NCBI GenBank assembly: GCA_018060465.1
Contig: JAGOVX010000004.1
Coordinates: 1-42,249, forward strand
DNA length: 42,249 nt
Direction of reading: 5' to 3'
Source of the DNA: Candidatus Saccharimonadota bacterium
GTDB taxonomy: Bacteria; Patescibacteriota; Saccharimonadia; Saccharimonadales; Saccharimonadaceae
Shown here piece by piece: positions 1 through 42,249 of this stretch. Below the pieces are notes generated by a model. That model made no database searches, was not told where the DNA came from, and worked only from the letters and a program-made list of their open reading frames with translations. A program made the translations under genes and the position numbers. Within the stretch, counting starts at the first letter, position 1. Each line of letters starts with the position of its first letter.

Positions 1-477
1 CAGTTAGCCGATCAAGTGTACAGCGCATTAGCTAAGGGAACAAACGCCAGTATGGCGCTTGATCTCACTACTACGCCCTATTCGGTAGAGAAAATCACTG
101 TCGATGGTCAAAAATGGGCAGAAGTAAATCTCACAACTCAGCGTGCCATGTTGCATGTTGGTGACAAAACGGTTGCTTCATTCCTTATCTCATCTGGTAT
201 TTCAATTTATGCCACAAGAACAGGCACGTTTAGTGTTTGGTACAAAACCCCCACGCAAACCATGACAGGCGGAAGCAAGGCGACGGGCGATTACTACAGT
301 TTGCCAGACGTAAGGTGGGATACGTATTTTGATGGAGGCAATGCCTTCCATACTGCATATTGGCACAATAATTTCGGGACTCCAATGAGCCATGGATGCA
401 TCAATATGCGCGAAGCAGACGCAAAAGTTGTGTACGACTTTGCTCCACTGGGCACAAAAGTAGTAGTTCACTACTAA
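1..477 (+). CDS. L,D-transpeptidase catalytic domain (YkuD), 5' truncated
   Basis: The frame is open from base 1, so the N-terminus lies outside the window and only the last ~158 codons are seen. The YkuD catalytic signature is clear: a His codon at 349-351 followed by SHGC, with the catalytic Cys at 397-399, then the conserved INMRE stretch. Family members form 3-3 or lipoprotein-peptidoglycan cross-links outside the membrane, with Cys as the acyl-enzyme nucleophile. The protein stops 20-odd residues after the motif, the usual YkuD end. A hairpin terminator follows immediately. Domains upstream of YkuD, such as an anchor, cannot be seen. Confidence 0.9.
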   Translation, partial: QLADQVYSALAKGTNASMALDLTTTPYSVEKITVDGQKWAEVNLTTQRAMLHVGDKTVASFLISSGISIYATRTGTFSVWYKTPTQTMTGGSKATGDYYSLPDVRWDTYFDGGNAFHTAYWHNNFGTPMSHGCINMREADAKVVYDFAPLGTKVVVHY

Positions 478-507
478 AAAACTTCAGCCCATACGGACTG
501 AAGTTTT
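478..507. terminator. Bidirectional intrinsic terminator
   Basis: Arms AAAACTTCAG (478-487) and CTGAAGTTTT (498-507) pair perfectly over 10 bp around a 10-nt loop. There is a T-run on the plus side and, read on the minus strand, a run of six T after the stem. It ends the transpeptidase gene on plus and the tRNA-Met transcript on minus. Confidence 0.8.
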
Positions 508-520
508 AATAAAATGCACG

Positions 521-597
521 TGGTAGCACCGACAAGGCTTGAACTTGTGACCTCAGGCTTATGAGTCCTGCGCTCTAACCAGCTGAGCTACGGTGCC
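521..597 (-). tRNA. tRNA-Met (CAT), probably elongator
   Basis: On the minus strand a full cloverleaf is readable: 7-bp acceptor GGCACCG/CGGTGCT (the first pair is G-U), D-arm GCTC...GAGC, anticodon loop CTCATAA with anticodon CAT, T-arm ACAAG-TTCAAGC-CTTGT, discriminator A and an encoded CCA (521-523 on plus). The G1-U72 pair lacks the initiator C1/A72 mismatch, and the anticodon stem lacks the initiator GGG/CCC pairs, so elongator Met is preferred. tRNA-Ile2, which carries CAT before lysidine modification, cannot be fully excluded. The last anticodon-stem pair is an A-G mismatch. Confidence 0.9.
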
Positions 598-712
598 CCG
601 GAAATGAGACAAACCTACGGTTTTTCTCATCGCGCCGCGCACTGGCAAAGCCAGCTGCTCGGGCTGCTCTTTTCCCTTAGCGACAAGCTATAGGGATGCT
701 CGAGTTATTGTA
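598..712 (-). other. Structured region upstream of tRNA-Met, possible transcribed leader
   Basis: Three hairpins stack here: 604-615 with 619-630 (12 bp, one mismatch, 3-nt loop), CTGGC-AAA-GCCAG (about 641-653), and CCCTTAGC with GCTA/AGGG arms (about 675-697). A minus-strand TACAAT at 712-707 could be a -10 for a transcript reading through these hairpins into the tRNA. No -35 is obvious and no protein is encoded. It may be only a precursor 5' leader. Confidence 0.3.
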
Positions 713-738
713 GCAAAAAAACAGAGAGAATTCTAGGG

Positions 739-744
739 TATACT
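739..744 (+). promoter_or_regulatory. -10 box TATACT of maf
   Basis: TATACT followed by AG, ending 6 nt before the maf ATG, so transcription should begin at or next to the A of the start codon. No Shine-Dalgarno can fit. Confidence 0.65.
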
Positions 745-750
745 AGAGAC

Positions 751-1362
751 ATGAAGATTATTTTAGCGAGTCAATCGCCTCGTCGACGTGAATTGCTGGC
801 ACTCATGGGTGTAGATTTTGACGTGATTACTAGCAATTTTGATGAGAAGCTTGATGATTCACGTGATGCTAGCGTGGTTGCAAAGGAACTCGCCTTAGGA
901 AAGGCCATGATTGTGGCTGAAGCTAATCCAGATGCCTATGTAATCGGGGCAGACACAATAGTGACGGTAAACGGCAGGCAACTAGAAAAACCTACGTCGG
1001 AAGAAAATGCGCACGAGCTATTAAAAGCATTATCGGACACAGTTAATTATGTGACGACTGGACTTGTTGTGCTATGCATACGTGACAATGTTCGTTTGAT
1101 GGACGCAGATACCGCCGCCGTCTATTTTGGTCCGTATGATGCGCAAGCTGTTAAAGACTATATAGCCACAGGTGATCCAATGGATAAGGCAGGGGCATAC
1201 AGTATTCAAAAGCTGTACGGCACAATGATCACGCGGATCGAAGGGAGCTGCGACGGTATAATGGGCCTGCCAACTGCAAAGCTCGCTTCCCTTTTATCTC
1301 AGTGCGGCATTGCAGCAACTGCGGTAGAAATTAGTCCTGAAAACGTGACAGATATCGTATAG
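751..1362 (+). CDS. maf: Maf-family nucleoside triphosphate pyrophosphatase
   Basis: The 203-aa protein opens with the Maf signature (ASQSPRRREL at residues 6-15) and carries the GADTIV motif around residue 66. Maf enzymes hydrolyse non-canonical or modified nucleoside triphosphates (dTTP/UTP/CTP-type substrates) to monophosphates and were first linked to septum inhibition. The length is normal for the family (about 190-200 aa). The start is chosen at the ATG just 6 nt after TATACT. The 3' end overlaps the promoter region of the next unit: GTGACA at 1345 and TATAAT at 1369. It lies alone between the tRNA-Met region and the Y-family polymerase unit. Confidence 0.93.
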   Translation: MKIILASQSPRRRELLALMGVDFDVITSNFDEKLDDSRDASVVAKELALGKAMIVAEANPDAYVIGADTIVTVNGRQLEKPTSEENAHELLKALSDTVNYVTTGLVVLCIRDNVRLMDADTAAVYFGPYDAQAVKDYIATGDPMDKAGAYSIQKLYGTMITRIEGSCDGIMGLPTAKLASLLSQCGIAATAVEISPENVTDIV

Positions 1363-1374
1363 AAGGCTTATAAT
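1345..1374 (+). promoter_or_regulatory. Promoter of the polymerase unit
   Basis: GTGACA (1345-1350), an 18-bp spacer and a perfect TATAAT (1369-1374). It overlaps the last codons of maf. Transcription should start near 1381, about 240 nt upstream of the first credible start codon. Confidence 0.6.
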
Positions 1375-1380
1375 AAGAGG

Positions 1381-1618
1381 ATATCCTCGCGATACACACT
1401 ATCCACCAGCTGGTGGAAAAGCGTCCCTCCGGGAGATTCATCATTGTCTTCGGATACTCGCTAGAAACGGGCAAGTAGACGGGCAATATAGTTCTAAAAC
1501 GTTTCTCTATATCAGAACTCACGAAGTACGAGAACTTAGCTCGAGCTTTAGGGGGAGGAGCGAATCTTTGGATTCACTCCAAAATGAAGTGGAGGGGTTG
1601 GCCCCTCCTGGAGAAATT
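1381..1618 (+). ncRNA. Structured 5' leader or small RNA before the Y-family polymerase unit
   Basis: No convincing reading frame covers this stretch, but local structure is dense. It holds GAGG-ATAT-CCTC (1377-1388), a perfect 16-bp palindrome with arms TCCACCAG/CTGGTGGA (1402-1417), TCCC-TCC-GGGA (1424-1434), a TGTC-TTCG-GATA hairpin with a cUUCGg tetraloop (1445-1456), ATATAG/CTATAT arms (1486-1491, 1507-1512), CGAG/CTCG arms (1529-1543), GGAGCGAATC/GATTCACTCC (about 1557-1580, one mismatch), and GGAGGGG-TTGG-CCCCTCC (1591-1608) directly before the ribosome-binding site of the next gene. I recognise no known riboswitch, tmRNA, SRP RNA or 6S RNA. It could be a regulatory leader or an independent RNA. 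Confidence 0.45.
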
Positions 1619-1885
1619 ATGAATGATGAAACTTTGTTGAACGAACGAGTTGATGCAGTAGCGACGTTCGGTACGGGTTTGAACCCGTGTACGCCAGTGC
1701 GATTTCGCCGGTCAAATGGACGGATGGTGGAGGTGACAGAAATTGGCCTGCGCCATCCGACCGAGCAAGGCAGGCGGATGGTTCATATTTTTGACGTGAC
1801 AGATGGCGGGGCAGACTATCGGTTGGAATTTGATAGTGAGCGCCTGACGTGGCATCTAACCATGGAGGGCGATCATGCAGTATAG
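1619..1885 (+). CDS. Small conserved-type protein before a Y-family polymerase (DUF6504-like?)
   Basis: An 88-aa protein. The ATG at 1619 is preferred because GGAG sits 5 nt upstream; an in-frame TTG at 1568 would add 17 residues that are really hairpin sequence. The core PVRFRR...VTEIG...DVTDGGADYRLEFD...WHL looks like a small all-beta domain. It resembles, by eye, the DUF6504-type domain that accompanies Y-family polymerases in Actinobacteria; this match is unverified. It lies 42 nt before the polymerase gene, so a shared transcript and a role in lesion bypass or its control are plausible. The hairpin at 1591-1608 could occlude the ribosome-binding site. Confidence 0.6.
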   Translation: MNDETLLNERVDAVATFGTGLNPCTPVRFRRSNGRMVEVTEIGLRHPTEQGRRMVHIFDVTDGGADYRLEFDSERLTWHLTMEGDHAV

Positions 1886-1927
1886 TGACTATTCTTTTGG
1901 GGCCACAAAGAACGGGGGGCTCATAAT

Positions 1928-3163
1928 ATGAAACATCATCTCAACACTTCCCTACCTCTCGTTATGCACGTCGATCTCAACAGCTGCTTCGCTACGGTAG
2001 AGCAGCAAGCTCGGCCGATGCTGCGAGGCAAGCCAGTGGCAATTATGAATCGTCGTACCGAACACACCATGATCGTTACGTGCAGCTACGAGGCCAAGGC
2101 GATGGGCGTAAAGCTGGGTATGCGATTTCGCGATGCCAAAAAGCTGTGTCCAGATTTGATCGGCCTAGAAAGTGATCCGCCAAAATATCGGTTTGTCTAC
2201 CATAAACTGATGGGCATTATGAATGACTATTCGGCACATGTACGCATGAAAAGTATTGATGAGGGAGTGATAGATTTTTCTGAAGCTCCAGCTGGTCTAC
2301 GTAAGGGCCAGACTCTTGAGCAGATTGGTTACGAGATAAAACAGCGGCTAAAAGACGAAGTGGGGTGTGCCATGCGCTGTAATGTAGGCATTGGTACGAA
2401 TCGATTTTTAGCTAAAACCGCCGCGGGTTTGCACAAGCCAGATGGACTAGATGTTCTAACGTCGCACAATCTACGAGAAGTATTTTCAACGCTTGAATTA
2501 ACAGACCTAACGGGCATAGCTGGCCGTATGGAGCATCGCCTCAATGCGGTTGGTATTTACACTCCCCTGCAGTTTTTAGACGCCGATCCAGTCACGCTCG
2601 AAAAAATGGTATATAAAAGTGTTTGTGGGGTAGAGTGGCATCAGCGCTTGAGGGGTTGGGAAGTCGACAAGCGTGATTTTCCAATGCGTACGGCTGGCCG
2701 ACAGTACGTACTAGAAAGGATTAATTTAAACTACCAGCAAGTAATGCAGCGCCTTCATAATTTATGCGAAAGCGTCGGCTATAAAGTTCGTTCGCAAGGC
2801 TTGCAAGCACGTGGCGTTTCGGTCCATGCTCGCAGTCGTTCAACTGGGTACTGGCAGGCACGACATATGGCTAGTATGCCATTCTTTTCCGACCAAGCCA
2901 TTTTCTCGATTGCTGCACAACTATTTTCCAATGCTCCTAGTGACATGAAGGAAATAGGTGTGACGTGTTACGAACTTAGCGAAGCAGGTGATGTGCAATT
3001 AAGGTTATTTGGTGATGAGCTAGCGCGAGAACAAAAAATCGTCGGTGCAATCGATGATATAAATAAACGCTACGGTGAACGCACTGTTCACAGCGCTAGC
3101 ACACTGGGTACCGGTATGTATGTAAAACAGAAGATACCGTTTGGCAGCACGCGGTATTTATAG
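1928..3163 (+). CDS. Y-family (UmuC/DinB-like) translesion DNA polymerase
   Basis: The 411-aa protein begins with the Y-family palm motif HVDLNSCFATVEQ: catalytic Asp in HVD, and Phe at the steric-gate position. It has the second catalytic site SIDE and the helix-hairpin-helix-like TDLTGIAGRMEHRL region near residue 200. Near the C-terminus QLRLF (residues 357-361) is a canonical sliding-clamp binding pentapeptide. Such enzymes copy damaged DNA with low fidelity. It follows the small protein at 1619-1885 and the structured leader, and no LexA-type gene is in the window. Whether it is DinB-like or ImuB/UmuC-like is not settled; both catalytic carboxylate motifs are present, which argues for an active enzyme. 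Confidence 0.9.
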   Translation: MKHHLNTSLPLVMHVDLNSCFATVEQQARPMLRGKPVAIMNRRTEHTMIVTCSYEAKAMGVKLGMRFRDAKKLCPDLIGLESDPPKYRFVYHKLMGIMNDYSAHVRMKSIDEGVIDFSEAPAGLRKGQTLEQIGYEIKQRLKDEVGCAMRCNVGIGTNRFLAKTAAGLHKPDGLDVLTSHNLREVFSTLELTDLTGIAGRMEHRLNAVGIYTPLQFLDADPVTLEKMVYKSVCGVEWHQRLRGWEVDKRDFPMRTAGRQYVLERINLNYQQVMQRLHNLCESVGYKVRSQGLQARGVSVHARSRSTGYWQARHMASMPFFSDQAIFSIAAQLFSNAPSDMKEIGVTCYELSEAGDVQLRLFGDELAREQKIVGAIDDINKRYGERTVHSASTLGTGMYVKQKIPFGSTRYL

Positions 3164-3183
3164 ACAAATCTATAGAAAAACAG

Positions 3184-3189
3184 TATAGT
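3184..3189 (+). promoter_or_regulatory. -10 box TATAGT
   Basis: TATAGT ends 9 nt before the ATG at 3199. There is no Shine-Dalgarno in the gap, so a near-leaderless start is likely. Confidence 0.45.
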
Positions 3190-3198
3190 ATTCTAATT

Positions 3199-4413
3199 AT
3201 GAAATTCCCAACAGAACAGTCGGGTGTTCAGCCTATTATTGACTATCTGGGTCATCACCCAATGCGCCCAAAAGAGGAAATTGCACGTGCACTAGCAGAG
3301 TTAGGGTTCAAGATCCCCTACATATTTGATGATTTTGATTCTGCCGTACGATCGGGTGAAAAATTTATAGCACGTAGCGAGGGCCCAGATGAGCTTTTTC
3401 ACTCTGGTTTAAAAGTTAGTATCACTAATGACGGGAATCATGAGCATCATGCGAGAACGGCTGCGTTGGCAGCGGCAGTGGCAGATCCCAGTAGGTCTTA
3501 CCATACACTAACTGCTGATGGTAACCCAATGCGAGATTTAGTACGTAGATCAGACGGGTGGGCCAGGATTATTAAGAATGTAACTGGCGTAGACTACGAT
3601 CGGGATGAATTGGCGAGAGCTCACGGCTTTTCATACTGGAAAGTGGCCGATGGTAATGTAATGTATATTATTGCTGATAGCGGACGCGAAGGACGATACT
3701 ATATAGGTGGCTCAAAGAGTAATCCTTTTTTTGCAGAAATAGAGGACGGTACCATAAAGAACAGTTGGGAGTTTAGTCGAGATGTCACATTACCTGATGC
3801 AAGGAAGATGACTGAATTTTATGAAGCAGTTGTTCAAGCTGGTCCATTCGACTCTGAAAATGCGGCGTTTCTTGAGTGTGTTGATCCGGGTCCCACTAAA
3901 GAAATCGCCTTCTTGCAGTATTTGCCAACACATAAAAGAACTCTACGAAAAGAGAAAATTGATGTGCCCCAAAACGGAATTACCTGGGTAAGAGGTGCGA
4001 CGACGGTTGATCAACCAGCCATAGCGTTTACAGATGGTGATCATCTGTTGTCGGATATCAAAAACGGAAGGACAGTGATCCCGATCGCTGGGAAAAACTT
4101 TCTCGCCAGTGAGCCCGTCTCTGGTGAGTTTATTTTACCAAGGGCTGCAGGAATGGTTATTGGCCACTATGACGGTGAAATACTAAAACGCTACGGTGGA
4201 GCATCTATTAATCACGGATCGAGGGGCACGATGTTCAAGCCGAAGGTAACGATAGGTCTGTCTAGCGCAGCCCTTGATTTTTATCACGAAGTAGAAGAAT
4301 ACAATAAACCTCGACGGACGTTGATGAAAGTCGATTCAGATGGCGAGCGTGCTCAGGTGTTGGTGAAGCGTGGAAAAAAAGTTGTTTCGCTGCACGACAC
4401 AGCGAGCGTATAA
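3199..4413 (+). CDS. Protein of unknown function with a possible swivelling-domain-like C-terminus
   Basis: I do not recognise this 404-aa cytoplasmic protein: there is no signal peptide and no membrane segment. The first ~60 residues (QPIIDYLGHHPMRPKEEIARALAE) look like a winged-helix N-terminus. The C-terminal third contains LLSDIKNGRTVIP, then AAGMVIGHYDGEILKRYGG, SINHGSRGTMFKPKVTIG and MKVDSDGERAQV. That order is reminiscent of the phosphohistidine swivelling domain of PEP-utilising enzymes (GG..SH....G.PAVVG, then VDG..G.V), but it is degenerate and the comparison is tentative. It is expressed from its own promoter after the polymerase gene. Its stop codon overlaps the -10 box of the next gene. 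Confidence 0.7.
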   Translation: MKFPTEQSGVQPIIDYLGHHPMRPKEEIARALAELGFKIPYIFDDFDSAVRSGEKFIARSEGPDELFHSGLKVSITNDGNHEHHARTAALAAAVADPSRSYHTLTADGNPMRDLVRRSDGWARIIKNVTGVDYDRDELARAHGFSYWKVADGNVMYIIADSGREGRYYIGGSKSNPFFAEIEDGTIKNSWEFSRDVTLPDARKMTEFYEAVVQAGPFDSENAAFLECVDPGPTKEIAFLQYLPTHKRTLRKEKIDVPQNGITWVRGATTVDQPAIAFTDGDHLLSDIKNGRTVIPIAGKNFLASEPVSGEFILPRAAGMVIGHYDGEILKRYGGASINHGSRGTMFKPKVTIGLSSAALDFYHEVEEYNKPRRTLMKVDSDGERAQVLVKRGKKVVSLHDTASV

Positions 4414-4414
4414 T
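4409..4414 (+). promoter_or_regulatory. -10 box TATAAT spanning a stop codon
   Basis: Perfect TATAAT made from the last Val codon, the stop codon and one more base of the upstream gene. It ends 6 nt before the ATG at 4421. Confidence 0.6.
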
Positions 4415-4420
4415 AGAACT

Positions 4421-4597
4421 ATGAATAAAACAGTAGTTTTGTTGTTTGCAACGGTGTTTGGGCTTGCAGGTGCATATATACCATCACTTTTTGGTGACCA
4501 TGATATGTTTGGCGGATGGAGCATCCTAGGAAGTACTATAGGCGGCTTGTTCGGCATTTGGCTGGCTTTTTGGCTCGCAAAACGATTTGAGTGGTAA
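4421..4597 (+). CDS. Small two-segment membrane protein
   Basis: 58 aa with two hydrophobic segments (about residues 4-22 and 33-53) and a Gly-rich second segment (GSTIGGLFGIWLAFWLAKRF) of the kind seen in GlsB/YeaQ-type and other small Gly-zipper membrane proteins. The start is the ATG 6 nt after TATAAT; an upstream in-frame start would overlap the preceding gene. Its stop shares one base with the tilS start (TAATG), so translation is probably coupled. Function unknown. Confidence 0.65.
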   Translation: MNKTVVLLFATVFGLAGAYIPSLFGDHDMFGGWSILGSTIGGLFGIWLAFWLAKRFEW

Positions 4598-5436
4598 TGA
4601 AATATGTTGTAGCTGTTTCTGGCGGGGTGGACTCGGTGGTACTGCTCGATATGTTGGTGCGCGAAGGTGCGCATGAGTTGATAGTGGCGCATTTTGATCA
4701 TGGCATTCGGCCTGAAAGCGATGCCGATGCACGGTTTGTACATGCACTCGCTAAAAAGTATGATCTAGCATTTGAAACAAAACGTGAGGAGTTGGGTGCA
4801 CGTGCGAGTGAAGATCGTGCCCGCGAGCGCCGCTACGCATTTTTAAATAGTATTGCCAAAACACACTCCGCAACTCTCGTAACGGCACATCATAAAGATG
4901 ACATGCTGGAATCAATTGCTATCAACGTAACGCGCGGTACAGGCTGGCGAGGCTTGGCGGTTTTTGCAAATCCTGCAATTGTTCGCCCGCTGTTGGATAT
5001 GCCTAAATCCGAGCTATATCGCTATGCAGTGCGCCATGGGCTTGAATGGGTTGAAGATGAAACAAACGCTGAGACAATCTACCTACGAAATCGTTTACGC
5101 AGATTGCTACATACGCACATGGCGCAACGAGCAAAAAATGATATGTATACGCTGTGGCAGCAGCAAATTAATCTACGACAAGAAATTGATGCTGAATGTC
5201 AGAAGGTCCTCGTGGGGGCGGGCAAATCTCGTTACTTTTTTACACACATTGATGAAGGGGCGGCGCTGGAATTACTGCGCGGCATGTTGGTAGAAAACAA
5301 TGCCAGTCTGACACGTCCTCAGCGCAAAAGATTACTGCATGCAATTAAAACAATGTCGGCCGGAACTACATTTGAAGCAGGCTCTGGCGTACATGTAACA
5401 TTTTCCAAGCAAGAATTCATTGTCAATGTTGGCTAA
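4597..5436 (+). CDS. tilS: tRNA(Ile)-lysidine synthase, short form
   Basis: The PP-loop SGGVDS lies at residues 8-13, and the AHFDHGIR and TAHHKDDMLES motifs typical of TilS follow. The enzyme ligates lysine to C34 of tRNA-Ile2 (CAU) using ATP, so that it reads AUA; AUA codons are common in this window. At 279 aa it is far shorter than the ~430-aa E. coli form and keeps mainly the catalytic domain plus part of the linker. The start is the ATG at 4597, overlapping the previous stop by one base (TAATG). tilS next to ftsH is a common bacterial arrangement. Confidence 0.9.
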   Translation: MKYVVAVSGGVDSVVLLDMLVREGAHELIVAHFDHGIRPESDADARFVHALAKKYDLAFETKREELGARASEDRARERRYAFLNSIAKTHSATLVTAHHKDDMLESIAINVTRGTGWRGLAVFANPAIVRPLLDMPKSELYRYAVRHGLEWVEDETNAETIYLRNRLRRLLHTHMAQRAKNDMYTLWQQQINLRQEIDAECQKVLVGAGKSRYFFTHIDEGAALELLRGMLVENNASLTRPQRKRLLHAIKTMSAGTTFEAGSGVHVTFSKQEFIVNVG

Positions 5437-5449
5437 AAACTGCTATTAT
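5420..5449 (+). promoter_or_regulatory. Promoter of ftsH
   Basis: TTGTCA (5420-5425), an 18-bp spacer and TATTAT (5444-5449) preceded by TGC (extended -10). Other -10-like hexamers follow at 5451, 5459 and 5478, so the exact start is uncertain. All give a leader that contains the GGAGG ribosome-binding site at 5489-5493. Confidence 0.45.
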
Positions 5450-5503
5450 TTATAGTAGTAGAATACAACACGAGACTTGTAATAGAACGGAGGAATTTTA
5501 TTT

Positions 5504-7369
5504 ATGGCTACAGCGAAAAAGCCGCAAAAGGGCGGTATTGGTAACACTATTCGACTAACACTCTTTTGGACACTACTTGTAGTAACAGTGCTAGGAGTTG
5601 TTGCAATCCTCTCGCCACACGATAAATTAAAAGATGTCAGCCTTAGTAGTGTCATTAGCCGAGCAAACAAGGGCCAGGTACGCAAGCTTGAAGTTGAAGG
5701 CGACAATGTAAAAGTTACCGTAAAGGGCGAGGATAGTCCTACTGAAAAAGCTATCAAAGACAGTAGCGGTACATTGTACGACCAAGGCCTAAATAAAGAT
5801 TCAAAAGCTGAAATTACCTACGTACAGCCATCTGGTACAGGTGATGCGTTATGGACATTGGCGGGCATTATATTGCCAGTTTTGGCTATCGGCGCGTTAT
5901 TTATGTTTATGATGCGTCAGGCACAAGGCCAAAATAATCAAGCACTCGGGTTCGGTAAAAGCAAGGCAAAGCTATACGGCCTCGACAAAGAGCGTGTTAC
6001 ATTTGTCGATATTGCAGGCAATGATTCTGCCAAGCAAGACCTTGAGGAAGTGGTTGACTTCCTGAAACACCCAAAGAAGTACCAGCAGCTAGGCGCTAAA
6101 ATACCAAAAGGTGTGCTACTGGTAGGCAATCCAGGTACAGGTAAAACTATGCTCGCCCGGGCAGTGGCGGGTGAAGCCAATGTGCCTTTCTTTAGTATTT
6201 CTGGTTCAGAATTTGTAGAAATGTTTGTAGGTGTTGGTGCCAGTCGTGTACGTGACTTATTTGCAAAGGCAAAGAAAAACGCGCCAGCAATCATTTTTAT
6301 CGATGAGATTGATGCAGTCGGTCGTCGCCGCGGTAGCGGCATGGGCGGTGGACACGACGAGCGCGAGCAAACACTCAATCAAATACTGGTAGAAATGGAC
6401 GGCTTTGAAACTGGTACGAACGTAATAGTATTGGCGGCAACCAACCGCGCTGACGTGCTTGATCCAGCATTATTGCGTCCTGGACGTTTTGACCGTCGTA
6501 CCAATATTATGTTGCCGGAACGACGTGACCGTGAGGCAATCTTGAAAGTACATTTCAAGAACAAACCAACCGAAGCCAATGTAGACCTAGACAAACTCGC
6601 TGCCAAAACAGCCGGTAGTAGCGGTGCTGATTTAGCCAACATTGCCAACGAAGCGGCGATTATTGCAGCTCGTCGCAATGCCAAAAAAATTACCAATCAT
6701 GATCTTACGGAAGCGTTTGAAAAAGTTGCGATAGGCCCAGAGCGAAAAGCCAAAGTAATGAATGATCGAGAGAAAGAACTAACCGCCTATCACGAGGCTG
6801 GACACGCCATTGTTGGTCATGTGCTGCCAGATTCAGACCCTGTTCATAAGGTTACTATTATTCCGCGCGGTGGTACGGGTGGAGTCACGTGGTTCTTGCC
6901 ACCTGAAGATAAAAGCTATACAAATGTCTTTGAGTTCAAAGACATCTTGGCACGTGCCATGGGCGGTCGTATCGCCGAAAAAATAAAATACGGTGAAGAC
7001 GGTATTACGACAGGTGCCGGAAGTGACCTTCGGAAGGCTACGGAAATCGCACGAGATATGGTGATCGAGCAAGGCATGGGCAAGAAGCTACGAGACCAAG
7101 TTTTCCATGAAGATAGCGGCGGCATGGTATTCGATAAAATTACTCATGAGCGTCCGTACAGCGATGATACAGCCCGACAAATTGATAGTGAGGTAGAGCA
7201 ACTTATCAAAGAGGCTGCCATGCGTGCAGAATCAGTGATTCGAGCCAACATGCCAAGCCTAGAAAAACTTGCCAAAACATTGTTGACTGAAGAAACGATC
7301 GAAGAAGACGTTGTGCTGCAACTATTGCACGATACTAAACTACCAAAAGAGGCTATGCTTCACGCATAG
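5504..7369 (+). CDS. ftsH: ATP-dependent zinc metalloprotease FtsH
   Basis: 621 aa with the full FtsH plan: an N-terminal membrane segment (about 17-36), a periplasmic-type domain, a second segment (about 115-136), an AAA module with Walker A GNPGTGKT (208-215) and Walker [15 protein letters not shown], and the zinc site HEAGH (430-434) with the third ligand Asp near 508 in [11 protein letters not shown]. It degrades misfolded membrane and regulatory proteins. The usual Walker A reads GPPGTGKT; here the second residue is Asn, which should not abolish binding. GGAGG sits 10 nt before the ATG. It is followed after 10 nt by murJ. Confidence 0.97.
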
Positions 7370-7379
7370 AAGCGACGAC

Positions 7380-9032
7380 ATGAGTCGAGTTCTCAGCGTT
7401 GTCGCAAAGGCAAACCAAAAATTGACGATACAGCTTGCTGCTATTTTGTTGGCAAGCTCGTCTCTTTTGGGAATGCTTTTTGGTTTTATGCGCGAACGTA
7501 CGCTCAATAGTTTGTATATGCCAAATCCACAAACTGGATTTCCAGGATATCCGGTTGGCCTAGATGCATACACCACTGCGTTTACCATTCCAGATTTCAT
7601 GTTTTTTGTGCTTGTATCCGGAGCGTTAAGTGTGACATTCATTCCGGTATTTAACCAACGACTGGCAGGTGGCAATAAAAAATCGGCCTGGGAATTATCG
7701 ACAAGTATGATCAATTTCATGGCACTTATGACGTTGATCGCCAGCATACTTATCATTATTTTTGCCGAGCCATTGGCTCGTTTGCTTGCTCCGGGATATT
7801 CAGAAACAGGCATGGCACTGACGGTCAGCATGATGCGTGTTATTGCGATTAACCCATTCTTGTTTGCAATTGCCACGGTGGTATCGAGCATGCAACAGGC
7901 GGTTGGTAGATTTACATTTTACGCCTTGGCTCCAACCATCTACAACCTAGGTATTATTATTGGCGCGGTATTTTTCACTAATGGCATCACAATTTTTGGC
8001 GTTAAAATATTTGACGGCGGTATTATGGGCATAGCACTTGGTGTGGTACTGGGTTCTATTATGCAACTACTCGTTAGCTGTATCGGGCTATTTGGACTCG
8101 GCTTTGATTATCGATTTAAAATTTACTGGAAAAATAAAGGCTTTCGCCAGGTTCTAAGACTTTTGCCTGCCCGTTCGATCGACCAAGGCATGGACTATGC
8201 GGTGGGCATGGTAGAAAACAACCTAGCTTCGCACATGGCAACAGGCACAGTGCGTGCGTTCAATCAGGCTACAATTTTGCACATGGCACCAATCAATTTG
8301 ATTGGAGTCGCTATATCTACGGCTGCATTTCCAAAACTAACTGAACGGCTTAGTGAAGGTCGCGAAGATTTGTTCAAGCTAGAATTGCAAAAAATTCTTC
8401 GTGTCATTATATGGCTTGCGCTGCCAGTATCAATGATTACGTTTTTCACGCGTGGGTATGTAGTGAACTTTATAAAACCAGGAGGTAATTCACTTATTGC
8501 GGGACTTCTGGGTATTCTGGTTATTGTCATATTGGCTCGTTCTGTTTACTTTATCGCGGCACGTAGTTTTTATGCCAGACAAGATACAAAAACGCCAATG
8601 TATATATCGATTTTCTCAATTGGACTCAATGTTGTCTTGGCGATATGGTTTACGCAGAGTTTGGGCATGGGCGCCTACGGACTTGCCTTGGCGCAATCAG
8701 TTATGGCGATCGTAGAAGTGATCATCTTGTTTTACGTGATGAATCGTCGATTGAACGGCCTGCTAAATGCATCGTTTTGGCACGCGGTTGGTCGAATGGC
8801 TAGTGCAACCGGTATCACATCAGTTGCCAGTTATATGCTAGTCAGTTTTTTGCCACTTCAGGCTGGTGACCGAAGTAGTTTCTACATAACGTTTCCAAAG
8901 TTTGCCTTTATTGCTGGCATGAGTTTTATGGTGTATCTAGCCATTAGCAGGCTATTTCGTCTGCAGGAAGCCGTACCAGTAATTGCTGCAATGAAAAAGT
9001 ACGGACGCAAGATGATTCGCGTAGTCCATTGA
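7380..9032 (+). CDS. murJ: Lipid II flippase MurJ/MviN
   Basis: 550 aa, strongly hydrophobic throughout with about 14 membrane segments. The N-terminus has the MurJ pattern (ASSSLLGMLFGFMRERTL, then the FTIPDFMFFVLVSGALSVTFIPVF region with acidic and aromatic groove residues). MurJ moves lipid-linked peptidoglycan precursors across the membrane. The frame is open upstream into ftsH, but the ATG at 7380, 10 nt after the ftsH stop, gives the usual N-terminus; a start at 7311 would add 23 atypical residues. It is probably co-transcribed with ftsH. It complements the PBP at 32370 and the transpeptidase at 1. Confidence 0.93.
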   Translation: MSRVLSVVAKANQKLTIQLAAILLASSSLLGMLFGFMRERTLNSLYMPNPQTGFPGYPVGLDAYTTAFTIPDFMFFVLVSGALSVTFIPVFNQRLAGGNKKSAWELSTSMINFMALMTLIASILIIIFAEPLARLLAPGYSETGMALTVSMMRVIAINPFLFAIATVVSSMQQAVGRFTFYALAPTIYNLGIIIGAVFFTNGITIFGVKIFDGGIMGIALGVVLGSIMQLLVSCIGLFGLGFDYRFKIYWKNKGFRQVLRLLPARSIDQGMDYAVGMVENNLASHMATGTVRAFNQATILHMAPINLIGVAISTAAFPKLTERLSEGREDLFKLELQKILRVIIWLALPVSMITFFTRGYVVNFIKPGGNSLIAGLLGILVIVILARSVYFIAARSFYARQDTKTPMYISIFSIGLNVVLAIWFTQSLGMGAYGLALAQSVMAIVEVIILFYVMNRRLNGLLNASFWHAVGRMASATGITSVASYMLVSFLPLQAGDRSSFYITFPKFAFIAGMSFMVYLAISRLFRLQEAVPVIAAMKKYGRKMIRVVH

Positions 9033-9039
9033 AAACTGC

Positions 9040-9045
9040 TATAAT
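9040..9045 (+). promoter_or_regulatory. -10 box TATAAT of lepA
   Basis: Perfect TATAAT with an upstream TGC (extended -10), ending 12 nt before the ATG at 9058. This leaves at most a leader of about 5 nt. Confidence 0.65.
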
Positions 9046-9057
9046 CACCTCTGATAT

Positions 9058-10836
9058 ATGAATCAAGATCACATTCGAAATTTTTGCATTATTGCCCATA
9101 TCGATCATGGCAAGTCTACGCTTGCTGATCGTATGCTGGAACTGACGGGCACAGTACAAAAGCGGGATATGAAAAGCCAGCTGCTTGATAGCATGGAGCT
9201 CGAGCGCGAAAAAGGTATTACTATCAAGCTAGCACCAGTACGCATGCAGTATAAAGGCTACGACTTAAACCTTATCGATACACCTGGTCATGTTGATTTT
9301 AGCTACGAAGTGTCGCGCAGCTTGCAGGCATGCGAGGGAGCAGTATTGGTAGTTGATGCGAGTCAGGGTATTCAGGCGCAAACACTTGCAAATGTGTACC
9401 TAGCCCTCGCAGCCGACCTAACGATCATTCCAGTTCTAAATAAAGTTGATCTACCGGCGGCTGATGTGCCACGCGTAAGTGCAGAAGTAATCAATCTGCT
9501 AGGATGCAGCGACGACGATATTTTGAAAATAAGTGCCAAAACAGGCGAGGGTGTGCCAGACGTTTTAGATGCTGTTATAGAAAAAATAATTCCGCCCATG
9601 GGAAAAAGTGACACTACCACGCGGTCATTGATATTTGATAGCTACTACGATGATTATCGTGGAGTAATTCTGTATACTCGCACGGTAGATGGCTCTATAA
9701 AAAAGGGCGATACCATAGAAATGCTGGCAACCAGTGCGCACGGGTTGGCGCTGGAAGTTGGTGCGCTGAGTCCGACTATGAAGCCTGAGGCAGAAATAGG
9801 TACAGGTGAAATTGGGTATATTGTCACGAACTTAAAGACAACACGTGATGCCAAAGTGGGCGATACAGTAACTGTCAGGCGCGCGCATGCCACCGAGCCG
9901 CTACCGGGCTATAAAAATGTTAAGCCGTTTGTCTATGCGGGGTTCTTTCCAGTTTCGAATGAAGATTATAACGAGCTCAAGGATGCAATCGAAAAATTAA
10001 GCCTGAGCGATAGTGCCTTACAGTTCGAGCCAGAGAATTCACCAGTGCTTGGGTTTGGTGTTCGTATTGGATTTCTCGGTCTTTTACATATGGAAATTAT
10101 TCGTGAACGTTTGGAGCGCGAATACAATTTGGAATTAGTTGTTACAAATCCTAGTACCGATTATCAAGTAACACTCAACACTGGTGAGGAAATAGATATA
10201 AAGTCAGCTTCCGACCTGCCCGATGTTACAAAAATAGCCGAGATCCGTGAGCCATGGATCGACGGCGAGATAGTTGTACCATCAGACTACATTGGTGCAG
10301 TCATTCAACTTGTTGTTTCCAAGCGTGGTCGCCAAAAAAATCTTAGTTATATAGACGAGCGTGCGCTTATTAGCTTTGAGGCGCCCCTCGCAAATTTGCT
10401 GACAGACTTTTACGATCAACTAAAAAGTGTGACGAGTGGGTACGGCAGTTTTAACTACGAGCTAACTGGCTATCAAGCCGAAGACTTAGTGCGCGTTGAC
10501 TTTTATGTAGGCGGGGAAATGGTTGATGCACTTTCAATTATGACCCACCGATCAGAATCGCAGAGTCTTGGGCGTGACATTGTAAAAAAATTAAAAGACG
10601 TAGTGCCACGTCAAAGTTTTCAAGTTAGTTTACAGGCGGGCATTAATGGCAGGTTTATTGCTCGTGAAGATATTTCAGCCTATCGAAAAGACGTGACCGG
10701 CTATTTGTACGGTGGTGATGTTTCGCGCAAGAAGAAACTACTCGCCAAGCAAGCAAAAGGCAAGAAACGTATGAAGCGCTTTGGTAAAGTTGATATTCCG
10801 TCTGAAGCGTTTACTGTAATGTTAAAAAGAGATTAG
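9058..10836 (+). CDS. lepA: Elongation factor 4 (LepA) GTPase
   Basis: 592 aa, the family's standard length. G1 AHIDHGKST (13-21), DTPGHVDF for G3 and NKVD for G4 are intact. The C-terminal LepA-specific domain is present, including the basic GKKRMKRFGKVDIP stretch near the end. LepA acts on the ribosome during stalled or difficult elongation and in subunit biogenesis. The start is the ATG 12 nt after TATAAT. The stop is followed after one base by the next start, so the two form an operon. Confidence 0.97.
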   Translation: MNQDHIRNFCIIAHIDHGKSTLADRMLELTGTVQKRDMKSQLLDSMELEREKGITIKLAPVRMQYKGYDLNLIDTPGHVDFSYEVSRSLQACEGAVLVVDASQGIQAQTLANVYLALAADLTIIPVLNKVDLPAADVPRVSAEVINLLGCSDDDILKISAKTGEGVPDVLDAVIEKIIPPMGKSDTTTRSLIFDSYYDDYRGVILYTRTVDGSIKKGDTIEMLATSAHGLALEVGALSPTMKPEAEIGTGEIGYIVTNLKTTRDAKVGDTVTVRRAHATEPLPGYKNVKPFVYAGFFPVSNEDYNELKDAIEKLSLSDSALQFEPENSPVLGFGVRIGFLGLLHMEIIRERLEREYNLELVVTNPSTDYQVTLNTGEEIDIKSASDLPDVTKIAEIREPWIDGEIVVPSDYIGAVIQLVVSKRGRQKNLSYIDERALISFEAPLANLLTDFYDQLKSVTSGYGSFNYELTGYQAEDLVRVDFYVGGEMVDALSIMTHRSESQSLGRDIVKKLKDVVPRQSFQVSLQAGINGRFIAREDISAYRKDVTGYLYGGDVSRKKKLLAKQAKGKKRMKRFGKVDIPSEAFTVMLKRD

Positions 10837-10837
10837 C

Positions 10838-12211
10838 ATGAAAAACGCCGTAGCAAATTACATAGAAAAATTGCAACAGCTTTTTTCTACAGCGAACATG
10901 CGCGCTATTATACTCATGCTTTTTGGCGTTCAAGCAGTTGCCTTAGTTTTTAGTATGCCGTTTACAACACCGCCTGACGAGCAAAATAATATTAGTTTCA
11001 TACAATACTATTCCACGCATTCCGTGGGCCCTATATTTGATCATCAAACACCGACGTATTATTTGGGTGATAAAACACGCGAGGTGGATTATCTGTATCA
11101 TTACAGTATGAGTTTGCTAAAACGCGTGTTGCCGTTTTCAGACACGGTGGAACTCTATATTATGCGTATGCTAACTGTACTGACGGCGCTACTGGCATTT
11201 ATTGCATTCGCAGCACTTTGGCGTCATCTTGGAGTAAAAGACGGTGCTATTAACACTGGCTTGCTGGTGCTTACTAATTTACCGATGGTTCTGATGTTGA
11301 GTGCCGCAATCAACAACGATGCAATGGTGTGGTTGTTGGTCGGTGTGAGTGGAGTGCTGGTAGTTCGGCTTTTAAAAAATGTGCGACGTATAGATATGCT
11401 GCTACTTGCAAATGTGGTGGTAATTGGAGGGCTCATAAAACGTACGTTCTTGCCGCTTGCGGCACTAGGTGGATTTTTCTTGCTGTACCTACTGGTGCGG
11501 CATTGGCGCAGTCTTGTAGGTCAATTGAGAAAATATAATACCGCTGTGGTCGCACTTCTACTTGTGTTCCTCGTTGGAGCTGGCTTGTTTACGGAGCGTA
11601 TAGGGGGCAATATTAGCCACTACGGAACCATTCAGCCATCATGTGAAATGGTTCAGGGTGAAGTACCATGTAAGGTTTTTTGGGCGAGCGTCCGGCGAGA
11701 CGTTCTTTTAAAACAGCCATCTGGCGAACAAAAAAACCTGATTGAATTTAGCCATGCGTGGCTGCAAGAAAGCGTTACGAATGTATTCGATGTGCAAACT
11801 CAGTTTTGGCGCCATGAGGTGATGCCGCCAAAATGGGTTACGCCTTTTATGCTAACGATACTCTTTGTTGGTTTGGGCTACGGTGTATGGCGCGAGACGC
11901 GTAGTACGAATGCAGATAAAAAGATGGCTCGCTGGAGGCTGGCAGCGATAGCAGTAGGGGTGTATGTATTTATATACCAACTCATAACAAACTATATAAT
12001 TTTTCAAAATTACAAAGTATTTGGCCTCGCGTTGAATGGGCGTTACATTTTGCCAGGAGCGATTTTGCTCACGGGATTGTGCTGCTACTACTGGGGGAAT
12101 TTGTTATCAAAAAAACTCGCATTTGTTTTAGCTAGTACCGTAGTAGTTCTTACGATTGCATGTACGGGTATTACAATGATGATTAGAAATCCGCAGCTAT
12201 TTGGTTTGTAG
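10838..12211 (+). CDS. Multi-pass membrane protein, GT-C/DUF2142-like glycosyltransferase candidate
   Basis: 457 aa with about ten hydrophobic segments. The first extracytoplasmic loop begins TTPPDEQNNISFIQYY, which looks like the DUF2142/GT-C pattern PPDE..H, where acidic residues in loop 1 bind a polyprenyl-phosphate sugar donor. A large loop between late segments carries Cys residues (PSCEMVQGEVPCKVFW). GT-C enzymes transfer sugars from lipid carriers to surface polymers or proteins; the substrate cannot be guessed here. The gene starts one base after the lepA stop and is surely co-transcribed with it. Confidence 0.65.
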   Translation: MKNAVANYIEKLQQLFSTANMRAIILMLFGVQAVALVFSMPFTTPPDEQNNISFIQYYSTHSVGPIFDHQTPTYYLGDKTREVDYLYHYSMSLLKRVLPFSDTVELYIMRMLTVLTALLAFIAFAALWRHLGVKDGAINTGLLVLTNLPMVLMLSAAINNDAMVWLLVGVSGVLVVRLLKNVRRIDMLLLANVVVIGGLIKRTFLPLAALGGFFLLYLLVRHWRSLVGQLRKYNTAVVALLLVFLVGAGLFTERIGGNISHYGTIQPSCEMVQGEVPCKVFWASVRRDVLLKQPSGEQKNLIEFSHAWLQESVTNVFDVQTQFWRHEVMPPKWVTPFMLTILFVGLGYGVWRETRSTNADKKMARWRLAAIAVGVYVFIYQLITNYIIFQNYKVFGLALNGRYILPGAILLTGLCCYYWGNLLSKKLAFVLASTVVVLTIACTGITMMIRNPQLFGL

Positions 12212-12224
12212 AACTATCCTCTGT

Positions 12225-12230
12225 TACACT
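12225..12230 (+). promoter_or_regulatory. -10 box TACACT
   Basis: TACACT with a TGT extension upstream, ending exactly 6 nt before the ATG at 12237. Leaderless geometry. Confidence 0.5.
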
Positions 12231-12236
12231 GGTAGT

Positions 12237-12980
12237 ATGAAAAGCCACTCCTCAAAACCAACACTATCTCCTGAAATTATGCAGCTCATCACAAACTACC
12301 GGCCAAACAAAGACGGGGTAACAATGCTGGCAGAAACAAAAGTCGTACTGCTGGTGGGTATCACGGGTGCCGGTAAGAATACTATTTTAAGTGAAATGCT
12401 AAAAACCAATCAGTTTCACGATATGGTGACAAGCGTGACGCGCGAACCACGTATGAACAATGGGGTGATGGAGAAAGATGGTATCGACTATTACTTTCTG
12501 AGTGAAGATCAAGCGGTCGCAAAGCTCAAAAATGGTGAATATGTTGAAGTAAGCCCAGTGCACAATCGTATTTATGGTGTGACTGTTGATGAAATTCGAA
12601 CAGCAAATACGGCAAAAAAAATTGCGATTGCTGATATTACGGTACTTGGTGTTGAAAAGTACAAAGCACTATCGCACAATGTGATTGCTATTTTTGTGTT
12701 ACCGCCAAGCTTTGAGGAATGGCAAACACGTATGCGAAATCGTTTCGATACCGAGGAAGATTTCATGGCTGATTGGCCTATTCGTCGAAAAAGCGCCATT
12801 ATGGAGTTGCAAAAAGCACTTCAGGCGCCGTACTATCATTTTGTCATCAACGACCAGCTGGACCATGCAGTAGATGCCTGTATGAAAATTGTCAGCAATG
12901 ATGACCGCTTCCATCGCAAGGACGACGAAAAGCGACTCATGGCGCGAGATTTGCTCGAAGACATCTTGGCCAATTCTTAG
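12237..12980 (+). CDS. Guanylate-kinase-like P-loop protein
   Basis: 247 aa. A 30-residue N-terminal extension precedes the P-loop GITGAGKNT (41-49). Guanylate-kinase features follow: TREPR, then EKDGIDYYF, EYVEVSPVHNRIYGVT (matching FLE..VHGN.YGT), and a C-terminal R..D...RR..A..EL..A..Y...IND block. Guanylate kinase makes GDP from GMP. Oddities are Asn after the P-loop Lys, an insertion in the GMP-binding TREPR loop and the N-terminal extension, so a different nucleotide or a regulatory role is possible. The stop codon lies inside the hrcA CIRCE operator. Confidence 0.75.
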   Translation: MKSHSSKPTLSPEIMQLITNYRPNKDGVTMLAETKVVLLVGITGAGKNTILSEMLKTNQFHDMVTSVTREPRMNNGVMEKDGIDYYFLSEDQAVAKLKNGEYVEVSPVHNRIYGVTVDEIRTANTAKKIAIADITVLGVEKYKALSHNVIAIFVLPPSFEEWQTRMRNRFDTEEDFMADWPIRRKSAIMELQKALQAPYYHFVINDQLDHAVDACMKIVSNDDRFHRKDDEKRLMARDLLEDILANS

Positions 12981-13003
12981 CACTCGCGTTGAAAGAGTGC
13001 CAA
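12977..13003 (+). promoter_or_regulatory. CIRCE operator of hrcA
   Basis: TTAGCACTC, 9-nt spacer, GAGTGCCAA: 8 of 9 bases in the right arm match the consensus. This is the HrcA repressor site. The spacer holds TTGAAA (12989-12994), usable as a -35 hexamer. The site overlaps the preceding stop codon. Confidence 0.92.
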
Positions 13004-13017
13004 CTTTATGCTACTAT
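12989..13017 (+). promoter_or_regulatory. hrcA promoter inside and after CIRCE
   Basis: TTGAAA (12989-12994), a 17-bp spacer and TACTAT (13012-13017) with TGC in front. The -10 ends 6 nt before the hrcA ATG, so the mRNA is probably leaderless. Confidence 0.6.
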
Positions 13018-13023
13018 ACAACT

Positions 13024-13725
13024 ATGACAGAGCGACAAATCGCAATTCTTTCCGCAATTATTGAACAGTATGCTGAAGTTGCTTCGCCCGTAGGTAGCGT
13101 AACACTTGCAAGACTGTTTCACGTGTCGAGCGCAACAATTCGGAGTGAAATGGCCAAGCTGGAGGAGCTAGATTTTATTGCACAGCCGCACACAAGCGCG
13201 GGCCGTATTCCTACCGACAAGGGCTATCGTTTTTATGTGAATCTACTGACACAGCAACAGGAAAATGAAACAGAAGATCGAAGTACTCGTGCAATCGAAG
13301 CGCGAGTTTCAAGCTATACCGACCGTGCCGACCGTGCTATTCGCAGTGCGGTTGATAGCTTGGTTGATTTGACGCAAAATCTAGGCCTCGCAACGATTGG
13401 TGACGAGTTGTACCTTAGCGGCATGGGCAATCTTTTTTCTCAGCCAGAATTTATGACAGGCAATCACGCTCAGTCAGTCGCGCGTTTGCTAGATAATTTG
13501 GAACCATGGTTACGCGAGGCAGCTCCAAACCAGCCATTGAATGTGTTTATTGGGAGCGAAAATCCTATCGGGAAAAGCAGCGGTGCTACGCTTATTATTA
13601 GTCGATTCCGTTCGCCGTTTTCAGACAGCAGCTATATTGGTGTGCTAGGCCCAACGCGACAAAGTTATGGACGAGTAATGCGCCTGGTGCGACAAACTGG
13701 TGCTATGCTAGAAGAAGTATTGTAA
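13024..13725 (+). CDS. hrcA: Heat-inducible transcription repressor HrcA, short form
   Basis: 233 aa starting with the HrcA winged helix (ERQIAILSAIIEQY, SSATIRSEMAKLEELDFI, then the signature HTSAGRIPTDKGYRFYV). The C-terminus has the usual GPTRQSYGRVM..V end. HrcA binds CIRCE and, helped by GroEL in known systems, represses chaperone genes. At 233 aa it lacks about 100 residues of the usual ~340, mostly from the middle. Its own promoter carries a CIRCE, so it is autoregulated. grpE follows after 29 nt. The start is the ATG 6 nt after the -10. Confidence 0.92.
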   Translation: MTERQIAILSAIIEQYAEVASPVGSVTLARLFHVSSATIRSEMAKLEELDFIAQPHTSAGRIPTDKGYRFYVNLLTQQQENETEDRSTRAIEARVSSYTDRADRAIRSAVDSLVDLTQNLGLATIGDELYLSGMGNLFSQPEFMTGNHAQSVARLLDNLEPWLREAAPNQPLNVFIGSENPIGKSSGATLIISRFRSPFSDSSYIGVLGPTRQSYGRVMRLVRQTGAMLEEVL

Positions 13726-13754
13726 AGATAAAAGTAGAGATTACGGATGATAGA

Positions 13755-14213
13755 ATGACAAAGAAAAAGGATGAACAATTAGCGCAAATGATGGCCGACT
13801 TGCAGCGCGTGCAAGCGGATTTTGAGAATTACCGAAAGCGTGTCGAGCAGGAAAAGATATTTGCACGAGACAGCGCTCAGGCCAATACCATTTTAAAACT
13901 TTTACCAACGATTGACTCCATAGAGCGTGCAACTCGCTACATGCCGCCAGAACTGGCCGATAACCCATGGGCACAGGGTATCGCACGACTAGAAAAAAGC
14001 CTAGAAAAATCGCTAGAAGCACTCAGTGTACATCGTATTGATGCAAAGCCTGGCACGATATTTAATCCAGAATTACACGAAGCAATTCAGCTTGATGAAG
14101 ATGCCGAGGGTGAGCACGAAGTAATTGCCGAAGAACTGCAAGCAGGCTATACATTGAACGGCGTGCCTATGCGTCATGCCATGGTGAAGGTGACGCGTCA
14201 GAATAATGCCTAG
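13755..14213 (+). CDS. grpE: Nucleotide exchange factor GrpE
   Basis: 152 aa. A coiled-coil N-terminus (ADLQRVQADFENYRKRVEQEK) leads into the GrpE beta domain with the conserved end FNPELHEAI...EELQAGYTLNGVPMRHAMVKV. It releases ADP from DnaK. It is somewhat shorter than E. coli GrpE (197 aa) because the disordered acidic N-terminus is missing. It belongs to the hrcA transcript and overlaps the nudix start by 8 nt. Confidence 0.95.
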   Translation: MTKKKDEQLAQMMADLQRVQADFENYRKRVEQEKIFARDSAQANTILKLLPTIDSIERATRYMPPELADNPWAQGIARLEKSLEKSLEALSVHRIDAKPGTIFNPELHEAIQLDEDAEGEHEVIAEELQAGYTLNGVPMRHAMVKVTRQNNA

Positions 14214-14625
14214 CAACGATATTCAGGTGGTGAATGGCATTCTTGCACAAAATACTACCGTGTTGTTTGCAAAACGGGCGCTGACAAAACACACTGCACC
14301 AGGCGGATATCATTTACCAGGAGGGCATGTTGAACCTGGTGAAAAACCCGAAGCAGCCATAGTGCGCGAATTTATGGAAGAATTTGGGCTGGATGTTGCA
14401 GTCGACTCAAAGTTTGCCACGTTTTCGTATCGGGCTGACGACACCCCAGTTTTGGGCGCAACGTTTATTCTCTCCGCCAAAAGTCGTATAGCCGATATGG
14501 TGATTGACCCAAAAGAGACAGAAAGTATCGTGTGGGTCGATAGGTCGGTTTTGCAGCGTACGTTGTCGTATGGAGATCACGACTATGCAGTGCTAAAAAA
14601 GTATTTTGCCACGATATCACAATAG
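14206..14625 (+). CDS. NUDIX hydrolase
   Basis: 139 aa with a complete Nudix box: G40, E46, R54, E55, E58, E59 and G61 in GX5EX7REUXEEXGU spacing. Nudix enzymes cleave nucleoside diphosphates linked to another group. The specificity is not readable; MutT-like sanitation of oxidised nucleotides would fit a stress operon. It overlaps grpE by 8 nt, so it is translated with the heat-shock operon. This is an unusual passenger between grpE and dnaK. Confidence 0.88.
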   Translation: MPSNDIQVVNGILAQNTTVLFAKRALTKHTAPGGYHLPGGHVEPGEKPEAAIVREFMEEFGLDVAVDSKFATFSYRADDTPVLGATFILSAKSRIADMVIDPKETESIVWVDRSVLQRTLSYGDHDYAVLKKYFATISQ

Positions 14626-14646
14626 TCACAGAGGTACATATCGCAA

Positions 14647-14673
14647 TTAGCACTCTTGACACGAGAGTGCTAA
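14647..14673 (+). promoter_or_regulatory. CIRCE operator 1 of dnaK (perfect)
   Basis: TTAGCACTC, 9-nt spacer, GAGTGCTAA, matching consensus in all 18 arm bases. The spacer starts with a perfect -35 hexamer TTGACA, so HrcA binding must block RNA polymerase. Confidence 0.97.
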
Positions 14674-14685
14674 TTTGTATACAAT
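14656..14685 (+). promoter_or_regulatory. dnaK promoter
   Basis: TTGACA (14656-14661) within CIRCE, an 18-bp spacer and TACAAT (14680-14685); TATACA at 14678 with 16 bp is an alternative. Transcription from about 14692 gives a leader of ~83 nt that includes a second CIRCE copy and an AGGAGG ribosome-binding site (14759-14764). Confidence 0.75.
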
Positions 14686-14696
14686 AGAGGTAGCGT

Positions 14697-14723
14697 TTGG
14701 CACTGTACTGCGAGGAGTGCTAA
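14697..14723 (+). promoter_or_regulatory. CIRCE operator 2 of dnaK (imperfect)
   Basis: Left arm TTGGCACTG (7 of 9), 9-nt spacer, right arm GAGTGCTAA (perfect). It lies 50 bp centre-to-centre downstream of operator 1, within the transcribed leader. Confidence 0.75.
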
Positions 14724-14774
14724 ACTTTTACCAGACGAATAGGAACATTTCTAAAAATAGGAGGACATACAACA

Positions 14775-16664
14775 ATGGGTAAAATAATAGGAATTGACTT
14801 AGGTACAACCAACTCGGCCGTTGCCTACATGGTAGCGGGCAAGCCTGAGGTTATTACCAATGCCGAAGGTAACCGTACTACACCTAGCGTGGTGGCAGTA
14901 ACAAAAAAAGGCGAGCGCCTTGTGGGCCAGGTAGCTCAGCGACAGCGTGTAACCAACGCTAAAGACACAATTTATGGCGTAAAGCGTTTGATAGGTCGGA
15001 AGTGGGATGACAAAGACATCCAAAAAGATCACGATATCATGCCATTTGAAATCGTAAAGCATAAAAACGGTGTGGCTGTAAAAATGGGTGATAAAGAGTA
15101 CACTCCAGAAGAAGTCTCGGCCATGATCCTTTCTAAGCTAAAAGCCGATGCCGAAAAGCACTTGGGTGAACCGGTGACAGAAGCAGTCATTACTGTTCCT
15201 GCCTATTTTGATGATTCACAGCGCCAGGCTACCAAAGACGCCGGTAAAATTGCTGGACTTGAAGTAAAGCGTATCATCAACGAGCCAACCGCTGCAGCCC
15301 TAGCCTATGGTCTCGACAAAGGCAAAGAGGAAAAAATTGTGGTATTCGACCTTGGTGGTGGTACCTTCGACGTTTCCGTGCTGGAACTTGGCGATGGCGT
15401 GTTTGAAGTAAAAAGTACCAATGGCGATACACATCTTGGTGGTGAAGACTTTGATAACCGCATCGTAGATCATTTTATTGATGTATTTAAAAACGAACAG
15501 GGTATAGATCTAAAGAAAGACAACGCGGCCTTGCAACGCCTAAAGGACGAAGCAGAGAAAGCTAAAAAAGAACTTTCTAGCACTACTCAAGTAGACATTA
15601 ATCTACCGTTTATCACGGCTGATGCCGATGGCCCAAAACACTTCGAGTACACACTGACTCGTGCGAAGTTAGAGGAACTAGTTGGTGAGCTAATTGAAAA
15701 AACAGCTGGCCCAGTTGAAAAAGCGTTAAAGGATGCAGGCTTAAAAGCTAGTGATATCAACGAAGTCGTACTTGTGGGCGGTATGACCCGTATGCCAGCG
15801 GTGGTTGAAAAAGTAAAAAGCATTTTCAAAAAAGATCCAATGCAAGGCGTCAACCCAGATGAAGTTGTTGCAATTGGTGCAGCGATTCAGGGCGGCGTGT
15901 TAGCTGGTGATGTAAAGGATGTGCTACTGCTCGATGTAACTCCATTAAGCTTGGGCATTGAAACTATGGGTAGTGTAACGACAAAACTAATCGACCGCAA
16001 CACAACAATTCCTACCAGCAAGTCGGAAACATTTAGTACGGCTGCCGATAACCAACCTCAAGTCGAGATTCATGTTTTGCAGGGCGAGCGTGAGTTTGCG
16101 ACAGACAATAAATCCTTAGGCAAGTTTGTGCTTGATGGGATTGCGCCAGCACCACGTGGTGTGCCACAAATTGAAGTGACGTTCAATCTCGACGCCAACG
16201 GCATCTTGAATGTCACGGCGAAAGATAAAGGCACTGGTAAAGAGCAATCGATTACTATTCAGAACTCTGGCAATATGAGCAAAGATGACATTGAAAAAGC
16301 GCAAAAAGAAGCTGAAACGCACGCTGATGAAGACAAGAAAAAGCGTGAAGCTGTCGATGCAAAGAATATGCTCGAGAATACTATTTACCAGGCAAAGAAA
16401 ATGCCCGATGAATACAAAGACAAGATTTCTGATGAAGACAAGAAAGTTATTGAAGACGCAGTGAAAGCAGCTGAAGAAAAGAAAAATTCTGACGATAAGG
16501 AAGAACTGGAAGCGGCCATGAAAGCCTTGAACGATGCCATCATGCCAATTGGTGCCAAAATGTACGAGCAAGCTGCAAAAGAAGAAGCTCCCGCAGAAGG
16601 TGGCGATGAAACGTCAGACAAAGACGAACCGGTAGAAGGCGAAATCGTCGACGAAAAAAAGTAG
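14775..16664 (+). CDS. dnaK: Chaperone DnaK (Hsp70)
   Basis: 629 aa. The ATPase domain starts [14 protein letters not shown] and contains [34 protein letters not shown], the phosphate loop [13 protein letters not shown] and VGGMTRMP. The substrate domain and an acidic C-terminal tail (GEIVDEKK) follow. It folds and protects proteins with DnaJ and GrpE. AGGAGG lies 10 nt before the ATG, and the gene is under two CIRCE sites. Unlike most genes in the window it has a long leader. The tail ends in an acidic [14 protein letters not shown], similar to other bacterial DnaKs. Confidence 0.98.
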
Positions 16665-16700
16665 TAGCATAAAGCTTCGCATACTTCGCAGGCAGATTCG

Positions 16701-16713
16701 AGTACTTCGTACT
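16701..16713 (+). other. Small hairpin after dnaK
   Basis: AGTAC-TTC-GTACT is a 5-bp stem with a 3-nt loop and no T-run. It could be a weak mRNA 3' end or simply spacer; no real terminator is visible between dnaK and the next promoter. Confidence 0.25.
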
Positions 16714-16731
16714 ATACAACCAGAGTTGTAG

Positions 16732-16737
16732 TATAAT
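16732..16737 (+). promoter_or_regulatory. -10 box TATAAT
   Basis: Perfect TATAAT ending 10 nt before the ATG at 16748. No ribosome-binding site is visible in the gap. Confidence 0.55.
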
Positions 16738-16747
16738 ACGGCATACA

Positions 16748-17725
16748 ATGGAAGTACTGGTCTTGGCTGCTGAAGTGTGCGTACTGGTTGGCTTGTCGGC
16801 TGTCTTTTCTGGGCTGAATGTTGCCCTCATGTCACTCGACATTCGTGACCTAAAACGCAAGGCAAGACTTGGCGACAAGGCGGCAGCTCGGGTGTTGCCA
16901 TATCGAAAAAATTCGCACCTTAGTCTCGCGAGTATTTTATTTGCAAATATTGCAGTAGTTTCAGCTACTTCACTGGTACTGGAGCCTCATTTTCACGGCT
17001 TACTCGCGGGGTTGATCAGCACCATCCTGATTGTTATTTTTGGTGAAGCCTTGCCGCAGGCATACTTTGTGCGTTTTGCCTTAAAATTCTGCGCAACATT
17101 AGCACCATTGTTGCGTGTAACAATAGGACTCACCTATATTATTTCCAAGCCATTGCAACTTTTTCTCGATTACGTAATTTCTGAAAATCCACATCATCTA
17201 CATTCCCGCGATGAATTGGGCCTCTTGATTAGCGAGCACCTGAGCACTCGTAGCGAGCTTGACGAAGATGAAGTAGAGATAATCAAGGCAACCCTACAAT
17301 TGAGCGAAAAACACGTTGGGCTTATTATGCAACCCATTAGCGACGTATACTACCTTACGAACACTGCGATTTTGGATGCTTCAACGGTTGATACGATTAA
17401 GGAAAAAGGCTATAGCCGAGTACCGGTTTTTAATGCTGAACTGACGATTTGCTACGGCGTGCTACTGATGAAAGACATGGTTGACGTTGACTTCGATGAA
17501 TCACCACGTGCCATTACTGAGTTCAAGCTTCATAAAACACGGTTGATTGGCAGCCGAACTGCGCTGGATACTATGCTGAGAAAGTTTTTTACACTCAAAA
17601 CGCATTTGGTCGCAATTGAAAAAGACGATCACATCGTTGGTATTGTAACGGTAGAAGATTTGATAGAAGAAATCATTGGTCATGAAATTGCCGATGAAAC
17701 AGATCATGTACTCGACAGAGAATAG
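16748..17725 (+). CDS. CNNM (DUF21) plus CBS-pair membrane protein
   Basis: 325 aa. The N-terminal ~150 residues have three to four membrane segments and the DUF21/CNNM pattern (FSGLNVALMSLD, then IFGEALPQAYF). A cytoplasmic CBS pair follows (KGYSRVPVFN and HLVAIEKDDHIVGIVTVEDLIEEIIGHEI). The family includes Mg/Co exporters and the CorC/HlyC group; the CBS pair senses nucleotides. The C-terminal transporter-associated CorC domain is missing. A transport role is likely but the ion is unknown. It faces the minus-strand gene with only 3 nt between stop codons. Confidence 0.85.
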   Translation: MEVLVLAAEVCVLVGLSAVFSGLNVALMSLDIRDLKRKARLGDKAAARVLPYRKNSHLSLASILFANIAVVSATSLVLEPHFHGLLAGLISTILIVIFGEALPQAYFVRFALKFCATLAPLLRVTIGLTYIISKPLQLFLDYVISENPHHLHSRDELGLLISEHLSTRSELDEDEVEIIKATLQLSEKHVGLIMQPISDVYYLTNTAILDASTVDTIKEKGYSRVPVFNAELTICYGVLLMKDMVDVDFDESPRAITEFKLHKTRLIGSRTALDTMLRKFFTLKTHLVAIEKDDHIVGIVTVEDLIEEIIGHEIADETDHVLDRE

Positions 17726-17728
17726 CGG

Positions 17729-18829
17729 CTACAGATCTAGGTAAAGTGCGCACCAGACCATGCCTGGGTCACCTTTATAGATAGGCGCATTGTACCAGCT
17801 ACCATCGGCAGCGAGCATTTCGGGCCATGTACCATGTCGTTCAATCATACGGGCAAAGCTCGCTTTTTGATGTTCGTATTCACTGCGTCCATAATGTCGT
17901 AGCACGTATAGATAAAATACCCCATGCCAACTCCATATCGAATGACTTTGATAGTCGGGCATAAATGGCGCAGTCATCCACCAGTGGTAGGTAAACGCAT
18001 CGGCTTGATCGGTATACACCAGAGGGTAGGGCTTGTTTAGACCTTGATCGTGGATATAATCGAGCGTTTTATCCGCCATTTTTTTATCATCTACAATGCC
18101 CATAAAAAATGGAAACAGCGCACATTCGGCGCTAAAGGCATTCGTTTTTCGATCGGCATTAAAGTATTTACCATTCCAATAGTTTTGTAGCAGGTCATCG
18201 CGATACTGACTAGTTGTAAATGGAAAGCCATCGAGCTGCAATTTTTCAGCACAGCGCGCAAGTCGTGCCACAAATGTCACTGCATACGCACTGCGATCGT
18301 ACACCACGGCATCGCGCATTTCAGCAACCTTCATTTGCTTCAATGAACCGTCGGAATTAAGAAAGGTTTTTGCGTAGCGTCGCAACATTTTTTCTAAAAA
18401 CGTTCGCTCACTTTCATTCAAGGGATAATGACTAACCACCAGACAGTGAAGTAGCCATGGCATTGTATCGATTGCTTTTGCAGGTGCGTCAAAACAATTC
18501 CCTGCCGTATCAATGCAAGTTGTTACGGCTCCAGCTTTTCGGTAGTGCCGCAGAGCCCAGCGCAGGGTATGATGAATTTTTTCTTTGTGTCCTTGGTTGA
18601 AAAGTGGTTTGCAGGCTGTTCCAAAATCTCGCATCCAAAAAAAGTTGAAATGGCCAAGACTCGTTCGGTAAAAATCTCCTTGCCATAGCTTATCAACGAT
18701 TTGACGACAAATGGCTGCGGCATCACCATCAAAGCGTTGTACTTTTCCAAAATACCGATTTATTAGTTGGCGCGCTTCGGCATGAAGTGTACCAGCTATG
18801 CTACCCACAACGCGAAAGATTTTTTCCAT
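17729..18829 (-). CDS. (alpha/alpha)6-barrel glycoside-hydrolase-like protein
   Basis: 366 aa, soluble, no signal peptide. NFFWMRDFG resembles the W.RD motif of six-hairpin glycosidases (glucoamylase, trehalase, GH63 and debranching-type). Evenly spaced helical segments, YWNGKYFNADR and the late HSIWSWHGVFYLYVLRHYG and HGTWPEML stretches fit the same fold. The substrate is unknown, perhaps an intracellular glucan or mannosylglycerate-type sugar. A -10 TATACT lies 8 nt before the start and diverges from dnaJ. It interrupts the heat-shock block without a CIRCE of its own, although the dnaJ CIRCE is only about 40 bp upstream. Confidence 0.65.
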   Translation of the reverse strand: MEKIFRVVGSIAGTLHAEARQLINRYFGKVQRFDGDAAAICRQIVDKLWQGDFYRTSLGHFNFFWMRDFGTACKPLFNQGHKEKIHHTLRWALRHYRKAGAVTTCIDTAGNCFDAPAKAIDTMPWLLHCLVVSHYPLNESERTFLEKMLRRYAKTFLNSDGSLKQMKVAEMRDAVVYDRSAYAVTFVARLARCAEKLQLDGFPFTTSQYRDDLLQNYWNGKYFNADRKTNAFSAECALFPFFMGIVDDKKMADKTLDYIHDQGLNKPYPLVYTDQADAFTYHWWMTAPFMPDYQSHSIWSWHGVFYLYVLRHYGRSEYEHQKASFARMIERHGTWPEMLAADGSWYNAPIYKGDPGMVWCALYLDL

Positions 18830-18837
18830 CTGCGCTT

Positions 18838-18843
18838 AGTATA
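18838..18843 (-). promoter_or_regulatory. -10 box TATACT of the minus-strand enzyme
   Basis: TATACT (then AA) on the minus strand, 8 nt before its ATG at 18829. Leaderless geometry, divergent from the dnaJ promoter. Confidence 0.55.
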
Positions 18844-18871
18844 GCGCGTTACGACAGACTCGCCAACTGCC

Positions 18872-18898
18872 TTAGCACTCTTGCATTTGGAGTGCTAA
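18872..18898 (+). promoter_or_regulatory. CIRCE operator of dnaJ (perfect)
   Basis: TTAGCACTC, 9-nt spacer, GAGTGCTAA, full consensus. It covers the likely -35 (TTGCAT) of dnaJ. Confidence 0.97.
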
Positions 18899-18909
18899 TT
18901 TTTTATACT
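18881..18909 (+). promoter_or_regulatory. dnaJ promoter
   Basis: TTGCAT (18881-18886) in the CIRCE spacer, 17-bp spacing, TATACT (18904-18909). The -10 ends 10 nt before the ATG. Confidence 0.6.
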
Positions 18910-18919
18910 AGTAACAGAT

Positions 18920-20014
18920 ATGACAAAACGAGATTACTATGAAGTTTTAGGCGTTGAAAAAGGCGCCAGCGATGATGAAATAAAAAAGGCATTTCGGAAG
19001 TTGGCGGTAAAACATCATCCAGACAAGGACGGTGGGGATGAAACCAAGTTCAAGGAAATTAATGAAGCCTATGAAGTACTAAAAGACAAGCAAAAGAAGC
19101 AGCGCTATGATCAGTTTGGTCATGCCGGCGTAGGAGGTGCTTCGGGCGGTGGGTATGGCGGAGGAAACCCATTTGAAGGCTTTAATGGACAGAATGTTCA
19201 CTTTGATTTTGGCGACGGAGGACTAGGTGATATCTTTGGGCAATTCTTTGGTGGCGGTCAGTCGGCACAAGGCCCACGGCGAGGTAGGGATGTTGAAACA
19301 CAAATTACCCTTAGTTTTGAAGATGCAGTATTTGGTATCGAGCGTGATGTCGAACTGAGTATGGAAGATGAATGCAGCCACTGCAAGGGCAGTACCGTTG
19401 AACCAGGCCATAGCCTAAAGACCTGTCAAACCTGCAAAGGTGCTGGCCAACAAATGCGAATTATGAATACGATGTTTGGGGCTATCCAACAAGCGGTCAC
19501 CTGCGAGACGTGTCATGGTCGCGGTAAAATACCTGAAAAAGTTTGTAGCATATGTCAGGGCAAAGGTACTGAGCGCCGCAAGCAAACAATCACTATGAAA
19601 ATACCTGCCGGTATCGACGATGGTGCAACAATTCGGCTGAAAGAACGCGGCGAGGCGATGGCTCAAGGTCCAAAGGGCGATTTATACGTACATATCCGCG
19701 TAAAAGCACACAAAAAATTCACCCGTGAGGGCGACTTGGTACTGAGTGACGAGCATATTAGCATGGTGGACGCAGCGCTCGGTTGCGAAATCGATGTTCA
19801 AACAGTCGACGGCGTTATGACTATGAAAGTGCCAGCAGGGACGCAAAGCGGCACCGATTTTAAACTTTCTGGCCACGGCGTGCCTCATCTACGCAGTGAC
19901 CGCCGCGGTGCACATATTGTGAGTGTTGTTGTGGACACACCGACGAAATTATCGCGTAAGCAAAAAGAGTTGCTAGCAAATTTTAAAAATAGTAAAACCA
20001 TTTTCGGTTTGTAA
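18920..20014 (+). CDS. dnaJ: Chaperone DnaJ (Hsp40)
   Basis: 364 aa, type I. The J domain has HPD at 33-35. A Gly/Phe-rich region follows (about 72-120), then four CXXCXGXG-type zinc repeats ([31 protein letters not shown]) and the two substrate-binding beta domains. It delivers clients to DnaK and stimulates its ATPase. The first zinc repeat is slightly degenerate (GST instead of GXG) but both cysteines remain. The gene has its own CIRCE and is separate from hrcA-grpE and dnaK. The stop overlaps the next start (TAATG), which ties the ATP-grasp genes to heat-shock transcription. Confidence 0.97.
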
Positions 20015-20820
20015 TGCGCCCTCTCGTGTTAGTTACGGCATTACCGACTTCGCAAGGAGTGATTGAGCTTGTGTCGGAAGCAGCGCGGCTTGATATTACC
20101 ATGGAGGTGTATCATCCGCGACAACTTGCTGGCTGTATTGATATGAAAAGCATACCAATCGTCCGGGTTGGACCCGAAACATATGATAGTGTCTATGCCG
20201 CGCTCGCAACAACTACGGGTAATGTGCATGAGACGATATTTAACATATGTCGTGCATTTGATAAGATCGCTTCAACTTCCATAATAACGTCCAATCATAT
20301 ATCTATGCCCGATACGCACATTGTGGAATCACTTGAAGAATTTGAACGCATATGCGATGAGCATGATTTTCCGCTTGTGGTAAAGGAACCTCGATCAAAT
20401 CAAGGTGTCGGCGTGCGGTGCATTTCATCTAGGGATGAATGTGGTGGTATTGAGTTTCCCTGCATAGTGCAGGAATACATCGAATGCGGTGGATCAGATA
20501 CTCGAGTTTTCGTAGTCGGTGATCGAGTTGTTGGGGCAATACGTCGGAGCAGTACGACGTCGGATTTTCGATCGAATCTTGGGCTAGGTGGACATGCGAC
20601 TCGTGTTGATCCGAGCGATAACATAGCAGAGCTTGCAGTACGTACAACACAATTACACGGTCTACATTTTGCGGGCGTTGACATAATATCCACAGAATCA
20701 CGAGACTATGTTTTGGAAATCAATTCGTCACCAGGTTTCAAGATTGACAAGATAGCTGGCGGGGGCATAGTCAGTGAATTGCTAAGGTATTTTCAAGGGA
20801 TAAACAATTCGTTATACTAA
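20014..20820 (+). CDS. RimK/LysX-type ATP-grasp ligase
   Basis: 268 aa. ATP-grasp elements in order: FPLVVKEPRSNQGVGVRCI (ATP-binding Lys and Gly-rich loop), FPCIVQEYIE, DTRVFVVGDRVVGAIRR, the NLGLGGHA loop, and the Mg-binding YVLEINSSPGFK. This is the RimK/LysX/MptN branch, which joins an amino acid (often Glu) to a carboxylate such as a protein tail, a LysW carrier or a cofactor. The pre-ATP-grasp domain is short. It starts inside the dnaJ stop codon (TAATG) and is the first of three ATP-grasp genes in a row. The substrate is unknown; no LysW or peptide carrier is nearby. Confidence 0.85.
   Translation: MRPLVLVTALPTSQGVIELVSEAARLDITMEVYHPRQLAGCIDMKSIPIVRVGPETYDSVYAALATTTGNVHETIFNICRAFDKIASTSIITSNHISMPDTHIVESLEEFERICDEHDFPLVVKEPRSNQGVGVRCISSRDECGGIEFPCIVQEYIECGGSDTRVFVVGDRVVGAIRRSSTTSDFRSNLGLGGHATRVDPSDNIAELAVRTTQLHGLHFAGVDIISTESRDYVLEINSSPGFKIDKIAGGGIVSELLRYFQGINNSLY
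20813..20818 (+). promoter_or_regulatory. -10 box TATACT within the 3' end of the RimK-like gene
   Basis: TATACT followed by AA, made from the last codons (Leu-Tyr and stop) of the upstream gene. It lies 26 nt before the ATG at 20845, so this gene would have a leader of ~20 nt. Read-through from dnaJ is equally possible. Confidence 0.35.
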
Positions 20821-20844
20821 GCAGGCAACTGAGATTCTATAACT

Positions 20845-21843
20845 ATGATAAGTATATATGACGTAGACGATGTGTTCCTTGGCGGTAACATGCGTATGAT
20901 GGCTCAGATTATGAAGCAGCGAGGCTGGAGGGTTGAAGTACCCTATCCGGGCTCGTATAATATGCTAATAACACGAGAAGATGGTTCGACGATATCGTCT
21001 TTTGGCGCATGTCCGCCTACAACGAGCTATGCAGCAGGCTATATTACAGACGATAAATATGCAACGTATCGATACCTGCAGTCAATAGGGGTGAACCAAC
21101 TTGAAACTATTCGTATTCACGAGTTGACCGATGATGCACGTGAATTTGCCGCTCGACACAACAAATTTGTAGTAAAGCCTGTCGACGGGAGTCATGGACA
21201 GGGCGTTTATGTGAATGTAACTACAAACAATATTGAGGAAGTAATAAAAAAGAGCGCTACGTTTAGTTCGAGTGGGACAGTATTGCTACAAGAGCAGTTT
21301 CAGCATGTTCCTTCAAAAGATATTCGCGTTACTGTACTCAACGGTAGTGTGATTGGTGCCCTTGAGCGCATTCCTGCCAGCGTGACTGGTGATGGAGAGC
21401 ACACAGTTACAGAGCTTATTAAAATAGAAAATGCAACAATCAGGGGCGTACCGTATGTCGATAAACTTGCGCGCATAGATACCGATAGTGCATGCCAATA
21501 CCTTGGCGAAAAAATGAATCAGGTTCCGAAAAAAATGGAACATTTTCAAGTGGTGGGCATAGGCAACTACGGTGCCGGTGGCGCACTCAAAGACGTAACA
21601 GATACTATGCCAGCATGGATGTACGAACAGGCGCTTGCTGTGTCGAAACAGCTCGGCATCGTATCAGCAGGGATTGACTATATGGTTGCGCCAACGACAG
21701 ATAAATACACGCATGACAATATTTCAGACGTGGCACTAATCGAAATTAATAAAAACCCTGCGCTCTTTATGCATGATATAGTTGACGGCTCTGATCGAGT
21801 TATCAGAAAGTATATAGACTATCTAGAGACACTGGATGCGTAG
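20845..21843 (+). CDS. Cyanophycin-synthetase/glutathione-synthetase-type ATP-grasp ligase
   Basis: 332 aa. NKFVVKPVDGSHGQGVYV (ATP-binding Lys and loop), VLLQEQFQ, DIRVTVLNGSVIGALERIPASVTGDGEHTVTELI and VALIEINKNPAL are present. The R-IPA.V.GDGEHTV..LI block is typical of the ATP-grasp half of cyanophycin synthetase and of GshF/GshAB. There is no Mur-ligase-like C-terminal half, so it is not a full cyanophycin synthetase. The reaction should be amide or peptide bond formation with ATP to ADP. The N-terminal 110 residues are a pre-grasp domain. Neighbouring ligases suggest a shared small product. Confidence 0.82.
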   Translation: MISIYDVDDVFLGGNMRMMAQIMKQRGWRVEVPYPGSYNMLITREDGSTISSFGACPPTTSYAAGYITDDKYATYRYLQSIGVNQLETIRIHELTDDAREFAARHNKFVVKPVDGSHGQGVYVNVTTNNIEEVIKKSATFSSSGTVLLQEQFQHVPSKDIRVTVLNGSVIGALERIPASVTGDGEHTVTELIKIENATIRGVPYVDKLARIDTDSACQYLGEKMNQVPKKMEHFQVVGIGNYGAGGALKDVTDTMPAWMYEQALAVSKQLGIVSAGIDYMVAPTTDKYTHDNISDVALIEINKNPALFMHDIVDGSDRVIRKYIDYLETLDA

Positions 21844-21851
21844 CATTAGTA

Positions 21852-21880
21852 TTGCTTTTTCTTAATATTCATGTTAAAAT
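21852..21880 (+). promoter_or_regulatory. Promoter upstream of the third ATP-grasp gene
   Basis: TTGCTT (21852-21857), 17-bp spacer, TAAAAT (21875-21880), in a locally AT-rich intergenic stretch. Transcription near 21888 would begin at a tiny ORF. Confidence 0.45.
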
Positions 21881-21887
21881 TATATAA

Positions 21888-21920
21888 ATGTTCACAATAG
21901 TAAAAACTATATGGTCGTAA
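21888..21920 (+). CDS. Possible 10-aa leader peptide
   Basis: ATG seven nt after the -10 box, then MFTIVKTIWS and a TAA stop, 31 nt before the third ATP-grasp gene. A leaderless ORF of this size could act as an attenuator or may be chance. There is one Trp codon and no residue run. Confidence 0.25.
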   Translation: MFTIVKTIWS

Positions 21921-21951
21921 CGGAAAGACTATAGAAAGGAAATAGTATCAC

Positions 21952-23277
21952 ATGAGTTCATACCATGAGGCGACTAGTAGAGACGTGGTTCTATTTGTTA
22001 ACGGTGTTCGTCAAGGTACATATGAAGCCCTGGATAAATACAACCAAAGATACGGTAAAAAGCTGAGTATCGTGGTTTTTATCGACAAAAAGCGTCAGAA
22101 GAAAATTCGCGAGTTAAATAAACAGTCCGCCTCAAAGAAGGTGGTTGTAGAAGCTATACCTTTCGATTCGCCGCTTGCTATTCGGATGGCTTTAAAGAAG
22201 TACGGTGACCGGCTATTAGCAATTACATGCCAGTATGAAAACGCAATACCGTATTTTGAGAAAATCGTACCCCACGTTCCTTATCTAGATACGCCTACAC
22301 AGAGCTCACTGGATTGGTCCACTGATAAGATAATGATGAGAAAGATGCTTCAATCATACGATAAAACTCTTACTCCAAAATTTACAGTTGTTAAAGACAT
22401 GTCCGAGGATGCAATTTCCAAGATTGAAAAAAAAGTCGGTTATCCGTTGGTTATCAAACCATCTGGATTGGCGCAGAGCTTGCTTGTATCTGTTGCGTAT
22501 GATAAGAATGACTTAGTGCAAAATCTAACGAAGACGTTAAAGGCTATCGAAAAAACGTATAAGAGCAGAATGGGCAGGGGTAGCCCAAGAATTTTGGTAG
22601 AGCAATTAATGGACGGCGGGATGTATTCGATTGACGTTTACGTTAACGGACGAGGAAATACCTATACGACTCCTCCGGTACATGTAAAGACTGGACGAGC
22701 GGTTGGTTTTGATGACTTTTTTGGATATCAGCGATTGACGCCCACAAGACTACTGAAGACTCATATAGATGATGCTAATCAGGCAGCTATAAAAGCGGTA
22801 AAAGCACTTGGCTTGCGTTCGACAACTGCTCATGTTGAACTAATTCGTACTAATGATCGATCGTGGAAAATTATCGAATTAGCACCAAGGATGGGGGGCT
22901 ATCGACACCCAATGTATATGCATAGCTTTGGCATAAATCATATTCTAAACGACATTTTGATCCGTGTACCTCAAAAGCCTATTATCCACAAAAAGGCTAG
23001 AGGGTACACGGCTGTGTTTAATATTTATGCAAAAAAAGAAGGTAAACTTTCAAGTATTACAGGCATTCCAAAAGTGAAAAAACTAAATTCATTTAAAAGT
23101 ATAACAATTGATAAGCTACCAAGTGATGACCTAAAATTTGCGAAGAACGGCGGCACTCCCGTTATTGTTCTTACACTTTTTAACACAATTCGGTCAGACC
23201 TAATGGCGGATATCCGACGCATGGAAGCTGGCCTTGTTATAAATGTTACCAGCCCGGTTAGGGGCAAAAAGCAGTAG
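21952..23277 (+). CDS. BacD/carnosine-synthase-type ATP-grasp carboxylate-amine ligase
   Basis: 441 aa. A non-catalytic N-terminal Rossmann-like region (about 1-110) precedes the ATP-grasp core: YPLVIKPSGLAQSLLVSV, RILVEQLMDGGMYSIDVYVN and WKIIELAPRMGGYRHPMYMHSFG. The ELAPRMGG motif is typical of L-amino acid ligases such as BacD and of carnosine-synthase-type enzymes, which join free amino acids through acyl phosphates. A basic ~100-residue C-terminal lid follows, as in carbamoyl-phosphate-like family members. AAAGGA lies 11 nt before the ATG. It is transcribed from its own promoter, with a 108-nt AT-rich gap to the second ligase. Confidence 0.82.
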   Translation: MSSYHEATSRDVVLFVNGVRQGTYEALDKYNQRYGKKLSIVVFIDKKRQKKIRELNKQSASKKVVVEAIPFDSPLAIRMALKKYGDRLLAITCQYENAIPYFEKIVPHVPYLDTPTQSSLDWSTDKIMMRKMLQSYDKTLTPKFTVVKDMSEDAISKIEKKVGYPLVIKPSGLAQSLLVSVAYDKNDLVQNLTKTLKAIEKTYKSRMGRGSPRILVEQLMDGGMYSIDVYVNGRGNTYTTPPVHVKTGRAVGFDDFFGYQRLTPTRLLKTHIDDANQAAIKAVKALGLRSTTAHVELIRTNDRSWKIIELAPRMGGYRHPMYMHSFGINHILNDILIRVPQKPIIHKKARGYTAVFNIYAKKEGKLSSITGIPKVKKLNSFKSITIDKLPSDDLKFAKNGGTPVIVLTLFNTIRSDLMADIRRMEAGLVINVTSPVRGKKQ

Positions 23278-23290
23278 CTCAAGGGTTTGC

Positions 23291-23296
23291 TATACT
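23291..23296 (+). promoter_or_regulatory. -10 box TATACT before a GTG start
   Basis: TATACT followed by AG, with a TGC extension, ending 6 nt before the GTG at 23303. Confidence 0.6.
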
Positions 23297-23302
23297 AGTA
23301 AA

Positions 23303-23791
23303 GTGAATGTTGCCATTGTGTTCGTCATACTACTATGCTTGCTGTTTGGGTTTGCATTTCTAACAAGGCGGCGCTTTGGTGTGCTGGGGTTGGCATTAGC
23401 GGCTGGCGCTATGCTGAGTGATTTGTGGGCAGAAAAACTGACACCAGTGATCGCCCATACTGGCGTGGTGGTAGAGCGTCCGCCGTTAGCCACCGTGGTA
23501 GCAGCAACGCTTGTCTTGCTGCCAGCAATTATTCTGTTTATTAGTGGTCCGATGTACCGAGAATTACCGGCTCGGCTGATAGGCGCATTTTTATTCGCTA
23601 TTCTGGCGGTGGCACTGCTTGTAAAGCCATTAGGTGGCGCAATGATTCTTGCGGGCGACAGTAAACGGGTGTATGAATTCTTTGTGGAAAACCAGGTGTA
23701 TATTGTAACTATTGGATTGATAGCCGCGATTGTGGACATATTGTTTACCAAGATGCCGCGTTATGGCAATGTAAAACACCCGAAGCATTGA
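23303..23791 (+). CDS. Four-segment membrane protein of unknown function
   Basis: 162 aa with about four hydrophobic segments (1-20, 26-45, 65-85, 95-120 or so) and a fifth weaker one near 130-150. A CvpA-like appearance is possible but no motif confirms it. I prefer the GTG at 23303: it stands 6 nt after TATACT, and the upstream in-frame ATG at 23243 would add 20 residues inside the end of the previous gene. Its stop codon overlaps the -35 of tRNA-Lys. Confidence 0.65.
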   Translation: MNVAIVFVILLCLLFGFAFLTRRRFGVLGLALAAGAMLSDLWAEKLTPVIAHTGVVVERPPLATVVAATLVLLPAIILFISGPMYRELPARLIGAFLFAILAVALLVKPLGGAMILAGDSKRVYEFFVENQVYIVTIGLIAAIVDILFTKMPRYGNVKHPKH

Positions 23792-23816
23792 CATAATACC
23801 CCTGATACGGTACATT
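23788..23816 (+). promoter_or_regulatory. Promoter of tRNA-Lys
   Basis: Perfect TTGACA (23788-23793), 17-bp spacer, TACATT (23811-23816). It overlaps the previous stop codon. Transcription should start near 23823, about 15 nt before the mature tRNA. Confidence 0.65.
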
Positions 23817-23837
23817 TTATAGAGGTAAACCCCTTGC

Positions 23838-23914
23838 GGGTCCGTAGCTCAGCTGGTTAGAGCACCTGCCTTTTAAGCAGGGTGTCATGGGTTCAAGCCC
23901 CATCGGACCCTCCA
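23838..23914 (+). tRNA. tRNA-Lys (TTT)
   Basis: Complete cloverleaf: acceptor GGGTCCG/CGGACCC (7 perfect pairs), D-arm GCTC...GAGC, anticodon stem CCTGC/GCAGG with loop CTTTTAA (anticodon TTT), T-arm ATGGG-TTCAAGC-CCCAT and encoded CCA. The discriminator base is T (23911), whereas lysine tRNAs usually have A or G there. The 3' end from 23894 to 23914 is repeated downstream. Confidence 0.93.
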
Positions 23915-23915
23915 A

Positions 23916-23948
23916 GAAAAATCACTCACTACGGTGAGTGTTTTTTTT
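23916..23948 (+). terminator. Terminator of tRNA-Lys
   Basis: CACTCAC-TACG-GTGAGTG (23923-23940) followed by eight T, directly after the tRNA. Confidence 0.85.
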
Positions 23949-23973
23949 GGCATTGTGTTCGTCAGGATTGGTT

Positions 23974-23995
23974 CCATGACACCCGGGTGTCATGG
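23974..23995. repeat. 22-bp perfect palindrome derived from tRNA-Lys sequence
   Basis: Arms CCATGACACCC and GGGTGTCATGG meet with no loop. The right arm, extended to 23996, equals tRNA-Lys positions 23880-23891 (variable region and start of the T-arm). Confidence 0.8.
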
Positions 23996-24101
23996 GTGAG
24001 AACTGCCAGTGGCAGTTCGCAAGACGATGTCACGGACAATCTTGATTGTCCGACTGACTCGTGGGGTCGCGGAACGTGACCAAGCCCCATCGGACCCTCC
24101 A
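23985..24101 (+). repeat. Interrupted copy of the tRNA-Lys 3' half, attachment-site-like
   Basis: GGGTGTCATGGG (23985-23996) and a 21-nt block at 24081-24101 ending in CCA both repeat the tRNA-Lys 3' half exactly (23880-23891 and 23894-23914). In the tRNA these two blocks are two bases apart; here 84 nt intervene. The insert is itself folded: GAACTGCC-AGT-GGCAGTTC and GGACAATC-TT-GATTGTCC hairpins. Repeats of tRNA 3' ends are normally left by integrase-type elements, but no integrase is near. Confidence 0.7.
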
Positions 24102-24140
24102 TAGAAACATACCGTCATCTAGGTGACGGTATGTTTCTAT
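24101..24140. terminator. Strong bidirectional terminator
   Basis: A 17-bp perfect stem (24101-24117 with 24124-24140) around a 6-nt loop TCTAGG. It lies just after the minus-strand oxidase stop codon and after the tRNA-Lys repeat. The T-runs are short, so efficiency rests on the long stem. Confidence 0.7.
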
Positions 24141-25793
24141 CTAAAACTTTTTGCGTAGGTGATTCATGCTGAAGTGCCAGTTTGCGTCAGTCTTTTTGTG
24201 CGGATTGAAAATATTTTCAGGGTCAAAAATTTCTTTTACTCGTTTGAAATAGCCAAATACCTCGGGGCCGTACATATCCTTGAGCCATGGGCCACGAATC
24301 ATGCCATCATTGTGCTCGCCGGAAAGTGAACCGCCATATTTTAGTACAATTTCATTGATCTCGTGCATGGCGGGTTCAAGCTTGGCTTGTTCACCTGGTT
24401 TTTCAATGTTCATCAGCGGAATAATATGGAAGTTGCCATCACCCATGTGCCCAGCAATAGTTGCAAAGAGTTTGTATTTTTTGATAACGCGGCGAATTTC
24501 CGGAAGGAATTTTGGCAATGTGTTTGGTGGAACAATCAAATCATCCATAAAAGGCGCTGTGTGTTTATCGCGTACTTTTTGTCGTAAAATATTGAAGCTT
24601 GAACGTCGCATGATCCAAAACTTACGGCTTTTGGCCTCAGTTTCATCTTCTTCAAACAGCGATTCGTGCTTGAACTCCTTTAGGTCTAGCCGCATTTGGT
24701 GAACTTTCTGAGCCACTTCTTCTTGTGTGTCGGCTTGAAATTCTATCAGCAGAACCATTTGTGGGATACCACGCAGTAGCTTTAGTAACTCAGGCAGTAG
24801 CTGCAAGCCGAGCTTGAAGGTGCCCCACCAGCCAATTTGCGTATGGAAGTAGAAAAATAATTTGAAGCTGAGTACTAGTGTGTAATTATCGAAGCCCTCA
24901 AAGGTGGCAGGATTGTGCGTGAGTACTTTGTTGATGAGATCACCAAGATCGTTAGTGTGACGCAAAAACATTACGAGGGTGCCGGAATGTTTTGGTGCGG
25001 GAGTAAGGCGAAAATTGATATCTGTTACGATACCAAGGGTACCTTGCGAACCAACGATTAGCCGTGTGATATCAAATATGCCGGTATCGCGATCCCACAC
25101 CTTCCACAGATGGTAGCCGGTTGAATCTTTGCTGACATGAGGTCTGGCATTTCGAATAGCATCATAATTTTGTTCGCAAAGTTCATAGACATCTCTGTAG
25201 AGGCGCCCTTCAAAATCTTTCTGAGCCATTTTTTTATCAAGCTGTTTTTTGGTAAGCTTTTTCATTTCGTACTCATTGCCATCTCGAAGTACGACGCGAA
25301 TAGATTCAATAAATTCTTCCGTTTTACCGTATTGCAGCGAGCGTTCGCCGCCGGCATTATTGGCGACCATACCACCCACGGTGCATAGTTCGCGTGAGGC
25401 AGGAAAACTAGGCATCAACACGCCATGCTTTAAGGTTTCCTTCTCGAAGTCGCGATAAAAAGTTCCTGGTTGCACATGAGCTGAAGTTTTACTCACAGGG
25501 CCGATGGCATGCAGGTATTTGTTGAAGTCGAGAATGATTGAATCGTTGATCGAGCCACCCGACATACAGGTACCACCACTGCGTACGGTGACAGATAGTT
25601 TGTGATTGTGCTTCTTTTGCGCGCTGACATAGCGAACAACGGCTTGCACATCGGCACTGTCTTTTGGCGCAACCACTAGTTCGGGCCGTAGCTCAAACAT
25701 ACTTGCATCGTGACTAAATGCTTCCTTGATTTCTGGCGAATCATTTACGTCGCCACGAATAATTTCCTTGATTTCTTGTGTAAGATTTCCCAT
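24141..25793 (-). CDS. FAD-linked oxidase, GlcD/D-lactate-dehydrogenase type
   Basis: 550 aa from the ATG at 25793; an in-frame ATG at 25808 would lie on the -10 box. FAD-binding PCMH domain: PELVVAPKDSADVQAVVRYVS, VRSGGTCMSGGSIN, then PASRELCTVGGMVANNAGGERSLQYG and GSQGTLGIVTDINFRL. The C-terminal oxidase domain ends with HMGDGNFHIIPLMN, SGEHNDGMIRGPW and the FDPENIFNPHKK motif. Such enzymes oxidise D-2-hydroxy acids, for example lactate or glycolate. There is no Fe-S domain. Divergent from the NDH-2-like gene, it may feed electrons into the same small respiratory chain; this is an inference. Confidence 0.9.
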   Translation of the reverse strand: MGNLTQEIKEIIRGDVNDSPEIKEAFSHDASMFELRPELVVAPKDSADVQAVVRYVSAQKKHNHKLSVTVRSGGTCMSGGSINDSIILDFNKYLHAIGPVSKTSAHVQPGTFYRDFEKETLKHGVLMPSFPASRELCTVGGMVANNAGGERSLQYGKTEEFIESIRVVLRDGNEYEMKKLTKKQLDKKMAQKDFEGRLYRDVYELCEQNYDAIRNARPHVSKDSTGYHLWKVWDRDTGIFDITRLIVGSQGTLGIVTDINFRLTPAPKHSGTLVMFLRHTNDLGDLINKVLTHNPATFEGFDNYTLVLSFKLFFYFHTQIGWWGTFKLGLQLLPELLKLLRGIPQMVLLIEFQADTQEEVAQKVHQMRLDLKEFKHESLFEEDETEAKSRKFWIMRRSSFNILRQKVRDKHTAPFMDDLIVPPNTLPKFLPEIRRVIKKYKLFATIAGHMGDGNFHIIPLMNIEKPGEQAKLEPAMHEINEIVLKYGGSLSGEHNDGMIRGPWLKDMYGPEVFGYFKRVKEIFDPENIFNPHKKTDANWHFSMNHLRKKF

Positions 25794-25803
25794 AACTACT
25801 TTT

Positions 25804-25809
25804 AGCATA
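25804..25809 (-). promoter_or_regulatory. -10 box TATGCT of the oxidase
   Basis: TATGCT on the minus strand, 10 nt before the ATG at 25793. It makes the longer start at 25808 unlikely. Confidence 0.4.
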
Positions 25810-25850
25810 TGCTTTTTGCCAAGCTATTGCAATCTGAATAGCAGGCCAGC

Positions 25851-25856
25851 TATAGT
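25851..25856 (+). promoter_or_regulatory. -10 box TATAGT of the NDH-2-like gene
   Basis: TATAGT ending 8 nt before the ATG at 25865. No ribosome-binding site fits. Confidence 0.5.
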
Positions 25857-25864
25857 AGGTACAT

Positions 25865-27043
25865 ATGAAACACGTAGTTATTGCCGGTGGGGGCTTTGCC
25901 GGTGTGCGCTTGGCTCGAAAGCTAAGAAAACAAAAAAATCTAAAAATCACAGTAGTAAACGATACTGATTCCTTTCGGTATAGCCCGGCGTTGTATCGTG
26001 CCGCAGCTGGCTTTAAGGCCGGCGCTGCTCATATTCCGCTAGAGTGGATGTTGCTTGACTGCCAAAATGTTACCTTGGTGCAAGGCAAGGTTGCTACCAT
26101 TAACCCCACGCGAAAATTGATGACGCTGGCTGATGCCACTACGCTAGAGTACGACTACGCCGTGTGTGCATTTGGTATGGTTACGTCCTACTTTAATATT
26201 GAGGGCATCGCCGATAATGCATTTGGAGTCAAGACAATCGACGAGGTTCGTACGTTGAGGCGACATATTCATGAAAGCCTGGCAGCGACAACTGCGGGCA
26301 AGCAGCACTACGTTGTGATAGGGGCAGGGCCAACCGGTGTTGAAGTAGCGGCAACGATTGGTAGATATATCAAGGCCGTCATGAAAAACCACGGTATTTC
26401 TCATCCAAAAGTAGAAGTATCTTTGATAGAGGCCGGGCCACGCATTCTTCCGCAAATGTCTGAGTATTCTGGCAAGAAAGCCGAGCAAGAATTGCGACGG
26501 TTAGGTGTAAAAATTCAAACCAATACACATGTAACACAAGAGACGAAATTGAGCTTGAAGACTTCGAGCGGCACTATTGCTACCAATAATGTGATATGGA
26601 CGGCGGGCGCAACCAATAACCCATTCTATAAAGAAAACGCACAGCACTTTCACTTTAATGAACGGGGTAAGGTGAAGGTAAATCGACGCTTACAAACACA
26701 TAGCAATATATATGTTTGTGGTGATAATGCAGATACAAAATTCAGTGGCTTGGCCTATACTGCTGTTCATCATGGCAGCTTCCTGGCACGTGACATAAAA
26801 GCACGGCTGGCTGGCAAACCACGTCCATCACACAAAGACCCATACCCTATGCAAGTTGTTCCTGTTGGCGAAATCGCGATTTTCCAATATCGCGGTATTA
26901 AGATAGCTGGAAAGATAGCTCGGGGCATTCGTCGACTCGCAGATCTTGCAGGATATAGTGATGTGTTGGGGCCGCTAAAAGCACTCACAATTTGGCGTCA
27001 TACCGAAGATGCTGATGGCGAAGACTGTGTACGGTGTCGATAG
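25865..27043 (+). CDS. Type II NADH dehydrogenase-like flavoprotein
   Basis: 392 aa. Two Rossmann folds: FAD site VVIAGGGFAGVRLARKL at the start and NAD(P) site YVVIGAGPTGVEVAATIG near residue 155. VWTAGATNNPF and NIYVCGDNAD...AVHHGSFLARDI close the FAD site. This pattern fits NDH-2, which oxidises NADH without proton pumping, or a related ferredoxin/sulfide oxidoreductase. Its C-terminus has a basic, moderately hydrophobic stretch (GIKIAGKIARGIRRLADLAGY) that could lie on the membrane, as in NDH-2. It is divergent from the FAD oxidase, with 71 bp between starts. Confidence 0.85.
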   Translation: MKHVVIAGGGFAGVRLARKLRKQKNLKITVVNDTDSFRYSPALYRAAAGFKAGAAHIPLEWMLLDCQNVTLVQGKVATINPTRKLMTLADATTLEYDYAVCAFGMVTSYFNIEGIADNAFGVKTIDEVRTLRRHIHESLAATTAGKQHYVVIGAGPTGVEVAATIGRYIKAVMKNHGISHPKVEVSLIEAGPRILPQMSEYSGKKAEQELRRLGVKIQTNTHVTQETKLSLKTSSGTIATNNVIWTAGATNNPFYKENAQHFHFNERGKVKVNRRLQTHSNIYVCGDNADTKFSGLAYTAVHHGSFLARDIKARLAGKPRPSHKDPYPMQVVPVGEIAIFQYRGIKIAGKIARGIRRLADLAGYSDVLGPLKALTIWRHTEDADGEDCVRCR

Positions 27044-27052
27044 TTTCACTGC

Positions 27053-27058
27053 TATACT
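27053..27058 (+). promoter_or_regulatory. -10 box TATACT of comEC
   Basis: TGC-TATACT followed by AA, ending 6 nt before the ATG at 27065. Leaderless geometry. Confidence 0.65.
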
Positions 27059-27064
27059 AAACGC

Positions 27065-28525
27065 ATGCTAGGCAGGTATTTACGGCAAAACATGCACGCG
27101 TCATGGTTGATCGCCGCAGCATGCACGTCACTTTTTATCGGCGTAGTTGCTGCGCGCGAGCTACCTCTAGGCCTCTACACATCATTTGCATGGCTACTGC
27201 TGGGCAGTACCTTGGTGATATTCTCGGTTTGGCGTGCAAGGGTATGGGCAGTTATTTTTGCACTAGTAGGGGGGATGTTCATAGGAGTATGGCGCGGCTC
27301 GTTGCAAACGGCAGACCTGGCGCTGTACCAACAGCTATATGGTGCGAAGATTACACTCACGGGCACCGTGTCAGACGATCTAGATACGAACAAACGAGGT
27401 CAATCTGTGTTGCGATTAAAAAATAATATGGTTGCCAAAACCCATCTGGCGGGTAGTGTATGGGTGACAACAAGCGACACGGCACGTGTGCAACGCGGTG
27501 ATGCGGTAGTAGTATACGGCAAATTAGGCAAGGGATTTGGTACGTTTGCTGGAACGATGTACAGTGCGCAGGTTGTTCATGTGTACAGCACAAGCTCTGG
27601 GGATATTGCGTTGCGGGCCAGAAATTGGTTTGCAGGCGGCGTTGAAAAGGCTACGACAGAACCACAAACCAGTCTTGGCTTGGGGTATTTGGTGGGTGAG
27701 CGTCGTGGCTTGCCGGAAGACTTGGATGTATCGTTGAAGGCAGCTGGGCTCATGCATGTTGTGGTTGCCAGTGGCTATAACTTAACAATATTGGTTCGTC
27801 TAGCTCGTCGACTGTTCGAAAAAGTCTCCAAGTATTTGTCATTTCTTGCTGCGAGCGGCATGATACTGGCCTTTATTGCAGTGACTGGTATGAGCCCTAG
27901 TATGTCGCGAGCTGGTTTGGTGGCGGGACTCAGTTTGCTCGCCTGGTATTATGGTCGGCGGTTTCATCCAATGGTGTTGTTGGCTCTTGCAGTAGCATCA
28001 ACAGTGATGGTAAACCCAAGTTACGCATGGGGCGATGTAGGGTGGCAGCTAAGTTTTGCCGCATTTGGTGGAGTTATGATAGTGGCGCCACTTGCAACTG
28101 CATACTTTTTTGGTGACAAGAAAAAGATAGGTGCTGTCAGCCGAATACTGATAGAAACGCTGGCCGCACAGGTATGTACATTGCCGATACTTTTGGTAAC
28201 ATTTGGTCAAATTAGCGCCGTTGCGATTGTTGCCAACCTGTTAATCCTGCCGCTGGTTCCTATCGCAATGTTGTGTACATTTGTCGCGGGTATTGGCGGA
28301 CTTGTACTGCCGGTTGCGGCACGCTTGATTGGTCTTCCTGCCGAGCTACTTTTAAGCTATATGACGCAAACTATTCATTACATTGGCACGCTACCATGGG
28401 CGCTGCAAAATATTTCACTGTCTGTATTCGAAGCCGCGATCTTCTATGTTGGGATTTTCATGTTTTGTTATTTTATGTGGAGCAAAACGCGCATTAGTTT
28501 GCGCGGTTCGAGCCTAGTAGAATAG
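27065..28525 (+). CDS. comEC: ComEC/Rec2 DNA-uptake channel without metallo-beta-lactamase domain
   Basis: 486 aa. An N-terminal two-segment region plus an OB-like DUF4131 domain (KITLTGTVSDDLDTN..., AGSVWVTTSDTARVQRGDAVVVYGKLG) precedes the competence channel: LGLGYLVGERRGLPEDLDVSLKAAGLMHVVVASGYNL, then GMSPSMSRAG and WQLSFAAFGG. ComEC carries single-stranded DNA across the membrane during natural transformation. The chain ends after the channel; the C-terminal beta-lactamase-like domain of the Bacillus form is absent. With type IV pilus genes later in the window it suggests DNA uptake for nucleotides or recombination. Confidence 0.92.
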   Translation: MLGRYLRQNMHASWLIAAACTSLFIGVVAARELPLGLYTSFAWLLLGSTLVIFSVWRARVWAVIFALVGGMFIGVWRGSLQTADLALYQQLYGAKITLTGTVSDDLDTNKRGQSVLRLKNNMVAKTHLAGSVWVTTSDTARVQRGDAVVVYGKLGKGFGTFAGTMYSAQVVHVYSTSSGDIALRARNWFAGGVEKATTEPQTSLGLGYLVGERRGLPEDLDVSLKAAGLMHVVVASGYNLTILVRLARRLFEKVSKYLSFLAASGMILAFIAVTGMSPSMSRAGLVAGLSLLAWYYGRRFHPMVLLALAVASTVMVNPSYAWGDVGWQLSFAAFGGVMIVAPLATAYFFGDKKKIGAVSRILIETLAAQVCTLPILLVTFGQISAVAIVANLLILPLVPIAMLCTFVAGIGGLVLPVAARLIGLPAELLLSYMTQTIHYIGTLPWALQNISLSVFEAAIFYVGIFMFCYFMWSKTRISLRGSSLVE

Positions 28526-28540
28526 CAAGCTCACATCTGT

Positions 28541-28546
28541 TATACT
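28541..28546 (+). promoter_or_regulatory. -10 box TATACT of yebC
   Basis: TGT-TATACT followed by AG, 40 nt before the ATG at 28587. The leader contains AGGAGA (28575-28580), a real ribosome-binding site. Confidence 0.55.
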
Positions 28547-28586
28547 AGGAGGTAGTTTTAGGAATACGTAATGTAGGAGAAGTAGT

Positions 28587-29297
28587 ATGTCAGGACATAG
28601 CAAGTGGTCGACTATTAAACGTGAGAAGGGCGCAAAAGACGCCAAGCGCGGCGCAGTGTTCACAAAGCTTGGTAATCAGATTGCCATTGCTGCACGTGCC
28701 GGTATTGACCCCGTTATGAATCCTAGCTTGGCAATGGCAATCGAAAAAGCACGCGCTGCCAACATGCCGAAGGAAAATATTCAGCGAAGTATCGACCGCG
28801 TAGGTGATAAGAATGCCGCTACGTTGGAGGAGATAACCTATGAAGGGTATGGCCCTGGGGGTGTGGGGATTATTATTGAAGTGGCGACCGACAATCGGAA
28901 TCGAACATTACCAGAAGTAAAAACCGCACTGGTAAAAAACGGTGGCCGCATAGCAGATGCAGGCAGTGTGATGTTTCAGTTTACACGTAAAGGCGTTATT
29001 CACGTAGGATCTGTCGGGGAAGAAGCCTTGCTGACAGTGCTTGATGCAGGTGCCGAGGATGCTATAGAAGAAGATGGTGCAATTATTGTGTACACCGACC
29101 AAAAAGACTTGATGAAGGTACGGAGTGCCATCGTAGCAGCGGGAGTAACAGTAAACGATGCGAACTTGGAATATATCGCCAACTCACCCGTCGCGCTGCC
29201 AAATCAAGAAATCAATGACAAGGTAATGAAGGTGCTCGATGCACTTGATGATCTAGACGACGTCGTTGCCGTCCATACAAATGCTGACTTAAGCTAG
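28587..29297 (+). CDS. YebC/PmpR (TACO1) family protein
   Basis: 236 aa, the usual family length, starting with the invariant MSGHSKWSTIKREKGAKDAKRG and containing EGYGPGGVGIIIEVATDNRNRT. The family was described as DNA-binding regulators and, more recently, as translation factors that relieve stalling at proline runs. It lies next to the ruv genes in many bacteria, and here ruvC is two genes away. It is one of the few genes here with a Shine-Dalgarno leader. Which role dominates here cannot be told from sequence. Confidence 0.95.
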   Translation: MSGHSKWSTIKREKGAKDAKRGAVFTKLGNQIAIAARAGIDPVMNPSLAMAIEKARAANMPKENIQRSIDRVGDKNAATLEEITYEGYGPGGVGIIIEVATDNRNRTLPEVKTALVKNGGRIADAGSVMFQFTRKGVIHVGSVGEEALLTVLDAGAEDAIEEDGAIIVYTDQKDLMKVRSAIVAAGVTVNDANLEYIANSPVALPNQEINDKVMKVLDALDDLDDVVAVHTNADLS

Positions 29298-29322
29298 CCT
29301 TTGCATTTTCTGAAAGCAGGCG

Positions 29323-29328
29323 TACAAT
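29323..29328 (+). promoter_or_regulatory. -10 box TACAAT
   Basis: TACAAT ending 7 nt before the ATG at 29336. Confidence 0.5.
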
Positions 29329-29335
29329 AAAATTG

Positions 29336-31219
29336 ATGATGCGTCGTACAGGTGGGCTACTACTGACGTTACTTCTCGCAATAAATGCGGCTATTGCTCC
29401 GGTGGCCTCCGCCGCAATCACTACAACAACTAGTTCTCAGCCAAAGATTGATGGACCGCTGCTCATCACGGGCTATTCATTTAGTGGACATTCAGTACGA
29501 TACGTACAGATTTACAATTCAGATAGTCAAATTGTAACGTTGGATGGCTGGCGAGTGGGAACAGACGATACTAGTTGGCAAGGACCAATGCTGCACGGGA
29601 TATTGGAGCCACACAAAAAGATACTTGTGGCTGATCCGAGTGTCGTTATGTCGCCAACAGTTGAATTTTCTATGCCGATACCAAAAATCACAGACGTGCG
29701 ATTGAGCATGGTTCGTTTGATACCACCAACTAATACAAATTGGAACGAGCAAATCGCCACCATCACAACTACCGCGACGACAGTCAATGTAGCCACGTCA
29801 CCTGCAACCTATTATTTTAGTAGAAATGTGTCGACTACTACTGGCAATTATCTCACGACCTACACAGCGTTTGTACCAACTGCTTCGCTACAGCTCGAGC
29901 AAGATCCGCTATACCAAGCGCCAAGCAGCGCAGGCCTTACCCTTGTAGAGGTATATCCATCGCCAAAAACGTGTGCACCAACATTTGTCATTAGCCTATG
30001 CCAAGAGTACGTCAAGTTGCACAACCCGACGACTGCACCGATTGACCTATCGTTGCTGCGTCTGCGTGTGGGATCGGCAGGCCAATCTGCAACTACTTCC
30101 AATACGTCGAGCCTACGCGGTGTACTTGCACCCGATGGGTATGTCAGTATTCCGATAGGACTAACCGACGCGGGTAGTTGGGCATGGCTCGAAGATGAAT
30201 ACGGTATAACTCGGTATGATGCCACATTGGTTTCCTACCCGAGTGCCTCAAGCCATAGCGAATGGTCGTACGCCTACAATCACGCGACCGATGCGTGGCA
30301 GTGGACGCAATATCCATCACCAGATGGGCCAAATACGTTTATGCAATCGGCAGTCATAAATCAATGCGGAGGTCTGCGGCTGTCTGAAATCGCTGCCAAT
30401 AACGATACCCAATTTATTGAGGTATATAATGCTGCCGGAACTGAGCTGGATATTGGTGGATGTCAGCTGCAAACGAATCGTTCACAAACAGCAAGTTATG
30501 TATTTCCAGCTGATACCATTTTGCCAACAGGTAGTTTCTTGACAGTGCCCATTGCCAGCACTAGTCTTACACTGACAAAAACAACGAGTGGAACAGTGTA
30601 TATTCTTAATTCAGATGGTTCGAGTGAAGTTGACGCGCGAAGCTACGAAAACCTAGATGCCAGTACGGCGTTGGCATTGGTAGGAGGCACGTGGCTACAA
30701 ACATTCACGGTGACGCCAGGCGTAGAAAATCAGTATAGCCAGTACCCTGCGTGTGAAGAAGGCTATGTGCGTAATACCGAAACTGGCCGTTGCAACAAAG
30801 TAGAGATTGTGGCCATTCCTACGGCATGTTTGTCAACGCAATATCGTAGTAGCGACACTGGTCGCTGCCGCAATGTGGCGAGTTCGGCTACTAGTTTGAC
30901 GCCGTGCATGCCAGGACAATACCGCAGTGCAGAAACAAATCGTTGTCGCTCACTGGTAACAGCAGCCGGCTCACAGGTGAAACCGTGTGGGGTTAATCAA
31001 GAGCGGAATCCGTCTACAAATCGTTGTCGGAATAGTATCAAATCAGTCAGTGCTGATTTTCCAGTTGAAGCAGTCAAGGCATCGGCAACGAGCACTGTTG
31101 GCTGGTGGGCATTTGGTGGTGTTGGCGCACTCGCCGTGGGGTATGCCGGCTGGGAGTGGCGACGTGAGGCAGCCGCGTGGATCAAAAAGATAGGCATTTT
31201 TAGCCGATCTAGCAACTAG
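29336..31219 (+). CDS. Surface protein with lamin-tail domains and four C-X12-C repeats
   Basis: 627 aa from the ATG at 29336; TTG 29333 and ATG 29339 are alternatives. A signal peptide (about 1-27, LLLTLLLAINAAIAPVASA) leads to at least two, probably three, lamin-tail-like beta domains with the typical EI/VQIYN...DLDGW.L pattern (about 43-110, 201-290, 345-415). Then come four short repeats with cysteine pairs at 473/486, 498/511, 524/537 and 551/564, each C-X12-C and ending in RC, mostly RCR. A membrane segment (about 588-606) and a basic tail anchor the C-terminus. Lamin-tail domains occur in extracellular nucleases and adhesins, but no nuclease motif is seen. A role at the host-contact surface is an inference. 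Confidence 0.8.
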   Translation: MMRRTGGLLLTLLLAINAAIAPVASAAITTTTSSQPKIDGPLLITGYSFSGHSVRYVQIYNSDSQIVTLDGWRVGTDDTSWQGPMLHGILEPHKKILVADPSVVMSPTVEFSMPIPKITDVRLSMVRLIPPTNTNWNEQIATITTTATTVNVATSPATYYFSRNVSTTTGNYLTTYTAFVPTASLQLEQDPLYQAPSSAGLTLVEVYPSPKTCAPTFVISLCQEYVKLHNPTTAPIDLSLLRLRVGSAGQSATTSNTSSLRGVLAPDGYVSIPIGLTDAGSWAWLEDEYGITRYDATLVSYPSASSHSEWSYAYNHATDAWQWTQYPSPDGPNTFMQSAVINQCGGLRLSEIAANNDTQFIEVYNAAGTELDIGGCQLQTNRSQTASYVFPADTILPTGSFLTVPIASTSLTLTKTTSGTVYILNSDGSSEVDARSYENLDASTALALVGGTWLQTFTVTPGVENQYSQYPACEEGYVRNTETGRCNKVEIVAIPTACLSTQYRSSDTGRCRNVASSATSLTPCMPGQYRSAETNRCRSLVTAAGSQVKPCGVNQERNPSTNRCRNSIKSVSADFPVEAVKASATSTVGWWAFGGVGALAVGYAGWEWRREAAAWIKKIGIFSRSSN

Positions 31220-31221
31220 CG

Positions 31222-31227
31222 TATACT
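31222..31227 (+). promoter_or_regulatory. -10 box TATACT of ruvC
   Basis: TATACT followed by AG, ending 9 nt before the ATG at 31237. A second hexamer TATAGT touches the start codon. Confidence 0.55.
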
Positions 31228-31236
31228 AGGTATAGT

Positions 31237-31710
31237 ATGAGAATTTTAGGGATAGACCCGGGTACCGGCATCTTGGGCTTTGGAGTGATTGATGTAGTCG
31301 GCGGAAAAAGTCAGCTTGTCACCGCGGGGGTAATATCTACGCCCGCCCACACTCCGCTGGAAGAACGTCTGGTAGAAATTTATGATGGCCTGAACGAGAT
31401 TATTGCTGAAACATCACCAAATGTTATGAGTATTGAAAAGCTATTTTTTTCGCGCAATGTAACAACAGCAATTAGCGTATCGCATGCCCGCGGGGTTGCT
31501 ATGTTGGTTGGTAAAAAGGCCGGCCTTGAGATTGCTGAGTATACTCCATTACAAATAAAACAGACCTTGACGGGCTATGGCAAGGCAGATAAAAAACAAG
31601 TGCAGGAAATGGTGCGTCTGGCGCTTCGTTTAAAAGAAACGCCAAAGCCTGACGACGCTGCTGATGCGCTGGCCGCAGCCATCACGTACCAGATGATGAA
31701 TCGGTTTTGA
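31237..31710 (+). CDS. ruvC: Holliday junction resolvase RuvC
   Basis: 157 aa with the catalytic acids in place: D7 in GIDPGTG, E67 in SIEKLFF, and D140/D143 in KPDDAADALAAA. It cuts four-way junctions in the RuvABC resolvasome. ruvA and ruvB lie 3-5 kb downstream, split by a secreted protein, a PBP and a tiny membrane protein, instead of the usual adjacent order. The length is slightly below E. coli RuvC (173 aa). A palindrome TGAGACGTCTCA overlaps its stop codon (31708-31719). Confidence 0.95.
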   Translation: MRILGIDPGTGILGFGVIDVVGGKSQLVTAGVISTPAHTPLEERLVEIYDGLNEIIAETSPNVMSIEKLFFSRNVTTAISVSHARGVAMLVGKKAGLEIAEYTPLQIKQTLTGYGKADKKQVQEMVRLALRLKETPKPDDAADALAAAITYQMMNRF

Positions 31711-31793
31711 GACGTCTCAGCCAATTGTCAGGTAGGGCGGGTACTATGAAATGTGTAGATGTACAGCTACGAAACTACATGATAGGAGGAACA

Positions 31794-32264
31794 ATGATAC
31801 AGACAAAACATGCGCTACTAGTGGGCGCAGGCGTACTAGGAATTACGGCGGCAGGTCTAGGCTTGAGTGCAACAACGTCCGCGCTTACTGGTTCGGCAGC
31901 AGATGGCCCACATTCAAACATTATTGATACACTGGCGAACAAATTTCATTTGAAACGCAGTGAGGTAAAAGCAGTGTTTGACGCAGAACATGCCGACCAT
32001 AAAAAGGCAATGATGGAGAAACGTACAACCGCATTGCACGCGGCACTCACAAATGGAAAGATTACCCAGGCGCAATACGACCATATTATGGAAGTATGGA
32101 AGAAAATTGAGACGCTGAGAAGTGCCAACATGACAGATGCAAACCATAAAGAAGTGCATGCCCTAAAAGATGGCTTGCATACGTGGATGGTTGAGCAAAA
32201 AATTAACATGTCTGTGATGGGGCATCATCCTCGAGGTCACGGTGGTCATGAGTTCGACCGCTAA
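31794..32264 (+). CDS. Secreted small alpha-helical protein, unknown function
   Basis: 156 aa starting at the ATG preceded by AGGAGG (31784-31789). A longer in-frame start at 31707 would add 29 residues overlapping the ruvC stop and is unlikely. A signal peptide (HALLVGAGVLGITAAGLGLSATTSA) is followed by a soluble helical part: SNIIDTLANKFHLKRSEVKAVFDAEHADHK, then KRTTALHAALTNGKITQAQYDHIM. This HLK-SEV...GKITQAQ pattern resembles secreted DUF2680-type proteins that bear a repeated helical unit. The tail is His/Gly-rich (MGHHPRGHGGHEF) and might bind metal. A terminator follows. Confidence 0.75.
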   Translation: MIQTKHALLVGAGVLGITAAGLGLSATTSALTGSAADGPHSNIIDTLANKFHLKRSEVKAVFDAEHADHKKAMMEKRTTALHAALTNGKITQAQYDHIMEVWKKIETLRSANMTDANHKEVHALKDGLHTWMVEQKINMSVMGHHPRGHGGHEFDR

Positions 32265-32306
32265 GGATTGAAACAACCTTGCAGTCATTCACAAAAGAAG
32301 GTACTA

Positions 32307-32345
32307 CTATGCTGCCCACACGTACAAGGGCAGCATAGTTTTCTT
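32307..32345 (+). terminator. Terminator after the secreted protein
   Basis: CTATGCTGCCC (32307-32317) pairs with GGGCAGCATAG (32328-32338), an 11-bp stem with a 10-nt loop, followed by TTTTCTT. Confidence 0.85.
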
Positions 32346-32355
32346 GTGATTTTGG

Positions 32356-32361
32356 TATACT
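32356..32361 (+). promoter_or_regulatory. -10 box TATACT of the PBP gene
   Basis: TATACT followed by AG, 8 nt before the ATG at 32370. The ATG at 32364 is only 2 nt away and is probably not used. Confidence 0.55.
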
Positions 32362-32369
32362 AGATGCAT

Positions 32370-34700
32370 ATGTATCGACAAGGAAAATACACTCGACGCC
32401 CAGCCCCGCATACACGCGTTCAACAATTTTTGAGCCGACGATATGATTGGTGGAAGCAGTTAAAATGGTGGAAAAAAATAGCGATTATTTCAGCACCATT
32501 CGTCACATTTTTGATACTCACGCCTATTCTAACGTACATCTATTACTACAATGACATATCGAGCATTGACGTACTGCTAAATAAAAATAATACAGGCGTG
32601 GTGTTGATGGATAAAAATGGAAAAACATTTTTCAGCATTGATAATGCAGCCCATCGTGAACCAATGAAACTTGCCCAAATTTCCGACAATGCAGAGAACG
32701 CACTTGTGGCAAGTGAAGATAAAGATTTCTATAAACACGGCGGCTTCTCATTGCTAAGTATCGTACGTTCACTGTATACAAACATTATTTCACGTAGTAT
32801 TGCTGGGGGTGGATCAACGATTACGCAGCAACTGGCCAAGAACTTGTTGCTGACAAAAAATCAAACCATTATGCGTAAATACCAAGAGCTGATAGTCGCT
32901 ACTGCGATTGAGCAACGTTACAGCAAGAATCAAATACTCGCTATGTACCTAAATTCAGTGTACTACGGCGAGAATGCCTTTGGTATTGAGGCGGCTGCAA
33001 AAACTTACTTTAATAAAAATCCTAGCCAGTTAACACTTGCAGAAAGTGCCATGTTGATCGGACTCCTTCCTGCACCAAGTGCGTACTCGCCGATTTCGGG
33101 AGATCCTGAACTTGCCAAGGAGCGCCAAACCACCGTGCTTACTCGTATGGTAAGAAATGGCTATATACAAGAATCTGAAAAACAAGCAGCCCTAAAAGAA
33201 AAATTGGTATACAAAAAACAAGTTGCAAATAAAAACAACCCTGCCCCGCATTTTACCGAAATGATTTTGAGTCAGTTGTACAAAAAATACGGCGAGGAAA
33301 AAGTGAAACGATCTGGTTTTCAGGTAAAAACAACGCTGGATCTAGCGATGCAAAAAAACGGCAATCGTAGCATTGATGACGGCATGGCGCATATACGAAT
33401 GAACGGTGGTTCGAATGCAAGTTTGGTTGCAATTGATCCAAAGACTGGTGGGATTCGGGCCTTGGTAGGCAGCTATGATTATACCGATCGAAAGTTTGGC
33501 AATGTAAATATGGTTACAACACCTCGCCAGCCAGGATCGAGCTTTAAGCCAATTTACTATAGTAAGGCTTTGGCAAATGGAATGGTGACACCTGCGACGT
33601 TGATAAACGATCAGAAGATCACAGACCTAGGCGGATATTCACCGCAAAACGCTAGCCTCACGTATCACGGTAAAGTAACAGTCAGGCAGGCCCTGGACTG
33701 GTCGCTAAATATTCCCGCGGTGCGAGTTATGCAAAAGCTTGGGGTAGATGAATCCGTAAAAGTAGCAAAAAACCTAGGGATTTCTACGCTAGATTCAAGT
33801 AAAAATTATGGACTAGCATTGGCACTTGGTGTTGCAGAAGTGCCGTTGGTGCAAATGACAAATGCCTATGCGGCCTTTGCCAACGCGGGCGAACAACATG
33901 CGTACTATAGCATTCAGTCGATTGAAGATAAATACGGGCATAGTATATTTACGGCATCTCAGGATAGTCATCGGGCAATTAGCGAGCAAGGCGCATACTT
34001 GATTTCAAATATTTTGTCTGACAACACAACTCGTAGCAAGGTATTTGGTACATCACTAACAGTGGTTGGAAGTGATGGTCAAATGAAAACAGTGGCAGTA
34101 AAAACGGGAACGACCGAAAATGCACACGATGCCTGGACGGTAGGATACACACCAGATATTGCTGTAGGCGTGTGGGTAGGCAATAACGATAATACGCAAA
34201 TGTATAGCGGTGGATCCGATATGGCAGGTCCAATTTGGCGTCAGATGATGTCTGCCGTAATTGGCAGCAGCAGCCCTCGATTCACCCAGCCAAGCGGTAT
34301 CGTAAAAGCGTCAGTCTGTACCGACATTGGGGTATTGAGTGACGTATTCCTAAGTGACAATGTACCAAAGCAATGTAGCAAGCCGCCTGTGAAAAAACCA
34401 ACCAAAAAAGACGATACTAAAAATAACGCCTCGGAAAAATGTACTATACCAGGCAAGGAAAGTTTGGCAGCAACCGACCCAGATTGTGTGGTAGATATGT
34501 GTAGTTATCCAGGGCTTGAAGCAATTGCATCAAATGATCCAAATTGTGTAGACCCAACAACGACAGATACAGACAGTGATGGTGTGATGAATAACATTGA
34601 TCAGTGTCCAGGCACTGATGCTGGTGCTGAAGTTGATGCAGTTGGCTGTGCCGCTAATCAAACAGCGAATGGTACTAGTGGCGGCCCGAATGACGGCTAG
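32370..34700 (+). CDS. Class A penicillin-binding protein (PBP1A type) with C-terminal Cys/TSP3-like tail
   Basis: 776 aa. A membrane segment (about 36-58) is followed by a GT51 transglycosylase (E116 in SEDKDFYKHGG; GGSTITQQLAKN) and a transpeptidase with S390-x-x-K393, SLN (445-447) and KTGT (578-581). It polymerises and cross-links peptidoglycan using lipid II flipped by MurJ. After the catalytic domains a long tail is added: two copies of a C-x-x-PG-E...DP-x-CV unit and a thrombospondin-type-3-like DTDSDGVMNNIDQCPGTDAG segment with a closing Cys, probably calcium-binding and outside the membrane. The start was chosen by distance to the -10 box. Confidence 0.93.
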   Translation: MYRQGKYTRRPAPHTRVQQFLSRRYDWWKQLKWWKKIAIISAPFVTFLILTPILTYIYYYNDISSIDVLLNKNNTGVVLMDKNGKTFFSIDNAAHREPMKLAQISDNAENALVASEDKDFYKHGGFSLLSIVRSLYTNIISRSIAGGGSTITQQLAKNLLLTKNQTIMRKYQELIVATAIEQRYSKNQILAMYLNSVYYGENAFGIEAAAKTYFNKNPSQLTLAESAMLIGLLPAPSAYSPISGDPELAKERQTTVLTRMVRNGYIQESEKQAALKEKLVYKKQVANKNNPAPHFTEMILSQLYKKYGEEKVKRSGFQVKTTLDLAMQKNGNRSIDDGMAHIRMNGGSNASLVAIDPKTGGIRALVGSYDYTDRKFGNVNMVTTPRQPGSSFKPIYYSKALANGMVTPATLINDQKITDLGGYSPQNASLTYHGKVTVRQALDWSLNIPAVRVMQKLGVDESVKVAKNLGISTLDSSKNYGLALALGVAEVPLVQMTNAYAAFANAGEQHAYYSIQSIEDKYGHSIFTASQDSHRAISEQGAYLISNILSDNTTRSKVFGTSLTVVGSDGQMKTVAVKTGTTENAHDAWTVGYTPDIAVGVWVGNNDNTQMYSGGSDMAGPIWRQMMSAVIGSSSPRFTQPSGIVKASVCTDIGVLSDVFLSDNVPKQCSKPPVKKPTKKDDTKNNASEKCTIPGKESLAATDPDCVVDMCSYPGLEAIASNDPNCVDPTTTDTDSDGVMNNIDQCPGTDAGAEVDAVGCAANQTANGTSGGPNDG

Positions 34701-34721
34701 GCCGTACAGTGAATAGTAGAG

Positions 34722-34727
34722 TATAAT
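34722..34727 (+). promoter_or_regulatory. -10 box TATAAT of ruvA
   Basis: TATAAT ending 7 nt before the ATG at 34735. Leaderless geometry. Confidence 0.6.
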
Positions 34728-34734
34728 TGATACT

Positions 34735-35307
34735 ATGATTGCACACGTAGCGGGAACTGTGGCCGAAAAATTTGCTAATTCAGTAATAATTGATGTAGCT
34801 GGTGTGGGATATGAAGTAACAGTTGCACTGGGCGACTTTGAGCAACTTGCACTCGACGACACAGTAAAACTCTACACCTATCACCACGTGCGTGAGCAAG
34901 CCGAGGAGCTATTCGGTTTTTCTAGCCTTGCAGCCAAGAAATTATTTGAACTACTGATCACCGTACAGGGTGTTGGCCCAAAAGCTGCACTTGCAATATT
35001 GAGCCTTGGTACAACTGAGGCTGTGCGTAATGCCATAGCCAATGCCGACTCGGTATTTGTTGCAACTGCATCGGGTGTTGGTAAAAAAACTGCAGAACGA
35101 GTCGTAGTAGATTTAGCTGATAAAGTGGGAGTCCCGACGCACTATGGCAGTAGCATGCCAACGCACACAGAAGTACATACTCACGACGATGCCCTGGATG
35201 CACTTATGGCGCTTGGCTATACATTGGCTGATGCTACAAAAGCCCTTCAAGATGTTGATGCATCGCTTCAAACCAGCGAGCGAATAAAACAAGCTCTGAA
35301 AAATTAG
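34735..35307 (+). CDS. ruvA: Holliday junction DNA helicase subunit RuvA
   Basis: 190 aa. N-terminal OB domain (GTVAEKFANSVIIDVAGVGYEV), two helix-hairpin-helix motifs (LITVQGVGPKAALAILS and VATASGVGKKTAERVVVDL) and a C-terminal domain III (ALDALMALGYTLADATKAL) that contacts RuvB. A tetramer holds the junction square-planar while RuvB pumps. A 69-aa membrane protein separates it from ruvB, and ruvB has its own promoter, so stoichiometric co-translation is not enforced. Confidence 0.96.
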   Translation: MIAHVAGTVAEKFANSVIIDVAGVGYEVTVALGDFEQLALDDTVKLYTYHHVREQAEELFGFSSLAAKKLFELLITVQGVGPKAALAILSLGTTEAVRNAIANADSVFVATASGVGKKTAERVVVDLADKVGVPTHYGSSMPTHTEVHTHDDALDALMALGYTLADATKALQDVDASLQTSERIKQALKN

Positions 35308-35333
35308 TAGAACGAAATACTTCCACCCTACCT

Positions 35334-35543
35334 ATGCATGTGCTGGAGGAAGGGAAGCACGTAGTGGTATACGACAAAATAGACATGAGCGTGATGCAGC
35401 GTATGTATCTGCAAAAGCACCCAGAGTTGCAAACGAAGCATCCCGAATCGTCACATTCAGCAGCGCGCATTATTATCGCGCTTCTATTGTTTTTCTTAGT
35501 GTTCGTTCCATTCTTGCAGCTGATAGTATCTATGTCTACGTAA
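35334..35543 (+). CDS. Tiny single-pass membrane protein between ruvA and ruvB
   Basis: 69 aa. A hydrophilic N-terminal ~45 residues precedes a C-terminal membrane segment (ARIIIALLLFFLVFVPFLQLIVS), a tail-anchored layout. The start is uncertain: the ATG at 35334 has no clear signal, while ATG 35385 (52 aa) lies 11 nt after TATACG. After the stop there is a hairpin CTACG-T-AAG/CTT-CGTAG (35536-35558) with no T-run. Function unknown; its place inside the ruv cluster may be chance. Confidence 0.55.
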   Translation: MHVLEEGKHVVVYDKIDMSVMQRMYLQKHPELQTKHPESSHSAARIIIALLLFFLVFVPFLQLIVSMST

Positions 35544-35576
35544 GCCCAGCCTTCGTAGGTAGGTCGCATTGTGTGT

Positions 35577-35582
35577 CATAAT
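35577..35582 (+). promoter_or_regulatory. -10 box CATAAT of ruvB
   Basis: CATAAT ending 7 nt before the ATG at 35590. It overlaps an alternative ATG at 35581, which supports the later start. Confidence 0.5.
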
Positions 35583-35589
35583 GGTAGCA

Positions 35590-36594
35590 ATGGCTATTAA
35601 TAGGATTGTTACTACGAATCTAGATGAAGCAAGCGCTGACGAGCAGCGACTTGAAGTTACGTTACGTCCGCAGAATTTTGGTGAGTATATTGGTCAAGAG
35701 CGACTAAAGAAAAATTTGAAACTTGCGATTGCTGCGGCGAAAAAGCGTAATGAACCAATCGACCATGTGTTGCTGTATGGCCCACCTGGACTTGGCAAAA
35801 CAACCATGGCAAATGTTATCGCCAATGAAATGGGCGTTGGCTTTCGGATCACAAGTGGTCCGGCGATTGAGCGCGCTGGAGATTTAGCGAGTATTTTGAC
35901 GAATCTTAATGATGGCGATATTTTGTTTATTGATGAAATTCATCGGCTGAGTCGTGTGGTAGAGGAAGTGTTGTATAGCGCGATGGAAGACTTCAAGCTG
36001 GACATTGTAATTGGTAAAGGCCCGGCTGCTCGTAGCATTCGCCTGGATTTGCCAAAGTTTACTGTGATTGGCGCAACTACACGTACCGGTAGTTTGGCTG
36101 CACCGCTGCGTGATAGGTTTGGGCATTTGTACCGCCTCGAATTTTATACACCTGTAGAAATCGCCACTATTATTACACGTGCCGCCGGTATTTTGAACGT
36201 GCCGATACAACAGGATTCTGCAAGTTTGCTGGCAACCCGCGCTCGCTTGACGCCGCGAATTGCGAATCGCCTACTGAAACGTGTTCGTGACTACGCAGAC
36301 GTAAATGGTGATGGAATTATTGATACTGTTACGACAACCAAGGCGCTTACAATGATGGAAGTGGATGAGCTGGGGCTTGATCCGGCAGATAGGTACTTGC
36401 TGGAAAAGATTATACATACCTATGGCGACAAAGCGGTTGGATTAAACACAATAGCTGCTCTTACGGGTGATGAGACTACAACGATCGAAGATTTCTATGA
36501 GCCGTACTTGATGCAGATTGGCTTTATTGAACGAACACCGCGAGGACGAGTAGTAACAAAGAAAGCCCGTGACCATATACAAAAACAAAAGTAA
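35590..36594 (+). CDS. ruvB: Holliday junction helicase motor RuvB
   Basis: 334 aa from the ATG at 35590; the GTG at 35569 and ATG at 35581 overlap the -10. Walker [10 protein letters not shown] (64-72), Walker [12 protein letters not shown], sensor [21 protein letters not shown] and the C-terminal winged helix ([20 protein letters not shown]) are intact. It drives branch migration with RuvA. It closes the split ruvC...ruvA.ruvB set. Confidence 0.97.
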
Positions 36595-36602
36595 CAATTT
36601 GC

Positions 36603-36608
36603 TATACT
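36603..36608 (+). promoter_or_regulatory. -10 box TATACT of the PH-domain gene
   Basis: TGC-TATACT followed by AA, ending 6 nt before the ATG at 36615. Confidence 0.65.
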
Positions 36609-36614
36609 AAGGGT

Positions 36615-37436
36615 ATGGAACAAGACCCAAACAAGCCAGTTGCCTACGACGCGAACGGACGTCCATTGTATGCAGCGCCTCAAGTTGCACCGACACCAGC
36701 AGTTAAAACAGATATCGGGCTACGATCTTCTCACGTGACGGCTGCCCCCGAAACAAGTGCTGAGGGCTATGACCCACAGATTCGAGTTCAGTATGCAAAT
36801 GAGCCCGAGGTAGTGCATGCAGCCCGTGCTATTGACCTTAGCGAGACTGCGCAGCAACGCCACCGTGACTCCGTAAACCGATATCCATTTCTTAATCTCA
36901 GCGAGAATGAGTATGTGATATTAGATATCCGCAGGCATCCAATTGGGCTGGCGCTGCCAATATTTGTAACGGGCCTTTCATTGCTTGCATTAACATCGCT
37001 TTTGGTCATTTACCCCGCAAATGTTAGTGTGAATACGGGTGCTACAACCATAGCGATGCCTAGCTTTGGTGCGATATTGCTACCAGTACTTTTATTTATG
37101 CTACTGATTTGTATCGGTGGGTTCATCGCAGTGTGGGTTTATTTACAGAACCAATTTTTCCTTACGAACGAAAGTGTGATACAGCGAATTCAGCATAGCC
37201 TGTTCTCTCGACACGAACAAACAGTCAGCTTAGGTAGCATCGAGGATGCAAGCTTCAAGCAATCGGGAATTTTGCAGACGCTTCTAAACTACGCAACTAT
37301 TCGACTGAGTACGGAAGGTGAAGAAACAACATATCGATTTTTGTATGTGGCAGATCCGCACAAACAAGTCTCGGTGTTAAATAACGCAATTGAGGCATTC
37401 AAAAACGGTCGACCAGTCGATATGTACGAGACTTAG
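36615..37436 (+). CDS. Membrane protein with bacterial PH domain (bPH2/YdbT-like)
   Basis: 273 aa. A disordered, Pro/Ala-rich N-terminus (about 1-80) precedes LSENEYVILDIRRHPIGLALP, two membrane segments (about 114-137 and 152-178) and a PH-like beta domain (FFLTNESVIQRIQHSLFSRHEQTVSLGSIEDASFKQSGILQTLLNYATIRL). The pattern 'T N..vi.R.G..sr....i.l..I..v...qs.l..ll..G.i.i.T' is the bPH2 signature. Function in known systems is unclear. Its last 4 nt overlap the minus-strand pseudopilin gene tail to tail. Confidence 0.82.
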   Translation: MEQDPNKPVAYDANGRPLYAAPQVAPTPAVKTDIGLRSSHVTAAPETSAEGYDPQIRVQYANEPEVVHAARAIDLSETAQQRHRDSVNRYPFLNLSENEYVILDIRRHPIGLALPIFVTGLSLLALTSLLVIYPANVSVNTGATTIAMPSFGAILLPVLLFMLLICIGGFIAVWVYLQNQFFLTNESVIQRIQHSLFSRHEQTVSLGSIEDASFKQSGILQTLLNYATIRLSTEGEETTYRFLYVADPHKQVSVLNNAIEAFKNGRPVDMYET

Positions 37437-37825
37437 TTGCGGTCGGCGCTTTGTTTTACAAAGTCGCCTTCGCTTTCTAGGTTTGCTCGTAAAGAGTACG
37501 CGGTACATCCTGTAGCTGTGCAACCGGTAGGTTCGTAGCGGTAGTCGGAGCCACCTTTACCGAGTGTAGTACCTCGAGGGTCATTGAATAAAGCCGGATC
37601 AACTGATGGTAAAACTGTAGGGGTAAGCGCTTTTGGATAGGACTTGTGCGCAGGGTAGTAAACTTTCTCTAACGTGTAGTACATGCTGTTAATGGCAACT
37701 TTGCGCTTGTCGTCGCGAACCGATGTTTCAACATTATTCTTTTGAACAACAAACACGATACCTACGACCAATAGTAGGGCAACAGTAGTGATAAGTTCAA
37801 TGACAGTAAATCCGCGTTGTTTCAT
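37433..37825 (-). CDS. Type IV pilin-like protein (pseudopilin)
   Basis: 130 aa. The N-terminus KQRGFTVIELITTVALLLVVGIVFVV is a class III signal: prepilin peptidase would cut after Gly-5 to leave FTVIEL, with Glu at +5. The globular part is short (about 90 residues) with one Cys pair (GCTATGC). This size fits a minor pilin or competence pseudopilin. It is apart from the pilMNO operon but within 2 kb. The promoter, a minus-strand TATAAT, is 8 nt before the start. Confidence 0.85.
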   Translation of the reverse strand: MKQRGFTVIELITTVALLLVVGIVFVVQKNNVETSVRDDKRKVAINSMYYTLEKVYYPAHKSYPKALTPTVLPSVDPALFNDPRGTTLGKGGSDYRYEPTGCTATGCTAYSLRANLESEGDFVKQSADRN

Positions 37826-37833
37826 TACTGTTT

Positions 37834-37839
37834 ATTATA
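37834..37839 (-). promoter_or_regulatory. -10 box TATAAT of the pseudopilin
   Basis: Minus-strand TGC-TATAAT, 8 nt before the ATG at 37825. It diverges from the recA promoter 20 bp away. Confidence 0.6.
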
Positions 37840-37860
37840 GCAAATTGCTGGGTAAAAACG

Positions 37861-37866
37861 TATAAT
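37861..37866 (+). promoter_or_regulatory. -10 box TATAAT of recA
   Basis: TATAAT 28 nt before the ATG at 37895. The leader holds GAGAGGGG, a ribosome-binding site. No SOS box is recognised nearby. Confidence 0.55.
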
Positions 37867-37894
37867 AGAAGCTAGATAAAGAGAGGGGAAAATA

Positions 37895-38932
37895 ATGGCA
37901 AAAAAGGCTGCAAAAGATCCGATAGCGACTGAAAAACCTGACAATGAGGGGAAAATGAAGGCCCTGGGGCTCGCCATGGACCAGATTACCAAGCAATTTG
38001 GTGATGGTTCAATCATGAAGCTTGGTGAAGCAAAGAAAGTTGACGTAGAATTATTGCCTTCTGGTGCGCTGAGTCTTGATATCGCATTGGGCGGAGGTTA
38101 TCCAAAGGGCCGAATTATTGAAATTTATGGACCAGAAAGTTCTGGTAAAACTACGCTCACCTTGCATGCGATCGCTGAAATTCAGAAACAAGGTGGTACG
38201 GCAGCGTTTATTGATGCGGAACATGCACTCGATCCTGCCTACGCAAAGAAGCTAGGCGTAGATACCGACAACCTACTAGTCAGCCAGCCAGATAACGGTG
38301 AGCAAGCACTAGAAATTGCAGAAACATTGGTACGTTCAAACGCAGTCGACTTGATTGTAGTCGACTCGGTAGCGGCACTTGTTCCACAAGCCGAGATTGA
38401 TGGCGATATGGGTGACAGTCACATGGGCTTGCAAGCACGACTTATGAGCCAGGCGCTGCGTAAGCTGACTGGTATTATTAGCAAGTCGAAGGCTACAGTC
38501 ATATTCATCAATCAAATCCGTATGAAAATCGGAGTGATGTTTGGTAACCCAGAAACTACGACTGGTGGAAATGCGCTCAAATTTTATGCCTCAGTACGTC
38601 TAGATATCCGCCGGATTGGACAGCTAAAAATGGGCGAGGAGATCATTGGCAACCGTACCAAGGTAAAGATTGTAAAGAATAAAATCGCGCCGCCATTTAG
38701 AACTGCAGAATTTGACATTATGTACAACGAGGGAATCTCTAGAACAGGTGATGTGCTAGATCTTGCTGCCTTACACAATGTTGTTGGCAAAAGCGGTGCA
38801 TGGTACGACTACAAAGACGAAAAAATCGGCCAAGGTCGCGAAGCAGTCAAGGTATTCTTGAAGGAAAATCCAAAGGTCTTGGCGGAAATCGAAAAGACTG
38901 TTCGTGAAAAAGTAGCCGAACAAGAATCCTAG
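37895..38932 (+). CDS. recA: Recombinase RecA
   Basis: 345 aa. Walker [10 protein letters not shown] (79-87), Walker [13 protein letters not shown], loop L2 region with [35 protein letters not shown] and the C-terminal domain are complete. RecA pairs homologous strands and starts the SOS response where LexA exists. It has a Shine-Dalgarno leader, unlike most neighbours. recX follows after 19 nt, the usual pair. Confidence 0.98.
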
Positions 38933-38951
38933 CGCCAAGAGTAGTTTATGT

Positions 38952-39650
38952 ATGAAAATCACTGACATCTCTCAGCAGGTGCGTACGAGAGACCGAGTCA
39001 ATATCTCGGTTGACGGTGTGTATCGTTTTAGCTTAGATATTTTTCAGGTTGGCGAGTTAGGGATAAAGATAGGAAAAGAGTATACCGATGATGAGCTGTT
39101 GGCGCTTGAGGCTGAGAGCCAATTTGGCAAGCTATACGGACGAGCTCTTGAGTATTGCATGATGCGGCCTCATAGCGCACGGGAAGTGCGAGATTATTTG
39201 TGGCGTAAAACGTTACCAAAAAAGGTATTGAAAAAACCACAGTCACCTTCTAGGCGAGCTTCTAATAGCCACGCAGAAATTCAAAGTACTCGAAGTGAGA
39301 TTATCGAGAAGCCGGGTGTCAGTCGCGACATTGCCGATAGAGTGTTTGATCGACTGGTCGAAAAAGGCTATATAAATGACGAGAAGTTTGCACGTTTTTG
39401 GGTCGCACATCGTAATCAAACCAAGGGAACGAGCATCCGTAAACTACAGGCAGAGTTGCAGGCAAAAGGCGTAGAACGTGAGATTGTAGCACTGGCGCTG
39501 GGAGAGACGGATCGAACTGACGCGCAAGAAATTGCAAAAATTATTGCTAAGAAACGGGCAAAATACGATGATAAAAAGCTACTGCAGTACTTGGCAAGAC
39601 AAGGCTTTAGCTACGACGATATTACCCATGCAATGAGCGGGACCGAGTAG
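38952..39650 (+). CDS. recX: RecA regulator RecX
   Basis: 232 aa of tandem three-helix repeats: SAREVRDYLWRK, then VFDRLVEKGYINDEKFARFWVAHR and SIRKLQAELQAKGVEREIV. RecX caps or disassembles RecA filaments. A basic, Ser-rich insert of ~30 residues (KKPQSPSRRASNSHAEIQST) sits between repeats 1 and 2 and is not usual in short RecX proteins. The ATG at 38952 follows recA closely, so both are on one mRNA. The stop is 3 nt from the minus-strand PRC gene's stop. Confidence 0.9.
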   Translation: MKITDISQQVRTRDRVNISVDGVYRFSLDIFQVGELGIKIGKEYTDDELLALEAESQFGKLYGRALEYCMMRPHSAREVRDYLWRKTLPKKVLKKPQSPSRRASNSHAEIQSTRSEIIEKPGVSRDIADRVFDRLVEKGYINDEKFARFWVAHRNQTKGTSIRKLQAELQAKGVEREIVALALGETDRTDAQEIAKIIAKKRAKYDDKKLLQYLARQGFSYDDITHAMSGTE

Positions 39651-39653
39651 TTA

Positions 39654-40229
39654 CTATATCGTACTGTCTGATCCGGCAGGTTGGGAGCTACGAAATGGGT
39701 TTCGGTACGCTTTTAGTGATGATGGCAGTGCAGCATCTTCTTTGTGTGCAGTCGTGCGCACTAGAATGCGCGAGCCGCTTACCTCGACGATTTGCGAGCG
39801 ATGAATAATAAGTTCTGTTTCCATGATACTTTTTAGAAACGGTTGTTTCACGAAGATTTGCTGAATGCTGTAACTGCCAGCATCGGTAGTGTAGGACTGG
39901 ACTTTACCAAGCTTAGTTCCCTTTTGCTCGACAACCTCTAGCCCAATCAGATCGAACTCAAAATCATACACTTTTCGTATTCGTAACACATCGTCAAGGC
40001 CTACAAATTCGTCACTGCTATCGACGATAAACCCCAGCGTGCCAAATTCACGCACATCTTCGGTTCGTAAAAATGAAGGTGATTCATTAAGCATACGACC
40101 AGCAAGTTCATAGGCGACAACTGTCAGATCTCGTGGATCAATCAAGACACGCTTTACGGTTGCAATTTCGACGCCTGTCTGTAAGCTCATAACTGAGGTA
40201 TGGACGAGTTGCTGAGACTGTATAAGCAT
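39654..40229 (-). CDS. PRC-barrel domain protein at the end of the pilus operon
   Basis: 191 aa with two PRC-barrel-like segments: the first (QTGVEIATVKRVLIDPRDLTVVAYELAG) and the second (LIGLEVVEQKGTKLGKVQSYTTDAGSYSIQQIFV). PRC barrels occur in RimM and photosynthetic H subunits and bind protein or RNA. It is the last gene of the minus-strand pil operon, with AGGTAGG 6 nt before the ATG. A link to pilus assembly is inferred from position only. Confidence 0.8.
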   Translation of the reverse strand: MLIQSQQLVHTSVMSLQTGVEIATVKRVLIDPRDLTVVAYELAGRMLNESPSFLRTEDVREFGTLGFIVDSSDEFVGLDDVLRIRKVYDFEFDLIGLEVVEQKGTKLGKVQSYTTDAGSYSIQQIFVKQPFLKSIMETELIIHRSQIVEVSGSRILVRTTAHKEDAALPSSLKAYRNPFRSSQPAGSDSTI

Positions 40230-40249
40230 GGATACCTACCTTTCTATGG

Positions 40250-40528
40250 CTATTCTCGAAATGGGTTAGTGCGACTACCTTGAGCTGGTTGCGGGAGAAC
40301 ATCAGGGTTCATTTCTTCAACGCGCTGTATGGTTTTCGTGTCAAAATTTGGATTAATCGTTGAGCTGCTTTCTTGATTCTCTGGGAGCTTGGTGATGGAA
40401 GCAATAATGAATACACCTGTAATAAGTAATGTTCCTAAAAGCGTAAAGAAAATAATGGCATGAAATCGTTTCAAGAATGTACTGCATGTAGTGATGAAAA
40501 GCTTGAAGGATAAAAGCAGATTGTCCAT
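40250..40528 (-). CDS. Small single-pass membrane protein of the pilus operon
   Basis: 92 aa. One membrane segment (about 24-46) is followed by a Pro/Asn-rich extracytoplasmic tail (TKLPENQESSSTINPNFD...). It sits where pilP would be expected but has no lipobox and no PilP domain. Its start shares one base with the pilO stop (TAATG). It could be a reduced PilP replacement. Confidence 0.65.
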   Translation of the reverse strand: MDNLLLSFKLFITTCSTFLKRFHAIIFFTLLGTLLITGVFIIASITKLPENQESSSTINPNFDTKTIQRVEEMNPDVLPQPAQGSRTNPFRE

Positions 40529-41157
40529 TATCGTATGTACGCCTCGATTTTAACGGTTTGAATATTGACGCTACCCTCGGGATATTTTTTATCTGTTTCG
40601 CGTGACATGGAAATGCCGGCTAGCTTCATTTTGGTGGTATTTTGCTCGATATGCTGAATGAATCTCATAATGTCTGTGAACAAGCAAGGTGAACTAATCG
40701 ACACATCTACGGTCGTTGTTTTGACAGCTCCTGCAGGGGTAGTTGTAGGAGTGGGTGCGGTGGGTGCCGTTGTTGTTGGACTGGTGCTAGGGCTTGTACT
40801 TGTCGCCTTTGAGTCAATAAACACATACCCAGAAATACCAATATTGGACGCTTTCGCATAGGCTGTAATATCGTCGATGATGGTATCTTGGTAGCGATAT
40901 CTATTGCTGTCTGCCACAACAGTGTGTGTTTTCAATACCAACGAGGAACTCTCGGCTAGTTTGTCTCGAAGTACCGTAAGATTATGCAAGTCTTTATCGC
41001 CGGCGGATGCCTGTTGGATATACGCATTTGTCTTGGCTGTGTAGTCGGTGATATTTTTAACTGCGTAAAAGAAACCGCTTATTCCGCCCAAGAAAACAAT
41101 TAGCAAGATGGCTATCAATACGTATTGCAGTAATCTAGGGCTCATACCGATTTTCAT
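40528..41157 (-). CDS. pilO: Type IV pilus assembly protein PilO
   Basis: 209 aa. A membrane segment (about 10-31) and coiled coil (AKTNAYIQQASAGDKDLHNLTVLRDKL) lead to a ferredoxin-like fold. PilO pairs with PilN to link the inner-membrane motor to the rest of the pilus. A Ser/Thr/Pro-rich stretch of ~35 residues (about 121-155) is inserted in the middle of the globular part. The start overlaps the pilN stop by 4 nt (ATGA). Confidence 0.8.
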   Translation of the reverse strand: MKIGMSPRLLQYVLIAILLIVFLGGISGFFYAVKNITDYTAKTNAYIQQASAGDKDLHNLTVLRDKLAESSSLVLKTHTVVADSNRYRYQDTIIDDITAYAKASNIGISGYVFIDSKATSTSPSTSPTTTAPTAPTPTTTPAGAVKTTTVDVSISSPCLFTDIMRFIQHIEQNTTKMKLAGISMSRETDKKYPEGSVNIQTVKIEAYIR

Positions 41158-41717
41158 AATGCATCCTTGTTGATAATCACATTGATATTTGTCACGTACT
41201 TGTAGGGGCCTAGGCTCTCGCTATCCTTGTCGAAGGTAATTGATGCGATGTTGACGTTTGAGAAAAGTTTTGTATTTTTTTCAAAGCTGTTCTTGAGCTG
41301 TACTGCCGTGAGAAATGAGGTGGCTGCAGCATTTATAGTTACGCTTGTACCTAGGCTCTTTGCATCAATATTGAGCTGATTCAAGATAACACCACTAGGA
41401 ATGGACGCGCTTATTTTATAAATTAAACTTGAATAATGAGTGTCACTATCGAGTACTGTTTTTGCAATCCTCAGGTCAGATCTAAACCCCTCAGCTGTTT
41501 TCTTTACGTCACTAAATTTAGATTGCTTGGCGTTATTATCTGCTATTCGTTTCAGCGTATTGTCCTGGACCACTCGCATGAACAAAAAGGTTGCTACGAC
41601 AAGCGCCGACATGAGCGCGATACCGCCAAAAAGTAGCATTATATAGCGTAAAATGACAACATTAATACGTGCAGAACGAATTTGAACTTTATTATCATCT
41701 GGTAATAGATTGATCAC
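41154..41717 (-). CDS. pilN: Type IV pilus assembly protein PilN
   Basis: 187 aa. The N-terminal INLLP motif, which in known systems inserts into PilM, is at residues 2-6. A membrane segment follows (about 23-46), then a coiled coil and a small periplasmic-type alpha/beta domain. It overlaps pilM by 4 nt upstream and pilO by 4 nt downstream, so the three are translated together. Confidence 0.85.
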   Translation of the reverse strand: MINLLPDDNKVQIRSARINVVILRYIMLLFGGIALMSALVVATFLFMRVVQDNTLKRIADNNAKQSKFSDVKKTAEGFRSDLRIAKTVLDSDTHYSSLIYKISASIPSGVILNQLNIDAKSLGTSVTINAAATSFLTAVQLKNSFEKNTKLFSNVNIASITFDKDSESLGPYKYVTNINVIINKDAL

Positions 41718-42249
41718 GACCAGATCCTCTCATGGGGGATGCTAGCCAAACCAGCCACGGTAATATAGCGAGAACGGAAGTGCTTCGCGGGCTGTCGTAA
41801 CTTTCCAAAGTCAATATTTTGCCAAGGACTCGCCACACGAGAGGGCATTACAAGCTCATTGGTGAAGTAGTCACCGATACCCGGCACATTTGCACCACCG
41901 CCAACAATCAATACTTGTTCAAGCTTGCGGTGATTTGCGATGCGCTCGTCGTAGTAGCGCATTACCTTGCGTGTTTCGCTAACAATTTTCTTTAGGCTAG
42001 GGTCGATGGCCTGGGTAATTTTGTGCTGGCGTGCTCCAGGGCTGAGACCATTAATAACCTTGAGCTGATGCGCAGTTTCTAGGGGAACTTTTAGTTTTTT
42101 CGCAATGTCGAGTGTGAAGGTATTGCCTCCAACACTTAGACTCCCCACCACGCGGATTGAACCATCCAAAATAGCAATGTCGGTACCGGCTGGGCCGATG
42201 TCAACAATGACGGTTGGCAGGTGGCCTTCCTCGGTGATCTCAATCAGCC
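41714..42249 (-). CDS. pilM: Type IV pilus ATPase-like protein PilM, 5' truncated
   Basis: The frame stays open to the window end, so the N-terminal half is missing. The visible part is the actin/FtsA-like fold: VDIGPAGTDIAILDGS (phosphate-binding loop), SLSVGGNTFTLDIAKKL and EQVLIVGGGANVPGIGDY (adenosine motif). PilM is a cytoplasmic ring protein that binds the PilN N-terminus. An internal TTG at 42169 could be mistaken for a start but the frame continues upstream. Confidence 0.9.
   Translation of the reverse strand, partial: LIEITEEGHLPTVIVDIGPAGTDIAILDGSIRVVGSLSVGGNTFTLDIAKKLKVPLETAHQLKVINGLSPGARQHKITQAIDPSLKKIVSETRKVMRYYDERIANHRKLEQVLIVGGGANVPGIGDYFTNELVMPSRVASPWQNIDFGKLRQPAKHFRSRYITVAGLASIPHERIWS

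Follow-up and report, generated by a model that had tools for sequence, protein, structure and literature searches.

A family of short folded sequences, here termed EL1, recurs beside tRNA genes of Saccharimonadales and is probably a non-autonomous mobile element that parasitises these genes, the tRNA being rebuilt beside it. EL1 measures about 84-90 nt, is non-coding and has the layout TGA-H1-GCAAG-H2-GG-H3, in which three hairpins are joined by invariant UGA and GCAAG linkers. The reading draws on the family and its fold, its linkage to tRNA genes with a strand bias, the replacement of two tRNA nucleotides, inverted tRNA copies, nesting, copies that have moved, and gain and loss among relatives, all of which were observed.

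The window is the whole stretch of 42,249 nt that was analysed, from a Candidatus Saccharimonadota bacterium (contig JAGOVX010000004.1). In it, an intact plus-strand tRNA-Lys(TTT) with encoded CCA occupies positions 23838-23914 (ARAGORN; Rfam RF00005, 71.1 bits) and is followed on the same strand by its terminator-like hairpin and TTGG (23916-23947, from the fold of this interval). Because EL1-free tRNAs have similar terminators, the terminator palindrome (CCA...TGG) was rejected as a part of the inverted duplication, and only the antisense tRNA piece beyond it counts as evidence for an inverted copy. This piece, recognised by its antisense match to its own tRNA, is a degenerate minus-strand copy of the 3' half of tRNA-Lys (T-arm) and reads TTGG..CCATGACACC at about 23959-23983. 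Together with the sense T-stem strand it forms hairpin P0, a perfect 22-bp palindrome (CCATGACACCC/GGGTGTCATGG, 23974-23995, inverted repeat I3). The sense copy of the tRNA is split. Its variable loop and 5' T-stem strand lie at 23985-23996 (plus strand, exact repeat D2), and its 3' end with CCA lies at 24081-24101 (plus strand, exact repeat D1). Between the two pieces, the 84-nt EL1 insert, TGAG...GTGAC, runs on the plus strand from 23997 to 24080 and replaces T54-T55 of the tRNA copy, with boundaries taken from comparison with the tRNA; the match of a covariance model spans 23997-24081 (88.3 bits, E 1.8e-19).

The initial annotation had described a repeat of the tRNA-Lys 3' half, split around an 84-nt folded insert and accompanied by a 22-bp palindrome, and this description was borne out. 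Its second block of 21 nt was exact as claimed (CAAGCCCCATCGGACCCTCCA, 23894-23914, again 187 nt downstream at 24081-24101), but its first block measures 13 nt rather than 12 (GGGTGTCATGGGT, 23880-23892, again 105 nt downstream at 23985-23997). An exact 21-nt repeat at a distance of 187 nt far exceeds chance. The palindrome was likewise correctly seen; its mirrored block is one arm of the degenerate minus-strand piece that copies this half of the tRNA. Downstream, a perfect hairpin with 20-bp arms (24101-24140, inverted repeat I1, 95% complementary) is probably an outer terminator in common with a convergent minus-strand FAD-oxidase gene (24141-25808). Compared with shuffled sequence, RNA folding gave z = -6.7 for 23949-24145, a stretch that includes this outer terminator hairpin, and DNA folding gave z = -4.6 for 23965-24110.

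Within the EL1 of the window, covariation supports hairpin H1 at 24000-24018 (8 bp with a triloop, followed by the conserved GCAAG at 24019-24023), H2 at 24024-24062, variable in sequence with a conserved stem that is also seen in the fold, and H3 at 24065-24081 (GGTCGCG GAA CGTGACC, including a conserved G-U pair), all on the plus strand. An alignment of 40 diverse EL1 copies, A1, was made with MAFFT before any model, and the covariance model R1 was built next. Across 124 R1 matches, 96.7% of the paired cells can pair compared to 73.6% after shuffling, both-sided changes occur at 29 of 30 pairs, and the covariation score is 0.585 against 0.164 for shuffled and at most 0.086 for slid alignments. 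These 124 matches were aligned to the structure itself; alignment A1, which predates the model, still shows 95.8% of cells pairing, both-sided changes at 26 of 30 pairs and a covariation of 0.507. Among the non-Watson-Crick pairs of the sense strand, G·U far outnumbers A·C (200 vs 18), with one position being G·U in 104 sequences, and the selected form is therefore the single-stranded sense strand, be it RNA or DNA.

EL1 is a structured family without earlier description. Rfam covariance models searched against the EL1 of six loci gave no match at the gathering threshold or at E<=1, and no account of it was found in searches of the open-access literature. An autonomous, gene-carrying form of EL1 was looked for and not seen; the copies without a recognisable H3 (loci L023, L034 and L164) are truncated or variant. 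A subtype at L030, L042, L086, L124 and L166 has GGCCGGAAACC..GTTGAGGC as its H2 and a longer H3.

The insert is multi-copy, which the initial annotation had named as a point to check. BLAST located it at three other places in the same genome and in 26 of 60 relatives, and the covariance model R1 finds seven copies in that genome, each adjoining an intact tRNA. The tRNAs concerned are Lys-TTT (the window), Lys-CTT, Pro-GGG, Gly-GCC, Leu-GAG and Gln-CTG, with two EL1 copies in tandem 160-bp units at Leu-GAG. In an even sample of Saccharimonadales, R1 detected 1-36 copies in 38 of 79 genomes. A sample of 287 genomes across the phylum yielded eight positives, all of them Saccharimonadales and none outside the order. 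A degenerate-pattern scan returned at least 118 stretches; among the named matches listed, most are titled Saccharibacteria, Saccharimonadia or Patescibacteria, and a minority Parcubacteria or just "bacterium". No match was found to plasmids, nor to viral contigs in an exact-pattern search. An assembly artefact was rejected, as the same architecture recurs across numerous assemblies made independently, one of them that of the single-contig genome G069 with its 17 copies.

The relation to tRNA genes was assessed with 189 distinct EL1 copies from a structural motif search, for which neighbouring tRNAs were called by ARAGORN. A tRNA lies within 150 nt on the same strand in 140 of the 189 copies and on the opposite strand in one. 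Another 21 have a same-strand tRNA at a greater distance, and 27 have none in the scanned flank, nine of these being too near a sequence end to judge. Occurrence of the same block in unrelated tRNA-free loci had been named in the initial annotation as a finding that would refute it. This is not what is seen: for 161 of the 189 copies, the flank that was scanned holds a tRNA on the same strand. The associated tRNAs are of many isotypes. EL1 typically lies within a partial copy of the adjoining tRNA, at the region of its D-, anticodon- or T-loop, and is accompanied by an inverted piece of the tRNA. The loci follow two mirror layouts. In the downstream type, to which the window belongs, the order is intact tRNA, terminator-like hairpin, antisense 3'-half piece, sense T-stem strand, EL1 and tRNA 3' end. 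In the upstream type, a 5' part of the tRNA that extends as far as one of these three loop regions is followed by EL1, a short sense fold-back stretch, the antisense piece and the intact tRNA. When downstream loci are folded, P0, H1, H2 and H3 are often enclosed by a stem in which the antisense piece pairs with the 3' fragment of the tRNA.

The antisense piece resembles its own tRNA far more than other tRNAs (p=3e-24 for type A intervals at 70 loci, and 5e-15), and the outer sense fragment likewise fits the adjoining tRNA over others, with p values across these and the antisense tests ranging from 3e-36 to 5e-15. Exactly two tRNA nucleotides are replaced by EL1 in about 51 of the 69 cases with readable flanks, at all three loop sites. 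The single opposite-strand copy (L028, 1504 +, tRNA-Phe) lies in antisense tRNA sequence that appears to be the second arm of the tRNA palindrome, suggesting that the inverted copy may predate EL1 entry there. At L246 (genome G005, tRNA-Lys-CTT), the 3' T-stem strand CCCTC of the tRNA mismatches its own 5' strand CTGGG and fits GAGGG of the adjoining EL1 unit, which suggests a chimeric, possibly defective tRNA-Lys into which a foreign unit has recombined.

Several observations together indicate mobility. EL1 copies sit within H3 of other EL1 copies at L127, L103, L117 and L083, at L127 with the same two-nucleotide replacement. At the tRNA-Glu locus L031, copies that are 98.8% identical occupy the D-loop of the upstream fragment and the T-loop of the downstream fragment, and copies of 94-95% identity adjoin tRNAs that are unrelated and lie on separate contigs. 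Within a single genus, tRNA-Lys(TTT) carries EL1 in G000 and G011, only a displaced tRNA 3' piece in G005, and nothing in G001, G003, G004, G007, G010 and G013, and tRNA-Lys(CTT) of G006 has kept only an H3-like remnant. The small mobile hairpin element considered in the initial annotation is thus supported: EL1 is multi-copy, inserts into itself, varies in presence among congeners and has near-identical copies at different tRNA sites. In the six genomes compared, mean EL1 identity is 66% within and 63% between genomes, so that there is no sign of a recent burst there and most copies are old, though the fold is kept; this speaks against a simple active transposon. The nearest EL1 copy has the same tRNA and side in 13% of cases against 3% expected. 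Strict vertical inheritance at each tRNA was rejected on this figure, and vertical descent explains just a minority of the copies.

How an insertion might proceed is read from the comparison of loci, and the following steps are proposed. The functional form would be the single-stranded sense strand with its three hairpins, which would enter the D-, anticodon- or T-loop region of a tRNA, or else stem H3 of a second EL1 copy, and displace two nucleotides. An inverted tRNA copy without EL1 beside a sense copy with EL1 is what a template switch onto an EL1-free strand would be expected to leave, suggesting insertion into a single strand and fold-back repair. Repair of this kind, by fold-back or template switch, would rebuild the tRNA either while the insertion takes place or later, a step that we infer because a cell with an insertion in a single-copy tRNA gene could not survive without it. 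The surviving locus would then comprise the truncated, invaded tRNA copy, an inverted copy of a tRNA half in between, and the adjoining intact tRNA. Mobilisation would presumably be in trans, by an enzyme encoded elsewhere than in EL1. We know of no mechanism that predicts this combination of two replaced nucleotides, an inverted copy and a restored tRNA.

The strong covariation with its sense-strand bias and the persistence of the fold in old copies could also be expected of a structured RNA that benefits the host or regulates tRNA genes in cis, which is the main rival. The sense piece, the antisense piece and EL1 would then be one multi-arm RNA, whose antisense piece pairs with either the decoy or the real tRNA and by this alternative pairing tunes tRNA expression or processing. 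The enclosing stem of the downstream loci and the excess of nearest copies at the same tRNA and side would fit such a role, and an RNA serving the host in this way would represent a regulatory RNA of a new, tRNA-linked type. Still, we consider it unlikely, given the patchy occurrence between close relatives with scars and remnants, the nested and tandem copies, the near-identical EL1 in different loops, and the fact that no one tRNA is always served. The RNA with an expanded T-arm that the initial annotation had offered describes the fold of the T-loop cases, but it does not hold for the whole family, many copies being located at the D-arm. On the other hand, the downstream type, a regenerated tRNA with its 3' end displaced from the T-loop, recalls tRNA-integrated genomic islands (Islander, PMC4383910), and the locus might be a displaced fragment left by a tRNA-site integrase, with a miniature integrative element flanked by the intact tRNA on one side and its displaced end, 3' or 5', on the other (a distance of 187 nt in the window). 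As in these islands, an intact tRNA adjoins its displaced fragment, and the outer sense fragment fits its own tRNA. However, the 187 nt between the tRNA pieces hold no gene, no integrase was seen to accompany EL1, the units span only 150-190 bp, and the inverted tRNA piece, the two-nucleotide replacement, the insertion of EL1 in EL1 and the D-arm sites are left unexplained. An integrase origin thus appears very improbable, and the attachment-site scar of a lost integrative element suggested in the initial annotation finds no support in that form, the same conserved insert being found at D-, anticodon- and T-loop sites and to either side of tRNAs.

EL1 begins with GUGAG and ends with GAC, resembling the ends of group II or III introns, and its loop positions and nested copies could also suggest a tRNA intron that splices itself or is spliced by proteins. 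Inserts in tRNA loops and tRNA fragments linked to mobile DNA are similarly a feature of the introns of archaeal tRNAs and of tRNA gene disruption by mobile elements (PMC4090602, PMC3293823). Yet archaeal introns are spliced from functional tRNAs, whereas EL1 is bacterial and its host copies are truncated and accompanied by an intact tRNA. The exons have lost two nucleotides, and judged from their sequence the truncated host copies would remain non-functional after removal, rather than joining to a functional tRNA. Neither a group I or II intron nor another Rfam ribozyme was matched by the EL1 of six loci, and reverse transcriptases were rejected as partners, being present in 7 of 38 versus 9 of 41 genomes (Fisher p=0.78). 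An intron is hardly credible on these grounds.

A mobile element parasitising tRNA genes, the preferred reading, leads to the question of the enzyme. RAYT-like Y1 transposases are encoded in the source genome (four genes or pieces) and in related genomes, and EL1 occurs in 22 of 28 genomes with RAYT compared to 16 of 51 others (Fisher p=7e-5, uncorrected for phylogeny). A RAYT-type tyrosine transposase is the sole correlated candidate for mobilising EL1. That EL1 is itself a REP-like repeat mobilised by RAYT is the best explanation with a named machinery, but on balance a rather doubtful one. The EL1-rich genomes G069, G043 and G071 have no RAYT above threshold, which excludes it as an obligate partner, and the RAYT loci tested carry other inverted repeats and no EL1 at the gene ends. 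REP/REPIN sequences and EL1 are both short, palindromic, non-autonomous repeats with short-loop hairpins (PMC3733652, PMC2817692, PMC3116915). REP elements consist of a single 20-40 nt palindrome with a GTAG (or CGTC) tag (PMC3733652), as single hairpins or dimers; EL1 is no such single tagged palindrome and differs in its three hairpins, its TGAG left end and TGAG...GTGAC frame, and its tRNA-bound, sense-only placement. The RAYT-like genes at L156, L157, L159 and L219 have their own terminal inverted repeats, which differ by gene, several with AGGTGTAATTTT before the start. In a single case (L303, G096 C3), where EL1 lies upstream of tRNA-Gly-GCC, a RAYT gene is located just past the downstream inverted tRNA-Gly piece.

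In behaviour, EL1 would seem closest to the double-hairpin or repetitive hairpin-forming elements of fungal and sponge mitochondria (PMC2800124), which are likewise short, non-coding, dispersed hairpins, found in RNA genes too, with compensatory stem changes; the likeness to tRNA-integrated islands would be in layout only. Compared by description, the mitochondrial elements differ in their location, their fewer and simpler hairpins, and their lack of a tie to an inverted partial tRNA copy. We know of no two-nucleotide replacement rule for them. MITEs have terminal inverted repeats and a target-site duplication. In EL1, the TGAG...GTGAC ends are not inverted repeats, and two nucleotides are lost, not duplicated.

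Other tRNAs in the source genome and its relatives have different inserts in the same architecture. For 15 of the 38 tRNAs of the source genome, a partial sense or antisense copy in the flank exceeds the 99th percentile of control alignments; tRNA-Phe among these 15 is an artefact of an adjoining tRNA-Gly fragment. EL1 could tentatively be seen as one of several unrelated families (EL2, EL3) that use the same route, and so of a new class of tRNA-dependent parasites in which a folded RNA or single-stranded DNA enters a tRNA, removes two nucleotides and leaves an inverted decoy, the tRNA being rebuilt. If so, Saccharibacteria would harbour an undescribed tRNA-directed insertion or repair machinery. 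Their genomes are very small, and a minimal bacterium would then host an ecology of sub-100-nt elements in decoy tRNA copies. The covariance model, together with natural insertions numbering well above a hundred, provides a resource for seeking the responsible enzyme, and the decoys call for caution in tRNA annotation of Saccharibacterial genomes.

EL2 inserts are found downstream of tRNAs at L051, L115, L120 and L124 and, in the source genome, at L301 (tRNA-Leu-GAG) and L279 (tRNA-Gln-TTG), in the order antisense tRNA 3' half, TTTTGC..GCAAAA hairpin, sense T-arm, insert with a GAGCGGAGGAGC..CGATA motif, and tRNA 3' end. EL3-like inserts in the source genome precede the intact tRNA, each with a 5' fragment of a tRNA on one side and an antisense piece on the other, at L271 and L270 (tRNA-Lys-CTT), L269 (tRNA-Thr-GGT, repeated units), L273 (tRNA-Met) and L272 (tRNA-Trp), and some of them are tandem identical units.
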